A stretch of 64,000 nt of DNA from Leptotrichia hongkongensis (GCF_007990635.1 NZ_AP019846.1:1612001-1676000), one strand, 5' to 3'; shown: positions 1-64,000, counted from the first letter of the stretch. Program-made: numbers and translations. The notes: generated by a model from the letters alone, not told the origin.

Positions 1-384
1 TCCTACTATTTCTTCAAAAAAAGCATCTAAATCTTCATATTTTTTAAACCAAGGGATTATTTTGTTTTTTATTTCTTCTAAAATACTTTTCATCCCTTTT
101 TCCATCTTTTCTTCTCCGTCCAAATCTACAAATTCCGTTTTTGCACCATTTCCTATAGAATCTTTCATTATGTAACTATATATTGGTATTATTGCATACT
201 CTATTCTTAATTCATGATAATATCTAAAAAAACCTATATATTCAAATAATCCTATTTTATTTAATTTGCAAAATCGTCCTGTTCCTTTCTTTCTATATCC
301 AAAATCTTTCATTGGTTTATTAAAAATTTCTTTAAAGTATTTCTTATAAAGTTCATTATATTCTTTTGTTGATAATTCTTCCAT
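1..384 (-). CDS. Partial hypothetical protein, possible toxin-immunity (DUF4304-like)
   Basis: The frame opens at an ATG at 384 and stays open to the window edge, giving 128 visible codons without a stop. I translated it by hand. The N-terminal part contains MKDFGYRKKGTGRFCKLN, a basic and aromatic stretch resembling DUF4304-type proteins, which are often immunity or small-molecule-response proteins. It starts 14 bases downstream of a gene fragment that looks like the end of a polymorphic toxin, which is where a cognate immunity gene would sit. Family and role are inference; the 3' end is not visible. Confidence 0.5.
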   Translation of the reverse strand, partial: MEELSTKEYNELYKKYFKEIFNKPMKDFGYRKKGTGRFCKLNKIGLFEYIGFFRYYHELRIEYAIIPIYSYIMKDSIGNGAKTEFVDLDGEEKMEKGMKSILEEIKNKIIPWFKKYEDLDAFFEEIVG

Positions 385-397
385 TTTTTCTTCCTTT

Positions 398-586
398 CTA
401 TTTCCATATTGTTATATCTGATTTTTTTATTGTTCCATTAGATTTTTCAATTATTTTCTGGATTATTTCTTGTTCTTGTGAATAAGTGATTCCTTGTCCT
501 CTAGCATCAATTACAATATTTTGTCTTGTTCCAATAGATAATTCATTTTTTCTTTTTTCATATTGCTCTACTATAGTTTTAGTCAT
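398..586 (-). pseudogene. Orphan C-terminal fragment of a polymorphic (CDI-type) toxin
   Basis: The 62 residues include RQNIVIDARGQG and end with a predicted amphipathic segment and DITIW. This resembles the extreme C-terminus of tRNase-type CdiA and other polymorphic toxin tips, where an (I/V)D(A/V)RGQ strand is followed by a helix and a final strand. The frame stays open upstream to about 652, overlapping the end of the MFS remnant, but no larger toxin body, signal or hemagglutinin repeat is present. It is followed at once by the partial gene at 1-384, the usual toxin-immunity order. It is probably a displaced toxin tip rather than a full gene. Family assignment is from memory of the motif. 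Confidence 0.5.
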
Positions 587-617
587 ATTATTTTTATACC
601 CTGATATTATTCTTTGT

Positions 618-1892
618 TCAAGATTGTTTAACAGATTTATTAATTCTAAAAATTAAATACATAACCACAAAAATAACAACTGTAATATTTATCGCAAATA
701 AATTAACAACACTAATTTTTCTTAATAATAAACTGGAAATAAATAATGTTCCGAATGAGAAAATCCTTGAAAAAAAAGACTTCATAGAAGTTATTGCACT
801 TATTTTTTCTTTTGATAATATTTTGTTAAAATGAAATTCAAAATAATAGTTAATTATAAAAAAATTGTACACAATATTAAATATATTCCTGTAAATATAA
901 GGTTATTTTTAAAATTATTATATTTATTGTCAATAAAAATATTAAAATTAGGAGTAAATATAACTTTTTGCAGTTATCATTAAAATATTCGTATTATATG
1001 CGATAGTCACAATTATTTGAAACAGTACATACATAACAAAAAATTCTTTTCGCCAATTCCTTTGTCTAAAAAAAATTTTTGCCATAACTGAAAATGGCTT
1101 TGAATAAAAATTTGTATAATTCCAAAAAATATAAAATATACTCGAACCCATTTAAAATTGAACTGATAGAAATTATATAATTTAGGGTTTGAGTAAAATA
1201 GTCATAATTTTTGAGTTCTGTTTTAAACTAGTTTTACTATAATACTTCATTATTCTTTTTCCCTTCAATTCAGAAATGCACTCAATTATATGCCTTTTAA
1301 AAATTTGAAAGTTTATATTTTCATTTGCTTTTTTATTCTCATCGGAAAAAAATAAAGTTGTTAGCAATATATTGAGAAGTATCAAAGTAATAGAAATAAA
1401 ATAAATATTTACACCTATCTTAAAATAAAGTAAAAACCCTATTCCTGAACCTAAAATGGAGGAAAAAGTCGAAATTTGCTTTTGATATTTTAAAAATTTT
1501 TGCAATCCAGTTTCATCATTTTTTAAATCATTTATTAAAGCCACATCAATTGTTCCTGTTTCCAGTGCATTTGCCAATCCATATATTATATATGCCACTG
1601 ACAACCAAAACAGGCTTTTGAAAAAAATAATCAGAAAAAACGTTATAATCAATGTAAGTAATGATAAAATATAAACTTTTTTTCGCGAATACAAATCTGA
1701 CATTACTCCGCTCGGAATTTCAAAAATAATCATAGAAAGATTAAAAAGCGACTGCATTAATACAATTTGAGATATTAACAAACCTTTTTTCAAAAAAAGT
1801 ACAGTCAGAATGGAATGTGGCATTGTGGAAGCTAAAAATAGTAAAAAAGTGCTTATATAGTAAACTTTGGTATTTTTATCTATAAGATTCAT
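618..1892 (-). pseudogene. MFS transporter, disrupted by a 105-bp repeat and a frameshift
   Basis: The first part (start at the ATG at 1892, preceded by AAAGGTGG) encodes about six membrane segments of a major facilitator, including the loop SGVMSDLYSRKK typical of the TM2-TM3 motif. After GKRIMKYY the reading runs into the repeat at 1137-1241 and stops. MFS-like sequence resumes in the same frame below 1137 (FYIFWNYTNFYSKPF), because the inserted length is a multiple of three. It then stops, and the last two membrane segments (618-872) lie in another frame. The C-terminal half is also shorter than expected. The gene is clearly non-functional, and its substrate cannot be inferred. Confidence 0.8.
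1137..1241 (+). repeat. 105-bp dispersed repeat, copy A (inside the MFS pseudogene)
   Basis: It starts TATACTCGAACC and ends GTTTTACTATA. It is nearly identical to the copy at 9191 and shares the same layout as the copies at 25860, 39367 and 41674 (reversed). The ends form an imperfect inverted repeat, and an internal GGTTTGAGT repeats the 5' ACTCGAACC arm in inverted form. The insertion interrupts a coding frame, which proves it is a mobile or formerly mobile unit. Confidence 0.85.
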
Positions 1893-1918
1893 TATTTTTA
1901 CCACCTTTCCAATCCCTT

Positions 1919-2953
1919 TTATCTTTTAATAATTCTTTCCAATTTCCTGTATTTCTGATTTTTACTGTTAGGTTTGTCAGGAATTGTCCTTTCAATCAAT
2001 TTTGCCTCTAAGGCAGGATTTAAATAATTTTTTCTGAAAGTAGGTCTATGTACTAAGTTTAATTTTTTCATAATTTCTGTTGCTGATAAAACATTATCTC
2101 CAAGGACACTAAGTAATTTTTCAACTGGATTTTTATCCTGATGACTATCTTGTACGATTACTTGGTCGTTATCTTGGTCGGTTATTCTTTCAGAAGTTTT
2201 AATTTCTTTTAAACTATCGTTTATAATTTTAAGCATGAACTCTACAAATATTGTACTCTCACCTTCTTTATCAGCTATTGCAAGAGTATCATAATATTCT
2301 TTCTGTTCTTTTTTTATCAATTCCTCTATTGGAAGCCAAAAAAATATTTTTTTCCATTTTCCAAGCAGTAAAGTATGCCACATTCTTCCAATACGACCAT
2401 TTCCATCTGAAAATGGATGGATAAATTCAAATTCATAATGAAAAACAGCACTTTTAATCAATGGATGTACAGAAGAAGTCTTATACCATGAAATTAAACT
2501 GCTTATATGTTTAGGCACTAAATCTGCTGACGGAGCAATATGTACAACTTTTCTTCCAGCAAAAATACCAACCCCTTGAGAACGAAATTTACCGTTTTCC
2601 TTAACCAGCCCATTCATCATCAATCTGTGAGCATCCAATAAATCCTTTACTGAAAATGGATTTAACTTAGTTAATAATTCATACGCTTCATAGGCATTCT
2701 TTACTTCTTTTATTTCATTAGGATTTCCTAAAACTCTTTTTCCATCCAATATGGCTGTAACTTGTTCCAGCGAGAGAGAATTATGTTCAATAGCAAGCGA
2801 AGAATGTATTGTTTTTATTCTGTTTTCTCTCCTTAAATGTGGATTTGAAAATTTTTCCTGAAAAATAGACATTCTTCCTATTTCTTCACTTATTTCACCT
2901 ATTAATACTGTCATTTTTTCAGTTATTTGAAAAGGCGGCTTGTAATTATTCAA
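1919..2953 (-). CDS. Fic family protein
   Basis: The product is a 344-residue Fic-domain protein, probably an AMP-transferase that modifies a protein hydroxyl group. The catalytic motif HPFSDGNGRIGR is at residues 179-190 with all key residues present. An N-terminal stretch SLAIEHN (52-58) matches the (S/T)xxxE(G/N) inhibitory helix except that G/N is replaced by H, so it may be auto-inhibited. The C-terminal 80 residues resemble a winged-helix domain, as in many Fic proteins of this length. The start is a TTG nine bases after AGGAGG. It lies upstream of the MFS pseudogene in the same direction. The target is unknown. Confidence 0.85.
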   Translation of the reverse strand: MNNYKPPFQITEKMTVLIGEISEEIGRMSIFQEKFSNPHLRRENRIKTIHSSLAIEHNSLSLEQVTAILDGKRVLGNPNEIKEVKNAYEAYELLTKLNPFSVKDLLDAHRLMMNGLVKENGKFRSQGVGIFAGRKVVHIAPSADLVPKHISSLISWYKTSSVHPLIKSAVFHYEFEFIHPFSDGNGRIGRMWHTLLLGKWKKIFFWLPIEELIKKEQKEYYDTLAIADKEGESTIFVEFMLKIINDSLKEIKTSERITDQDNDQVIVQDSHQDKNPVEKLLSVLGDNVLSATEIMKKLNLVHRPTFRKNYLNPALEAKLIERTIPDKPNSKNQKYRKLERIIKR

Positions 2954-2973
2954 TTTTAAATACCTCCTATTTC

Positions 2974-3663
2974 CTAAATAGTTTCCTTAAACATTATAAC
3001 AAACACCGCAACTAGCAAAATACAGCAAGCAAGCAACGCTCCTATACCGTATATTTTTACTAAAACTACACAAAGCATTGCCCCAATAAAGAAAAATCCA
3101 TCTAATCCCAAATATATCCAGAAATTTTGTAAATAAGATTTGTTTTCTGTATTTATATATTTAAATAAATTCTCCATTCCACTTCGTAAATTCCCAGTAC
3201 ACATTGTTGTCGCTCCTGCCAGTCCCCTAATTTTTCTAAATCCTTGATATTGAATTGCGGCAATAAACGACATAATCATATTTACAACAATATTCCAATT
3301 TCCGCTTGGAATGAATGAAATAAAAAACATTATTATAACTTGAAAAAATATAACAATCTGCTGCCATCTAAAAATTCTATGTTTTTCAAATTTCACTCTA
3401 ATAAATTCAGTAAATAATATTCCAAATGTGAAAACAAGAATCGGCATAAAATAATTAAAGGCTTTTCCAAAATCTCCCCTTTGTAAATTTATAGCAAGAT
3501 AAACAACATTTCCTGTCTGTGCATTAGCAAGGACTTTTCCCCGCGTTACAAACGTGTATGCATCCATAAATCCCCCAACCATGCACAGCATCATTCCTAA
3601 TCTAAATGTCTCTGGCGGATATTCCTCTCCATTAAAAAAAATCTTTTTTATTCTTTTACCCAT
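2974..3663 (-). CDS. YoaK/DUF1275 family membrane protein
   Basis: This multi-pass membrane protein contains FRLGMMLCMVGGFMDAYTFV followed by TGNVVYLAI, the hallmark of the YoaK (DUF1275) family. About six hydrophobic segments are visible. The frame opens earlier with a TTG at 3717. I prefer the ATG at 3663 because an AAGGAG lies upstream of it, though the spacing is long, so the start is uncertain. It is encoded downstream of the response regulator at 3749. The family's function is not established. Confidence 0.75.
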   Translation of the reverse strand: MGKRIKKIFFNGEEYPPETFRLGMMLCMVGGFMDAYTFVTRGKVLANAQTGNVVYLAINLQRGDFGKAFNYFMPILVFTFGILFTEFIRVKFEKHRIFRWQQIVIFFQVIIMFFISFIPSGNWNIVVNMIMSFIAAIQYQGFRKIRGLAGATTMCTGNLRSGMENLFKYINTENKSYLQNFWIYLGLDGFFFIGAMLCVVLVKIYGIGALLACCILLVAVFVIMFKETI

Positions 3664-3748
3664 TTTAAAAAACTTCACTCCTTTTTTATTTTTTTGAACT
3701 TCGTATTTTTTATCCAATGATTTAATTTTATAATATTTATCAACAAAG

Positions 3749-4438
3749 TTATTTTTCTAAAACATCAAATTTATAGCCAACTCCCCAAATTGTCTTAATA
3801 TTCCATTTTTCATGCTTATAATTGTCAAGTTTTGCACGAAGCCTTTTTATATGCGTATCGACAGTACGGCTTTCTCCAAAATAATCAAATCCCCATATCA
3901 AGTCCAGCAAATTTTCTCTTGTAAAAACTTTATTCTGATTTGTTGCCAAAGTCCATAAAATCTCTATTTCTTTCTTAGTCAAGGAAATTATTTCATCGTT
4001 TATCTTTACCGTAAAATTATTCAAATCAATCTCAAGATTGTCATATATGAAAATTTTTGCACTTTCATCATTTTTAGGTGTTATTCTACGTAAAATTGCA
4101 TTTATTCTTGCAATTATTTCTCCTGGCGAGAAAGGTTTTACTATATAATCATCTGCTCCTATTTCCAGTCCCATTATTTTCTCATAATCTTCTCCACGTG
4201 CTGTAATCATTATAATTGGAACATTTGAAAAAGTACGCACTTCTCTGCATATATCAAAACCATCCTTTTTCGGCATCATTACATCCAAAAGTATTATATC
4301 AAACTCATTTTCTTCAATTTCCTTTAACGCAGCTTCCCCATCAAAAACAGTATTTACAGTAAAATTATTTTTTTTACAGTATTCTGACAATATAGAAACA
4401 ATTTGTTTGTTATCATCTGCGATTAGCACCTTATACAT
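3749..4438 (-). CDS. OmpR/PhoB-family response regulator (orphan)
   Basis: The product has 229 residues. The receiver domain has acidic residues D8-D9, phospho-acceptor D52 in LLDVMMP, T79 and K101. A C-terminal winged-helix DNA-binding domain follows, ending GVGYKF. The start ATG is preceded by AAAGAGGG. No histidine kinase gene lies next to it; the neighbours are a YoaK-type protein and, divergently, hisS. Its partner kinase must be elsewhere, unless it cross-talks with the kinase at 33463. Confidence 0.9.
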   Translation of the reverse strand: MYKVLIADDNKQIVSILSEYCKKNNFTVNTVFDGEAALKEIEENEFDIILLDVMMPKKDGFDICREVRTFSNVPIIMITARGEDYEKIMGLEIGADDYIVKPFSPGEIIARINAILRRITPKNDESAKIFIYDNLEIDLNNFTVKINDEIISLTKKEIEILWTLATNQNKVFTRENLLDLIWGFDYFGESRTVDTHIKRLRAKLDNYKHEKWNIKTIWGVGYKFDVLEK

Positions 4439-4470
4439 ATTACCCTCTTTTCTTCCTGCAATTATATATC

Positions 4471-4576
4471 ATAGCAAAACTAGTTTAAAATAATTCTAAA
4501 AGTCATGCTATTTTAGATTATATCCAAAAAATTATTTAATTTATTACTTTAATTTTAAAAATTTAAATAGATAATA
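4471..4576 (-). repeat. Diverged copy of the 105-bp repeat (reverse orientation)
   Basis: The first 50 bases, starting ATAGCAAAACTAGTTTAAAA and then AAAAGTCATGCTATTTTA, align with the reversed 105-bp element. The second half is much decayed, with only the run around 4540-4565 recognisable. It occupies the first part of the 359-bp gap between the response regulator and hisS. The copy status is inferred by eye. Confidence 0.45.
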
Positions 4577-4710
4577 AAATTTTATCATAAATCTTTTAAA
4601 ATACAAATATTAATTTTTAAATTCTTATACTTCACAAAAAACAAAATTTCATTATAAAAATCAATTTTAAATTTATTCATTTTGATCTAAAAAATAAATT
4701 CAAATAAATA

Positions 4711-4740
4711 TTGATAATAACTCACATTTTTTGATATAAT
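4711..4740 (+). promoter_or_regulatory. Promoter of the hisS operon
   Basis: TTGATA at 4711-4716 and TATAAT at 4735-4740 are separated by 18 bases, 58 bases before the hisS start. This is a near-consensus housekeeping promoter. No T-box-like leader is visible between it and the gene. Confidence 0.7.
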
Positions 4741-4797
4741 ATGAGAAGATAAATTTTTAATTGCTAAAATTGCATGTAATGAAAGGATAAATTTAGA

Positions 4798-6051
4798 ATG
4801 ATTAGTGTTTTAAAGGGAATGAAAGATAGATATTCTGATGATGTAAAAAAATACGACCTAATTGTTGATACAGCAAAAAGTGTATTTGAAAAATATGGAT
4901 TTGAACGAATTATAACGCCTATTCTGGAAGAAACTGAACTTTTTAGACGTGGTGTTGGAGATGAAACAGATGTTGTTTCAAAGGAAATGTACGAATTTGT
5001 AGATAAAGGTAACAGAAATGTTACAATGCGTCCAGAAGGTACTGCTGGAGTAGTACGTGCCTATTTGGAAGCAGGTTTTCACAAGTCTTCCCCAATTGTA
5101 AAATGGTTCTACAACGGTCCAATGTATCGTTACGAAGCCCCTCAGAAAGGAAGATTTAGAGAATTTCATCAAATGGGTATTGAAATGTTCGGAGTCCGTT
5201 CTGCTTACCTTGATGCTGAAATTATCCGAATGGGATGTGAATTTCTTGAAAAACTTGGAATTACTGGACTGACTGTCGAAATAAACAGTCTTGGAAACAT
5301 TGATTCAAGAAAAAAATACATCGATGATTTAAAATCATTTATGAAAAAAAGACTGGATAAACTTAGTGACGATTCAAAACGAAGATATAAAACTAACCCT
5401 TTAAGAGCATTGGATTCAAAGGATAAAGGTGACCAAGAACAATTTGTCAACGCCCCAAAATTATACGACTATCTTGATGAAGAAAGTAAAAATTATTTTG
5501 AAGATACAAAAAAATATCTTGAATTAATGAATATTAATTATGTGGTAAATGACAAGCTGGTACGTGGACTTGACTATTACTCAGATACAGTCTTTGAAAT
5601 AAAATCTGACAAATTAGGCTCGCAGGCAACTGTGCTGGCTGGAGGGCGTTACGACAGACTTCTTGAAATACTTGGAAATGCAAAAGTGCCAGGAATAGGC
5701 TTTGCCGCTGGAATGGAAAGAATTGCAATGCTTATGGATGAAAATTTGATTGCAAAAAAAGAAAACAAAATTTACGTTATTTATTTTGATGAAACAAAAG
5801 AATATTTTGTAAAAATAGTAGAAGAACTACGAAAAAATGGAATAAAAGTTAACTTTGACTACAATCCAAAAAGTTTTGGAGCCCAAATGAAAAAGGCAAA
5901 CCGTGAAAATGCAGACTATGTATTGATTTTAGGTGAAGATGAACAAAAAGAAAATGTAGTTACAATAAAGAAATTTAGTACTGGAGAACAGGAAAAATAC
6001 AGTTTTCAGCAAGTTTTGAAACATTTTGAAAGAAAAAGTCTTGAAAAATAG
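4798..6051 (+). CDS. hisS: Histidine--tRNA ligase
   Basis: The product (417 residues, normal for the bacterial enzyme) charges tRNA-His with histidine in the cytoplasm. Visible class II motifs include the RYEAPQKGRFREFHQ region (motif 2), the histidine-binding stretch LVRGLDYYSDTVFE, and GGRYDRL followed by GFAAGMERI (motif 3). A C-terminal anticodon-binding domain follows. The start is preceded by GAAAGGA. It is the first gene of a plus-strand operon with DUF554, aspS and a zinc-ribbon gene. Confidence 0.97.
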   Translation: MISVLKGMKDRYSDDVKKYDLIVDTAKSVFEKYGFERIITPILEETELFRRGVGDETDVVSKEMYEFVDKGNRNVTMRPEGTAGVVRAYLEAGFHKSSPIVKWFYNGPMYRYEAPQKGRFREFHQMGIEMFGVRSAYLDAEIIRMGCEFLEKLGITGLTVEINSLGNIDSRKKYIDDLKSFMKKRLDKLSDDSKRRYKTNPLRALDSKDKGDQEQFVNAPKLYDYLDEESKNYFEDTKKYLELMNINYVVNDKLVRGLDYYSDTVFEIKSDKLGSQATVLAGGRYDRLLEILGNAKVPGIGFAAGMERIAMLMDENLIAKKENKIYVIYFDETKEYFVKIVEELRKNGIKVNFDYNPKSFGAQMKKANRENADYVLILGEDEQKENVVTIKKFSTGEQEKYSFQQVLKHFERKSLEK

Positions 6052-6059
6052 GGGGGGCT

Positions 6060-6758
6060 ATGGGAAATTTTATAAATTTTTTAGCTATTAGTTTGGGTAG
6101 TTTGATAGGATTTTTTGTAGGCCATAAATTTAAAAATGAAATGAAAGATCTTATAATGGAGTGTGCTGGACTATTTATAATAGTTGCTGGTTTGAAAAGC
6201 ACGATAAATTCAAATCGAGATATTATTGTTTTAATTTATCTGATTATCGGTTCGATAATTGGACAAATCATAGATATTGATTTAAAATTAAAAAATTTGG
6301 GATTATTTTTGGAAAAAAAAGTTAATTTTGCTATCAAAAATCCAGAAAATAATGATTCTGAAAAAAGTTTTGCAAAAGGCTTTTCAACTGCTACAATTTT
6401 ATTTTGTACAGGAGCAATGGCAATTGTAGGAGCAATAAACAGCGGACTTACAGGTGACGATACAACGTTAAAGATAAAAGCAATTTTAGATGGAGTAATT
6501 TCCATTGTTATAACATCTCTATATGGAATAGGCGTTATGTTTTCAGCTGTTTCAGTTTTTATTTACCAAGGATTTTTCTATCTTTTTGCTAATTATCTAA
6601 AACCATATTTAACTGAAAAAACAATTTCAGATATAAATTTTCTTGGTGGAATAATGGTTATGGCAATCGGAGTAAATTTATTATTAAAAAAAGAGATAAA
6701 AATTGCAAATATGTTGCCGGCATTATTTATACCAATTATTTTAGAGATTTTTATATAA
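6060..6758 (+). CDS. DUF554 family membrane protein
   Basis: This 232-residue multi-pass membrane protein has the DUF554 (YdfK-like) pattern: an N-terminal LAISLGSLIGFFVGHKFK, a central FCTGAMAIVGAINSGLTGD and a C-terminal GGIMVMAIGVNLL. It begins nine bases after the hisS stop behind a run of seven Gs, and aspS follows within 40 bases. It is therefore cotranscribed with two aminoacyl-tRNA synthetases. Its function is unknown. Confidence 0.88.
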   Translation: MGNFINFLAISLGSLIGFFVGHKFKNEMKDLIMECAGLFIIVAGLKSTINSNRDIIVLIYLIIGSIIGQIIDIDLKLKNLGLFLEKKVNFAIKNPENNDSEKSFAKGFSTATILFCTGAMAIVGAINSGLTGDDTTLKIKAILDGVISIVITSLYGIGVMFSAVSVFIYQGFFYLFANYLKPYLTEKTISDINFLGGIMVMAIGVNLLLKKEIKIANMLPALFIPIILEIFI

Positions 6759-6798
6759 ATAAATTAAAAGAAATTTGAATATAAAGAAAGGAAATAAA

Positions 6799-8580
6799 AT
6801 GTACAGAAATTATAAATTAAATGAATTAAGAATGGAAAACATCGGAGAAGAAGTTATTTTATCTGGATGGGTTTCAAAAGTTAGGGATTTGGGGCATTTC
6901 ACATTCATTGACTTGCGAGATAGATATGGAATTACTCAAATTTTGGTAAATGAAGAAGTTTCAGGAAAAGAGCTTTTTGAGGAAGCTAGAAAATTAAAAA
7001 ATGAGTGGGTTATAAAAGTTACTGGAAAAGTTGCTGAAAGAAGCAGCAAAAATAAAAATATTCCTACTGGAGATATTGAAGTTGAAGCAAAAAATATTGA
7101 GATTTTGAGCCGTTCTAAGCAATTACCGTTTGAAATTGATGAAACAGGAAATCTTAATGAAAATATGCGTCTAACTTACAGATACCTCGATATAAGACGT
7201 CCAAAAATGCTAAATAACATTATAAAAAGAAATGATATGCTATTTTCAATCAGAAAATTTATGAATGATAATGGATTTTTAGACATTGATACTCCTATTC
7301 TAGCGAAAGCCACTCCCGAAGGAGCGAGAGATTTTGTAGTTCCAAGCCGAATAAACAAAGGTGACTTTTACGCCCTGCCACAATCTCCACAGCTATTTAA
7401 GCAAATACTTATGGTATCAGGTGTTGATAAATATTATCAGCTTGCAAAATGTTTCAGAGATGAAGATTTAAGAGCTGACAGACAACCTGAATTTACACAA
7501 TTAGATTTGGAAATGTCGTTTGTTGAGCAAGAAGATATTTTAAATGTGACAGAAGCACTTGCAAAACAAGTATTTAAAGATGTTACAGGCATTGAAATTA
7601 CTGAAAATTTTGAAAGAATGAGTTATGATGATGCAATGAATTTTTATGGTTCAGACAAGCCTGATTTAAGATTTGACATGAAATTGATTGATTTATCCAA
7701 AGAAACACAAAATTCTGGATTTGGAGTATTTGAAAATGCAATAAAAGATGGGGGAAATGTAAAAGCTATCGTTGCTCCAAATGCTGAAAAATTTTCAAGA
7801 AAATACATCAAAGATTTAGAAGACTTTGTAACAACATATTTCAAAGCAAAAGGGCTGGCTTATATCAAAATCAATGAAAATGGTGAAATTAATTCTCCAA
7901 TTGCCAAATTTTTTACTGAAGAAAAGTTAACTGAAATTACTCAAAAATTAGGAATTAAAAATAACGAAATTGCTTTAATATTAGCTGATAAATATAAAAT
8001 TGTTCATGATGGGCTGGGAGCATTAAGACTAAAACTTGGAGAAGAGCTGGAATTAATTAACAAAGATTCTTTCAAATTCCTATGGGTAATTGACTTCCCA
8101 ATGTTCGAATGGAGCGAAGAGGAAAATAGATATAAGGCTCAACATCATCCATTTACTTCAATAAAACAGGAAGATAGAAAATATCTTGATTCAAATGAAC
8201 TTGATAAAATAAAGACAGATTCCTACGATATGGTTCTAAACGGTTATGAAATCGGTGGTGGAAGTATCAGAATTCACGAAGAGGAATTACAGGAAAAAGT
8301 ATTTGAAAAATTAGGGCTTAGTAAAGAAGAACAACAAGAAAAATTTGGATTCTTTCTGGAAGTACTAAAATATGGTGTACCACCACACGGAGGACTTGCC
8401 TTCGGAATCGACAGGTGGCTTATGGCAATGCTAAAAGAAAATTCTATAAAAGAAGTAATCCCATTCCCTAAAACAAATAAAGGACAGGATTTAATGACTG
8501 GAGCTCCTGCTGAAATAGAAGAAAATGTACTTGCAGATGATTTAAGACTAAAATTATTAGAAATAAAAAAAGAAGATTAA
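6799..8580 (+). CDS. aspS: Aspartate--tRNA ligase
   Basis: The product is about 593 residues. The order is an N-terminal OB-fold ([20 protein letters not shown]), class II motif 2 ([18 protein letters not shown]), the inserted GAD domain of bacterial AspRS, and motif 3 (GLAFGIDRW). It charges tRNA-Asp. An in-frame ATG at 6775 exists, but MYRNYKL at 6799 has AAAGGAAAT in front and matches the usual MYR start. It is the third gene of the hisS operon. Whether it also charges tRNA-Asn cannot be told from sequence. Confidence 0.97.
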
Positions 8581-8604
8581 TAATTTGAAAGGGGAAGCAA
8601 TAAA

Positions 8605-8820
8605 ATGATTATAGTATACGGAACGAAAAATAAAATAAAAAATCTTGGTATAGTAGGAAAATATGAATGTTCTCGATGTAACAATATCTCAGATTTGCAA
8701 TTTATGAGTTCACAGCAATGGTTTACATTATTTTGGATACCGATATTTCCAATAAGTAAAAAGCAAGAATTCATGCAATGTCCTATTTGCCATCAAAACT
8801 ATCAAGTCCCTAAACAATAA
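8605..8820 (+). CDS. Small zinc-ribbon protein
   Basis: The product has 71 residues with two CxxC knuckles (CSRC near residue 23, CPIC near residue 60) flanking a tryptophan-rich hydrophobic core with WFTLFWIPIFP. This is the zinc-ribbon family pattern (zinc_ribbon_15-like). GAAAGGGG precedes the ATG. It is the last gene of the hisS operon, followed by a strong hairpin. No function is known. Confidence 0.8.
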   Translation: MIIVYGTKNKIKNLGIVGKYECSRCNNISDLQFMSSQQWFTLFWIPIFPISKKQEFMQCPICHQNYQVPKQ

Positions 8821-8845
8821 AAAATTAAAATTTATCTTTAAAAAA

Positions 8846-8872
8846 AGCCGAATTCAAATTCGGCTAATTTTC
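8846..8872 (+). terminator. Rho-independent terminator after the hisS operon
   Basis: Perfect arms AGCCGAATT (8846-8854) and AATTCGGCT (8857-8865) are followed by AATTTTCTT. A run of As on the 5' side means it could also stop transcription from the minus strand. Confidence 0.85.
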
Positions 8873-8998
8873 TTATATAATATATTTATAACAAACGAAT
8901 ACTTTATACAAAATAAAATATATCTTTCATAACATTTAAATTCTATTAAATTTATTGAAATTTTCAAGAAAAATATTTTCTTAATTTTATTTAATTAA

Positions 8999-9187
8999 GA
9001 TTTAGAAAAAATCAGTTCTAACCATGAATACGGAAATATTTTAATTGTAACACACGGAACAGTCTTAGAACTATTTTTTAATTATATTCAAAACAAAAAA
9101 GCTCATGACTTAGACGAACGCAAGCTAATAGGTAACGGAGAATATAAAATTTTTACTTTAGAAAATGAAAAATACAAAATCCTTTAA
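8999..9187 (+). pseudogene. C-terminal remnant of a histidine phosphatase / phosphoglycerate-mutase-like gene
   Basis: A hand-translated open stretch of 62 codons without a start codon reads ...NILIVTHGTVLELF... and ends KYKIL-stop. The VTHG strand carrying the second catalytic histidine is typical of the phosphoglycerate-mutase superfamily. The N-terminal two thirds, with the RHG motif, are absent and a stop lies just upstream. The 105-bp repeat copy B begins four bases after its stop. It is a decayed fragment in a 575-bp gap. Confidence 0.75.
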
Positions 9188-9190
9188 TTG

Positions 9191-9293
9191 TACTCGAACC
9201 TATTTAAAATTGAACTGATAGAAATTATATAATTTATGGTTTGAGTAAAATAGTCATAATTTTTGAGTTCTATTTTAAACTAGTTTTACTATA
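9191..9293 (+). repeat. 105-bp dispersed repeat, copy B
   Basis: It is almost identical to copy A at 1137, differing at only a few positions: TACTCGAACC at the start, GAGTAAAATAGTCATAAT in the middle, TTTTACTATA at the end. It sits between the phosphatase remnant and the rRNA operon terminator. Confidence 0.85.
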
Positions 9294-9343
9294 AATTCAC
9301 TATAGTTTACTTTTTATGGAAGAGCTGTATAATGAAAAAAAAG

Positions 9344-9369
9344 CAAAAAAAAACTTCCGAGGGAGGAAA
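9344..9369 (-). terminator. Probable terminator of the rRNA operon
   Basis: On the minus strand a short TTTCC/GGAAG hairpin is followed by nine Ts, 27 bases after tRNA-Asn. The stem is short, so efficiency is uncertain. Confidence 0.6.
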
Positions 9370-9395
9370 TTAGATGATAAGGGGTATAAAAAGAA

Positions 9396-9472
9396 TGGCG
9401 TCCCCGGTTGGACTCGAACCAACGGCCCTCTGATTAACAGTCAGATGCTCTAACCGGCTGAGCTACGGAGAC
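9396..9472 (-). tRNA. tRNA-Asn (GTT)
   Basis: This 77-nt cloverleaf has acceptor GTCTCCG/CGGGGAC (one G-U), D-stem GCTC/GAGC, anticodon loop CTGTTAA, T-arm GTTGG-TTCGAGT-CCAAC and an encoded CCA. It is the last gene of the rRNA operon. Confidence 0.95.
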
Positions 9473-9486
9473 GCAAAAGAAAAAAA

Positions 9487-9602
9487 AGTTTGGCGGCTTC
9501 CTATTTTCCCGGGACGAATCCAAGTATCGTAGGCGCAGGCAGACTTAACTGCCGGGTTCGAAATGTGACCGGGTGTATCCCTGCCGCTATGATCACCAAA
9601 CT
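9487..9602 (-). rRNA. rrf: 5S ribosomal RNA
   Basis: It has the typical 5S layout: terminal stem AGTTTGG...CCAAACT, the conserved CCCGGTCACATTTCGAACCC region and GCCTACGATACTTGG. It lies between 23S and tRNA-Asn. Ends are estimated from the terminal helix. Confidence 0.92.
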
Positions 9603-9628
9603 TTTGAATATAGATTGCATTGCCTAAG

Positions 9629-9648
9629 GCAATGGGAAATAAATAGCA
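9629..9648 (-). other. 23S processing stem, 3' arm
   Basis: The minus-strand sequence GCTATTTATTTCCCATTGCC can pair with the spacer just upstream of 23S (12604-12623), with only about three mismatches. Together they enclose 23S, as expected of an RNase III processing stem. Confidence 0.65.
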
Positions 9649-9664
9649 GAAGCAAAAGACTACA

Positions 9665-12560
<2,896 letters not shown>

Positions 12561-12603
12561 TCCAGAATAACTTTTTACTCCAGTTTAATTGTAATCTTTT
12601 ACC

Positions 12604-12623
12604 TACTATTCATTTCCCATTGT
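12604..12623 (-). other. 23S processing stem, 5' arm
   Basis: The minus-strand sequence ACAATGGGAAATGAATAGTA between tRNA-Ala and 23S is nearly complementary to the segment at 9629-9648 beyond the 23S 3' end. It is the expected partner strand for RNase III excision of 23S. Confidence 0.65.
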
Positions 12624-12636
12624 CCTAGTCATTGAT

Positions 12637-12712
12637 TGGTGGAGATAAGCGGGTTCGAACCGCTGACCTCTGCCTTGCAAGGGCAGCGCTCTCCCAACTG
12701 AGCTATATCCCC
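12637..12712 (-). tRNA. tRNA-Ala (TGC)
   Basis: This 76-nt cloverleaf starts GGGGATATAGCTCAG, has anticodon TGC in the loop CTTGCAA, T-loop TTCGAAC, and an encoded CCA. It lies in the 16S-23S spacer, as in many bacterial rRNA operons. Confidence 0.95.
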
Positions 12713-12722
12713 AAGACACATA

Positions 12723-12799
<77 letters not shown>

Positions 12800-12806
12800 A
12801 TAAGAC

Positions 12807-12818
12807 ATAAGAAGAAGC
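12807..12818 (-). other. 16S processing stem, 3' arm
   Basis: The minus-strand GCTTCTTCTTAT just downstream of 16S is complementary at 10 of 12 positions to AATAGAAGAAGC in the leader (14440-14451). This marks the RNase III stem around 16S. Confidence 0.65.
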
Positions 12819-12835
12819 TGTGCATGTTGCTCCTT

Positions 12836-14341
<1,506 letters not shown>

Positions 14342-14439
14342 ATATATTTCTCATATATTTTATTTCCACCTTAGTCTTGACGAGTTTCTTGCCTTCAAGG
14401 CAAGTGCTCTTGACTTTTATTTATATCTTACACATTGTT

Positions 14440-14451
14440 GCTTCTTCTATT
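14440..14451 (-). other. 16S processing stem, 5' arm (leader)
   Basis: The minus-strand leader AATAGAAGAAGC pairs with the trailer at 12807-12818. The rest of the 14345-14526 leader holds two further hairpins: GATAC/GTATC around 14471-14488 and CTTGCCTT/AAGGCAAG at 14391-14407. No gene is seen in 14345-14644. Confidence 0.6.
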
Positions 14452-14497
14452 CTTATCTTCTATTGTCCTGCGATACTTTTTCGTATCGACAAGATAT

Positions 14498-14526
14498 ATA
14501 TTATCATATCCCCTCCCCTTTGTCAA
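14498..14526 (-). promoter_or_regulatory. rRNA operon promoter
   Basis: On the minus strand, consensus TTGACA (14526-14521) and TAATAT (14503-14498) are separated by 17 bases with a G-rich spacer. They lie about 155 bases upstream of 16S. This is the strongest promoter match in the window. Confidence 0.88.
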
Positions 14527-14644
14527 CTACTTTTTTCCATTTTTTCAAAGTTTTTTTCATTTTTTTATTCGTAAATCATTTTTTAGTTCTTAGAAAGCAC
14601 TTATTGTTTCTTAGTTTTAATGATATTATTCTAATAAATTATTT

Positions 14645-15699
14645 TTAATTTATTTCGAGATATTTATTTATTATTTCAATACTCTTTATATAATTTTCTG
14701 TAAGACTTTTATTGTTTTTATAAAATAATTTTATGAATTTTTGATTATTTTTTTTTAGTAAGTGTTGTAATATATTATCAAATTCAGATTTTTCATTTTT
14801 CGAATTTATTTCTTTTTCAATATATATTAGTATATCAAAGCTACTGTGTTTAATTAAATCTTCTATTACTAGGTTTTTTTGATAATTTTGAATTATTGAA
14901 AAAGTCTGCAAAGAGGAAAATTCAGTATCTATAAAAGTTAGTTTGTCAGCATTTTTAACAGATTCCAATATTCTTCTGTTATGTTCATAAGCAATATTGC
15001 TATAATCAGAATATTGCATATTTTCTATATGATTTTGTAATTCTGCTTTATATACTCTTTGATCTATTGTGTTATCGGTTGTATTGTAGTAATTGGATAA
15101 TTTATGAGCCAAATTAGTTTTTCCAGAGTGTTCTGAACCGATTATTGCTACTTTTAAGACAAAAAACTCTCTTACATATTTTGGAATAAAAAACCAGTTT
15201 TTATATGGATTTTTTCTTATTTCTGTTGCACTGATATGAAAATTATTTCTATTTATGTCTATTAATTGAATTTTCAAATTTTTATTAAAAGTTTTTCTGA
15301 AATTTGGTAATGTTAAAAATTGTTTTTATAATTTTCTACATCTTGAGTTTCGTTTGTGAAAATTACATCCACTTTAATTTTATTTTTTAAAAGTGCTTCC
15401 TGTACCCTTTCACTCCATAATTTCCAGCCATTTGGATAAAAAGGAATTCCATCTTCTGCAAGATGTATTATTTTTATGTTTTTCTGATGTTTAAAAGTTT
15501 TCTCTACAAATCTGATTCTATCTTTTACGGTCGGCATTTTCTTCATTTTTGATTCTTCATATAATTTTTTGTCCCTATCATCATCTGTACATACGACAAC
15601 ATATAAATTTTCTACGTAACCACTGGCTATTTGAATGAAATTAACATGTCCAGTATGCAATGGATAAAATTTTCCAAATATTATTCCATTTTTTTGCAT
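14645..15699 (-). pseudogene. nadR: NadR-type NMN adenylyltransferase / ribosylnicotinamide kinase, frameshifted
   Basis: The product would be the bifunctional NAD salvage enzyme. The N-terminal part (15313-15699) has the nucleotidyltransferase motif GKFYPLHTGH and ends NYKNNF-stop. The kinase part (14645-15277, plus an open stretch upstream) has ISATEIRKNPYKNW and the P-loop GSEHSGKT. Reading continues smoothly if one T is added to the run of five after NNF (around 15314), giving NNFLTLPNF. So a one-base deletion, real or technical, separates the two halves. After the P-loop, the segment that normally carries an EYxREY motif reads TTDNTIDQRVYKAEL, possibly a second lesion. It is the last gene of the nifS-thiI-yihY-rmuC operon. 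Confidence 0.85.
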
Positions 15700-15819
15700 T
15701 GTTTATTCTTTCTCCTTTTTATACTAATACTTTTTTTGATTTTATTTATGGTAAAAATTGTATAAAACTGTTTTTTATAGAATTTAGCATAATTTTTTTG
15801 TTAAATTCATCAAATACAT

Positions 15820-17261
15820 TTATTCTTCGATTTCTAAAATTTTAAAACTTTCTGCATTGTTATTTCCTATTTTTTCTTCAAATTTTGCATTTGAAATTTC
15901 TACAAATCTTTTGCTTATTTTATTTGAAGTTGTGTTTATTTCTTTTACATCTTTGGAAACTTTTTCAATATCCTTTTGCAAATTATCCCAACGTGTACGA
16001 TATCTTGTAAATTCAACGTTCAATTTTTCCAATTCCTGCTGAATTATGTTTGCATATTTGTCACGTTCCAAATTAGTCATCGTAACCTGAATTACTGTCA
16101 ATACTGAAATTAATGTTGTTGGTGAAGCTATTCGCACATTTTTCTTGTAAGCATATTCAATTATGTCTGTATGATAAGCATTTATTTCAGCAAAAATTGC
16201 TTCGGCTGGAAGAAATAATATTGCTTGTTCACTCGTTTCATTTTTTATTATATATTTTGAAGAAATCGCATCTATATGTTTTTTCAAGTCACTTACAAAA
16301 TCTTTTCTAGCATTTTCTCTTTCAATCTGAGATAATTCATTATTATACATTTTTCTATAATTTTCTAATGGGAATTTTGAGTCAACTGCGATGTTGCCAA
16401 GGGGTTCTGGAGTAAAAATAATAGAATCAACAATTGTTCCATTTGAAAGTTTATATTGTTTTTGGTAAAGTTTATCGTTTTTTTCTCCAAAAACTGAAGA
16501 TAATATTTGATAAAGCTGAATTTCTCCAAAAATTCCACGGCTTTTTTTATCTGTTAAAATATCCTGAAGCGAAACAACATTACTTGATAATGCCTCTATC
16601 TTTTTTTGTGCTTCATCAATTTTACTTAGTCTTTCCAGCACATTTCCAAAAGTTTTTGTAGTTTCTTCAAACCCTTTCGACAGGCGCTCTTCTACCTTTG
16701 TATTCATTAAATCAAGTCTGCTTTCAACTTTATGACTTAATTTTTCAAAATTTTCATTTATATTTTTATTAAGTCCATCCTTAAATTCATTTATATTTTT
16801 AGTCAAATGCTGATTATTTTCAGTCATAACACCCGTCAAGGCTGTATTATTTTCATTTAATCTGACAGATAATTTTTGAATATTGTTATTCATACTTGTA
16901 GTCAAAAGCTGTGTATTTTCGGTATGATTCTTAGATAAAAGCTGATTATTGGTATTCATCGTGGTATTTATATTCTGTCCAAGCTCATTAAATCTTAAAA
17001 GAAGTTTTTCATTATTTTCAGATAGTACATTTCCTAAATTGCTTATTCCTTGGAGTAAATTATTTTTTGTATTAAGATTTATTGATTTTTCAATTTCATC
17101 AAATTTTTCTTATTTTCCTCAAAATTTTCCTTATTATTTTCATTAATTTGATTTATTATCATTTTTTCCGTATTTTTATTATTTTTTCTATTAAGATAAA
17201 TAATTATTGTGGCTACTGAAATAATATTTATAATCGTCATTGCTAGTACTATTATTATCAT
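15820..17261 (-). pseudogene. rmuC: DNA recombination protein RmuC, frameshifted near its N-terminus
   Basis: An N-terminal membrane helix (MIIIVLAMTIINIISVATIII) and the start of a coiled coil lie in one frame (17261 down to 17079, SD AAGGAG). The remaining coiled coil and the RmuC domain (GIFGEIQLYQIL, DSKFPLENYRKM, PTTLISVLTVI) lie in another, joined if one A is added to the run of five at about 17109. The open frame upstream of the apparent ATG at 16959 confirms continuity back to that point. RmuC proteins are membrane-anchored, nuclease-like and limit recombination between inverted repeats. It follows yihY by 38 bases. Confidence 0.85.
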
Positions 17262-17299
17262 TTCTAAGTCTCCTTTTCAGTTGCGTAATTTTTTATTTG

Positions 17300-18856
17300 C
17301 TAAAAGAATTTCCAAGTTCCATCTTCATATCTGGCTTTTTTCTGTGTATTTGCAGAATTTTCTACATCTGTTGAAGTTGGCTGTACTTCAGATTCACGAT
17401 TAACTTTTTCTTTTCTTATTATTTTTGGAGAATCTTTTACTTGTGAATTTTCATTTTTTTGCTTTGATTGTTTTGAAATTTGAAAATCTATTGTCAATTC
17501 TTGTGATTTTCTTGAATTCATAGGAGTTTCTGAGTCATCAAAATATTTTTCTTCTGACTCCTCTTGTTCGTTTGAAATTTCATCTTCAGAACTCTCAATT
17601 TTTTTCATTGCCAGTTTTTCTCTTATCTTTTCTAAAAGTTTTTGATCCTCCTCATTCAAATTACTAAAAATATTTTCATAATATTCAATATTTTTTGTAT
17701 CAAATTTTCTCATAAATTCCCTGATTGTAATAGTCTCAGGACTATACGCAACTTGATATTGGCTATCTGAATTTTTATCATAAAACACTTCATTTATAAA
17801 TCCCATTTTTTCAAGATCAGACAATACTTCTTTCACAAAAAATACTTCCATGCCTAGTCTATCTGTTAATTTCTGATATGTAAATGCTTCCTTTTTTTCT
17901 ACAAAATTCTTAATTATTAATGATAGAATTAGAATTCCCGCTTCTCTTTTTACCTTAATCGGCATTTCAATTTTTTCATTATACAAAAACTCATCAGAAG
18001 TCTGAATTGAAAATGCTATTTGTGCTCCTAATAAAATTGTTACCCAGACATATTGTACCCAAATTAGAAAAATTGGAATCAATGCAAGGCTTCCATAAAT
18101 TATATTATACTTTGTAATTGAAGATTGTAATAATAAAAACAGCAGTTTCCATCCAAAAGTAAGCGCTGTTGTTACAACTCCAGCAAAAACCGCTGGCTTT
18201 ATTTTTACATTTGTATTTGGAATTATATAAAATAGATAACTAAACAGAATAATATATGTCACAGGCCCGAAAAGTCCAATAAACAAATTAAGTAATACAC
18301 CATTACTTGGAAAATGTTTTACCATTTCCTCGACTACAAACGAATTTAATGCCGACAATAGCACAAAAAATATTGGACCTAAAAATATAATCGCAATATA
18401 GTCAATAACTCTTCTTGTTATAGATCTTTTTTTGTTAATTTTCCATATCTTATTAAATGAATTTTCCAACATTATCAAAACTTTTACTGCGGAATAAATC
18501 AGAATTACAATTCCTACACCTGTTAATATACTGCTTTCTGTCGATAACAAAAGTCTTTGTGCTATATCTACAATTATTTTTAGAAAACTGTTGTTTCCTG
18601 GCCATAATTCAAAAAATTTCTGTATAAATATCTTATCTAGCCCAAATCCTTTTGTAATTCCTAAAACTAGGGCAACTACAGGAAAAATTGCTAAAAGTGA
18701 GTAGTAAGTAAGTGAAATTGCAAGTATTTGTGTTTCTCCATCTCGATAATTTCTATAAATTAAATAAACTATCCTTTTTATTTCCTCAATTCTTTTCTTA
18801 AATCCACTTTCCACTGCTTCTTTTTTTTGTTTTTTCAAATCTTTTTTTTCATCCAT
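17300..18856 (-). CDS. YihY/BrkB family membrane protein with long hydrophilic tail
   Basis: The product has 518 residues. The first 300 contain the six-helix YihY (formerly RNase BN/BrkB) domain, with LAISLTYYSLLAIFPVVALVLG and a C-terminal IWVQYVWVTILLGAQIAF. A winged-helix-like segment (about 315-385) follows. The last 120 residues are charged and low-complexity (EEDQK, NEQEESEEK), ending RYEDGTWKFF. Many relatives lack this tail. The start has GGAG nearby. Its function in the envelope is not established. It is the third gene of the nifS-thiI operon. Confidence 0.88.
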   Translation of the reverse strand: MDEKKDLKKQKKEAVESGFKKRIEEIKRIVYLIYRNYRDGETQILAISLTYYSLLAIFPVVALVLGITKGFGLDKIFIQKFFELWPGNNSFLKIIVDIAQRLLLSTESSILTGVGIVILIYSAVKVLIMLENSFNKIWKINKKRSITRRVIDYIAIIFLGPIFFVLLSALNSFVVEEMVKHFPSNGVLLNLFIGLFGPVTYIILFSYLFYIIPNTNVKIKPAVFAGVVTTALTFGWKLLFLLLQSSITKYNIIYGSLALIPIFLIWVQYVWVTILLGAQIAFSIQTSDEFLYNEKIEMPIKVKREAGILILSLIIKNFVEKKEAFTYQKLTDRLGMEVFFVKEVLSDLEKMGFINEVFYDKNSDSQYQVAYSPETITIREFMRKFDTKNIEYYENIFSNLNEEDQKLLEKIREKLAMKKIESSEDEISNEQEESEEKYFDDSETPMNSRKSQELTIDFQISKQSKQKNENSQVKDSPKIIRKEKVNRESEVQPTSTDVENSANTQKKARYEDGTWKFF

Positions 18857-18891
18857 AAAATTTCTCCATTATTATTTTTTAAAATTTATTT

Positions 18892-20082
18892 TTACCCAAA
18901 ATTAAAATACTCACGTTCTTCAAAAATTTCATTCATAATTTCATCATAGTTTTCAATTTTTGCCTCTTCTTCCAGTACATCTTCCAGCTTTGGATTTGTA
19001 ACTGGATGCTTTGGTGCAAAAATTACACATGAATCTTCATACGGTTCAATAGATTTTTCATAAGTTTCTATTTCCTTTGCAATTTCAATTATTTCTGTCT
19101 TATCCATTCCGATAAGAGGCCTAAATACTGGCAATTTTTCTACAGAAGCATTTGTACATGTAAGTCCTCCCATTGTTTGAGACGCCACTTGTCCAAGGCT
19201 TTCTCCTGTAATTAAAGCTTGGTATTGCATAGTATTTGACAATCTTTCAGCTAGACGCATCATAGCACGTCTTGTCAAAATTGTTGCTAAATCTTTTTTT
19301 GTCTGAGTATTTATTGCTTCCTGAATTTTTAATATATTTAACGAATAAAGTCTTGTTTTTCCAACATAAAGTGATAAAATATCAGTTAATTCCTTTACTT
19401 TTTCAAGAGCCTGCTGACTTGTAAATGGGAAACTATGGAATGTAATAAAATTCAGACGCATCCCTCTTTTTGCCATCATAAACGAAGCAACTGGGCTGTC
19501 TATTCCACCCGATAAAAGAACAAGCCCCTTTCCTGTCGATCCAAGAGGAAGTCCTCCATAAGTTTTTATTCTATCTGTGTAAATATAAACATTTTTTCTA
19601 ATATCTATATTTATCATAACATCTGGATCTTTCATTTTAACTTTTTCAAACGGACTGTTTACAAGCACATGTCCTCCGAGTTCACGTGCATAATCCATAG
19701 ATTTTTTTTCAAATCCTTTATTACTTCGATTGACTGTTATTTTAAAAGTTCTAGCTCCATTTTCATAAGCATAGTTTGCAAATTCTAGCACTTTTTCCTT
19801 TATAAATTCATCATTTCTTTCAACTTTCGCTGACTGATTAAGCCCAACTATTCCAAAAACTTTTTTTAATTTGTCTGTTACTTCATCTAGATTTTGAGGA
19901 TTTATTAAAACATATAATTTTGACAAATCATCAAAAAGCCGATAATCAAATCCCTTTAACACTTTATTGATTTTATTTCGTAATTTTTTTTCGAATTGTC
20001 CTCTGTTTTTCCCTTTCAGTGACAATTCTCCATAAGAAAGACCTATCGCGTCTAATAAATTTTTATTAGTATAATTTTTCAT
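18892..20082 (-). CDS. thiI: tRNA 4-thiouridine synthase ThiI
   Basis: The product has 396 residues. It contains an N-terminal ferredoxin-like region, a THUMP domain (LYVLINPQNLDEVTDKLKKVFGI) and a PP-loop ATPase motif VLLSGGIDSPVAS. A conserved cysteine lies in EPYEDSCVIFAPKHP. There is no C-terminal rhodanese domain, as in many Gram-positive-type ThiI proteins. It transfers sulfur to U8 of tRNA and, in some bacteria, contributes to thiazole synthesis. The sulfur donor is very likely the cysteine desulfurase encoded directly upstream. AAAGGG precedes the ATG. Confidence 0.95.
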   Translation of the reverse strand: MKNYTNKNLLDAIGLSYGELSLKGKNRGQFEKKLRNKINKVLKGFDYRLFDDLSKLYVLINPQNLDEVTDKLKKVFGIVGLNQSAKVERNDEFIKEKVLEFANYAYENGARTFKITVNRSNKGFEKKSMDYARELGGHVLVNSPFEKVKMKDPDVMINIDIRKNVYIYTDRIKTYGGLPLGSTGKGLVLLSGGIDSPVASFMMAKRGMRLNFITFHSFPFTSQQALEKVKELTDILSLYVGKTRLYSLNILKIQEAINTQTKKDLATILTRRAMMRLAERLSNTMQYQALITGESLGQVASQTMGGLTCTNASVEKLPVFRPLIGMDKTEIIEIAKEIETYEKSIEPYEDSCVIFAPKHPVTNPKLEDVLEEEAKIENYDEIMNEIFEEREYFNFG

Positions 20083-20115
20083 TTTTTCCCTTTCTAAATA
20101 TTATTAAAAAAAATT

Positions 20116-21264
20116 TTATCTCATTTTTCTAATTCTTTCCACACTTTCCTTTAGCCTTTTGGCAACTTCAGCAATCTGTTCTTCAGTATTATCTTTTGAA
20201 AAACTAAATCTTATCGCTCCATCCAGTTCAGATTGATTAAGCCCCATAACTTCAAGTATTCTGCTATTTCCTTTCTTTGATGAACAAGCCGAGCCTGTAG
20301 AAACATAAATTTGATACATTCCCAGAAAATGTGTCAATACTTCAGCTTTTGTTCCCTTAAAAGATATGTTCAGAACTTTTGGACTTGATTTTTCAGGATT
20401 AAGTGATGAATTAAGCTTGATATCATTAATCTCTTCACAAATCCTGTCTGCAAGTAATTTCTTTATTTTTTGAGAATGCTCCATTTCTAGCTTATCTTCC
20501 CTCGATAAAATTTCCACAGCTTTTGTAAATGCAAGAATAAGTTCCGTAGGCATTGTTCTTTTTACAATTCCATTTTCAGCATTTGAACCGTAAATTATAT
20601 TTGCAATTTTGACACGTTTATTTATATAGATGGCTCCAATTCCCTTTGGTGCATGAATTTTATGTCCACTTATTGTTATTGCATCTACAGGAAATTTATC
20701 AAATTTTATATTTGTACATCCAAGACCTTGCACAAAATCAGTGTGAAAATAAGTGTCTTTATTTTTTGCCTGGATAATTTTCGAAATTTTTTCTAAATCC
20801 TGAATTGCTCCAGTTTCGCTATTTACTGCTCCCACAGATACAATCAATGTATCTTCACGAATTGCATCTTGAAGCTGTTGCAAATTCACAAATCCATCTC
20901 TATCAACATCTAGATAATCAACTTCAAAACCAGTATTTTCATAATGTCTAAACACCTCATAAACTGATGGATGATCAATTTTTGTTGTTATAAGATGCTT
21001 TTTTGTACGAAAGTTTGCATTAATAATTCCCTGCAATAAAAGATTATTTCCATCTCCTCCTCCTGCTGTAAAGTAAATCCTTTCGGCTTCTACTTTCAGA
21101 TAGTCAGCTATGATTTTTCTCGCATTTTTTATTTTCAAAAGAATATTATGGGAAAAACTGTGAATTGCATCAGCGTTTGCATAATTTTCTTCCATTGTCT
21201 GAAGAAGTGTGTCTATAACTTCTTTACGTGGTTTTGTACTAGCTGAATTATCCAAATAAATCAT
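20116..21264 (-). CDS. Cysteine desulfurase (ThiI partner type)
   Basis: This 382-residue PLP-dependent class V aminotransferase has the lysine in SGHKIHAPKG and the active-site cysteine in STGSACSSKKG. It would take sulfur from cysteine and pass it to ThiI, which follows after 33 bases. That is the NifZ-ThiI arrangement known from Gram-positive bacteria. A second cysteine desulfurase is encoded at 55322. It is the first gene of a five-gene operon behind a good promoter at 21341. Confidence 0.93.
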   Translation of the reverse strand: MIYLDNSASTKPRKEVIDTLLQTMEENYANADAIHSFSHNILLKIKNARKIIADYLKVEAERIYFTAGGGDGNNLLLQGIINANFRTKKHLITTKIDHPSVYEVFRHYENTGFEVDYLDVDRDGFVNLQQLQDAIREDTLIVSVGAVNSETGAIQDLEKISKIIQAKNKDTYFHTDFVQGLGCTNIKFDKFPVDAITISGHKIHAPKGIGAIYINKRVKIANIIYGSNAENGIVKRTMPTELILAFTKAVEILSREDKLEMEHSQKIKKLLADRICEEINDIKLNSSLNPEKSSPKVLNISFKGTKAEVLTHFLGMYQIYVSTGSACSSKKGNSRILEVMGLNQSELDGAIRFSFSKDNTEEQIAEVAKRLKESVERIRKMR

Positions 21265-21340
21265 TTTTTCTCCTTTTCTATTTTTATTATTTCACAAAAA
21301 TTTTATCATTTTACTAATAATCTATAATTAAATTATCTTT

Positions 21341-21369
21341 ATTATACTATATTTTATAAAATTTATCAA
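21341..21369 (-). promoter_or_regulatory. Promoter of the nifS-thiI-yihY-rmuC-nadR operon
   Basis: On the minus strand, TTGATA (21369-21364) and TATAAT (21346-21341) are separated by 17 bases, 77 bases upstream of the first gene. Confidence 0.75.
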
Positions 21370-21424
21370 AAATAAAGTTGTTTTTTGAATTAAAAAATTT
21401 AAACATAATCTTGAATTATAAAAA

Positions 21425-21475
21425 AAGAGAAGACTAATCACAATATTGTTATCAAATCCTACTGCAATATAATCT
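21425..21475 (-). terminator. Probable terminator after metF
   Basis: On the minus strand, GAAGATTA and TAGTCTTC form a long stem with a large internal region, followed by CTTTTTTT. It lies in the 316-bp gap between metF and the cysteine desulfurase. The remainder of the gap holds the downstream promoter. Confidence 0.55.
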
Positions 21476-21580
21476 TCCCATGATTTTATATTATTTTATC
21501 TAATAAAATGTCTTCAAATCAAAATTGTCTTTATCAATTTTTAAATAACAAGCTCTTTTTTATTAATCGATTTTTTGAAC

Positions 21581-22458
21581 TTATCTTGCAAATTCAATAT
21601 TTTTCATAATTTCTTTTGCGATTTCAGGCTTATTCATTGTATAAATATGGATTCCTTTAATTCCATAAGCTAATAATTCTATAATTTGTTCACTTGCATA
21701 CATTATTCCAGCCTTTTTCATAGATTCTGGATTATCTCCATATTTCTCCAATAATTTATCTAATTTCTGAGGAACAGAACATTTTGAAAGTTCTATAATT
21801 CTTTTTATTTGTTTTGCATTTGTAACTGGCATAATTCCAGCAACTAAAGGTACTTTTATATCTAGTTTTTCTGCTTTTTCCTTAAATTTTATAAAAATAT
21901 CATTATCAAAAAACATTTGAGAAGTTAAAAAATCTGTCCCAGCTTCAACTTTATTCTTCAAATGAAAAGGTCAATCAAATCATTATTTTCATAGTGAGTT
22001 TCTGGATAAAATGCACCACCAATTGAAAAATCATCAAATTCACTATTTTTTCTTAAATCACTAATAAGTTCAGAAGCATACTTATAATCGCCTTTGTTAT
22101 AAATATCTTCTGTTTCGCCTTGCGGAACGTCTCCACGAAGTGCCAAAATATTTTTTACATTCTTACTTTTTGCTTCCTGTAAATAATCGTGAATTTCATT
22201 TTTTTTACTTCCAACACAAGTTAAATGAGCCAAAACTTCTGTTTTCAAATTATTTTTAATGTGAGAAGCCATTTCAATAGTCCCACCTTTAGTCTGCCCG
22301 CCTGCACCATATGTAACGCTAATAAAATCAGGTTTATATTCAACCAGTTCTGCTGTTACCTCTTTTAATTTATCATGCGAAAAGTTTTTGTTTGGTGGAA
22401 AAATCTCAAAGGAAACAAGATGTTTCTTCTGTTCAAACATATCTTTTATTTTCATCAA
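21581..22458 (-). pseudogene. metF: 5,10-methylenetetrahydrofolate reductase, frameshifted
   Basis: The two halves of MetF are in different frames. The N-terminal half (21958-22458) has VSFEIFPPNK, SVTYGAGGQ and LALRGDVP. The C-terminal half (21581-21961) has AGTDFLTSQMFFD and VAGIMPVTN. Adding one T to the TTTT run after DLIDL, near 21966, restores YENNDLIDLFHLKNKVEAGTDF. The intact enzyme reduces methylene-THF to methyl-THF for methionine synthesis. It is a single gene behind its own promoter and terminator. Real inactivation and sequencing error are both possible. Confidence 0.9.
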
Positions 22459-22517
22459 ATCCTCCTAGTTTAAAAATATTTTTATTTATTATTTTATTTT
22501 TGATTATTTTCTTTATT

Positions 22518-22546
22518 ATTGTACTATAAAAAAACTATTTTGTAAA
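22518..22546 (-). promoter_or_regulatory. metF promoter
   Basis: On the minus strand, TTTACA (22546-22541) and TACAAT (22523-22518) are separated by 17 bases, 60 bases from the metF start. No S-box or other riboswitch is recognisable in the 432-bp gap upstream. Confidence 0.65.
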
Positions 22547-22689
22547 TTTTTTAACTATATTTTTTAGTTCTTATTTGCAATAAATTTTAATTATACCCAA
22601 TCCATTTAAAAATTTAAAAAATACTATAATCAATACTGTAAATTATATCTAAACAACCAGACAAATCTTTTATTTATTCAACTATGACT

Positions 22690-22765
22690 GCTTGACTACT
22701 GGAAAAAGATGTCTTGAAATTAGGCAAATAAAATTATGCCTAGCCATAGGAATTACGTATTAATC
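22690..22765 (-). repeat. Candidate second dispersed repeat (copy 1)
   Basis: On the minus strand TACGTAATTCCTATGGCTAGG, then AAGACATCTTTTTCCAGTAG, resembles the plus-strand segment at 48031-48090 (TACGCAATAACCTATGGCTAG, then CGACATTTTTCCGACGG). The two differ by an insertion of about 20 bases. Both lie in gene-free gaps. By-eye alignment only. Confidence 0.35.
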
Positions 22766-22842
22766 TGAAATTATTGCGATAAACTTTTATTGCAAAATAT
22801 GAATTTATAAAAATTAATTATCTTATGGAAACAAAAAATATA

Positions 22843-22880
22843 AAAAAAGAACTCCCAAATTTGTTATTTTAGGAATCCTT
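22843..22880 (-). terminator. Terminator after argG
   Basis: On the minus strand, AAGGATTCC and GGGAGTTCTT pair over nine positions (with two G-U pairs), followed by a run of Ts, 11 to 48 bases downstream of the argG stop. Confidence 0.7.
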
Positions 22881-22890
22881 TATTTAAAAT

Positions 22891-24093
22891 TTATTTATGT
22901 TTTTTATAAGCTCTAATCCTGTTTGGAAGTGAGAATAATTTTATAAATCCTTCCGCATCCTTATGACTATACAGCTCACTTGCCCCAAATGATGAAATTT
23001 CTTCATCGTATAATGCAAAATCAGTAAATCTACCAGCTATTTTTATACTTCCTTTGTATAATTTCAGTTTTATTGTACCATTTACATTTTTAGAAGTTTC
23101 ATCAACAAAAGCATCAAGTCCTTCACGAAGTGGTGTAAACCATTGTCCTGAATAAGCCAATCCTGCATATTTTTGTGATACCAGCTTTTTAAATTCAAAT
23201 GTATCCTTGTCAAAAATTAATGTTTCCAATTCTTTTAGTGCTTCCATCAGCAATGTTCCACCTGGAGTTTCATAAATTCCTCTCGACTTCATTCCAACAA
23301 GTCTATTTTCTACAATGTCAATTACTCCAACACCATTTTCTCCAGCAATTTTATTTAACTTTTCAAGTAATGCGACAGGCTCTAAATTTTCCCCATCTAC
23401 TTTTACTGGCCATCCTTGTTCAAATGTAATATCCACATAAGTTGGCTTATCTGGTGCTTTTTCAGGTGGAGTTGTCATCATATAGACAATATCTTCCTTA
23501 TGTTCATTTTCAAGACCTTCAATATCTCCGCCTTCATGTGAGATATGCCATAAATTCTGATCTCTTGAGTAAATTTTTTCTTTCGTTACAGTTATTTTTA
23601 TATTATTTTTTTGTGCATAATCAATCGCATCTTCTCTTGAAGAAATGTCCCAAAGTCTCCAAGGAGCTATTATTTTCAATGTTGGATCTAATGAAAATAC
23701 TCCAGTTTCAAATCTAACCTGATCATTTCCTTTACCAGTACATCCGTGGCAAATATACGAGGCTCCTTCCTTATGAGCCACATCTACCAATACTTTTGAA
23801 ATTAAAGGTCTTGCAAATGAAGTACCCAACAGATATTTATTTTCATAAACTGCTCCCGCTCTTAAAGCACGGAAAGCATAATCTTTTACAAATTCTTCTT
23901 TTTTATCTTCTACATAAACTTTAGAAGCACCTGATTCAATAGCTTTAACTTTTACAGCTTCCATATCTTCATCCTGTCCAACATCAACACAGCATGCAAT
24001 CACTTCTAAATCATAATTTTCTTTTAGCCAAGGTATGATAATCGATGTATCAAGTCCACCTGAATATGCTAAAACTACTTTTTCTTTTGCCAT
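22891..24093 (-). CDS. argG: Argininosuccinate synthase
   Basis: The product (400 residues, normal length) joins citrulline and aspartate using ATP, the penultimate step of arginine synthesis. The N-terminal PP-loop AYSGGLDTS is at residues 9-17. ATP- and substrate-binding blocks [15 protein letters not shown] and [11 protein letters not shown] are also visible. It starts 17 bases after the cyclophilin gene's stop and is likely cotranscribed with it. No argH is present in the window. Confidence 0.96.
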
Positions 24094-24110
24094 ATTTATT
24101 TCCCCTTTAA

Positions 24111-24710
24111 TTAAAATTTATTTGGAAAATTTTGCTTTAAAGTTTTATTCCAGCTGTCAACTCTGTTTTTTTGAGTTTTTAAGAAAGCATCAACATCTCC
24201 CTCAACTACAACTTTTGTCATTACATCTCCATTAGATAATTTTTTTACAACATCCAAATCAGCTTCTGACACAACTTCTCCAAAAATTGTATGATTACCA
24301 TTTAACCATTCTGTTGGTACAGTTGTAATGAAAAACTGACTTCCATTTGTTCCTGGTCCAGCATTTGCCATAGCTAGTTTACCAGCTTTAGAAAAATTCA
24401 GTCCATTATTAACTTCGTCTTCAAATTGGTATCCTGGTCCTCCCATTCCTGTTCCAGTCGGATCTCCTCCTTGTGCCATAAAGTTGTCAATAACCCTATG
24501 GAATTTTAATCCATCATAATATCCTTTTTTTGCTAAGTTTACAAAATTAGCAACAGTTACAGGCGATTTATCAGGTAACAAATTAATATTAACATCACCT
24601 TTTGCAGTAATAATCTTTACTTTCATTTTATACTCTTTACTGTATGATTGCACAGCAACAGTCATCATCATTAAAATTGATAACATTAGTAATGATACTC
24701 TTTTAATCAT
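24111..24710 (-). CDS. Secreted cyclophilin-type peptidyl-prolyl isomerase
   Basis: This 199-residue protein has an N-terminal hydrophobic signal (about residues 1-22, no lipobox cysteine). A single cyclophilin domain follows with [33 protein letters not shown] and [11 protein letters not shown], including the catalytic arginine and the QFF block. It probably catalyses proline isomerisation in the periplasm. It is encoded just upstream of argG; the pairing is probably only transcriptional. Confidence 0.92.
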
Positions 24711-24941
24711 ACATCTCCTTTCATTTCAATATATTTTTTATGTTTTAAAGAAAGATTAGCTTTAAATCTAGCTTTAAAGATCTAAATACATTTTATCATA
24801 TTGTAGAGGATTTTTGAATAAGATTTTAAAATAATTCTCTTTTCACAGCTGTTTTTTTCATAAAAAAATTATTACATGAATCACTAGCTTGTGTCTCCCC
24901 TGCAGGACAATGAGTTGTAGTAATTAAAACAATCAAAACTT

Positions 24942-25310
24942 TTATAGTTCTAATTCAATCCCTTTTTTTTTCAAATTTTCGATACACTCAACTAAATATT
25001 CATTATCGTGTTCTTTGTAAATTGGGCTATCTATAATTTTTTCTTCAAGATTATTATAATTTTCTGCTTTCTTTCCTCTATAATTCTTTTCTCTCCATTC
25101 TTTAGAAACTTTATACCCTCTTTTTTCCATTTCATCCATAACCAATGAATGATAAACAAATAAATAATATGGAGAATATAAAAATACATAGTCTACTGTT
25201 TTATGTTTCTTTTTCCATCCATTTCCCCTAAGCGCACAACATTCTCTATGTTGACCAAGAAGCTGATTTTTAGGCAATAGATGAATAATTTGTTCATGCC
25301 ATAGTCTCAT
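24942..25310 (-). CDS. TIGR02328 / pyrimidine-dimer-glycosylase-like protein
   Basis: The 122-residue product begins MRLWHEQIIHLLPKNQLLGQHRECCALRG. The N-terminal MRLW, the QLLGQHRE helix and the later WREKNYRGKK match the TIGR02328 family, related to the Pyr_excise (T4 endonuclease V-like) fold. A DNA-repair role is inference. The start ATG is preceded by AGGAGAAAACG and overlaps the end of the upstream DUF1722 gene by 17 bases, so the two are translationally coupled. Confidence 0.75.
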   Translation of the reverse strand: MRLWHEQIIHLLPKNQLLGQHRECCALRGNGWKKKHKTVDYVFLYSPYYLFVYHSLVMDEMEKRGYKVSKEWREKNYRGKKAENYNNLEEKIIDSPIYKEHDNEYLVECIENLKKKGIELEL

Positions 25311-25698
25311 CGTTTTCTCCTGTTAGTAAAGTGGATTCTTGTAAATATTTATTTGGATATTTCTTTAGTAAAGTATTGATATATTCAATTAGCGATTTCT
25401 GATTACTTCTTCCTCCCATGTATTCTTCCAGTATGTTAAATAACCCTTGTTTTTCGATCTTCGTTGCCTTTTTTTTGAAATATCCCCATAAATGAAGAAT
25501 TGCATTACTAAAATCTTTTTTACTTTCTTTTATATCCCTTACTTTTTGTATTCTTTCATTAATAAATACAGTATCAATTTCTTTTTCTTTCAAATACTTT
25601 CTTATTTCCAAGTACACTTTATGCGATTTGCTTAACACATAATATTTATTTTTTGCCCATAGCTCTTCACATTCTTTTTTTTTATTCATGTGGTTCAC
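25294..25698 (-). CDS. DUF1722 (YbgA-like) protein
   Basis: The product has 134 residues with ELWAKNKYYVLSKSHKVYLEI at the N-terminus, LWGYFKKKATKIEKQG in the middle and a C-terminal LLKKYPNKYLQES. This is the DUF1722 domain, elsewhere fused to DUF523 or found beside photolyase genes. The start is probably a GTG at 25698, preceded by AAGGG; the ATG at 25689 has no clear ribosome site. It overlaps the DNA-glycosylase-like gene downstream, which suggests a shared DNA-damage role. Confidence 0.75.
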   Translation of the reverse strand: MNHMNKKKECEELWAKNKYYVLSKSHKVYLEIRKYLKEKEIDTVFINERIQKVRDIKESKKDFSNAILHLWGYFKKKATKIEKQGLFNILEEYMGGRSNQKSLIEYINTLLKKYPNKYLQESTLLTGENDETMA

Positions 25699-25859
25699 AT
25701 CAGCCCTTCTTTAAAGATATTCAAACCATGTATGAAAATTAACTTCATCTATGCTATCCTTTGAATTTTTCGTTAGTAAATTTTTATTTTTTCTATGTTT
25801 GCGAGTATTAAAAATTTGATCTAATCTTCATGAATTTGTTGTGAAAATAATTTATTAAG

Positions 25860-25966
25860 TATATTCCAACCCATTTAAAATTGAACTACTAAAAATTATG
25901 GTAAATTTAGGCTTTGAGTAAAATAGTTATAGCTTTTGAGTTTGATTTTAAAGAAGTTATACTACA
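25860..25966 (+). repeat. 105-bp dispersed repeat, copy C
   Basis: It starts TATATTCCAACCCATTTAAA and carries GAGTAAAATAGTTATAGC and TTTTGAGTTTGATTTTAAAG, ending near TTATACTACA. It is more diverged than A and B but of the same length and layout. It fills most of the gap between the DUF1722 gene and the terminator at 25990; nothing else is seen there. Confidence 0.8.
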
Positions 25967-25989
25967 AAATCTAACCTCAAAAATTATAA

Positions 25990-26016
25990 AAACGGCAATT
26001 TAATAAAACTACCGTC
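25990..26016 (-). terminator. Terminator after the secreted protein gene at 26034
   Basis: On the minus strand, ACGGTAGTTT and AAATTGCCGT form a ten-pair stem (two G-U) with loop TATT, followed by TTTTTAT. Confidence 0.8.
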
Positions 26017-26033
26017 CTAAATTTATTTATAAA

Positions 26034-26444
26034 TTATTTTCCGTCAAATACTGTAGGATATGCCTTATCATTATTAAATGCCCATGAACCATTGTAATAG
26101 TAACTATTGTCATTTGAATTGAAAACTAAATTTTTACCTGCTTTTAAATGCATATATTTATATTTTTTCAAATATTTTTCAGTTTTTTCAACATTTTGAA
26201 TTAACACGCCAACTTTTACATTTTCATAAGTTTCGCCATCAAATACACATTTTTCAAAATCTACATCAACTCTGTAGTCTTTATCGTTTATCTTTTTAAA
26301 TTCTCCATGAGATTTAGGTTTATTACAATATGAGTCTTTTACCAATTTAGCTGTCTTATTATCGTGAACTTTTTTCACTTCCCCCTCACCAGCTGCAAAT
26401 AATGTCATTGAAATCGCAAAAATTGCTAAGATACTTTTTTTCAT
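26034..26444 (-). CDS. Small secreted protein of unknown function
   Basis: The product is about 136 residues. I chose the ATG at 26444 because AAGGAGG lies just upstream and MKKSILAIFAISMTLFAAG is a clear signal peptide; the frame's earlier ATG has neither. The mature part is lysine-rich with two cysteines (SYCNKP, EKCVFDG) that could form a disulfide, plus aromatic repeats near the end (SYYYNGSWAF). I do not recognise the family. It has its own terminator and is probably transcribed alone. Confidence 0.7.
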   Translation of the reverse strand: MKKSILAIFAISMTLFAAGEGEVKKVHDNKTAKLVKDSYCNKPKSHGEFKKINDKDYRVDVDFEKCVFDGETYENVKVGVLIQNVEKTEKYLKKYKYMHLKAGKNLVFNSNDNSYYYNGSWAFNNDKAYPTVFDGK

Positions 26445-26539
26445 AATAAGTTTCCTCCTTAATTTTATTTCCATTATAATTTGTTTATAATAGTATAGCA
26501 TATTTTCTTTGATTTTTCTAATTTTTTTATAACTAAAAA

Positions 26540-26590
26540 AACATAACCTCAAGACTTTATGATTTTATCATTTAATCTATCGGTTATGTT
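26540..26590 (-). terminator. Probable terminator after the MliC-like gene
   Basis: Perfect arms AACATAACC and GGTTATGTT lie at 26540-26548 and 26582-26590, separated by about 33 bases. On the minus strand the 3' arm runs into TTTTTTT. The large loop makes it atypical. Confidence 0.6.
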
Positions 26591-26613
26591 CTTTAATTTA
26601 AGAATGAATTCTG

Positions 26614-26949
26614 TTATCTTCTTGTGCAAGATTTTTCAATTCCATTAGGTCCTCTATAAATAGCGTCTTTTCCACCTTTAAAGAATTCTACATTTCCATT
26701 TTTAGAAACATATCTTGATCCACTACCTGAAGTTGCTACCTTAAGGTTGTAAACATTTCCTGCTTTAGTAACTACTCTGGCAGTATTTGTTGCTGGATAA
26801 GAAACTGTTATTCTTTCAGAACCGCAAGTATATGATTCTGAAGCTACCCTTCTTACAGTAGGTCTTTTTTTACCTGCCGCTGCAAAACTCATTCCTCCAA
26901 TTAATGTCATTACAGACAATACTAACATAGATTTTTTCATTAATTTCAT
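26614..26949 (-). CDS. Secreted MliC-like lysozyme inhibitor
   Basis: The product is about 111 residues with a signal peptide (MKLMKKSMLVLSVMTLIGGMSFA). The mature part has YTCGSERITVSYP, a VTKAGNVYNL strand, SGSGSRYVSKNGNVEFFKGG and a final KSC. This order (first cysteine, SGxRY loop, F-x-KG, last cysteine) fits the MliC family, periplasmic inhibitors of c-type lysozyme. The start at 26949 rather than 26958 is a judgement; neither has a strong ribosome site. A role in resisting host lysozyme is inference. Confidence 0.65.
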   Translation of the reverse strand: MKLMKKSMLVLSVMTLIGGMSFAAAGKKRPTVRRVASESYTCGSERITVSYPATNTARVVTKAGNVYNLKVATSGSGSRYVSKNGNVEFFKGGKDAIYRGPNGIEKSCTRR

Positions 26950-27092
26950 AATTACCATCTCTTTTCTTCAAAATTTGTTTCAATAGAAATATACCACATA
27001 AAACTGTTAATTCTCTTATAAAAAACTATTTAATGAAGATGAAATTATAGTAAATTTGCTTTATGCAATAAACAGCATGATAATTAGTTATT

Positions 27093-28436
27093 TTAACTTA
27101 AATTCAGTTTATATTTGTTCAAAAATTTACCAATATACCTTATCAAAAATACTGATCTTGCTAGCGAAAATACTATAAACGACAACCATAGTCCATGATT
27201 TTGGTTAATCGCTGTTCCCGCAAAATAAAAGATTAAAAATACTATTAATGCCTGTATCATTGAATTTCTTATATATTCTGTTTCTGTTGTGCCTGTAAAA
27301 TTTCCGTAAATTACTAGCCCAAAACTTACAACTAATGGAAATATGATTATCCAAATTTTATACTGATTTGCAGTATTTATGACTTCTGCATTTTTTGTAT
27401 AAAACAGCAGCAGCTTTTTACCTCCAAAAACAAATGCTGTACTCAAAAATATTGAAATTATAACACAAAACTGTATTGATTTTCTCATTACCCATTTTAG
27501 TTTTCTAAAATTTTTCTCTCCTGCCGCTATGCCTGAAAATACACTTGATGCATTAGCAAAGCCATCAAAAATATATGACATTAAATATTGAACTTGAAAT
27601 AATATAGAGTTTGCAGCTAATATTATTTTACCGTTATGCGCAGCTTTTTCCAAAAATAAATTTGTTGCTACCAGTAAACAGACTGTACGAAGCACTAAAT
27701 CTGAATTCACTGCTCCAACTTTTTTCATTTCGCTTCTATCAAATATTTCTTTCAAATTTATATTGTGCAAGATTTTTTTTAGTGAAAAAGTTCTTAAAAT
27801 AATAAAAATTGATAAAAGAGTTGTCATAATTTGGGAAATTAGTGTAGCAAGTGCTACTCCAGCAACATCCATTCCTAAAACTTCTACAAAATATAAATCA
27901 AGAAAAATATTCACAATATTTGTCATAAGTTGCAAGATTAAACATTTTTTTATTTCTTTTCGTCCCATTATCCATCCTAAAAATGTGTAGTTCAGAAATA
28001 CAAAAGGGGCTCCCCATATTAGAATATTAAAATAAATTTCTATATATTTCGTAATCTCCTTTCCAGCATCAAAAAAATGAATAAATCCCCATAAAATAGG
28101 TTTCTGAAAAATAACAAACAGAAATCCTAAAATAAGTGAAATTAATACGGGACGGATTAATACTGTAATTTCTTCCTTTTCGTTATTTTCTCCAAAAGCC
28201 TTTGCAGAATATCCAGATGTGCTGACACGTAAAAAGCCAAAAAGCCAATATATTGTGTTAAAAATTGTTCCTCCAAGTGTAACTCCACCTATAAATACTG
28301 GATTTGAGAGATTTCCTACAACAGCTGTATCAACAGAATTTAACAAGGGCGTTGTCAGAGTTGACAAAGTAAATCCAAGTGCTAATTTCAGATATTCTGT
28401 ATTTCTAATTTTTTCTATATTTACACTTTTTTTCAT
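27093..28436 (-). CDS. MATE family efflux transporter
   Basis: This 447-residue protein has about twelve hydrophobic segments and the MATE pattern: LGFTLSTLTTPLLNSVDTAVVG in helix 1, GLVIYGNFTGT near the C-terminal half and repeated two-fold organisation. It probably exports cationic drugs or metabolites using Na+ or H+. AGGAGG precedes the ATG. It follows gmhA in the same direction with a gap of only 35 bases. Its substrate cannot be inferred. Confidence 0.9.
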   Translation of the reverse strand: MKKSVNIEKIRNTEYLKLALGFTLSTLTTPLLNSVDTAVVGNLSNPVFIGGVTLGGTIFNTIYWLFGFLRVSTSGYSAKAFGENNEKEEITVLIRPVLISLILGFLFVIFQKPILWGFIHFFDAGKEITKYIEIYFNILIWGAPFVFLNYTFLGWIMGRKEIKKCLILQLMTNIVNIFLDLYFVEVLGMDVAGVALATLISQIMTTLLSIFIILRTFSLKKILHNINLKEIFDRSEMKKVGAVNSDLVLRTVCLLVATNLFLEKAAHNGKIILAANSILFQVQYLMSYIFDGFANASSVFSGIAAGEKNFRKLKWVMRKSIQFCVIISIFLSTAFVFGGKKLLLFYTKNAEVINTANQYKIWIIIFPLVVSFGLVIYGNFTGTTETEYIRNSMIQALIVFLIFYFAGTAINQNHGLWLSFIVFSLARSVFLIRYIGKFLNKYKLNLS

Positions 28437-28471
28437 TTTCCTCCTCGAATTTAAAAAAAGCCTTATTAATT

Positions 28472-29056
28472 TTAATAATTTTCAGGAAATAAAATTCTTT
28501 CCACACCTTCAATTATAATATGTAAAATCATCATATGAACTTCCTGAATCCTGTCTGATGTTTCTCCAGGAATTATAAATTCATAATCACATACTCCTTT
28601 TAATTTCCCGCCATCTTTTCCAAGCAGTGCTACAGTTTTTAAATTTCTCTCTTTTGCCGATTTTACAGCTTCAATTATATTTTTAGAATTTCCCGAAGTT
28701 GAAATTCCAAAGAAAAAGTCACCTTCCTGCCCAAATGCTTCCACACCTTTTGCAAACACAAAATCAAATCCATAGTCATTTCCAACACATGTAATATGGG
28801 AAGAATCGCTGATACTTATAGACGGCAAGGCCCTTCTGTCTTTTCTAAATCTTCCTGTAAATTCTTCTGCAAAGTGCATTGCATCACAGTTACTTCCACC
28901 ATTTCCTGCAATTAGCGATTTTTTCCCATTTTTATAGGCTAATGCTAATTCCTGTGCAATTTTTTCTGTTTTTTCAATATTTTCCTCATTTTCTACAAAT
29001 GCCTTTACAGTTTCAAAGGCAGTCAAATACGAATTTCTAATATTTTCCTTTAACAT
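28472..29056 (-). CDS. gmhA: Sedoheptulose-7-phosphate isomerase
   Basis: The product (194 residues) is a SIS-domain isomerase making D-glycero-D-manno-heptose 7-phosphate, the first step to ADP-heptose for LPS inner core. The motif AGNGGSNCDAMHFAEEFTGRF, the central ISTSGNSKNI and the terminal HMMILHIIIEGVE match GmhA. Other heptose genes are not in the window. It sits between a LysR regulator (upstream, same strand) and the MATE gene. Confidence 0.93.
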   Translation of the reverse strand: MLKENIRNSYLTAFETVKAFVENEENIEKTEKIAQELALAYKNGKKSLIAGNGGSNCDAMHFAEEFTGRFRKDRRALPSISISDSSHITCVGNDYGFDFVFAKGVEAFGQEGDFFFGISTSGNSKNIIEAVKSAKERNLKTVALLGKDGGKLKGVCDYEFIIPGETSDRIQEVHMMILHIIIEGVERILFPENY

Positions 29057-29108
29057 ATTTCCTCCCAGAATTTAATTATAAATTATTTCATTTTTTTTAG
29101 ATTTACTA

Positions 29109-29999
29109 CTATTTTTTTACTGAAAATAACGCAGGTGTAATCTTATAATTTCTTACAAATTTTACAAATTTGGCAATTCCTGATTTTTCTCCATTTTCAC
29201 GAATATATGCAATCTGAAATTTATCTTCCGACTTTTCAAAGTTATGAATGATTTTTAATGTACCTTTTTCTATTTCCTCATAAACGCTGTAATATGGAAG
29301 AACTGCAAAACCAAGCCCACTTTTTATAAGATTTTTCATTGTTTCAATGCTTCCATTTATTACAATTCTATTTTCTAAATTAAATCCGATTATTTTCTCA
29401 AACAAGTCAAGATATTTGCTTGTCAAAACTGTATCCCGCTTTAACAGCTGCATCTGCTCTAATTCCTTATAATCAGATATTTCCTTTCCAGCTACAACTA
29501 CAAACGGATATTCTTCTGTTTCAATAACCTTTATTTCCTTATCTTCAATAAAATACTCCTCCATTAAGGCAATGTCGACTGTTCCTTCCTTCAAATGCCT
29601 TACGAGCGATTCACGATTTTTAATATACAAGTCAAACTCAATTTCAGGATTGTGTTTTTTAAATTCTACCATAATTCTCGGCAATACTGGCTCTCCAATG
29701 TTATGAGTCGCTCCAATGCAGATTTTTCCCTTCCCAAATTGCGATATTTTCTCCATCTCTTTTTCTACACGTAGAATCTTGTCAAAAACATCTTTTGACA
29801 TCCTATATAGTTCTTTTCCAGCAAAAGTTAGTCTAAAATTTTTAGAATTCCTCTCAATAAGTTGAATTCCAAGTTTCGTTTCCAATTTTTTTATTTGTAT
29901 TGACACTGCTGATTGGCTGATAAATAAATTTTTTGCAGCTTTAGTAAAACTCTTCTCCTTGCATGCCTCAAAGAAAATTTTTAAATGATGTACATCCAC
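29109..29999 (-). CDS. LysR-family transcriptional regulator
   Basis: The product is about 296 residues. It has an N-terminal winged helix (MDVHHLKIFFEACKEKSFTKAAKNLFISQSAVSIQIKKLE) and a C-terminal substrate-binding domain. I prefer the GTG at 29999, since GGAG lies eight bases upstream and the protein then begins like most LysR proteins; the ATG at 30017 has no ribosome site. The effector and targets are unknown. A diverged copy of the 105-bp repeat lies just upstream. Confidence 0.9.
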   Translation of the reverse strand: MDVHHLKIFFEACKEKSFTKAAKNLFISQSAVSIQIKKLETKLGIQLIERNSKNFRLTFAGKELYRMSKDVFDKILRVEKEMEKISQFGKGKICIGATHNIGEPVLPRIMVEFKKHNPEIEFDLYIKNRESLVRHLKEGTVDIALMEEYFIEDKEIKVIETEEYPFVVVAGKEISDYKELEQMQLLKRDTVLTSKYLDLFEKIIGFNLENRIVINGSIETMKNLIKSGLGFAVLPYYSVYEEIEKGTLKIIHNFEKSEDKFQIAYIRENGEKSGIAKFVKFVRNYKITPALFSVKK

Positions 30000-30029
30000 A
30001 GTTATTTCTCCAATCATATTTTTTTATAT

Positions 30030-30101
30030 TATGCTCAAACTAATTAAAATTAAATAACTTTAATTTTTCAGTTCGTTTTAAAATAATTTTGTTACATTAT
30101 A
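30030..30101 (+). repeat. Possible internally deleted copy of the 105-bp repeat
   Basis: TATGCTCAAACTAATTAAAA resembles the element's 5' end, and TTCGTTTTAAAATAATTTTG followed by TTACATTATA resembles the 3' end; about 35 central bases are missing. It lies in the 424-bp gap upstream of lysR. The rest of that gap (30102-30441) shows nothing clear beyond AT-rich sequence and the ribosome site at its end. Confidence 0.4.
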
Positions 30102-30441
30102 ACATTTTTATTCTGTTAATGTAAACATTAAAATTATATTACTGGATCAAACAGCTTCCTTAAATATTTTTTATTTTTTGAATTTTCTGCAGAATATACT
30201 TTCCCTTTGTAACTTTATTTCTCATCCTAAAAGTTTTTTATCTCAAAAATATTAGAATATTACTACTTATTTTGCTATTCAAATTATTTTTTGAAGATTT
30301 TTAAAATAAACATTAATTGGAAAATTTAAATATAAATGCTAAAATATATGAAAATTCTTTTTAATGAAACACCTAAATTAAATATTCCTTATTTTTAAGG
30401 ACATTTTTAATTCAATCAAAAATAAAAACTGAGGAGGTAAA

Positions 30442-31239
30442 ATGATACAGCAACTATTTAAAGAAATTTCTTTATTTGAAGAAGTGGATGCAATAGCATT
30501 AGGAGGTTCAAGAGCAGGAGAAAATTATGATGAAAAATCAGATTATGATGTGTACCTTTATGTCAATTCACCAATTAGTGAAGAAAAAAGAAAAAATATT
30601 CTACAAAAATTTTGCAGTTATATGGAAATTGGCAACAGTTTTTGGGAATATGAAGACAACTGTGTTTTAAACAATGGAATTGAAATTGATATTCTTTATC
30701 GAGATATGGAAGATTTTATAAAAGGCATCGAAAAAGTCGTTATCAAATGCCAGCCTAGCAACTCCTACACAACTTGCATGTGGCATAATTTAGTTACTTG
30801 CAAAATAATATACGACAAAAACGGAACTCTTGAAAAATACAAAAATAAATATTCTATAAATTACCCAAAACAGCTAAAAGAAAATATAATAAAAAGACAA
30901 CTGGAATTAATTGACTCTTCAATGCCGGCGTACCCTAAGCAAATTAAAAAAGCCCTTAAAAGAAAGGATTTTGTTAGTATAAATCATAGAATAGCAGAAT
31001 TTCTGGCTTCGTATTTTGATTTATTGTTTGCGATAAACGAAGTAACACATCCTGGTGAAAAACGTTTAATTCAACTTTGCAAAAAGAAATGTAAAATATT
31101 ACCAGAAAATTTTGAAGAAGATTTAAATCTGCTTTTCTTATATATGTTTTCAGATAAAAAACAGGATTCCTTCATAGAAGTTCTTGACAGAATTGTTAAC
31201 AATATAAAAAATATAGCAAAAATCAAAACATTTGACTAA
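30442..31239 (+). CDS. Nucleotidyltransferase-domain protein (DUF4037-like)
   Basis: The 265-residue product has an N-terminal polymerase-beta-type nucleotidyltransferase core: ALGGSRAGENYDEKSDYDVYLY gives the GGSxAG and DxD pattern, and EIDILYRD supplies the third carboxylate. The remainder is helical with IKRQLELIDSSMPAYPKQ, as in DUF4037-type proteins. These are often compared with aminoglycoside adenylyltransferases, but the substrate is unknown here. GAGGAGG precedes the ATG. It may be cotranscribed with the next gene. Confidence 0.8.
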   Translation: MIQQLFKEISLFEEVDAIALGGSRAGENYDEKSDYDVYLYVNSPISEEKRKNILQKFCSYMEIGNSFWEYEDNCVLNNGIEIDILYRDMEDFIKGIEKVVIKCQPSNSYTTCMWHNLVTCKIIYDKNGTLEKYKNKYSINYPKQLKENIIKRQLELIDSSMPAYPKQIKKALKRKDFVSINHRIAEFLASYFDLLFAINEVTHPGEKRLIQLCKKKCKILPENFEEDLNLLFLYMFSDKKQDSFIEVLDRIVNNIKNIAKIKTFD

Positions 31240-31293
31240 TAAAAAAAAATATGGTTAAATCTATATGTTAAAATTTATAAATTGGAGGACAAT

Positions 31294-32037
31294 ATGAAAA
31301 AACCTATCATTGGAATCTCAAGTAATATACTTGGACTGGAAAAAGGGCTTTTTGCTGGATATAAGCGTGCTTATGTTGATGTTTCCTATATCAATGCTGT
31401 TATAAATGCTGGTGGTGTACCACACCTTCTGCCTTTAAATGAACATGAAGATATTATTGAGGAATTTGTAAAAAATGTGGATGGAATAATTTTAACTGGA
31501 GGAAATGATGTTTTTCCACTTCTTTATGGGGAAGAGCCAAAGGAGAAGCTGGGAGAAATATTTCCAGAACGTGATAAATTTGACTCGCTTCTTATCCGTT
31601 ATGCAATAAATTATAAAAAGCCAATTTTGGGAATTTGTCGTGGAATGCAGATAGCAAATGTCGAATGTGGCGGTTCTCTTTATCAAGATCTTTCCTACAA
31701 TGAAAATGTATCAATAAAGCATTTTCAAAAAGCTAGAGCCCACACTCCAACTCACTCTATCTCTGTAGCGAGCAACTGTTTTTTAAGCGATATTTATCCT
31801 GAAGGAATTGGATTTATAAACAGTTACCATCATCAAATAATAAATGAACTGGCACAGGGGTTCACTGTAACTGCAAAAAGTGCAGACGGTGTAATTGAGG
31901 CTATTGAAAATATTTCAGATGAAATTTTTATCGTTGGGGTTCAATGGCACCCAGAAATGATGGCAATTAATGATGAAACTGCACAAAAATTATTTAAAAA
32001 ATTTGTAAATGAAGTAAATTCAAGGAAAAAGAATTAA
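31294..32037 (+). CDS. Gamma-glutamyl-gamma-aminobutyrate hydrolase family (peptidase C26)
   Basis: This class I glutamine amidotransferase-like hydrolase of about 247 residues has nucleophile cysteine in GICRGMQ, NGGVPHLLPL-like substrate loops, and catalytic histidine and glutamate in GVQWHPEMM. It resembles PuuD, which hydrolyses gamma-glutamyl-GABA. The ATG at 31294 has GGAGG upstream; the frame also opens at a TTG at 31282, which is part of that ribosome site. No other putrescine-utilisation genes are nearby, so the exact substrate is open. Confidence 0.88.
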   Translation: MKKPIIGISSNILGLEKGLFAGYKRAYVDVSYINAVINAGGVPHLLPLNEHEDIIEEFVKNVDGIILTGGNDVFPLLYGEEPKEKLGEIFPERDKFDSLLIRYAINYKKPILGICRGMQIANVECGGSLYQDLSYNENVSIKHFQKARAHTPTHSISVASNCFLSDIYPEGIGFINSYHHQIINELAQGFTVTAKSADGVIEAIENISDEIFIVGVQWHPEMMAINDETAQKLFKKFVNEVNSRKKN

Positions 32038-32047
32038 TTTAAAGAAA

Positions 32048-32083
32048 AAAATCATAGCCTAGTTAACTATGATTTTCTTTTTT
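32048..32083. terminator. Bidirectional terminator between the C26 peptidase gene and glmM
   Basis: AAATCATAG and CTATGATTT form a stem around CCTAGTTAA, with As on the left and Ts on the right. It serves two convergent genes. Confidence 0.8.
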
Positions 32084-32101
32084 TATAAACATTTTTTCTA
32101 A

Positions 32102-33463
32102 TTAGCAAAGTGTTTCTTCCACTTTTTTACTTAATTCTGCTACGTATTTATCAACAATTTTTTGACTTTCTGCTTCAACCATTACTCTTATAAGTGATTC
32201 TGTTCCAGAAGCTCTTACTAAAATTCTACCTTTTCCAGCAATTTCTTTTTCCTTTGCCTTTATGAAATCGATTAATTCCTTATTTGTTTCCCAAGTTGCT
32301 TTCTTCTCTTTTGCAACAAAGATATTTTTAGAATCTTGAGGCCATAATTTTATTCCTTTTACAAGTTCATGCAACGTTTTTCCGCTTTCTAAAATAGCTG
32401 CAACAAGTTGAATTGACGATAGCACTCCATCTCCAGTCGTGTTGTAGTCAAGCATTAAAATATGCCCAGACTGCTCTCCGCCAATATTTAGTCCATATTC
32501 TTTCATTTTCTCAAGAACATATCTATCTCCAACATTTGCACGAATTAATCCAATTCCTTTTTCATCCAGATATTTTTCAAATCCCATATTGCTAAGAACA
32601 GTTGTCACGACCTTATTATCGTTCAAAAGTCCTCTCTTTTGCATATATTCTGCAATAATCGCAATAATCAGGTCTCCATTTATAATTGCACCTGTATTGT
32701 CAACAGCAATCAATCTGTCAGCATCACCATCATAAGCAAGTCCTAAATCAGCCTTATAAACTTTTACTACATCTTGAAGAAGTTCTGGATGAGTAGATCC
32801 GCAATTAACATTAATATTTTTCCCATTTGGAATATTATTAATTACAACAACATCTGCTCCCAAGGCTTGAAAAACTTTTGGAGCAATTCTATATGCTGCA
32901 CCATTTCCTGTATCAATTACAATTCGCAATTTTGAAAAATTAGTTTTTACAGTAGAAGTTAGATAATCTAAATAAATTCTCATGTCATCTTCCACGTATT
33001 TAAATGTTCCTAAATCATCTCCTGGCACTTGATGTTTTAAAAGTTCTTCCTTTTTTTCCATTAATTTTTCTAATTCCTCTTCAACTGAATCAGGTAATTT
33101 ATAACCATTTTGACTAAATATTTTTATTCCGTTATCCTTTACAGGATTATGTGAAGCAGAAATCATAATTCCCGCATCAGCCTTTAATTTTCTAGTCAGA
33201 TAGCAAACTCCTGGAGTAGGCAATACTCCTACAAAATCAATATTTACTCCCATAGAATTTAGTCCTGCTGTCAGAGCTGAACGAATCATATAACCTGAAA
33301 TTCTTGTATCAGTTCCAAGAATAATTTTTGGCTTTCCAGCTTTTTTTCTATGCTTTTTCAAATAATATCCAAGAGCCAGTCCTAGACGTGTTACTAAGTC
33401 GATTGTTAAGTCTTTATTGGCTTCTCCTCTCATTCCATCAGTTCCAAAATATTTTCTAGTCAT
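32102..33463 (-). CDS. glmM: Phosphoglucosamine mutase
   Basis: The product (453 residues) interconverts glucosamine-6-phosphate and glucosamine-1-phosphate on the path to UDP-GlcNAc. It has the N-terminal KYFGTDGMRGEAN, phosphoserine loop ISASHNP (101-107), metal-binding DGDADR and the C-terminal RASGTESLIRVMVE. The stop-start junction with the histidine kinase gene is a one-base overlap, so glmM is in a regulator-kinase-glmM operon. Confidence 0.96.
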   Translation of the reverse strand: MTRKYFGTDGMRGEANKDLTIDLVTRLGLALGYYLKKHRKKAGKPKIILGTDTRISGYMIRSALTAGLNSMGVNIDFVGVLPTPGVCYLTRKLKADAGIMISASHNPVKDNGIKIFSQNGYKLPDSVEEELEKLMEKKEELLKHQVPGDDLGTFKYVEDDMRIYLDYLTSTVKTNFSKLRIVIDTGNGAAYRIAPKVFQALGADVVVINNIPNGKNINVNCGSTHPELLQDVVKVYKADLGLAYDGDADRLIAVDNTGAIINGDLIIAIIAEYMQKRGLLNDNKVVTTVLSNMGFEKYLDEKGIGLIRANVGDRYVLEKMKEYGLNIGGEQSGHILMLDYNTTGDGVLSSIQLVAAILESGKTLHELVKGIKLWPQDSKNIFVAKEKKATWETNKELIDFIKAKEKEIAGKGRILVRASGTESLIRVMVEAESQKIVDKYVAELSKKVEETLC

Positions 33464-35064
33464 TATTTTCCCTTTCTATTTTTTCTTTTTTTATGTTTAT
33501 GTTCTTTTTCTTTTTTCAAAAAGCTAAATACCGCTCTTTTCTTTTCTGTTCTTTCCTTTTTTACATTCTTATCATTTTCTTCTGCTGCTTTTACTATATT
33601 TTCTCCAATTGGAAGTACAATTGAAATTTCCGTTCCCTCATTCATTTTAGATTCTATCTCAATTTTTCCATTGTGAATTTCTACAATCCGTTTTACTATC
33701 GCAAGTCCAAGCCCAGTTCCACCAGTTGCCTTTGTTCTCGATAAGTCAACTCTATAAAATCTATCAAAAATTCTTTTTGCATCCTCGTCGGAAATTCCGA
33801 CTCCTTCATCTCTTATTGAAATCCGTCCAAATCCATCTTTAATAACTGATTTAATATAAATATTTGTATGTGGTTCTGAATATTTTGTAGCATTTTCAAT
33901 TAAGGCTCTGATTGCTTGCTGAAGCAAGGTTTCATCTCCTTTAATCTTATAATTTTCTCCCATCTCAAGATGAAAATTATGCGTTTTATTAGAAACTACA
34001 GTGTCAGAATGAATTTGATGAATCATTTCATTTGCGTCAATGTCTACAAATTTTGTATTAATTTTTGTGATTTCACCTTTTGCTAAGAATAGGAGCTTTT
34101 GTATTAAATTACGCATATTATCTGTTTCACTAATTATTGAATCTATCGACTCCACAAATATATCAATATCTGACATCCCACGTTTTCGTATAATCTCTGC
34201 ATATCCCTTTATAATCGCAAGCGGAGTACGCAATTCATGTGAAGCATCGGATACAAATTTTGTCTGATTTTCAAATGAAGTCTCCAGCCTATCCAGCATT
34301 TCATTTATAATAAGTGTCAAATTTTGCAGTTCATCTTCCTCTTTTGGTATTTCTATTCTTTTACTCAAATCATCTGTTGAAATACTTTTTGCCGTTTTTA
34401 TTACGTTATTAATTGGCTTTAAAATTCTTCTGCTCATTATTTTAGATACAATAATCGTTATAACAACACCAATTATCGTAAATAAAATAACAAGGTATTC
34501 TAATCTTTTATAAATTTGATTTTCCTGCGTTACATTTTTTAAAGTATAAATATTAAATTTATAATTTTTTATTTCTCTGCTCACTTTAAAGACAAAATAT
34601 TTATTTTTTTCAATATTTATTATTTTACCTTCTGAATTATTATCTTCCAGATTAAAGCCTTCGAGCAAGTTAATCATTTTTTCGTTAGTCATTGAGGCTT
34701 CTTCGGTATCAGTGTCTCCAAGTGTATTAATTGGAATTACAGAATCTTTATTTTGTTTTATTTCCAGTACATACAAATAGTTGTCTTCTCCAGGGTTAAA
34801 TGGTTTTACGTGAATAACCTTTTTCCCCTCAACAACTTCAGGATTAAAGTCAAGTGTAAGCACATTTGTCTTATCAGAAAAAATTCCAACTTTATCCAAA
34901 AAACTGTTTATTTCTTCCATTTTACTACTTGCAGAAATTTCAAGCACTTTATTTGACTGCCTTTGCAGTGAATAAACAAGAATAATATTAGAAACTAATA
35001 TTAATACCAAAAATAGAAGAGCGTAATTTGCTGAAATACGATCTTCTAATTTTAAATTTTTCAT
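33463..35064 (-). CDS. HAMP-domain sensor histidine kinase
   Basis: The 533-residue product has a membrane helix at about 12-32, an extracytoplasmic domain to about 185, a second helix at about 190-207, HAMP at 208-262, and HisKA with phospho-acceptor H276 in SDASHELRTPL. The HATPase domain carries ENATKYS, DEGVGI and GGTGLGLAIVK. The tail is lysine- and arginine-rich. It lies ten bases after the response regulator gene and overlaps glmM, so the signal may concern the cell envelope (inference). Confidence 0.93.
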   Translation of the reverse strand: MKNLKLEDRISANYALLFLVLILVSNIILVYSLQRQSNKVLEISASSKMEEINSFLDKVGIFSDKTNVLTLDFNPEVVEGKKVIHVKPFNPGEDNYLYVLEIKQNKDSVIPINTLGDTDTEEASMTNEKMINLLEGFNLEDNNSEGKIINIEKNKYFVFKVSREIKNYKFNIYTLKNVTQENQIYKRLEYLVILFTIIGVVITIIVSKIMSRRILKPINNVIKTAKSISTDDLSKRIEIPKEEDELQNLTLIINEMLDRLETSFENQTKFVSDASHELRTPLAIIKGYAEIIRKRGMSDIDIFVESIDSIISETDNMRNLIQKLLFLAKGEITKINTKFVDIDANEMIHQIHSDTVVSNKTHNFHLEMGENYKIKGDETLLQQAIRALIENATKYSEPHTNIYIKSVIKDGFGRISIRDEGVGISDEDAKRIFDRFYRVDLSRTKATGGTGLGLAIVKRIVEIHNGKIEIESKMNEGTEISIVLPIGENIVKAAEENDKNVKKERTEKKRAVFSFLKKEKEHKHKKRKNRKGK

Positions 35065-35074
35065 TCTTTACTCC

Positions 35075-35755
35075 TTATTTAAAAATAAATCCAATTCCTC
35101 TTACAGTCTGAATAAATTTTCTCTCATAAGGTCTGTCAATTTTATCTCTTAAATATTTAATATACAAATCAAGAATATTATCATTTCCAATATAATCAAA
35201 TCCCCAAACTTCTTCCAAGATTTTATCTCTTGATAAAACAATTCCTTTATTTAATACTAAAAAGTCAAGAAGTTCAAATTCTCTTTTTGATAATTGAATC
35301 AAATTTTTCCCATAATCTCTGAACACTTCGTAAGTTGAATAGTTAATTGTCAAATCTTCAAATTCAAATACACCTTTGTGAACGACAGATTTTTTAGTTC
35401 TTCTAAGAAGAGCTTTTATTCTTGCAAGCAATTCTTCATTTGAAAACGGTTTTGTCATATAGTCATCTGCTCCGTAGTCAAATCCAACTACTTTGTCACT
35501 AATTTCATCTTTTGCAGTAAGCATAATGATAGGTACTTGTGAAGTTTCCCTTATTCTTTTACACACTTCCATTCCACTCATCTTAGGAAGCATAACGTCT
35601 AGTAAGATGATGTCATACGAACCATATTTTGCCATATTTAGCCCTTCTTTACCATCGTATGCAAAAAACACATCAAATCCTTCAAATTTTAATTCTATTT
35701 CTAATAATCTTGAAATTTTAGGATCATCTTCAATTACTAATATTTTTTCTCTCAT
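35075..35755 (-). CDS. OmpR/PhoB-family response regulator
   Basis: The product is about 226 residues. The receiver has D10-D11, phospho-acceptor D53 in LLDVMLP and KPFSNEEL; the C-terminal winged helix ends TVRGIGFIFK. The ATG at 35755 is preferred: the earlier GTG at 35767 overlaps the GTGGAG ribosome site. It is paired with the kinase encoded directly downstream. The 226-bp gap upstream of it is AT-rich without a clear promoter. Confidence 0.93.
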   Translation of the reverse strand: MREKILVIEDDPKISRLLEIELKFEGFDVFFAYDGKEGLNMAKYGSYDIILLDVMLPKMSGMEVCKRIRETSQVPIIMLTAKDEISDKVVGFDYGADDYMTKPFSNEELLARIKALLRRTKKSVVHKGVFEFEDLTINYSTYEVFRDYGKNLIQLSKREFELLDFLVLNKGIVLSRDKILEEVWGFDYIGNDNILDLYIKYLRDKIDRPYERKFIQTVRGIGFIFK

Positions 35756-35993
35756 AATTATCTCCACTTCTATTTTTCTTTAAAATTTTTATTTCTCCAA
35801 AATTTTTATTCCTAAAAATAAAAAGTTATTTGGATATAGATAATTATAACTCATTTTTTGATTTGTATAGTTTTTATCTTTTTTTAAATAATTTTCAATG
35901 AATAAATAGTTTATTAAAGATTAAAAAATACTATCTTTTATTTTCAATGCTTTTTATTTGTTAAAATTTAAATTAAATTATAATTTATTTAAA

Positions 35994-37262
35994 TTAAAAA
36001 TCTTCAGTATCCATATCGCTATCCGATTGTCCTTCAGGCAGTTTAATTCTAATTAAATCCATCGGTCCCATTTCCACATCAGTCTCAATAATAGCGATTG
36101 TATTTGGATTTACATATTCTTGAAATTCGTTATTTTTTGTGTTTAAAAAGTTTTCTACTTTGAATTTAACAGCATCTCCGATTGGACGTACCAATTCCAA
36201 AGTTTCAGTTGCATAAACTTTATTTCTTATCTGAATTTTATATTTATTTGTATCAACTTTTTCAAGTACATTTGCAACAAGTCTATATGTTTGGCTATAA
36301 GAAAGTCCTGTTTCATAATTTTGATCTTTTTCAGAAGTAGGCCCTAAATAAAATCCATTTGAATATTGTCTATGGCTGATTGTTTTAAGTTCCTTCAGCC
36401 AGTCTGGATCATATTTGTAATTTCCTGAATAATAATTATCCAATGCTCTTTTATATTGTTTTACTACAGTTGAATTATAGTAGATACTTTTCATTCTTCC
36501 TTCAATTTTTAATGAATCTACTCCTGTTTCAATTACTTTATCAATAAATTCAATAGAACACAAGTCTTTAGCATTGAACATATATGTTCCTTCTTCATTT
36601 TCAACAATGTCATGAGCTCCAGTTTCTTCATGACCTTCTGCAATCACTTTATAGTTCCAACGGCAGTCCTGTGCACAAATTCCACGATTTGCATCACGGT
36701 TTGTAAAATAGTTACTTAGTAAGCATCTTCCCGAGTAAGCCATACACATTGCTCCGTGAATAAATACTTCTATTTCCACATCTGGTACTTTTTCACGAAT
36801 TGTTTTTATTTCTTTTAGAGACATTTCTCTAGCTAGAATAACTCTTTTTGCTCCTAAATCCTTCCAAGTTTTCACACTCATCCAGTTTGTATTGTTTGCC
36901 TGTGTACTTACATGAATTTTAAGATTTGGAGCGTGTTCTCTTACTGTCTGGAATACTCCAAGATCAGCTACGATTACAGCATCTACGCCAAATTCATCCA
37001 ATTTTTTTATAAATCTTGGTAAATAGTCAATTTCTGTATTGTGTGCAAAAATATTTAATGTAACATATATTTTTTTACCTAAACTATGAACATAATCTAC
37101 AGCTTCCTTTAATTCCTTATTTTTAAAGTTTGAAGACATTCCTCTCAAATTAAATGAACTTCCTCCAACAAAACATGCATCAGCCCCAAAGTGAAATGCT
37201 GTCTTTAATTTTTCCATATTTCCTGCTGGTGCTAGTAATTCTACCCTTTTTCTGTTTTCCAT
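35994..37262 (-). CDS. Peptidase U32 family protein
   Basis: The product (422 residues) begins RVELLAPAGNMEKLKTAFHFGADACFVGG and contains EVFIHGAMCMAYSGRCLLSN followed by the cysteine-rich GICAQDCRW, the U32 signature. Recent work links U32 proteins to RNA modification (RlhA, TrhP) as well as proteolysis; this one's substrate is unknown. It follows dnaB after 42 bases on the same strand. Confidence 0.93.
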   Translation of the reverse strand: MENRKRVELLAPAGNMEKLKTAFHFGADACFVGGSSFNLRGMSSNFKNKELKEAVDYVHSLGKKIYVTLNIFAHNTEIDYLPRFIKKLDEFGVDAVIVADLGVFQTVREHAPNLKIHVSTQANNTNWMSVKTWKDLGAKRVILAREMSLKEIKTIREKVPDVEIEVFIHGAMCMAYSGRCLLSNYFTNRDANRGICAQDCRWNYKVIAEGHEETGAHDIVENEEGTYMFNAKDLCSIEFIDKVIETGVDSLKIEGRMKSIYYNSTVVKQYKRALDNYYSGNYKYDPDWLKELKTISHRQYSNGFYLGPTSEKDQNYETGLSYSQTYRLVANVLEKVDTNKYKIQIRNKVYATETLELVRPIGDAVKFKVENFLNTKNNEFQEYVNPNTIAIIETDVEMGPMDLIRIKLPEGQSDSDMDTEDF

Positions 37263-37304
37263 TTTCTATTTTATCTCCTTTAAATTTATTTTTACTTAAA
37301 ATTA

Positions 37305-38741
37305 TTATTGCGGCAATGGTGCAAATTCATCATCTACCACATTTACAAATTGCTGATAGCTTGGTCTAAATCCAAGTTCTATCGTTCCAGTAGGTCCACT
37401 TCTATGTTTTCCTATTATTAATTCGACTTTTTCTAATTTATTGTCATCATCTTTTGGTTCCGGTTTTGGTTTTTCCACATACTGTTGTGGAATATTCAGA
37501 TTATTTACTTCCTGAGCAGTGTCCTTGTGATAATATTCTTCACGGTATAAAAACATTACCATATCCGCATCCTGCTCAATTGCCCCTGATTCCCTTAAAT
37601 CTGACAAAATCGGTCTTTTATCGACTCTCTGCTCCACTCCACGTGATAATTGCGATAACGTTACAATCGGTATATTCAGTTCTTTTGCAAGTATTTTTAA
37701 CGATCGTGAAATTTCAGATATTTCCTGTTCCCTGCTTTTTCTTGAATTTTCAGAAGGACTAATTAACTGTAGATAGTCAATTAACATAAAGTCCAGTTTA
37801 CCTTCAGACTTAAGTCTTCTTGCAGTTGCCTTTATTTCCAGCATTGTTACACTTGAAGAATCCGAAATATAAATTGGCATTTCAGAAAGCCGTCCAAGAC
37901 CATTTCCTAAATTTATCATTTCCTCTGAAGATAAAGTACTGTCTTTTAAGGCTTTTAATCTTACTTTTGCCTCACTTGCTACAAGCCTGTCAAATAATTG
38001 CTCATTTCCCATTTCTAAACTGTATATAAGCACACTTTTACCTTGTCTTGCAACATTTATTGCAAGATTTAATGCAAATGCAGTTTTTCCCATTGCAGGA
38101 CGTGCTGCAAGAATCAAAAGATCCGAGCCATGAAAGCCGCTTGTTATACTGTCATATCTCTCAAATCCCGAAGAAATACCAGTTATTTTACCTTTATTAT
38201 CTGTATAATTATCCATTTGGGTTATCTTACCTTGAACTAATTCATACAGAGGTACAATATCTTTTTTCTGCTTAGATTCTGCAACTTTAAAAATCATACT
38301 TTCTGACTTATCAAGCATTGTGTCAACTTCATCATACCCTCGCATAGCCATTTTTACAATTTTTTCACCAATATCTATTAACTGACGCTGTACAGACTTA
38401 TCTTTTATAATCTGAGCATAATTAACAGCATTCGCAGCAGTAGGCACAACTTCTGTCAAGTCGTAAATAATATCCTCTCCGCCAATTTCATCTATCAGTT
38501 CCTGTTTTTTTAGAGATTCTATTATTAGAAGCACATCAATTATTTTACCCGTATTATAAGCTTTTATCATCTCAGAAAAAATCAGCTTATAGTTATTTTT
38601 GTAAAAATCTTCCACCGTTACAATATCAACAATGTCACCTATAACATTGGGATTTATAAAGACAGAGCCAAGAAGTGCCTCTTCAGCTTCTATACTGTAA
38701 GGTTTGCTATTTTCCTCATCTTCCAGATCATATAATCCCAT
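37305..38741 (-). CDS. dnaB: Replicative DNA helicase DnaB
   Basis: The product (478 residues) is the hexameric helicase of the replication fork. The N-terminal domain starts PYSIEAEEALLGSVF; the RecA-like ATPase has Walker A ARPAMGKTAFAL, Walker B FMLIDYLQL and LSQLSRGVEQR. There is no sign of an intein. It is encoded downstream of rplI, a common bacterial order. No dnaC-type loader gene is adjacent. Confidence 0.96.
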   Translation of the reverse strand: MGLYDLEDEENSKPYSIEAEEALLGSVFINPNVIGDIVDIVTVEDFYKNNYKLIFSEMIKAYNTGKIIDVLLIIESLKKQELIDEIGGEDIIYDLTEVVPTAANAVNYAQIIKDKSVQRQLIDIGEKIVKMAMRGYDEVDTMLDKSESMIFKVAESKQKKDIVPLYELVQGKITQMDNYTDNKGKITGISSGFERYDSITSGFHGSDLLILAARPAMGKTAFALNLAINVARQGKSVLIYSLEMGNEQLFDRLVASEAKVRLKALKDSTLSSEEMINLGNGLGRLSEMPIYISDSSSVTMLEIKATARRLKSEGKLDFMLIDYLQLISPSENSRKSREQEISEISRSLKILAKELNIPIVTLSQLSRGVEQRVDKRPILSDLRESGAIEQDADMVMFLYREEYYHKDTAQEVNNLNIPQQYVEKPKPEPKDDDNKLEKVELIIGKHRSGPTGTIELGFRPSYQQFVNVVDDEFAPLPQ

Positions 38742-38847
38742 TTTTAAAATTTCTCACTTTCTATTTTCTATAAAAATACACTTTAAAAATCAAAATTAAA
38801 ACATACAGCACTTTAATATATTTGATAATCTCATATCTTTTTTAAAA

Positions 38848-39300
38848 TTATTTTGCTTCAACTCTAACTTTTAAATTTGCCTTAACTTCAGAATGAAGTT
38901 TTAATTCTACATTGTGTAATCCAATTTCTTTAACTTTTGAGCTGGCAGATACTTTCTTTTTATCAATTTCAACATTCAGCTGTTCTTTCAAAGCCTCTAC
39001 AATTTCCTTTGCCCCAATTGATCCAAATACTTTGTTATTTTCTCCAGCCTTCACTTTTAAGACAATTTCTTTTTCTGCCAAAAATTCTTTTAGTTCATTT
39101 GCGTTTTTTACATCTTTATCATGATTTTTCTGAATTTTTTCATTTTTTGCCTTCAATTTATTAATATTTTCAGGCGTTGCAAGTATTGCTTTGTTTTGAT
39201 TTAACAAAAAATTATTTGCATATCCATCCTTAACTTCTACTATCTCATCTTTTTTCCCAACACCTTTTATATTTTCTTTCAAAATAACTTTAATTTTCAT
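38848..39300 (-). CDS. rplI: Ribosomal protein L9
   Basis: The 150-residue product begins MKIKVILKENIKGVGKKDEIVEVKDGYANNFLLNQNKAI, the L9 N-terminal domain that binds 23S rRNA. A long connecting helix and the C-terminal domain follow. The ATG at 39300 is chosen over 39309 because AAGGAATG lies at the right distance. It precedes dnaB by 106 bases. Copy D of the 105-bp repeat lies 67 bases upstream. Confidence 0.95.
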   Translation of the reverse strand: MKIKVILKENIKGVGKKDEIVEVKDGYANNFLLNQNKAILATPENINKLKAKNEKIQKNHDKDVKNANELKEFLAEKEIVLKVKAGENNKVFGSIGAKEIVEALKEQLNVEIDKKKVSASSKVKEIGLHNVELKLHSEVKANLKVRVEAK

Positions 39301-39366
39301 ATTTATCATTCCTTTCCTTGCTAATAGCTTTATTGAATATGTTAAAATTTTTCTTATGTTTTAAAA

Positions 39367-39471
39367 TATACTCAAACCTACTTAAAATTAAATTACTAAA
39401 AATTATATAATTTTAGGGTTTGAGTAAAATAGTCATAACTTTTGAGTTTTGTTTTAAAGCAGTTTTACTTA
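39367..39471 (+). repeat. 105-bp dispersed repeat, copy D
   Basis: It begins TATACTCAAACC, contains AGGGTTTGAGTAAAATAGTC and TTTTGAGTTTTGTTTTAAAG, and ends GTTTTACTTA. Length is 105. It fills the gap between the dnaX stop (eight bases away) and rplI. Copy E lies in opposite orientation on the other side of dnaX. Confidence 0.85.
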
Positions 39472-39478
39472 TTTAAAA

Positions 39479-41044
39479 TTATTTTTTTTCTAAAATTTCT
39501 CCACCAAAAAATTTAATTGCATTTTGCATAAACTTGTCTTCTTCATTTTGTGAATTTTCACTTTCGAGAAAAGTATGAATCGTAATATCTGAATTACAAA
39601 TATGATTAATAACTTTTTCAATTTTGGCCTTTTTCTCTGGCAGTAAAATTTGTTCACTATGAAATTTCTGCTCCTTCGGAAATCTTATATGCAATACACC
39701 ATTTTCCACTCTATCTGGAAAACTTTCAATTACTAATGCTCCAAGCATCACACTTTCTTTTCTTATCCCCAGCAACACTTTTTCCCAATTTTTAGAAAAA
39801 ATTGAAATATCATAATCTTTTGTAGTACTTTCTGATTTTTGAGCTTTTTCCATATTTTCTTTTTCTTGGGTTTCAGCTGTAGAAGCCAAACTTGCTATTT
39901 TTGGATTTTTTGAAATTTGGCTTATAACTTTTTCATAAATATCGCTAGACACTTCTTTTATGTAATTTTTGTCAAAAGAAGAAACAGTTTCACTAGAATT
40001 TATACTTTGTGAATTATTTTTCTGATTTTTATAAAGTTCGTGAATCAGAACATAGCCAAGCAATCTTTTGTCTTCTTCATATTTAAACTCATTTAAAGTA
40101 AAAAAAATCGCACTTATTGCATCCAGCAGAAAATTTACTGGTAAGTCAGTCTTTTTCTTAAACTGCTCTTTCAGATAATATGAAAAATCTTTCAAAAAAG
40201 TTTCGATTATAAGTCCATCTTCCCAAATTTTATCAATAAAATCTACAAGTTTTTCTTTATCACTTTCTCGTATCAGATTTAAAAATTCTTCCAAAATTAC
40301 ATCAGGCACAACTCCCAAAGCATTTTGTGTCTTTGTAATATCAATTTCTTCATTGTTAAAATTTGATACAACTTGCTCAAAAATAGAAAAACTATCTCTT
40401 GCACTTCCTTCAGACTTACGATAAATTAAATCAAGACTTGCATCATCAATTGTAATATTTTCTTTTTCAGCCACATTTTTTAGCAATTTTTTTATATCTT
40501 CCTTGTCAATCGGCAAAAAATCATACCGCTGACATCTAGAAATAACTGTGTCTGGTATTTTATCAATCTCTGTTGTCGCAAGAATAAATATAACATGTGA
40601 CGGTGGTTCTTCTAATGTCTTCAAAAGTGCATTAAATGCCTCTTTTGTAAGCATATGAACCTCATCAATTATATATATTTTTTTTCTTCCTTTAACAGGC
40701 TGATAATTTATTTTTTCCTTCAGTTCCCTAATTTCATCAATCCCACGATTAGAAGCCGCATCAATTTCAATCATATCCATAGAAATCCCTTGAGAAATCT
40801 CACGGCAATTTTCACATTCCCCACAAGGATTATCTGTCACATCCTCACTATTTAAGCAATTCACACCTTTCGCAATAAGCCTTGCAATAGTCGTTTTTCC
40901 CACACCACGTGGCCCTGTAAATAAGTACGCATGTGACAGCTTATTTTCTCTTAGGGAATTTTTTATCGCCCGCAACACAAATTCCTGTCCTGCAATTTCA
41001 TCAAAATTTTGGGGCCGATATTTTCTATATAAAGTAATATTCAA
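39479..41044 (-). CDS. dnaX: DNA polymerase III subunit gamma/tau
   Basis: The product is about 521 residues. It has LYRKYRPQNFDEIAGQ, Walker A FTGPRGVGKTT, a zinc module with four cysteines (CLNS...CGECENC), DEVHMLTKEAFNALLKTLEEPP and a sensor arginine region VISRCQRYDF. It is the clamp-loader ATPase. The start is probably the TTG at 41044, eight bases after AGGGTGAG; a GTG at 41053 overlaps that site. I see no programmed-frameshift signal for a short gamma form. Confidence 0.94.
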   Translation of the reverse strand: MNITLYRKYRPQNFDEIAGQEFVLRAIKNSLRENKLSHAYLFTGPRGVGKTTIARLIAKGVNCLNSEDVTDNPCGECENCREISQGISMDMIEIDAASNRGIDEIRELKEKINYQPVKGRKKIYIIDEVHMLTKEAFNALLKTLEEPPSHVIFILATTEIDKIPDTVISRCQRYDFLPIDKEDIKKLLKNVAEKENITIDDASLDLIYRKSEGSARDSFSIFEQVVSNFNNEEIDITKTQNALGVVPDVILEEFLNLIRESDKEKLVDFIDKIWEDGLIIETFLKDFSYYLKEQFKKKTDLPVNFLLDAISAIFFTLNEFKYEEDKRLLGYVLIHELYKNQKNNSQSINSSETVSSFDKNYIKEVSSDIYEKVISQISKNPKIASLASTAETQEKENMEKAQKSESTTKDYDISIFSKNWEKVLLGIRKESVMLGALVIESFPDRVENGVLHIRFPKEQKFHSEQILLPEKKAKIEKVINHICNSDITIHTFLESENSQNEEDKFMQNAIKFFGGEILEKK

Positions 41045-41074
41045 TGTTCTCACCCTTTTTTATTGCTATTTGAT

Positions 41075-41103
41075 ATTATAACATTTTTAATATGATTTGT
41101 GAA
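41075..41103 (-). promoter_or_regulatory. dnaX promoter
   Basis: On the minus strand, TTCACA (41103-41098) and TATAAT (41080-41075) are separated by 17 bases, about 30 bases upstream of the start. Confidence 0.65.
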
Positions 41104-41217
41104 CTACTAGAAAATTTTCATATAAGTAATTTTGAATTTGATTTTTTAAATTTTTTATGTTAAAATTCTTTTAAGCAAAAGGAATAATTTAAATATAAAA
41201 ATATATTAGGAGGAGTT

Positions 41218-41578
41218 ATGAACAATAAAATAAGTGAACAAAAATCAATTGCTGGATTAAAAGCAAACGCAGCAGCTTTTCTTGTAAATTTAAGTTTTTA
41301 CATTAATTGGTGGATTAGTCATTCCAATTTTTGCATTAATTTTAGAAAGTGAAAACAATTTTGTTAGAACATATTCAAAACAAACATTAGCAATAACAGT
41401 TTTATTACTAGTATCATCATTGTTAAACTTTGTTATCGTCGTTGGGAATATTTTATTTGCTCTAATTTTTATCGTTTTAACTATTTTACAAATTATTGCA
41501 ACTGCTTCATCAATCTTGGAAAAAGAATTTAAAATTCCTTACATTGAAAAAATCACAAATTTATTATTTGTAGATTAA
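41218..41578 (+). pseudogene. DUF4870-like small membrane protein, frameshifted
   Basis: The ATG at 41218 follows AGGAGGAG and reads MNNKISEQKSIAGLKANAAAFLVNLSF, then hits stops. In the next frame it continues TLIGGLVIPIFALILESENNFVRTYSKQTLAI and two further hydrophobic segments to VD-stop at 41576-41578. Removing one T from the run of five near 41302 joins the two parts. The helix-loop with FVRTYSKQTL matches the DUF4870 pattern (FVRxHAKQSL). Intact length would be about 120 residues. Confidence 0.7.
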
Positions 41579-41594
41579 CTAAATATTCTGTCTT

Positions 41595-41640
41595 AAAAAT
41601 ACACCAGAGAAATAGCTATCTTAGGTGTATTTTTTATTTT
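41595..41640 (+). terminator. Terminator after the DUF4870-like gene
   Basis: AAAAATACACC and GGTGTATTTTT form a stem around an 18-base loop, followed by more Ts. Confidence 0.8.
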
Positions 41641-41673
41641 TGAAGTTCACAACTTATATTAAAAATGTTATAA

Positions 41674-41778
41674 TATAGTAAAACTTATTTAAAACCAAAC
41701 TCAAAAGCTATGACTATTTTACTCAAACTATAAATTTATATAATTTTAGCAGTTTAATTTAAAATAGGTTTGAGTATA
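41674..41778 (-). repeat. 105-bp dispersed repeat, copy E (inverted)
   Basis: The minus strand reads TATACTCAAACCTATTTTAA at one end and GTTTTACTATA-like sequence at the other, with GTTTGAGTAAAATAGTCATA inside. It sits immediately upstream of the methyltransferase ribosome site, so it may be transcribed or contribute promoter sequence. Confidence 0.85.
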
Positions 41779-41806
41779 TTATTAAAATAATGAAATGAGG
41801 AAAATA

Positions 41807-42547
41807 ATGCACAAGGAATTTGCTGAAATTTATGATGTTTTTATGAAATATGTAAATTATGACGAATGGTATAAATTTTTACAAATGTTTATCAAGAAAA
41901 AGGGAACTGTTCTTGATTTAGGATGTGGAACAGGGGAATTTATATTACGATTTTTAAAAGATGGATTTACAGTTATTGGAGTGGATTTATCAGAAAAAAT
42001 GCTAGAAATGTCTGAAAAAAAATTATTAAAGAATAATTTTATAAATAATTACAAATTAGTAAAAGAGAACATTATAAATTATGAAAATATAAATGAAAAT
42101 AATGAAATTCAACAAGTTGATTATATTATCTGTAATTTTGACACGGTAAATTATCTAAAAAATGAAAAGGAATTTTTAAAATTTATCAAAAAATGTAATC
42201 AAAATTTGAAAAAAGACGGATATTTAATTTTTGATGCTGTAACAGAAGATATTTTCGAGGAAATATTTGAAAATAATATATTTTTGGATGAAGAACCTGA
42301 ATATACGAGTATTTGGCGGCATGAACAGTTAAGTGAGAAAAAACATCTAGTAGAAATTGACTTATTTATCCGTGAAAATGAAAATGATAACTTATTCAGA
42401 AAATACAACGAAGTGCAGCATAAATTTATTTATGAACCTGAATGGATTGTGGAAACTGTTCAAAATAATGGTTTTGAAGTATTTGATACTGCTTCTAATC
42501 CTGAATTTGGAGAAAGCAGAATATTTTTTGTACTAAAAAAATTATAG
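41807..42547 (+). CDS. Class I SAM-dependent methyltransferase
   Basis: The product is about 246 residues. Motif I VLDLGCGTGEFIL, the acidic loop VIGVDLSEKMLEMS and motif IV YIICNFDTVNYL identify the Rossmann-fold SAM-binding domain. The C-terminal portion resembles small-molecule methyltransferases of the Methyltransf_25 type. The ATG at 41807 follows GAGGAAAATA; an ATG at 41795 is within that site. The substrate is unknown. It starts a short plus-strand group with the AtpZ/AtpI-like pair. Confidence 0.88.
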   Translation: MHKEFAEIYDVFMKYVNYDEWYKFLQMFIKKKGTVLDLGCGTGEFILRFLKDGFTVIGVDLSEKMLEMSEKKLLKNNFINNYKLVKENIINYENINENNEIQQVDYIICNFDTVNYLKNEKEFLKFIKKCNQNLKKDGYLIFDAVTEDIFEEIFENNIFLDEEPEYTSIWRHEQLSEKKHLVEIDLFIRENENDNLFRKYNEVQHKFIYEPEWIVETVQNNGFEVFDTASNPEFGESRIFFVLKKL

Positions 42548-42604
42548 ATTTTACTGATTTTATGAACTAAAAATTTGAATAAAAGTGTAAAAGGAAGTTA
42601 TATT

Positions 42605-42970
42605 ATGGAATTAGAAAACAAAAAAGAAATCTTAGAAAATGAAAATAAAATAGTTGACAACGGGAAAACTTCACAAGAGGAAGAAAAACGAAAACAAAAG
42701 ATTTTTGAAATAGAAAAAAAGTTAGGCAGACATAATAATGAAAAAGAATTAAAAAATAGAAAAAACAGTAAATTAATGAAATATTTTGCCCTTGCAACAA
42801 ATATGGTTTATATTTTGGCGTTACCAATATTAATTATGCTAGGCTTTTATTTACTTTTAAAAAAATATCTGTTCAAAACGGATCAGCCACTTGTCCTAAT
42901 CGTTTTCTTGATAATAGGAGCAATTTCTGGCTATTGGTCACTTATAAAGCAAGTAAATAACATAAAATAA
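42605..42970 (+). CDS. AtpZ/AtpI-family membrane protein
   Basis: The product is about 121 residues. The first 55 are charged and likely coiled coil. Two membrane segments follow (ALATNMVYILALPILIMLGFYLL and PLVLIVFLIIGAISGYWSLI), the short hairpin typical of AtpZ/AtpI-type proteins encoded beside F-type ATP synthase genes. The ATG at 42605 follows AAAAGGAAG; the frame's TTG at 42575 is unlikely. The next gene also looks ATP-synthase-related, yet no atp genes follow. Confidence 0.6.
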   Translation: MELENKKEILENENKIVDNGKTSQEEEKRKQKIFEIEKKLGRHNNEKELKNRKNSKLMKYFALATNMVYILALPILIMLGFYLLLKKYLFKTDQPLVLIVFLIIGAISGYWSLIKQVNNIK

Positions 42971-42994
42971 TTATAGATTGTGAAAGGAATAAAA

Positions 42995-43390
42995 ATGTTG
43001 GAAAAAATGCCACAAAACATAAAAAAAGCATACATTATTTCTATTTTTATTGCGATACTTCTCCTTTTTCTAGGAATAATTTTTAACTATGTAGAACTTT
43101 ATTTTGGATATTTAGTTGGAGCAATAATTTCTACTATAAATATAAATTTACTTGTAAATGGTGTGCATAATATTTTATACTTTCAAGACAAGGGAAAATT
43201 ACGTGGAAATGTTGAATATTTGAAAAGAATGTTAATATTTTGTGCGGGAATGTTTATAGTTGGGAAAGTAAGCCAGAAATATTTTGAAAGCCACGTGCTG
43301 ACAAATCTTCTGGCAACTGGAACTGGAACATTAAATTTTAAAATTTCATATTTTCTATGTTACTGGACTGAAAAATTATTTAAAAAATAA
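42995..43390 (+). CDS. ATP synthase subunit I-like membrane protein
   Basis: This protein of about 131 residues has four hydrophobic segments (IISIFIAILLLFLGIIF, LVGAIISTININLLV, MLIFCAGMFIVG, LLATGTGTLNFKISYFL). The layout fits ATP-synthase subunit I-type proteins, which sit ahead of the F0 genes in many bacteria. The ATG at 42995 follows AAAGGAATAAAA. It ends six bases before the convergent cobD gene. Assignment rests on topology and the neighbour. Confidence 0.5.
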   Translation: MLEKMPQNIKKAYIISIFIAILLLFLGIIFNYVELYFGYLVGAIISTININLLVNGVHNILYFQDKGKLRGNVEYLKRMLIFCAGMFIVGKVSQKYFESHVLTNLLATGTGTLNFKISYFLCYWTEKLFKK

Positions 43391-43395
43391 TTTTA

Positions 43396-44400
43396 TTACA
43401 ATAACATATTAACAAAAAAATACAATATAAAATATACAATTGAATTAAATATACTATTGAACATTCCATTTACAATCAAATAAATTACAGAAAAACAAAA
43501 TATCGCTACAAAACTTGTAACATACATTAATAGTATATTTTTTTTAATATCTTCTAATCTAAATTCCTTTTTCTTATCGCCTATTGTGGGCTTTTCCACT
43601 TCCTTTCCAAAGTATGAAACTTTTCCGCCAAACTGTACTCCCAATGCTCCTGCTACTGCACTTTCTGAATGTCCTGAATTTGGACTTGCGTGATTTTTTC
43701 TATCTCTTTTAAATATTTTCCATGCATTTTTGTAATTGTATCTCAAAATATAGCTTGCTGCTGTTATAAAAATACCTGAAATTCTAGCTGGAATGAAGTT
43801 TACCACATCATCTAATTTTGCCGAAAATGTACCAAATTTTGCATATTTCTCATTTTTGTACCCAACCATTGAATCAAGTGTATTTATTGCCTTATAGGCC
43901 ATTGCAAGCGGAAGTCCACCCACAAACATATAAAACATCGGTGCAATCACGCCATCCACCATATTTTCCGAAATAGTTTCCATCGTACTTCTAATAATCA
44001 TAACTTTATCCATCTTTTCCGTATCTCTTGAAACCAAATAAGACAATTTTTCCCTTGCTACTTTCAAATTTCCTAATTTTAAAATTTTATAAACTCTTTT
44101 TCCTTCGCGAGCCAGTGATTTTACCGAAAATACTGTATACATCAAATAAATTTCCAAAATTTCCAAAATTTTTACAATTTTTGTCAATTCCACAAATCCA
44201 TACATTACAAAAAATGTAATTGCAACTACTAAAATACCTAAAACTGCTCCACCAGCAAAGCTTCCTTTTTTCCCATATAATTTTTTTTCTAAAAATGTAA
44301 TCATTTTACCAATAATCTGGACTGGATGTGTAATTTTTTCCGGATCCCCAAAAATCAAGTCCAAAATAAATGCAATCCATATTTTTATTAAAAAATTCAT
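43396..44400 (-). CDS. cobD: Adenosylcobinamide-phosphate synthase
   Basis: The product (334 residues) is the membrane protein CobD/CbiB, which attaches aminopropanol (phosphate) to adenosylcobyric acid. AFILDLIFGDPEKITHPVQIIGK at the N-terminus and SPNSGHSESAVAGALGVQFGG in the second half are family signatures. About five membrane segments are present. It is the only cobalamin gene in the window. It is followed convergently by the AtpI-like gene. Confidence 0.93.
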   Translation of the reverse strand: MNFLIKIWIAFILDLIFGDPEKITHPVQIIGKMITFLEKKLYGKKGSFAGGAVLGILVVAITFFVMYGFVELTKIVKILEILEIYLMYTVFSVKSLAREGKRVYKILKLGNLKVAREKLSYLVSRDTEKMDKVMIIRSTMETISENMVDGVIAPMFYMFVGGLPLAMAYKAINTLDSMVGYKNEKYAKFGTFSAKLDDVVNFIPARISGIFITAASYILRYNYKNAWKIFKRDRKNHASPNSGHSESAVAGALGVQFGGKVSYFGKEVEKPTIGDKKKEFRLEDIKKNILLMYVTSFVAIFCFSVIYLIVNGMFNSIFNSIVYFILYFFVNMLL

Positions 44401-44428
44401 TATTTATCTCCCATATTTTTTGTATAAT

Positions 44429-45208
44429 TTATTTAAAACTAATCATAGCCGTAGCCCTTCCAGCGTTTTTTCCTTCCCTTCTATAAGAATGAAATTTTTC
44501 ATCAAATGTACTTTCAGCTGCTACAATCAAATTTTCCTGTTTTATCCCAAGTTTGAGTGCCATAAGCTCATTAAATTTTGTATTGTCAAAATGATATTTT
44601 CCTATTTTATCATTAAACCAAAATGATTTTTCCACAATTTCTCTGTTACATTTCCCAAATTTTTCTAAAAATTTATCATAAAATTCGTTTCCAACTTCGT
44701 AGTCTTTTTGACCAATCCCAATTCCTAACGCCATTATCACATTCTCAACTTGTGTCCCATAATTTTTTTGCATTTCCAAAAGCCCCGACTTCATCATTTC
44801 CTTAAACGTTCCTGGCCACCCTGAATGCCATACTCCTATAACCTGATTTTCCTTATCATATACAAAAATCGGCAAGCAATCCGCATAAAATGTAAAAATA
44901 GCAATGTCTTTCCTTTTTGTCAGAAACCCATCAATATCTTCTTCTTTTTCATAATAATATTTCGTTGTATCTTCACCAATGGTTTTTACATTGTTAGAAT
45001 GTGTCTGAAAAGCCATTACTTCCTGTTTATCAGATAAATTCAGTTCTTTTAACAACTTTTCACGATTATTTTTCTGTATTCCTTCTTTCTGATTTTCAAT
45101 TGGACAGTAATCAGACATATTTCCAGCGATTTTTTTTGTATAGACCGCTGTAATACCATATTTTTCAAACTCTTCAATATAAAAATAATTTTTCTTTTCT
45201 ATAAACAT
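44429..45208 (-). CDS. pgeF: Peptidoglycan editing factor PgeF (YfiH/laccase family)
   Basis: This product of about 259 residues has the family's metal-binding residues: AFQTHSNNVK, FYADCLPIFVYD and GVWHSGWPGTFKEMM, plus GIGIGQKDYEVG and a final NAGRATAMISFK. PgeF removes misincorporated L-serine from peptidoglycan precursors in E. coli. The ATG at 45208 is chosen since AAGGATGA is correctly spaced for it and not for 45217. It lies close to cobD on the same strand. Confidence 0.9.
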   Translation of the reverse strand: MFIEKKNYFYIEEFEKYGITAVYTKKIAGNMSDYCPIENQKEGIQKNNREKLLKELNLSDKQEVMAFQTHSNNVKTIGEDTTKYYYEKEEDIDGFLTKRKDIAIFTFYADCLPIFVYDKENQVIGVWHSGWPGTFKEMMKSGLLEMQKNYGTQVENVIMALGIGIGQKDYEVGNEFYDKFLEKFGKCNREIVEKSFWFNDKIGKYHFDNTKFNELMALKLGIKQENLIVAAESTFDEKFHSYRREGKNAGRATAMISFK

Positions 45209-45230
45209 AGTTATCATCCTTACCTATTTT

Positions 45231-45938
45231 TTACATACTGTTTTCTAAATTTGACAACACCGCTTCCACCATCTTTATTTGTTCATCTAGATTTTTTACA
45301 TGCCAAGTATTATTTACTTTATGCATACCAACAGTTATAGTCATTTCCATATAATTTTCTTCTTTTTTTAATTCATCTTCTATAACTCTACTTATAGCAT
45401 CCATAATTTTAGAAAAAGCTTCTTTTTTCTCCATTTTTTTCATTTGAGCCATCATATCGTCTGCATCTTTATATTGTAGTTTTTTTAAAATAAGTTTAAA
45501 AACTTCATATTCATTTTCAAATTTTGAATCACTCTCTTTACTACCAAAAACTTTTACTTTTTGAGTAACCTGTGCTTCTGTGTCATTAAAAAATCTAATT
45601 TCTTCTATTTTATTTTTTTGATGCTCAATACTTTTTTCTAACATACTAACCATCATTTGTTTCATTGCCTGAGCACCGAATATTTCATCTCCACTAAATG
45701 ATTGCTTTGATATCGCATTTTCTATAAAGTTTTTAATAATGGCTTTTACTTTATTTTTGTATTTTTTATTGTCCGCTTCAAAACCTTTTTTTACTTCTAA
45801 AGACTCTTTTTTCATTTTTTGTTCAGAAATTTTATAGTTTTCACTTCTTGTAACATTGTAGTCCAATTTAGACTCAAACCCAAACATTTGTAAAGATAAT
45901 GTCACTAATAATGTCATCACTAATTTTTTTATTTTCAT
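45231..45938 (-). CDS. Secreted protein of unknown function
   Basis: The 235-residue product begins MKIKKLVMTLLVTLSLQMFGFE, a signal peptide. The mature part is almost entirely charged helix with methionine-rich patches (GAQAMKQMMVSMLEKS, DDMMAQMKKMEKK) and a short beta-like section (MEMTITVGMHKVNNTWHVKN) near the end. That last part is reminiscent of DUF4878-type lipoproteins, but there is no lipobox. No cysteines occur in the mature part. It sits between the YeiH and pgeF genes in the same direction. I do not recognise the family. Confidence 0.65.
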   Translation of the reverse strand: MKIKKLVMTLLVTLSLQMFGFESKLDYNVTRSENYKISEQKMKKESLEVKKGFEADNKKYKNKVKAIIKNFIENAISKQSFSGDEIFGAQAMKQMMVSMLEKSIEHQKNKIEEIRFFNDTEAQVTQKVKVFGSKESDSKFENEYEVFKLILKKLQYKDADDMMAQMKKMEKKEAFSKIMDAISRVIEDELKKEENYMEMTITVGMHKVNNTWHVKNLDEQIKMVEAVLSNLENSM

Positions 45939-45973
45939 AGTACCTCATTTCCTTGTAATTATTTTTGATCTTT

Positions 45974-46912
45974 TTACAAAAACATCATTATCATATACCC
46001 TGAAATTATCGAAAAAATCCAAAGCGTAATACCATACAAAAGATTTTTCCCAGTCATTTTTTTTATAGCCTGAATATTTAATGAAGTTCCAATCATATAA
46101 AGTGCAAGGGACAGGATAATTTTCCCTACTTGAGTAAGCAAACTGTAAATTGCTGGCAAATTTATTATTGTTGCAACAATTGAAGCTAAAATGAAAAATA
46201 ATATAAAAATCGGAAATTTAATCTTTTTATTTTCAGATTTATTTAAAAAGCTAAGAACAATAACTATCGGAATAATCCAAAGTGTTCTTGTAAGTTTCAT
46301 AATTGTGGCTATTTTCAAGGCTTCTGTGCTGTGAAAAGCTGCAGCTGATACTACCGAACTTGTATCGTGTATGCTTAATGCAGTCCATATTCCAGTTTGT
46401 TCAGCATTTAACTTAAAATAATTTATAAAAAATGCAAAAAGAAATAATGCAACTGTGTTTAAAATAAATACTATCCCCGTAGACAAGGCAATATCCTCAT
46501 CAAAAGCCTCAATTACTGGAGAAGTTGCTGCAATGGCACTTCCACCACAAATTGCAGTTCCAAACACAATTAATTGTGATAATTTTTTTTCCATTTTAAA
46601 AATTTTTGCCAAAATTAAACCAATACTTATCACTAAAATTAAACTTATTGCAGTCTGAAAAATTCCTTTGCTACCAACAGCAACAACCTTGCTTATGCTA
46701 AGTCCAAATCCAAAAAATACAACAGCTGAATTTAATGTAAATTTTCGTATTTTTCCTAAATTTTTCGGAACCAGAATTAAACTAAAACTTGCTAGAATAA
46801 TTCCCATAAGAAGAGATATTCCCGAAGCAAACGCATGAACACTTTTAATTAATGGAAGTATTAACGCAATTAAGCACCCCACATAAAATATAATTTTTTT
46901 ATTCATTTTCAC
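45974..46912 (-). CDS. YeiH-family putative sulfate exporter
   Basis: This 312-residue protein has ten or so membrane segments. FGTAICGGSAIAATSPVIEAFDEDIALSTGIVFILN and WTALSIHDTSSVVSAA match the YeiH (UPF0324) family, often annotated as sulfate exporters and in some bacteria regulated by a LysR protein. No such regulator is adjacent; the LysR gene at 29109 is 16 kb away. It follows ispA in the same direction. Confidence 0.88.
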   Translation of the reverse strand: MKMNKKIIFYVGCLIALILPLIKSVHAFASGISLLMGIILASFSLILVPKNLGKIRKFTLNSAVVFFGFGLSISKVVAVGSKGIFQTAISLILVISIGLILAKIFKMEKKLSQLIVFGTAICGGSAIAATSPVIEAFDEDIALSTGIVFILNTVALFLFAFFINYFKLNAEQTGIWTALSIHDTSSVVSAAAFHSTEALKIATIMKLTRTLWIIPIVIVLSFLNKSENKKIKFPIFILFFILASIVATIINLPAIYSLLTQVGKIILSLALYMIGTSLNIQAIKKMTGKNLLYGITLWIFSIISGYMIMMFL

Positions 46913-46946
46913 CCCTAATTTCTAAAAAATCGCCAAAAGTCTTTTA

Positions 46947-47837
46947 TTATTTTTTTCTATTCCCAAAATAATCAGTTAATTCCAAAAATAATTGATTGCC
47001 CTCAAACTCATCTTCAATAATCTTTTTTGCTTTTTCCAAGTATTCCTGAAGTAATTTTTTGCTTTTTTCAAGTCCAAAAATACTAGGATAAGTCGTCTTT
47101 TCATTTTGGACATCATTGGATTTTTTACCAATTTCCTCAAAATTGCCTTCAATATCCAAAATATCATCCTTAATCTGAAAGGCAATTCCTAATAATTTTG
47201 AATATTCTACCATTTTTTCACGCTTTTTACCTTCAATATCCAAAGCAATCATCGACAATTCTATTGCAGCAGTCAGCAATTTCCCAGTCTTATGAGCGTG
47301 AATATACTTTAATGTGTCAATTTCCACTTTCTTATTTTCAGACTCCATATCCACAAACTGACCTCCGACCATTCCAAAAAATCCTGCATATTCAGACAAT
47401 TTCGAAATAATTTCAACCTTATTTTTATCTCCTAAACTTTTAGAATTTGTAATTATTCCAAAGGTTTCTGTCAAAAGAACATCTCCCACAAGAACCCCTA
47501 TTGCTTCATTGTATTTTTTATGAACTGTAAGCTTACCACGTCTATAATCATCATTGTCCATCGCTGGCAAATCATCGTGAACAAGTGAATAACAATGTAT
47601 AAACTCAAGTGCAACCGCAATTTCCTTAATTTTATCATAACTTTTACAATTATTTTTTTCAAACAAATCACAAATCATATACATCAAAATAGGACGTATT
47701 CGCTTTCCTCCGTTCATAACCGCATATTCCATTGCTTCCGCCAATTTTTCAGGATATTTATTTCTGTAATTTGCAAGCAATTCTATCATACTGTCTTCCA
47801 CAATCTTCTTTTTTTCTTCCAAATATTCCCGTAACAT
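46947..47837 (-). CDS. ispA: Polyprenyl synthetase (farnesyl diphosphate synthase)
   Basis: The product is about 296 residues. It has both aspartate-rich motifs (HDDLPAMDND and IKDDILDIEGN), GGKRIRP and HKTGKLL. It makes farnesyl diphosphate for undecaprenyl phosphate and quinones. The ATG at 47837 follows GGGGGAT; the frame's GTG at 47852 is upstream of that site. It lies downstream of xseB, the usual xseB-ispA order, but separated by a 407-bp gap. Confidence 0.92.
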   Translation of the reverse strand: MLREYLEEKKKIVEDSMIELLANYRNKYPEKLAEAMEYAVMNGGKRIRPILMYMICDLFEKNNCKSYDKIKEIAVALEFIHCYSLVHDDLPAMDNDDYRRGKLTVHKKYNEAIGVLVGDVLLTETFGIITNSKSLGDKNKVEIISKLSEYAGFFGMVGGQFVDMESENKKVEIDTLKYIHAHKTGKLLTAAIELSMIALDIEGKKREKMVEYSKLLGIAFQIKDDILDIEGNFEEIGKKSNDVQNEKTTYPSIFGLEKSKKLLQEYLEKAKKIIEDEFEGNQLFLELTDYFGNRKK

Positions 47838-48030
47838 TTTATCCCCCGTCACTCAAATTTTTATTTTACTTAAAAACTGATACTAAACTCCTTTTGAAAA
47901 TAGGAATAAATTTTTATACTAACTATTTCACAATAATTCAACTAATTACTATGTTTTTTTATTTCGTAGGATTGCTCATTGTCGCAAATCCTTACCTTGC
48001 AGTAAAAGGTTATCCTGATAATTAAAATTG

Positions 48031-48090
48031 TGTCAAGATTGCTACGCAATAACCTATGGCTAGTCTACGACATTTTTCCGACGGTTTAGC
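48031..48090 (+). repeat. Candidate second dispersed repeat (copy 2)
   Basis: TACGCAATAACCTATGGCTAG followed by CGACATTTTTCCGACGG resembles the reversed segment at 22690-22765. It lies in the gap between xseB and ispA, where no gene is seen. The copies are diverged and the family is not recognised. Confidence 0.35.
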
Positions 48091-48196
48091 TTATATTAGA
48101 CTATATTTAAAAAATTAAAATTATATTTTAATTATTTGAAAGTATTAAATCTATATCCTTTAATTATAAAAGTTTGTAATAAATTCGCTATTTAAA

Positions 48197-48217
48197 TTGA
48201 GTTTAGTATAAACTCAA
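48197..48217 (-). terminator. Hairpin after xseB, possible terminator
   Basis: A perfect nine-pair stem TTGAGTTTA/TAAACTCAA with a three-base loop lies 28 bases after the xseB stop. The following tract (TTTAAATAG) is poor in Ts, so it may be weak. Confidence 0.5.
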
Positions 48218-48244
48218 ACATTTTAAAAAATCTATCTTTAATCT

Positions 48245-48466
48245 TTATTCAAACTCTTCCATTTCCACTTTTCCATTTTTTTCAAGCACCTTCATAACTT
48301 TCCCTTCCCCAGCTTCAAGCAATTTTTCAGAGTCTTTGATAAGCTTAATTGCCTTCTCATATTCAGAAATTGAATCATCTAGTGACAATTCCTCACTTTC
48401 CAATTTTTCCAAAATTTCATCAATTTGTGCAATATTTTCTTCATAACTTTGTTTTTTTACTGCCAT
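48245..48466 (-). CDS. xseB: Exodeoxyribonuclease VII small subunit
   Basis: The 73-residue product contains SYEENIAQIDEILEKLESEELSLDDSISEYEKAIKLI, the characteristic helical XseB pattern, and ends in an acidic tail. It pairs with XseA to degrade single-stranded DNA. No xseA lies in the window, so the large subunit is encoded elsewhere. It follows rsmD by 31 bases. Confidence 0.93.
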   Translation of the reverse strand: MAVKKQSYEENIAQIDEILEKLESEELSLDDSISEYEKAIKLIKDSEKLLEAGEGKVMKVLEKNGKVEMEEFE

Positions 48467-48497
48467 TTTTATTTTTCTCCTTTATTTTTTATTTTTT

Positions 48498-49052
48498 TCA
48501 ATCCTCAAACCTATAAAAACTAACTACCTTCTTATTATAATCCCTTTCATCGTATTTCACAAAATTACCTATTTTATCAGCTATTTTCTCATACGTGCTG
48601 TGTTCTGAAATTATAATTCCATCTCGTTCCAAAAGATTTTCTTCTGATATTTTTTCAATCGTTGTTGTTGAAATATTTTCCTTGTAAGGCGGATCCAAAA
48701 ATATTATATCAAATGTTTCATTTTTTCTTGAAAGAATTTCTATGGCTCGAAAAACATCATTTTTATAGGCACGACATTTTTCTTCCACTCCAAGATGATT
48801 CACATTTTCAATAATTACTCTTAGCGCCTCTTTATCTTCCTCAATCATAATCGCTCTTTTTGAACCACGGCTAAGTGCTTCAAATGAGACATTTCCTGTT
48901 CCTGAATACAAGTCCAGAAATTTTGCATCTACGACTTTTTCTCCAATTATACTGAAAATTGCCTCTTTTATTCTTTCAAGCGTAGGTCTGGTTTCTCTTC
49001 CTTCCCTTGATTTTATTCTTCTATTTTTCAATGTTCCTGCTACAATTCTCAT
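48498..49052 (-). CDS. rsmD: 16S rRNA (guanine966-N2)-methyltransferase
   Basis: The 184-residue product begins MRIVAGTLKNRRIKSREGRETRPTLERIKEAIF, an RsmD signature, with SAM-binding FLDLYSGTGNVSFEALSRG and catalytic FLDPPYK. It methylates G966 of 16S rRNA. It lies directly upstream of xseB on the same strand. Confidence 0.94.
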   Translation of the reverse strand: MRIVAGTLKNRRIKSREGRETRPTLERIKEAIFSIIGEKVVDAKFLDLYSGTGNVSFEALSRGSKRAIMIEEDKEALRVIIENVNHLGVEEKCRAYKNDVFRAIEILSRKNETFDIIFLDPPYKENISTTTIEKISEENLLERDGIIISEHSTYEKIADKIGNFVKYDERDYNKKVVSFYRFED

Positions 49053-49145
49053 TTTTTCCTCTTTTCAATTTTTATGATTCTCTCTATATTTGAATTAATC
49101 TGTGTATATTTTACTACATTTCAGGCAAAATTACCAACATTTGCC

Positions 49146-49916
49146 CTACTTAAATTTTATTGAAATTTTTCCATCCAGATTTACTCCACTCTCTAGCAGT
49201 TCATAATGCTCTTTTGTACTATTTTTACTAATATTCTTAAATTCATAATCTTTAAAATTTATACTATCAATTTTTAAATCTGATTTGTTATAAACATTTA
49301 CATACAATATTTCCGCCTTATTTTTGTTAAAAAAATTGTCAACTAACTCAAAACTGTACACAAAATCCTTATTTCTTGAAAATTTTGTATTTACTAAATC
49401 ATAATAAACAGCGATTTTCCCTTCTTCCATCGATGGAATAACCTTTGAAATGGCAAACCATTCACGCTGGATACTATCTGTAACTTGACTTTCATAAATA
49501 TTTTCATCAAATTTTATAACTGCTCTCAAATTTTGTGCCTTTTTATAATCTGTCAAAAACTTTATATTTTTTACAAATTTTCCTCGGTTATTCGTATTTT
49601 TATTACTAAAATCCTCTTTTAAGCTCTTCTCAATATTCGTATCCAGCCAGAACATAAACGTCGATTTCACATTATAATTCCCGACATTCTCAAATGTATA
49701 AACACTTTCAACCTTTATTGTCTTATTTTTCTCAATCGTAATATTCAAATCTTCTCTCTTTATAACTAACGGCTCCTGCCTTACAATTTTCAAATTTCCA
49801 ATTGCCAAAAACTCTGATTTTTCAGAAAATGTTACAATGTTTATTGTAAAAAATATTATCATTATAAATGTTACTTTAAAAGATTTTTTTAATTTCTTAT
49901 TATTCAAAAAAAACAT
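49146..49916 (-). CDS. Secreted protein of unknown function (possibly DUF4424-like)
   Basis: The 256-residue product has an N-terminal signal/membrane segment (VTFIMIIFFTINIVTF). The mature part is beta-rich, with LVIKREDLNITIEKNKTIKVESVYTFENVGNYNVKSTFMFWLDT. A statement of immature strands around a disrupted immunoglobulin-like fold resembles DUF4424-type proteins; this is a weak resemblance. It ends GVNLDGKISIKF. It follows dnaE by 24 bases on the same strand and precedes rsmD. No catalytic motif is visible. Confidence 0.6.
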   Translation of the reverse strand: MFFLNNKKLKKSFKVTFIMIIFFTINIVTFSEKSEFLAIGNLKIVRQEPLVIKREDLNITIEKNKTIKVESVYTFENVGNYNVKSTFMFWLDTNIEKSLKEDFSNKNTNNRGKFVKNIKFLTDYKKAQNLRAVIKFDENIYESQVTDSIQREWFAISKVIPSMEEGKIAVYYDLVNTKFSRNKDFVYSFELVDNFFNKNKAEILYVNVYNKSDLKIDSINFKDYEFKNISKNSTKEHYELLESGVNLDGKISIKFK

Positions 49917-49940
49917 ATCTCAACTCCTTTAATTTTTTTA

Positions 49941-52900
49941 TCATTTCAACTTTATTCTCTCAATACCCACCAATTTCGCAACTTTCCTAATAAACTTGAG
50001 TGACAAGTTCACATTATATTTTTCAGACAGTTTTACAACTTCCTTTTTCTCATTCGTTTTAAACGCTAAAAATACTTGATTATCGCCTTTATTTTTTAAA
50101 ACAATCTGCTTCAATTCCTGATTTTTTTCTTTCACTTCTTCGTCAATTAAAATGTATAATTTTAGATTTTTATTTTCTTCCAGATTTTCAATATTGCAAA
50201 TGTTGTTTAAAATAAGTGTATTTTTATTTTGCTCGGAATTTACAATTCCTTCCAGCACCATAATCTGCCCTTCCGTTATTTTATAGCCAAAAGTTACATA
50301 TTCTCTTGGAAAACAGACAACTTCAATACTTTTTTGAAAATCTTCCATTTCAAATTTTACCATTGGCTCTTTTCCAGCCCGTGTTGCAAATTTTTTCACA
50401 TTTTTTACTATTCCAATAATTCGTACTTTTTTTAGCTCTTTTTGAGAAATTTCTGATATTTTATTATGGAAAATTATATTTATCAGATTTTTTTTCTCAT
50501 TTAAAGGATGGCTTGAAACATAGATTCCCAAATATTCCTTTTCATTTTGAAGCAATACTTTTTGAGGAAATTCATCATTTTTTTCCATCTGGAAGTCAAC
50601 TGACATTTCTTTTTTACCGCCGAATAAAATCATTTGCAAATCTTCTTCAGATTCGTATTTTTTCTGGCTGTATTCTAGAACTTTGTCAATAGACTTGTAT
50701 TTTTCAAATCTGTTTCCATCAAGTCCATCCAATGCTCCGGATAAAATTAATGATTCCAGCTGTTTTTTTGTAATTCCATTTTGCTTCATCCGATATCCAA
50801 AATCTTTGTAGGAAACAAACTTTCCGTTTTTTCGTTCTTTTTTTATTTCACTAATTAATGCTGCTCCCACGCCTTTTATCGCAAAAAGTCCAAATCTTAT
50901 TCCAACCTTTCCAAAATTTTCTTTATCCTCCTGATTTTCTTCAATTTCAAAATCATAATCAGACAAATTCACATCTGGCAAAAATATATTAATTCCTTTT
51001 TCCTTAGCTTCATTCACAAAAACAACAAATCTATCCAGATTATGCACTTCGGTTGTCATTATCGCAGCAAAAAATTCTAACGGATAATTTGCTTTAAAAT
51101 ATGCTGTCCAGTAAACAATCAAGGCGTAAGCCGCCGAATGTGACTTGTTAAATCCATATCCACCAAATTTTTCCACTAAATCATAAATTTCGTTTGCTTT
51201 TTTCGATAAAACTCCGTTTTTTTGAGCATTCGTTACAAATTTTTCACGATTTTTCTTCATTAGTTCAGGATTTTTCTTTCCAATCGCACGCCGTAGCTCA
51301 TCAGCTTCCCCAAGTGAATAATTTGCCATTTCACTCACGATTTTCATAACCTGCTCCTGATACAAAATTATTCCGTAAGTTTCCTCAAGTATGTATTTCA
51401 GGGAATCATCAATATATTTTATTTCTGTCCTGTTATTTTTCACATTTATAAAATCATCCACCATTCCACTTCGCAAAGGTCCTGGACGATACAGTGCAAG
51501 CAATGCGATTATGTCCTCAAATTTTTCAATTTTCATTTTTTTCATAAGGCTTCTGATTCCAGCCGACTCACATTGGAAAACTCCCATTGTATCAGCCTTT
51601 GTAAGTAGTTCATAAGTTTTTTCATCATTTAGCGAAATATCATTTAAATCTATTTTTATTTTTCTTCTTTTCTCAATATTTTCCACAGTTTTCCGCAAAA
51701 TTGTGAGATTTTTCAATCCAAGGAAATCCATTTTTAAAATTCCCAGCTCTTCCAGTTCCTTCATCTGATACTGTGTCGAAACAATCTTCGTTTTTCCATC
51801 AGAATAAGTCGGAATCTCATCGCTTAGCACATCTTTGGAAATAACGACTCCAGCTGCATGAACAGAGGCATGACGAACTTTCCCCTCCAATTTTAGTGAA
51901 TAATCAATCACTCTTTTTATTTCTCTGTCGGTTTCGTACATTTTTCTAATTTCAGGAATATTGTTCAAGGCATCTTTCAGTTCAGTATTAAATGGTATCA
52001 TTTTAGCGATTTTATCGACTTTTACAAGCGAAACATTTAACACACGCCCCACATCACGAATCGCAAGCCTTGCCTTTAGCGTTCCAAACGTAATAATATG
52101 TGCCACGTATTCCGCTCCGTATTTATTTACCACATAATTTATGACAATTTCCCGCTGTTCCTGATCAAAATCTATGTCAATATCAGGCATCGAAATACGT
52201 TCAGGGTTCAAAAAACGCTCAAAAATCAGATTATACTCAAGCGGATCAATTTCCGTAATATTCAAGGCATACGAAACAATACTCCCAGCCGCAGAACCCC
52301 TTCCAGGTCCAACATAAACTCCATTTTCACGTGAAAATTTTATAAAATCCCATACAATGATAAAATATCCGTTGTATCCCATTTTATCAATAATTTCCAG
52401 CTCATACTCTGCACGCTCCAAAACATTTTCCAAATTATTCTTTAATAATTCTTCCCGAATTTTAACTTCTTTCAATTTCTGTCCAGCAATTTCATCTTTT
52501 GCAATCTCTTTTTCAATTATCTCAAAATTTTTATCCAGCTGCAATTTTTCAGAATCTGAAACAGATTTTTTTAAATATTTGTGAAAAAGTCCCTTAAATA
52601 CTAGATTTCGTAAAAACTCCTTTTCACTTATATTTTGCGGCAATGAATATTTCGGAAATTTAAAATGATGAAACTCAAAATCAACATTGCAGTTTTCCAC
52701 AATTTTTTCCACATTATTAATTCCAGTTTCATAAAACTCGCTATATTCCTTATTTTCAAAACTTTTTTCTATTTCATTTTCAGATTTTAGATGTAGATCA
52801 TCATACAAAATTTCACTACTGTCTGATTTTTCGGCATCAATTTTACTTCCCGCTTTTATCGACTCTACAATCTTCTGCAAAACCGTATCTTCTCTATTCG

Positions 52901-53498
52901 GATAATAAACATCATTCGTAATAACAAAATTATCAAATTTATTTTTACGCACAATGTCAAAAAGCATTTTCCTAGCCTTTTCCAGCCTTTCCACAGCAGG
53001 AACTTCAATAAAAAAATTATCCCCAAAATCCTTACCAAGTTTCTCAATAACCCTTCTAACCTGAGTATTTTCCAAATCCAGAATACCCTTTATAACCTCA
53101 CTATTTATGCCACCTGACAAAATATACAAGTCATCTGAATATTTTTTCAATTCATCATACTTAATTTTATTCCTATTCCGTGTAAACCTGCTATATGAAA
53201 TTGATGACAATTTTGATAAATTTTTATACCCATTCTGATTTTTAGCAAGTAAAGTAAGCGAAAACTCCCCCACTTTCTCCAGCCCGTCAAGAAAAACCTC
53301 AAGTCCAATAATCGGCTTTATTCCAGCATTTTTGCACTTTTTAAAAAACTCAATTGCCCCAAACATCGAAGTATCGGTAATTGCAAGTGCTTTTATTCCA
53401 ATTTCCTTAGCCTTTTCAACATATTCATCTATTTTTCCTACTCCTTCAAGCAGTGAATACTCCGTATGCAATTTCAAATGTACAAATTTATTTCCCAT
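49941..53498 (-). CDS. dnaE: DNA polymerase III subunit alpha
   Basis: The product (1185 residues, normal for DnaE) is the replicative polymerase. The PHP domain begins HLKLHTEYSLLEG; the catalytic aspartates lie in MPDIDIDFDQ, with GRGSAAGSIVSYAL and RRAIGKKNPELM in the palm and fingers. A helix-hairpin-helix (FGLFAIKGVGAALI) and an OB fold near the C-terminus follow. It is a DnaE1 type; no PolC is in the window. Confidence 0.97.
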   Translation of the reverse strand: MGNKFVHLKLHTEYSLLEGVGKIDEYVEKAKEIGIKALAITDTSMFGAIEFFKKCKNAGIKPIIGLEVFLDGLEKVGEFSLTLLAKNQNGYKNLSKLSSISYSRFTRNRNKIKYDELKKYSDDLYILSGGINSEVIKGILDLENTQVRRVIEKLGKDFGDNFFIEVPAVERLEKARKMLFDIVRKNKFDNFVITNDVYYPNREDTVLQKIVESIKAGSKIDAEKSDSSEILYDDLHLKSENEIEKSFENKEYSEFYETGINNVEKIVENCNVDFEFHHFKFPKYSLPQNISEKEFLRNLVFKGLFHKYLKKSVSDSEKLQLDKNFEIIEKEIAKDEIAGQKLKEVKIREELLKNNLENVLERAEYELEIIDKMGYNGYFIIVWDFIKFSRENGVYVGPGRGSAAGSIVSYALNITEIDPLEYNLIFERFLNPERISMPDIDIDFDQEQREIVINYVVNKYGAEYVAHIITFGTLKARLAIRDVGRVLNVSLVKVDKIAKMIPFNTELKDALNNIPEIRKMYETDREIKRVIDYSLKLEGKVRHASVHAAGVVISKDVLSDEIPTYSDGKTKIVSTQYQMKELEELGILKMDFLGLKNLTILRKTVENIEKRRKIKIDLNDISLNDEKTYELLTKADTMGVFQCESAGIRSLMKKMKIEKFEDIIALLALYRPGPLRSGMVDDFINVKNNRTEIKYIDDSLKYILEETYGIILYQEQVMKIVSEMANYSLGEADELRRAIGKKNPELMKKNREKFVTNAQKNGVLSKKANEIYDLVEKFGGYGFNKSHSAAYALIVYWTAYFKANYPLEFFAAIMTTEVHNLDRFVVFVNEAKEKGINIFLPDVNLSDYDFEIEENQEDKENFGKVGIRFGLFAIKGVGAALISEIKKERKNGKFVSYKDFGYRMKQNGITKKQLESLILSGALDGLDGNRFEKYKSIDKVLEYSQKKYESEEDLQMILFGGKKEMSVDFQMEKNDEFPQKVLLQNEKEYLGIYVSSHPLNEKKNLINIIFHNKISEISQKELKKVRIIGIVKNVKKFATRAGKEPMVKFEMEDFQKSIEVVCFPREYVTFGYKITEGQIMVLEGIVNSEQNKNTLILNNICNIENLEENKNLKLYILIDEEVKEKNQELKQIVLKNKGDNQVFLAFKTNEKKEVVKLSEKYNVNLSLKFIRKVAKLVGIERIKLK

Positions 53499-53543
53499 AA
53501 TTTCTACCTAATTTCTATTTTTTTATTCTCAATAATCTTCTAT

Positions 53544-54305
53544 TTATTCTTTTTTATTTCTTAATATTTCCTCATAATCATTATCATCTTCAAAATCAAG
53601 TAGGTTCCCTAAATACAATCTTTCCATAAATTCGTCAAAATTTTCTGCTATTTTTTCAAGTGTTGGTCTATGATTACTTTCAACACCATCCAATCTATAT
53701 ATTTTCCCTGTTTTCTTTCCTAACAAAATATAATTATATCCATACTCTGCATCATAAGTATTATCATTTGCATTAATAGGAATGAATTTTAAAATTTTAA
53801 GATTTTTATTTAAAAAATAAATATCCCTTATTTCACATAAAAGTTTTAATTCTTTTGAAATAGGACTGTTTAATTCCTCCCAAGTTACTGTTTCTCCATA
53901 TTCATCTATGATTTTGTTTCCTATTTTTTCAATCTCTTCTTGTATATTTTCAAAATTTTCATCCCATTTTTCTTTTAATTCTAATTCATTTATTTCTTGT
54001 TTTATTTCATTTATTATTTCCTCACTTGATTTTGCTAACCAATCTTGATAATCTAAAAGATAATTATATATTCTCTTTATTTTTTCATTTCTAAAATCTA
54101 AACTCATCATACAAAAATCTTTAATTTCTTTATTTTTACTTTTAAACAATGTATTTATTTGAAAAGATATAACCTCGTATTTTTCAATTAAGTCTCTATA
54201 TTTTGTTGGATATTTTTCAAAAAATTCTTCCGTAAAATATTTACTTTTTTCTTTTCGTCTTTCACACCATTCTAAATTTAATATATTTTGCAACTCCATA
54301 TTCAT
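53544..54305 (-). CDS. SMI1/KNR4 (SUKH)-like protein
   Basis: The 253-residue product has a charged helical N-terminal half with many Glu and Lys residues. The C-terminal part reads LLCEIRDIYFLNKNLKILKFIPINANDNTYDAEYGYNYILLGKKTGKIYRLDGVES and ends FDEFMERLYLGNLL. The order (a loop leading to a polar FIPI strand, then GKIYRLD and an FxEFxExL helix) resembles SUKH-family immunity proteins. No toxin gene is beside it. The start could be 54305 or 54299. Confidence 0.6.
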   Translation of the reverse strand: MNMELQNILNLEWCERRKEKSKYFTEEFFEKYPTKYRDLIEKYEVISFQINTLFKSKNKEIKDFCMMSLDFRNEKIKRIYNYLLDYQDWLAKSSEEIINEIKQEINELELKEKWDENFENIQEEIEKIGNKIIDEYGETVTWEELNSPISKELKLLCEIRDIYFLNKNLKILKFIPINANDNTYDAEYGYNYILLGKKTGKIYRLDGVESNHRPTLEKIAENFDEFMERLYLGNLLDFEDDNDYEEILRNKKE

Positions 54306-54442
54306 ACTTTCCCAAATTTTATTTCATTTCTTCTACTAATTTTTCTTAAATCTTCCTCATCTATTATTTTTTTTAATGTTACTTTTTTGTCATTTTTATA
54401 ATCCTTTTTTATTAAAATAATTTATCAGAAAACTCCAATATC

Positions 54443-55234
54443 TCAAAGTCTCTTTATCACTTCATAAATCCCATCTTCATCATTTGACAAAGTAATTTTG
54501 TCATCTGAAAATTTCTCTTTCAGATCTTCTGTTGCATTCCCCATAAGATACCCATATTTCACAAACTTCAACATTTCCAAATCATTCCACTGATCTCCAA
54601 ACGCCATTGTTTCTTCTGGAGAAATATTATATTTTTTCAACAGTTCCTTTATTGCCAGCCCTTTATTTACTTCCTTATTCAAGCATTCTAAATAATGTGG
54701 TTTTGAAAATACAAAATTAATATGTGGCAATTTTTCCTCCAATTCCTTTTTTAACTCCAGCAAAATCGAATTTTCTGCAATAAATAACGCTTTTGTAGAA
54801 GTTTTTCCAATAAATTCGTCAAAATTTTTCACATAATATGGAATTTCCACGCTTTCTGAATATTTTTTACCTTCATCTGTTTCATTTTCAATATATAACT
54901 TGTCATCCATATATAAATTTAAGTGAATTCCTTTTTCTCTCGAAACTTTGATAAGTTCCTTAACATCCTGTGCCTCAACAGGTTTCTCAAAGATAACTTC
55001 ATTATTTAACGGATTTGTAACTCTTCCTCCATTATAATTAATTACTGGATTTTTTATACCCAGCATTTCTACAAAAGGTTTTGAAGAAATAAAGGTTCTC
55101 CCAGTTGCAATAAATATTTTTACTCCTTTTTCTTCCAATTCTCTCAATTTTTTTATCAAATTTTCCGAAACTTTATGCTCACTTGTCAGCACTGTTCCAT
55201 CCAAATCCATAAATATGGCTTTTATATTATTCAT
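54443..55234 (-). CDS. Cof-type HAD-family phosphatase
   Basis: The 263-residue product has the HAD motif I FMDLDGTVLTS, motif II FIATGRTF, lysine KEL region and motif III/IV FGDQWNDLEML, with a type IIB cap between. Cof-family enzymes dephosphorylate sugar phosphates, FMN or pyridoxal phosphate; the substrate here is unknown. It is encoded downstream of the cysteine desulfurase at 55322. Confidence 0.92.
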   Translation of the reverse strand: MNNIKAIFMDLDGTVLTSEHKVSENLIKKLRELEEKGVKIFIATGRTFISSKPFVEMLGIKNPVINYNGGRVTNPLNNEVIFEKPVEAQDVKELIKVSREKGIHLNLYMDDKLYIENETDEGKKYSESVEIPYYVKNFDEFIGKTSTKALFIAENSILLELKKELEEKLPHINFVFSKPHYLECLNKEVNKGLAIKELLKKYNISPEETMAFGDQWNDLEMLKFVKYGYLMGNATEDLKEKFSDDKITLSNDEDGIYEVIKRL

Positions 55235-55321
55235 TTTAATTTCCTTTCTACTAACAATTTGTTAAATTTTGCTTTCTTATTTTTTTAAAACTATCTGATA
55301 ATCTTTTTTATAATTCTATAT

Positions 55322-56458
55322 TTAAATAACTTCAATTAAATTTTTTAAAAAATAATCTATTTCTTCAATAGTAGTATCTTTACCAATACTAATTCTAAAT
55401 GAACCTTTCAATTCCTCATCAGTAAGTCCCATAGCCTTCAAAACGTGCGAATTTTCAAGTGAGCCTGACATACATGCAGAACCGCCACTTATGCAGATTC
55501 CTCTTAAATCCAGTGCTACCAGCAACATTTGAATATCCACTCCTTCTATATAGACATTCGTTGTTGTTTTTATTCTATTGCCTTTTTCTCCATTTATTTT
55601 TATTTTTTTTCCAAGTTTTACAATTTCAGTTTTCAGTTTATTTTCTAGATAATTTTGCAGTTTATCTTCTTTTTCCGACATTTCTTCCAAATTTTCATAA
55701 AATTCCTCAAGTGCCACACCAAGTCCCAAAATTCCGTGAACATTTTCCGTTCCAGCCCGTCTGTTCCTTTCCTGCGAGCCACCCCAGATTTCCTTTTCAA
55801 GTGAATATTTTTTATCAATAAATACAAATCCTGCTCCCTTAGGCCCATAAAATTTATGAGCGGTTACTGTCAAAGCATTTATTTTCAAATCTTTTGGCAA
55901 AATTTTCAATTTTCCTATTGCCTGAACTGCATCTGTATGAAAAAATATATTTCTCTCTGCCAAAATTTCCCCAATTTCCTTAATTGGCTGAATAACTCCA
56001 GTTTCATTATTCACAAACATTATCGAAACAAGTGCCGTATCTTCCCTCAATTCCTGTTTTAACTCCTCAATATTCACAACTCCATTTTCATCAACGCCAA
56101 TGTACGAAACTTCATATCCTTCATTTTCCAGCTGCTCAAAGGTTTTTAAAATCGTAGAATGCTCAATCTTAGATGTTATAATATGTTTTCCTTTATTCTT
56201 ATTCGCTTTCAAAAATCCCCTTATCGCAAGATTATTCCCTTCGGCTCCGCCAGATGTAAACACAATTTCAGTTGTTTCAACCTTTAAATTCTGCGCTACA
56301 ATATGTCTTGCCCTTTCCACAGCTGCTTTTGCACGTTGTCCCAATGAATGCACAGAAGACGGATTTCCATAATTTTCGCTAAACGATTTTGTCATCTCTT
56401 CTATCACTTTGTCAGACATTTTTGTAGTTGCAGCATTATCTAAATACACTATTTTCAT
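55322..56458 (-). CDS. Cysteine desulfurase (NifS/IscS type)
   Basis: The 378-residue product begins MKIVYLDNAATTKMS. The PLP lysine is in TAHKFYGPKGAGFVF and the active-site cysteine in ISGGSACMSGSLENSHVL. It supplies sulfur for iron-sulfur clusters or thio-modification. It differs from the ThiI-associated paralog at 20116 in the active-site loop. No iscU or mnmA is adjacent. Confidence 0.93.
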   Translation of the reverse strand: MKIVYLDNAATTKMSDKVIEEMTKSFSENYGNPSSVHSLGQRAKAAVERARHIVAQNLKVETTEIVFTSGGAEGNNLAIRGFLKANKNKGKHIITSKIEHSTILKTFEQLENEGYEVSYIGVDENGVVNIEELKQELREDTALVSIMFVNNETGVIQPIKEIGEILAERNIFFHTDAVQAIGKLKILPKDLKINALTVTAHKFYGPKGAGFVFIDKKYSLEKEIWGGSQERNRRAGTENVHGILGLGVALEEFYENLEEMSEKEDKLQNYLENKLKTEIVKLGKKIKINGEKGNRIKTTTNVYIEGVDIQMLLVALDLRGICISGGSACMSGSLENSHVLKAMGLTDEELKGSFRISIGKDTTIEEIDYFLKNLIEVI

Positions 56459-56561
56459 TTTTAACTTTCTTCTCCTTTTTTCATTTCATTATTTTATAAT
56501 TTATAAAATTCTGTTATTTTAATCCTAAAATACATTTTACTTTTCTAATCATCTACTTATC

Positions 56562-57605
56562 TTACCAAAAAATATATTTTTTTCTAAAAATCGGAAATTT
56601 CCTATCTACATACTCATTAACATAACATTGAGCTTCAGCATAACTTCCCATTATATTTAAAAAATCCAAAGAATCCTTAAAAATTCCTATTTTTTCATCT
56701 TCCACTTTAAATGCGATAATATAAGGAAATATTCTATTAAAATAATTAAGTTTTTCTTCTTCTGTTTCAAATTTATCTATCTTATTTTTCTCCGCAGTTT
56801 CAAAATACATTTTTAAACCTTCAATATACTCCATTTTTCGCTGTCCTGAAACTGTATATTTTCCTATTGCCTTTTCATAAACCAAAAATATTATTCCCAA
56901 AATAAACAGGCTTAATCCCAAATAAATCTCCATATACATCATTACAGCAACAATTATTCCCAATATAACTGCTACATATAAAAACTTTAAAATTCCTTCA
57001 GACATCCCGTGTACATACTCAAGCAATATAAATATAAACATTGTACCAATAATAGCACTTTCAAGATTCCCCTGTAATAATTTTAATAATATAAAAACTA
57101 TAGAAACCGCTATTCCAAATATTACAGGGACAAAAAGCAAATAATTATTTTTATAAATTATTCTTTTATATTTTTTTTCCAAAAAATGCACAATGCGATT
57201 TTTAAATCCAATAATCCCTAGTTTATTCGCAAACAAATCATTTTCCGAAAGAACATCCAGCAAATTATTTTCCTCTTGAAATAAAGTTTCCTTCCTCAAT
57301 TTAAAATTATATCTATTTTTCTGATTCAAAACATATTTTCTCTTTCCAGTACCATCTTCATCAACTTTGGAAATATATCCCTTCAGTATTAACGACAACA
57401 TTCCAATTTTCAATATTTCCTTTGAATCCCTCTCGCCATTAATATAAGCCACAAACATTGCAGAAATATAATCTGACTCTGTAAATTCAGGAACAACTGC
57501 CTTTCTTTTCGGATCTCTTCCAAAAAAATACCAAGTTAAGACAGAATATATTGCGACAAGTATAACTACAATAATTTCAATTATAACTACATAAGATTTA
57601 TTCAT
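56562..57605 (-). CDS. DUF2207 paralog, core only (no ectodomain, no Gly-rich tail)
   Basis: The 347-residue product begins with a membrane helix and SVLTWYFFGRDPKRKAVVPEF. It contains the core also seen in its neighbours: SAMFVAYINGERDSKEILKIGMLSLILKGYI, several membrane helices, then YEKAIGKYTVSGQRKMEYIEGLKMYFETAEKNKIDKFETEEE. It lacks the N-terminal beta-rich domain (about 230 residues) and the C-terminal GGGSGGGGGGSW tail of the full-length paralogs. AAAGGAG precedes the ATG. It is the most downstream member of the array. Function unknown. Confidence 0.85.
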   Translation of the reverse strand: MNKSYVVIIEIIVVILVAIYSVLTWYFFGRDPKRKAVVPEFTESDYISAMFVAYINGERDSKEILKIGMLSLILKGYISKVDEDGTGKRKYVLNQKNRYNFKLRKETLFQEENNLLDVLSENDLFANKLGIIGFKNRIVHFLEKKYKRIIYKNNYLLFVPVIFGIAVSIVFILLKLLQGNLESAIIGTMFIFILLEYVHGMSEGILKFLYVAVILGIIVAVMMYMEIYLGLSLFILGIIFLVYEKAIGKYTVSGQRKMEYIEGLKMYFETAEKNKIDKFETEEEKLNYFNRIFPYIIAFKVEDEKIGIFKDSLDFLNIMGSYAEAQCYVNEYVDRKFPIFRKKYIFW

Positions 57606-57675
57606 TAATAAGCTCCTTTAATACATTTTTATACTTTAACCTTCTCAAGCTCTAAACTTATCTAATCTTAATAAG

Positions 57676-58729
57676 TCAAACTTTAAAAAAATCAAATACA
57701 TTTTTAAACAATTTATTAGGAAATATCGAAACTGTATATTCATCGACAAAATATTTTGCCTCTTTGTAACTTCCCATCATATTTAAAAAATTTAAAGAAT
57801 CCATAAATAATTTAAAACTTTCATCTTCTATTTTAAGTGCAACAGCATAAGGAAGCAAATAATTAAAATAATTAAACTTTTCCTCTTGCGTTTCAAATTT
57901 ATCTATCCTGTATCTTTCCGTTGTATTAAAATACATTTTCATCCCTTCGATATATTCCATTTTTCTTCTTCCTGCAGTCGTGTACTTTCCTATCGCTTTT
58001 TCATAAATCAAAAATATTATCCCTAAAGTAAATAAACTTATGCCTGAATAAATATCAACATACATTATAACCCCAATAATTCCACCTATAACAACTGTAA
58101 TATATAAGAATTTCAAAACTCCCCTTGACATATCATACACAAGTTTTAACCATACAATTCCTGCTATTGTGGTACGAACTGAATTTTCAACATTTCCCTT
58201 TGTTAATTTCAATAATAAAAAAAATAATAAAATCACAGTTCCTAAAATAAATGGAATAAAACAAAAATAATTATTTTTATATATCGTTTTATTATATTTT
58301 TTCTCTAAAAAATGTACAATACGGTTTTTATATTTTAAAATTAACTGTTTATTGAAAAATAAGTCCCCCTCAGATAAAATATCCAGTAATTCATTTTCTT
58401 CTTCAAATAAATTTGTCTTTCTTAATTCTAAATTTTTTATTTTTATTATTCAAAATAAATTTTTTAATTTTACCTTTTTTGTCTTTAATAACGGAAATAT
58501 AATTTTTGGATAATAATGACAATATTCCAATCTTTAATATTCTTATTGAATCTCTTTCCCCATTAATATATGCGATGAACATTGCAGAAATATTATCTGG
58601 CACATTAAATTCAGGAACAACAGCCTTTCTCTTTGGATCTCTTCCAAAAAAATACCAAGTTAAGATAGAATACACCGAAACAAATATAACTAAAACTGCT
58701 TCAATTATAAGCATACCAAATTTATCCAT
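57676..58729 (-). pseudogene. DUF2207 paralog, core only, frameshifted
   Basis: It closely resembles the neighbour at 56562. The start ATG at 58729 follows AAGGAG and the first part reads to NKKFRIKKDKFI-stop. The rest continues in another frame with LRKTNLFEEENELLDILSE (open across 58236-58430) and on to FFKV. Removing one A from the run of six near 58439 gives NLELRKTNLFEEE, matching the paralog. So this is one gene of about 350 codons with a one-base insertion, not two genes. Confidence 0.85.
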
Positions 58730-58851
58730 TAACAATCTCCTTAAAATTCAAATTGCATCTTTTCATATTCCATCTCTTTCATTTTCTGTATATTCTGTTC
58801 AATTTATCTTTATTCCTACACAAATTTGAAAAATTAATATTTTATAACAAT

Positions 58852-58880
58852 ATTATAAACTAAAAAACAATACTTTACAA
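58852..58880 (-). promoter_or_regulatory. Candidate promoter inside the DUF2207 array
   Basis: On the minus strand, TTGTAA (58880-58875) and TATAAT (58857-58852) are separated by 17 bases. It begins four bases after the terminator T-run at 58884, so it would restart transcription for the two core-only paralogs. Confidence 0.6.
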
Positions 58881-58883
58881 CAA

Positions 58884-58910
58884 GAAAAAAAGCCAGTATT
58901 TCTACCAGCT
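58884..58910 (-). terminator. Terminator overlapping the stop codon of the DUF2207 gene at 58902
   Basis: On the minus strand, AGCTGGTA, loop GAAA, and TACTGGCT pair over eight positions (two G-U), followed by seven Ts. The Ser-Trp-stop codons (58902-58910) form the 5' arm. Confidence 0.75.
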
Positions 58911-60794
58911 TCCTCCACCTCCTCCGCCAGAACCTCCGCCAGAGAAGCCTCCCCCACTAAAGAAGCCGCCTCCGCCTGAGCCACTTTTAGATGAACTAAA
59001 TTTTTCACTCATAATTTTCGATTTTCCACTACTGTAACTTCTTGAAAATGCATTCGTAAAACTGTGGTTACTATAAGCGTATATATGAGTATGGCTATTT
59101 ATATAAGATTCATTTATGTCAAAGTTGTATATTTTTATTGTTTTTTTCATTAATTTTATTGCCTCGTTTTTTACTCCAAGTGCTACTGCGAAAGGTAAAA
59201 TTCCATTAAAATATTCGATTAATTCCTTTACATTGTCAAATTTTCTTATCTGATTCTCTTCCGCTGTTTTTATATACATTTTCATACCTTTCAGGTATTC
59301 TTTTTTTCTTAAGCCTTCATTTGTATATTTACCAATTAACTTTGCATACACAATAAACAATATTACAAAATATGTTGTAAAAACAAAAATCTCAATTCCC
59401 TGATAAAAAGATACACCTAAAATCACTATAATTAATAATCCTATTAACAATTTTTTACTAACTGTTATCCAAATTCTATGAAAAAATGAGCCTAATGTTA
59501 TAAGTATATACAATATTATAAAAGTGTTGAAAATCTCAAAATTTGTCTGTGAAAATATAAAAATCATAAAAACAGGAGCTGTACAATAAAATGGAACTAA
59601 AAAACTTCCATTATTTTTATAAATTATTTTATGATACTTATCCTTCAGAATTTCAATAATACTATTTGCCTTATTATAAATTCTTTTTTCACTACCAAAA
59701 ATATCATTCTTTTCTGAAGAAAGAGCATCAAGCAGCATCCTTTCCTCTTCCGCCAGCTCAGTTTCCTGTGTATACGCAGTTTTGGATTCCTTGTTATATT
59801 TAATTTCACCATTAACTCTATTTGCTACTATAAACCCTTTTGTAAGTAATGTAAATATTCCTGCATTTAATATCTCCACTGTGTCTCTTTCACCATTTAT
59901 ATATGCCGCAAACATTGGAGAAATGTCTTTTGGCAAATTAAATTCTGGAATTACAGATTTTCCTTGCGGATCTTTTCCAAAAAACTTCCACGTTACAATA
60001 GAATATATTGTTAAAAATAACAATAAAAATGGCAAAATTATTATTGCTGGATTGGAAAGATATACAATTTTTAGCTTATCTACTAAAGTTGGACTTATTT
60101 TATCCGTTTTCAAATTTAGCATAAATGTAAGCCCATTTTTGGCCTCCAGCTCTTTTATTGAAATGTATATTTCCTCATCATTTTCTAAAATGTCATAATT
60201 TTCACCTTTTTCTCCATAACTTCCAGTATAAACTTCCAACTTTTCAATTTCATTTTTTTTAATTTTTTGCCCATCAGGAAATCTTATAATAACACTTGCC
60301 TGTTCAATAGGAACATTCCAAAACTGTCCAATAGCATTGTAATACACTTGATAAATTCCATCTTTTTCAAACACAGCATTATAAATATCGTAATTTAGCT
60401 CGTATACGCTCTCAGTCTTATACAAATTTACAAGTTCTGTTTCGGAACCTATTCTGTACCTTATTCCTTCATAAAAATGATTTTTTGTATATTCTTCATC
60501 CTTTCCGTCCCTCTTTATCCAATTCATTTTGATAAAAGACTTATGAACATCAAATCCAAACCTTTTTGAACGCAAAGGAATATCTCTATAAATCCCGTGC
60601 TTAAACTCTTCGCCAAACTGATAATCAATCACTTCATTTACAGTCAGCGTGCCATTTTTATTAATTTGCACTGTAACTTCATAATTTCTTATTTTTTCAC
60701 TATGCAATATTACTGCATCAAGCCTGCTTGAATTAAATAAAAACATCACCATAAACATAAATAATATTGAAAATTTTTTATTTTGAAATATCAT
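58902..60794 (-). CDS. DUF2207 membrane protein, full length with Gly-rich tail
   Basis: The 630-residue product has a signal segment (FSILFMFMVMFLFNSS), a beta-rich extracytoplasmic DUF2207 domain from about 30 to 235 (YEVTVQINKNGTLTVNEVIDYQF, HGIYRDIPL), then a membrane helix and the GKDPQGKSVIPEFNLPKDISPMFAAYINGERD core. Further helices, YAKLIGKYTNEGLRKKEYLKGMKMY, and a C-terminal tail of about 35 residues rich in Gly and Ser ending GGGSW follow. E. coli YciQ is a related protein of unknown function. It stands between the array's promoters and terminator. Confidence 0.9.
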   Translation of the reverse strand: MIFQNKKFSILFMFMVMFLFNSSRLDAVILHSEKIRNYEVTVQINKNGTLTVNEVIDYQFGEEFKHGIYRDIPLRSKRFGFDVHKSFIKMNWIKRDGKDEEYTKNHFYEGIRYRIGSETELVNLYKTESVYELNYDIYNAVFEKDGIYQVYYNAIGQFWNVPIEQASVIIRFPDGQKIKKNEIEKLEVYTGSYGEKGENYDILENDEEIYISIKELEAKNGLTFMLNLKTDKISPTLVDKLKIVYLSNPAIIILPFLLLFLTIYSIVTWKFFGKDPQGKSVIPEFNLPKDISPMFAAYINGERDTVEILNAGIFTLLTKGFIVANRVNGEIKYNKESKTAYTQETELAEEERMLLDALSSEKNDIFGSEKRIYNKANSIIEILKDKYHKIIYKNNGSFLVPFYCTAPVFMIFIFSQTNFEIFNTFIILYILITLGSFFHRIWITVSKKLLIGLLIIVILGVSFYQGIEIFVFTTYFVILFIVYAKLIGKYTNEGLRKKEYLKGMKMYIKTAEENQIRKFDNVKELIEYFNGILPFAVALGVKNEAIKLMKKTIKIYNFDINESYINSHTHIYAYSNHSFTNAFSRSYSSGKSKIMSEKFSSSKSGSGGGGFFSGGGFSGGGSGGGGGGSW

Positions 60795-60852
60795 ATTTTA
60801 TCTATCCTTATTTTTAGTTATTCTAAAACTTTTTCAGTATCAAACTTTAAAA

Positions 60853-60879
60853 ATTATACAAATTTAAAATTTATGTAAA
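60853..60879 (-). promoter_or_regulatory. Possible promoter upstream of the DUF2207 gene at 58902
   Basis: On the minus strand, TTTACA (60879-60874) and TATAAT (60858-60853) have a short 15-base spacing, directly after the preceding terminator. Weaker than the promoter at 58852. Confidence 0.4.
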
Positions 60880-60885
60880 AATCAT

Positions 60886-60909
60886 AAAAAGCCAGTATTT
60901 CTACCAGCT
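60886..60909 (-). terminator. Terminator overlapping the stop codon of the DUF2207 gene at 60901
   Basis: The same AGCTGGTA-GAAA-TACTGGCT hairpin as at 58884, with five Ts after it. The gene's Ser-Trp-stop codons again form the 5' arm. Confidence 0.72.
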
Positions 60910-62853
60910 TCCTCCACCTCCCCCGCCGGAACCTCCGCCAGAGAAGCCTCCACCACTTGAGAATCCGCCTCCTCCAAAACCGCTTCCGCTCGAATTTCTA
61001 GAGTTTTCTCTCAAAGTGCTAAATCTTTCTTCTGCTATTTCATTGTATGCATTGTTATAACCTCTTGAAATCATATCTGATAAAAAGAAATTATTGTATG
61101 AATTAAAATGTACTCCTCTATTTATGTAAGAATATGTACTTTCATCAAAATCATAAAGTTTTATTGTATTCTTCATAAGTTTTACTGCTTCATTTTTTAC
61201 ACCAAGAGCTACTGCATAAGGCAATATCCCTTTAAAATAGGCTACCAGTTCATCTACATCATTAAATTTCATAATTTGATTTGCTTCAGCAGTCTTTATG
61301 TACATTTTCATTCCGTCCAGATATTCTTTCTTTCTCATTCCATCAACAGTATATCTTCCAATTATTTTTGAATAAACAACATACATTGCCATAATTATTC
61401 CAATTATAATGAAATTTAAAACTCCATATATTAATGAAAAGAATAATACTGCTATCCACTTAATAATTTTTAAAAATTTGCTATTATTTCCATAAATATT
61501 ATTGATAATTGAAAAAATCGTATTTAATACTATTCCAAAGAAAATAGCAACCATAACTAGAGAAACTGCTCCAGAAATGCCATCCGAAATACCTGCCGTT
61601 CCGCTGCTTGCAGTTGATGAAATCATAAAAACTATAATCATACCGACAATAAAGACAATATTAAAAATGTTATTATCCTTGTAAACTTTCTTTTTATACT
61701 CTTTTTCAAATGATTTTAATATTTTATTTGAAGCATCGTAAAGGCTTCTTTCTTTTTTAAATATGTATCCATTATCAGAAAGAGCATTAAAAACAATCTT
61801 TTCTTCTTCTGCTAATTCAGGCTTGCTTTTTCTACTGTCAGACAATGTATATTCTACATTTCTTCCATTACCTTCTTCATCATTAGCTTCAACATAACCT
61901 TTAGAAAGCAATGAAAGCACTCCGATTGTTAGTATTTCTTTTGGCTCTCTTTCTCCATTGATATAAGCCGCATACATGGCAGAAATATCCTTTGGTATGT
62001 TAAATTCAGGAACAATTGCCTTTTTATTTACATCTCTTCCAAATATATACCACGTTACAAATCCATAAATTGCTAGAATTATTATTATAATCGGTCCTAC
62101 AGCAATTAAAGGATGAGCATAATAAAGTGTCTGTAATTTATCCCAAAATGTTGGGCTTATATTATCTGTTTTTAAATTCAGACGAAAACTTAATCCATTA
62201 TATGCCTCTAAAACCTTATTTGTTTTAATTTCAACAGTTCCATTATTCAAATTTGTAATATAATCTTTCCCACTTTGTCCATATTCACCTGTAAAAATAT
62301 CTAATTGCCTAATTTCATTTTTTAAAACAGGTTCTCCATTTCCAAATTTTATATTTACCGCAGCTTTTTCAATAGGAACTTGCCAAAATTGACCAATTGC
62401 ATTAAAGTAAACCTGATAAATTCCATTTTTTTCAAATACTGCATTATAAATCACATAATTAAATTCGTATCTATTTACGCCATTTTCCACAAATCTGTCT
62501 GCAGAACCAACCCTATATCTAATACCTTCATCAAAAAGTTTTGTAGAGTATTCTTCAGAAATACCATTTCTCTTTATCGAATTCATTTTTATATAAGATT
62601 TGTAAATATCCACGCCGTTTTTCTTTGAACGTAACGGAATATCCCTATAAATACCGTGCTTTGCCGCACCGTCAAATTCATAGTCAATCACTTCATTTAC
62701 TGTCAAAGTCCCATTTTTATTCATCTGAACTGTAACTTCATAATTCGTTATTTTTTCAGCAATTAATGATTTCGCACTTAAGAAAAATAATGTGAAAAAT
62801 ACAAACATTATTGAAAAAATACTGTTTAATTTTCGGTTGCTAAAACTCTTCAT
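60901..62853 (-). CDS. DUF2207 membrane protein, full length with Gly-rich tail
   Basis: The product is about 650 residues with the same architecture as the gene at 58902: signal segment, DUF2207 ectodomain (NYEVTVQMNKNGTLTVNEVIDYEF, HGIYRDIPLRS), helix plus WYIFGRDVNKKAIVPEF, core, four or so further helices, and a C-terminal SGGGFSGGGSGGGGGGSW-type tail. The ATG at 62853 is chosen because GGAAGGAAAT precedes it; earlier in-frame ATGs lie within the upstream gene. The start overlaps the end of the upstream paralog by 14 bases, implying translational coupling. Confidence 0.9.
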   Translation of the reverse strand: MKSFSNRKLNSIFSIMFVFFTLFFLSAKSLIAEKITNYEVTVQMNKNGTLTVNEVIDYEFDGAAKHGIYRDIPLRSKKNGVDIYKSYIKMNSIKRNGISEEYSTKLFDEGIRYRVGSADRFVENGVNRYEFNYVIYNAVFEKNGIYQVYFNAIGQFWQVPIEKAAVNIKFGNGEPVLKNEIRQLDIFTGEYGQSGKDYITNLNNGTVEIKTNKVLEAYNGLSFRLNLKTDNISPTFWDKLQTLYYAHPLIAVGPIIIIILAIYGFVTWYIFGRDVNKKAIVPEFNIPKDISAMYAAYINGEREPKEILTIGVLSLLSKGYVEANDEEGNGRNVEYTLSDSRKSKPELAEEEKIVFNALSDNGYIFKKERSLYDASNKILKSFEKEYKKKVYKDNNIFNIVFIVGMIIVFMISSTASSGTAGISDGISGAVSLVMVAIFFGIVLNTIFSIINNIYGNNSKFLKIIKWIAVLFFSLIYGVLNFIIIGIIMAMYVVYSKIIGRYTVDGMRKKEYLDGMKMYIKTAEANQIMKFNDVDELVAYFKGILPYAVALGVKNEAVKLMKNTIKLYDFDESTYSYINRGVHFNSYNNFFLSDMISRGYNNAYNEIAEERFSTLRENSRNSSGSGFGGGGFSSGGGFSGGGSGGGGGGSW

Positions 62854-64000
62854 AATAATTTCCTTCCAATGCTTCATTAGAAGCTTTTTCCAATATTTCT
62901 TTTGCAAATATCTCATTCCCAAATGATTTCATAAATTTATCATTTTTATAAATAAATATATTAAGTGTATTTTCAATATATTCCTTTTTATCCTCAAGCC
63001 CTGATATTTCTATAGATTTTTTTATCATTTCTACAACATGTTTTTGCACTTTCAAAGCTTGTGAAAATGGTAAAATCTTTTTAAAATATGAAATCAACTC
63101 TTCTACATCATTAAACTTTTTAACTTCCCCACTTTTTACGTACATCTTAAATCCTTCCAAGTCCTTTTTTATCCTAGCCCCTCCATCTGTAAACTTTCCA
63201 ATATTCCTAAAATAAAGCACAAGTAAAATTGTTACCAAGGTTATAATCACTCCTGCTATTCCAAAAGGAAATAACATAAGTCCTGCCGAAAAATATACAA
63301 TACCACAGAATACCCCTATTAAAAGAGAAATCATTAATTTTATCAATACCGGAAATCCTTTAGTTTTTAAAATTAAAAAAAGTATATTTGACAAAAGTAT
63401 TGCCCAGAAAAATGTTGGAAAAAGAACAATTAATGGCACAATCGCATTCATTCCTTCAAAAATAAAAAGTAAAATTCCAAATAAAAATATTATAATTATG
63501 TAAAGTATTTTTAACTTCCAATTTGAATTATAAAACCTTTTATCCCATTTTTCCCTATTTATAGACTTTATTCCAATTAAATACAAGAAAGCGTAGTTTC
63601 CTCTCCCATCAAATTTTTCCTTCAAAACCTCAAGAATTTTAAGAAGCTGGTTCATAATAGGGTTTTTATACCCAAGAATACTCTCCTTGTCGTATTCAAT
63701 CAAAAATTCTAAAATCATTCTCTCTTCTTCTGAAAGTTCCCATTGCCTACATCCATAATCATTGATTTTACCCATATTGAACCCATACTTCTTCTTGGTT
63801 ATCTGTCTATAATATTTTTTAATGTCAACAATTTCAACAGTCTTTTTATCTTTCTTTATTTCGTGTTCATCTTCTGTCACTTTATAATTTTTCAAATCAA
63901 CATAATCTTCAATTATTACAAATTCTTTGCTTATTAGTTCCAATAATCCAAGATATGCCAAATCTATTGTCTGCTTTGAACCATCCATATAAGCCGCCAT
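62840..64000 (-). CDS. DUF2207 paralog, 3' part (runs off the window)
   Basis: At least 386 codons are visible. The first visible residues, MAAYMDGSKQTIDLAYLGLLELISKEF, correspond to the internal AAYINGERD core of its neighbours, so the methionine at the edge is not the true start and the N-terminal part lies beyond the window. It contains membrane helices and YFRNIGKFTDGGARIKKDLEGFKMYVKSGEVKKFND. It ends EGNYYEEF without the Gly-rich tail. It is more diverged than the other four and overlaps the next gene by 14 bases. Confidence 0.85.
   Translation of the reverse strand: MAAYMDGSKQTIDLAYLGLLELISKEFVIIEDYVDLKNYKVTEDEHEIKKDKKTVEIVDIKKYYRQITKKKYGFNMGKINDYGCRQWELSEEERMILEFLIEYDKESILGYKNPIMNQLLKILEVLKEKFDGRGNYAFLYLIGIKSINREKWDKRFYNSNWKLKILYIIIIFLFGILLFIFEGMNAIVPLIVLFPTFFWAILLSNILFLILKTKGFPVLIKLMISLLIGVFCGIVYFSAGLMLFPFGIAGVIITLVTILLVLYFRNIGKFTDGGARIKKDLEGFKMYVKSGEVKKFNDVEELISYFKKILPFSQALKVQKHVVEMIKKSIEISGLEDKKEYIENTLNIFIYKNDKFMKSFGNEIFAKEILEKASNEALEGNYYEEF

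Follow-up and report, generated by a model that had tools for sequence, protein, structure and literature searches.

Proteins of the DUF2207 (YciQ) family, which join an N-terminal domain (PF09972) to a C-terminal core (PF20990), are, together with LemA and DUF2339, widespread bacterial envelope proteins to which little or no mechanism has been assigned. Gene pairs of LemA and DUF2207 have already been noted in the literature (PMC12631010), and in S. mutans the loss of DUF2207 reduces tolerance of acid and oxidative (peroxide) stress as well as biofilm, without greatly altering susceptibility to cell-wall antimicrobials (PMC10457818). In Pseudomonas, the DUF2339 protein Arc3A prevents the accumulation of lysophospholipids (PMC8926400). 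Here we describe a locus of Leptotrichia hongkongensis in which all three families meet, in and next to a window of 64,000 nucleotides (NZ_AP019846.1:1612001-1676000). A sequence-only reading had put its DUF2207 genes forward as a candidate for an undescribed system; because the LemA-DUF2207 pairs and a DUF2207 mutant phenotype have both been published, the system is not undescribed from scratch. What the array shows is a genuine, orderly enlargement of a module that is known but uncharacterised, and its core-only paralogs are conserved.

Five DUF2207 genes in tandem

Five consecutive genes with the DUF2207_C domain (PF20990) lie on the minus strand from approximately 64150 down to 56562, in the order DIV, LONG1, LONG2, SHA and SHB, which confirms the tandem array of five paralogs proposed earlier. 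A genome-wide profile search found these five as the only PF20990 matches in the 2.28-Mb genome, with scores of 74.8 bits (LONG1), 63 bits (LONG2), 41.3 bits (DIV), 39.4 bits (C-terminal piece of SHA) and 35.5 bits (SHB), all above the gathering cut-off of 33 bits, and by these family scores a five-member array is far beyond chance. LONG1 (60901-62853; 650 aa from the likeliest start, the ATG at 62853) and LONG2 (58902-60794; 630 aa) match both domains of the family end to end, with 88 and 93 bits, respectively, for the PF09972 ectodomain, and both carry the Gly-rich C-terminal tail with a terminal aromatic residue (SGGGGGGSW) that is also found in relatives from the Fusobacteriota and Alphaproteobacteria; the two full-length members are thus as first described.

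The other three copies are core-only variants, in which the profile search found no PF09972 ectodomain and which carry no Gly-rich tail. SHB (56562-57605) encodes 347 aa, and SHA (57676-58735) is frameshifted in the assembly into pieces at 58403-58735 and 57676-58413, so that the earlier description of two members lacking both ends holds for their architecture, but SHA is not a single open reading frame here. DIV (62840-64000, continuing to approximately 64150; 7840-9150 in L003) encodes 436 aa and had been taken for a diverged member that merely ends without the tail. The tail is indeed absent, but the sequence completed beyond 64000 begins at the first transmembrane (TM) helix, with no ectodomain either, and therefore the array holds two architectures (two full-length and three core-only copies) and not three. 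Nor does it extend further, as had been thought possible: the array ends at DIV, and the next genes encode LemA, a DUF3999-like protein and DUF2339. The NGERD-type block, one of two blocks said to be shared by all members, is present in four of the five, while DIV has YMDGSK instead, and IGKFT in place of IGKYT. Most genomes of the phylum have one full-length copy, and the view of DUF2207 as usually single-copy holds, with almost no exceptions, for Fusobacteriota outside the Leptotrichiaceae, but Leptotrichia genomes have up to five copies, here in tandem and with three lacking both N-domain and tail.

LONG1 and LONG2 each finish in a terminator-like hairpin formed within the GGSW-stop codons (60886-60913 and 58885-58916, respectively, both on the minus strand), of which the one ending LONG2 is followed by a T run and the one ending LONG1 by a weaker T run, and the pairing is preserved in relatives. 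Downstream of LONG2 and before SHA and SHB lies a promoter-like TTGTAA-17-TATAAT site (58852-58880, minus strand), assigned by consensus match only, with near-identical sequence in G002 and G003. Given this hairpin and promoter-like site after LONG2, SHA and SHB plausibly form a separate transcription unit. The end of DIV and the start of LONG1 overlap by 14 nt.

AlphaFold2 models built from our alignments reached a mean pLDDT of 79.9 for LONG2 and 75.9 for SHB. The LONG2 model consists of a signal peptide, a beta-sandwich ectodomain (34-228), TM1 (249-273), a stretch of helices and a beta-hairpin (293-335) that reads as winged-helix-like from its secondary structure, and then long membrane helices, cytoplasmic helices and a low-confidence tail; the SHB model reproduces the core from TM1 onward. 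Judged by the charge around the TM helices, the cytoplasmic side holds the winged-helix-like part and C-terminal helices of DUF2207, its tail, and the coiled coil of LemA. Full-length DUF2207 is accordingly drawn as a predicted chain of periplasmic ectodomain, one TM helix, cytoplasmic winged-helix-like domain, membrane bundle, cytoplasmic helical domain and Gly tail. The best Foldseek matches of the LONG2 model were N-terminal domains of M1 aminopeptidases and the luminal domain of ribophorin I, mostly over approximately 220 columns, which fits the ectodomain; this likeness is one of fold only, at 6-12% identity and with no peptidase domain in LONG2. The fold search with the SHB core gave nothing significant, and the PDB sequence search found no solved homolog, its matches being chance ones that fell mainly on Gly linkers.

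Origin and retention of the core-only copies

In a core tree of 65 rows, as called for by the sequence-only reading, SHA and SHB form one clade (support 100/100), DIV forms a separate clade spanning three genera, and core-only copies of a third type, approximately 460 aa long and encoded elsewhere on the chromosome, form one of their own. Joining the SH copies and DIV into one clade was rejected (p-AU 0.031), whereas the same test did not reject one common origin for every core-only copy (p-AU 0.366), so that at least two truncations, and with them probably two or more origins of core-only proteins, are the better, but not certain, reading. Of the 41 rows with the N-domain, 38 have the tail, against none of the 24 core-only rows, i.e. 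ectodomain and tail are missing together.

Thirteen Leptotrichia genomes were compared for array members. LONG1 and/or LONG2 are present in 11, SHB is intact in 8, and SHA and DIV are each intact in 3. SHA has 357-361 aa in G002, G004 and G010 and is frameshifted solely in the present genome, through the loss of two bases from a poly-A tract (58433-58438, minus strand) that has A6 in this assembly and A8 in those three relatives. The DUF2339 gene is likewise split in the assembly, by a 1-base deletion (one missing A in a poly-A tract), and the ten other Leptotrichia with this gene carry it as one uninterrupted frame of 867-871 aa; either homopolymer deletion may be genuine or an assembly error. 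Programmed frameshifting in SHA was set aside, because the relatives are in frame with a longer A tract. Orthologs of DIV occur in G002 and G003 and also downstream of LemA in two other genera (G017 and G020, of genera g6 and g8), while the gene is broken in G010.

That the short copies are decaying duplicates, i.e. fragments of full-length genes on their way out, had been offered as one reading of the array, and the frameshift in SHA, the broken DIV of G010 and the lack of any SH copy in G005, G007 and G008 would fit it, as would the somewhat relaxed dN/dS of SHA (0.37-0.44) and DIV (0.35-0.46), the least constrained of the genes. All ratios are nevertheless below 1, which argues against simple decay, and those of SHB (0.17-0.36), a gene intact in 8 species, are similar to those of LONG1 (0.16-0.34) and LONG2 (0.14-0.28), with LemA orthologs below 0.15. 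Genomes that miss the SH genes (G005, G007, G008) hold no leftover SH fragments, the short copies fall into orthologous clades, SHA is intact in three genomes and DIV is retained across three genera. Decay is thus disfavoured, and we hold it to be quite improbable; the short members are neither absent nor degraded in all relatives, although SHA is broken in the present assembly. Because selection keeps them intact in related species, the short copies look like working parts rather than debris.

Synteny across the thirteen genomes, a comparison suggested along with the tree, showed the SH and LemA-LONG loci to be adjacent in four (G000, G002, G003 and G004), and SH genes to be far from long genes in another four (G001, G010, G011 and G012). 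SHB is adjoined by nifS in every case, and the LemA-LONG operon always by DUF2339. As G005, G007 and G008 hold long copies without any SH copy, long copies do not need SH, and as several Leptotrichia lack SH copies, these are dispensable. Such a pattern could also mean that the short copies are independent, subfunctionalised LemA partners with a separate task, not subunits with the long copies, and that the array consists of two loci that came to lie side by side. G012 has a second LemA gene, 71% identical, 22 bp upstream of its SHB, and this pair sits beside a PTS locus whose genes also flank SHB in G001; together with the promoter-like site before the SH genes and the separation of SH and long loci in four genomes, this makes independent partnership a possibility to be taken seriously, if a clearly lesser one than a shared module. 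It sits less easily with the overlap between DIV and LONG1, with the position of intact DIV between LemA and a long copy, and with the four species in which SH and LONG are adjacent. The proposal that short copies are partners of long ones is still plausible, and the two might hetero-oligomerise.

The gene content of the locus differs in nearly every species, and some copies are closely alike across genera. A third long copy in G010 has 95.7% DNA identity to a copy in another genus (G017), against 84% for LemA, and G005 and G014, again of different genera, share 95% identity in a 460-aa core-only copy, against 73% in its neighbour gene; a plasmid search for SHB gave no matches. The variation in copy number and sequence might on these grounds reflect exchange and diversification of accessory envelope proteins at a turning-over locus without a fixed complex. 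This appears unlikely to us, since LONG1, LONG2, SHB and LemA are stable orthologs in most Leptotrichia and the variable core-only copies have no exposed ectodomain.

LemA as the neighbour of DUF2207

The gene directly upstream of DIV encodes LemA (PF04011, 189.5 bits), the same arrangement as in the described LemA-DUF2207 pairs, from which the present locus differs by its expansion, its core-only members and, in one species, the second LemA-core pair. Across 98 Fusobacteriota genomes, 69 have both LemA and DUF2207, 2 have DUF2207 only, 5 LemA only and 22 neither (Fisher p ~4e-15, phylogeny not corrected for), and the two genes are adjacent (within 4 kb) in 60 of the 69 genomes with both. The Alphaproteobacteria Sinorhizobium and Sulfitobacter also have a LemA-DUF2207 pair, with the same kind of tail. 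Within Leptotrichia, G006 is without LemA, DUF2339 and DUF2207, and G009 lacks LemA, with IS200/IS605-type insertions, as called from transposase sequences, interrupting both of its DUF2207 genes; the linked loss in these two genomes is possibly one deletion. The other genome with DUF2207 and no LemA, G024, has two tandem full-length copies. Where LemA occurs without DUF2207, its neighbour is a Gly-tailed TPM protein in two genomes (G078 and G079) and a GIDE-domain protein in one. TPM and DUF2207 are rarely found together (TPM in 1 of 71 genomes with DUF2207, 6 of 27 without). As in the LemA-TPM (YgcG-like) pair, the TPM tail in G078 and G079 is Gly-rich with a terminal aromatic residue, like that of full-length DUF2207, while the TPM ectodomain is unrelated to that of DUF2207.

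We considered the Gly-rich aromatic tail as a tag for LemA, an idea that was weakened by TPM proteins in LemA-less genomes, whose Ser/Gly tails likewise finish in an aromatic residue; because such tails occur away from LemA, the tail is not LemA-specific and is suggestive at most. From gene content and order, the partner signal appears clearest with LemA, and not between long and short copies.

DUF2339 and a possible role in envelope-lipid protection

Upstream of DIV and outside the window (9188-13523 in L003), LemA is preceded, with operon-like spacing, by the DUF3999-like gene and then by DUF2339, which opens the operon. The DUF2339 protein belongs to the Arc3A family (PF10101, 96.7 bits for its main piece), and the DUF3999-like protein scores 29.6 bits, just below the 30-bit cut-off, with an N-terminal signal and a C-terminal TM helix by hydropathy and no Cys lipobox seen. 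The order DUF2339-DUF3999-LemA-DUF2207 is found in all 11 Leptotrichia with LemA, the other two being without both DUF2339 and LemA. Within the phylum the DUF2339 link is limited to Leptotrichia, and the other genera have LemA-DUF2207 with no nearby DUF2339. On Martelella-type plasmids DUF2207 lies near DUF2339, the two being encoded on opposite strands and separated by another gene, and a third Martelella lacks the arrangement; we do not count it as evidence. The likeness to the Pseudomonas antagonism-resistance genes Arc3A/Arc3B (PMC8926400) is that the operon opens with DUF2339, followed by a protein with the N-terminal signal and C-terminal TM helix described for Arc3B; the differences are that DUF2339 is frameshifted in this assembly, that the DUF3999 match is sub-cut-off and that no lipobox was seen.

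Because the operon begins with an Arc3A-family protein and a DUF3999-like protein, we propose envelope-lipid protection as its role, and by analogy the module perhaps works with an Arc3-type envelope-lipid defence. The LemA coiled coil, on the cytoplasmic side, could contact the DUF2207 core and tail, and the full-length copies would read the periplasm through their ectodomain. DIV, SHA and SHB, in which the core is retained and the periplasmic part and tail are gone, would take part without sensing, most likely as core subunits that associate with LemA and adjust or complete full-length assemblies. The module would most likely serve to protect or maintain envelope lipids during attack or stress, as suggested by gene order in one genus and by the published phenotypes of Arc3A and DUF2207. 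We give roughly even chances to this account as a whole, in which the array stems from a widespread LemA-DUF2207 inner-membrane module that expanded specifically in the lineage of Leptotrichia and its near relatives, has core-only copies as LemA-associated subunits and serves envelope-lipid protection. A bolder version, rather a long shot, would have a LemA-scaffolded assembly in the inner membrane that works with Arc3A/DUF2339 on phospholipid damage, and in which the core-only proteins, having arisen repeatedly through the shedding of sensor and tail, are dedicated subunits with a regulatory or structural task.

If the bolder version is true, three widespread protein families of which little is understood, LemA, DUF2207 and DUF2339, would share one process. 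One operon with all three, in which DUF2207 is duplicated in two forms and which is jointly lost or broken in some species, offers a natural dissection of the module, and it predicts that the core would be the part that works with LemA, from which ectodomain and tail can be shed.

Neighbours of DUF2207 and LemA

Two genomes without DUF2207 (G078 and G079) carry LemA paired instead with a TPM protein that has a Gly-rich aromatic tail (L107 4532-5821 and L108 5362-6667), and the presence of TPM and DUF2207 in the same genome is rare across the Fusobacteriota. In three Leptotrichia genomes, a gene whose sequence reads as putatively AAA-ATPase/nuclease-like adjoins a full-length DUF2207 copy or the core-only copy SHA (L040 7157-9036, G004; L047 12881-14527, G008; L051 9167-10804, G010).

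Disrupted genes

In G009, a Leptotrichia without LemA, IS200/IS605-type insertions, one with TnpA and TnpB and one with TnpB alone, split both DUF2207 paralogs (L048 6313-9805 and L049 3219-6774). In the present assembly, one A missing from a poly-A tract splits the DUF2339 gene, which lies outside the window (L003 10927-13523, about 65927-68523 in window numbering). This deletion and the one in SHA both fall in homopolymers of the same operon; the two may be assembly errors or real losses.

Copies shared between genera

The loci L042, L045, L054, L057 and L094 hold a distinct type of core-only DUF2207, about 460 aa long, and have no LemA close by. The DNA of this type is 95% identical when Leptotrichia is compared with G014, a genome of another genus, although the gene next to it is 73% identical. 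A third full-length DUF2207 is found in G010 (L050 9924-11927) and, frameshifted, in G017 (L086 7657-9612), of another genus. Its DNA identity of 95.7%, versus 84% for LemA, makes a recent transfer between these genera likely.
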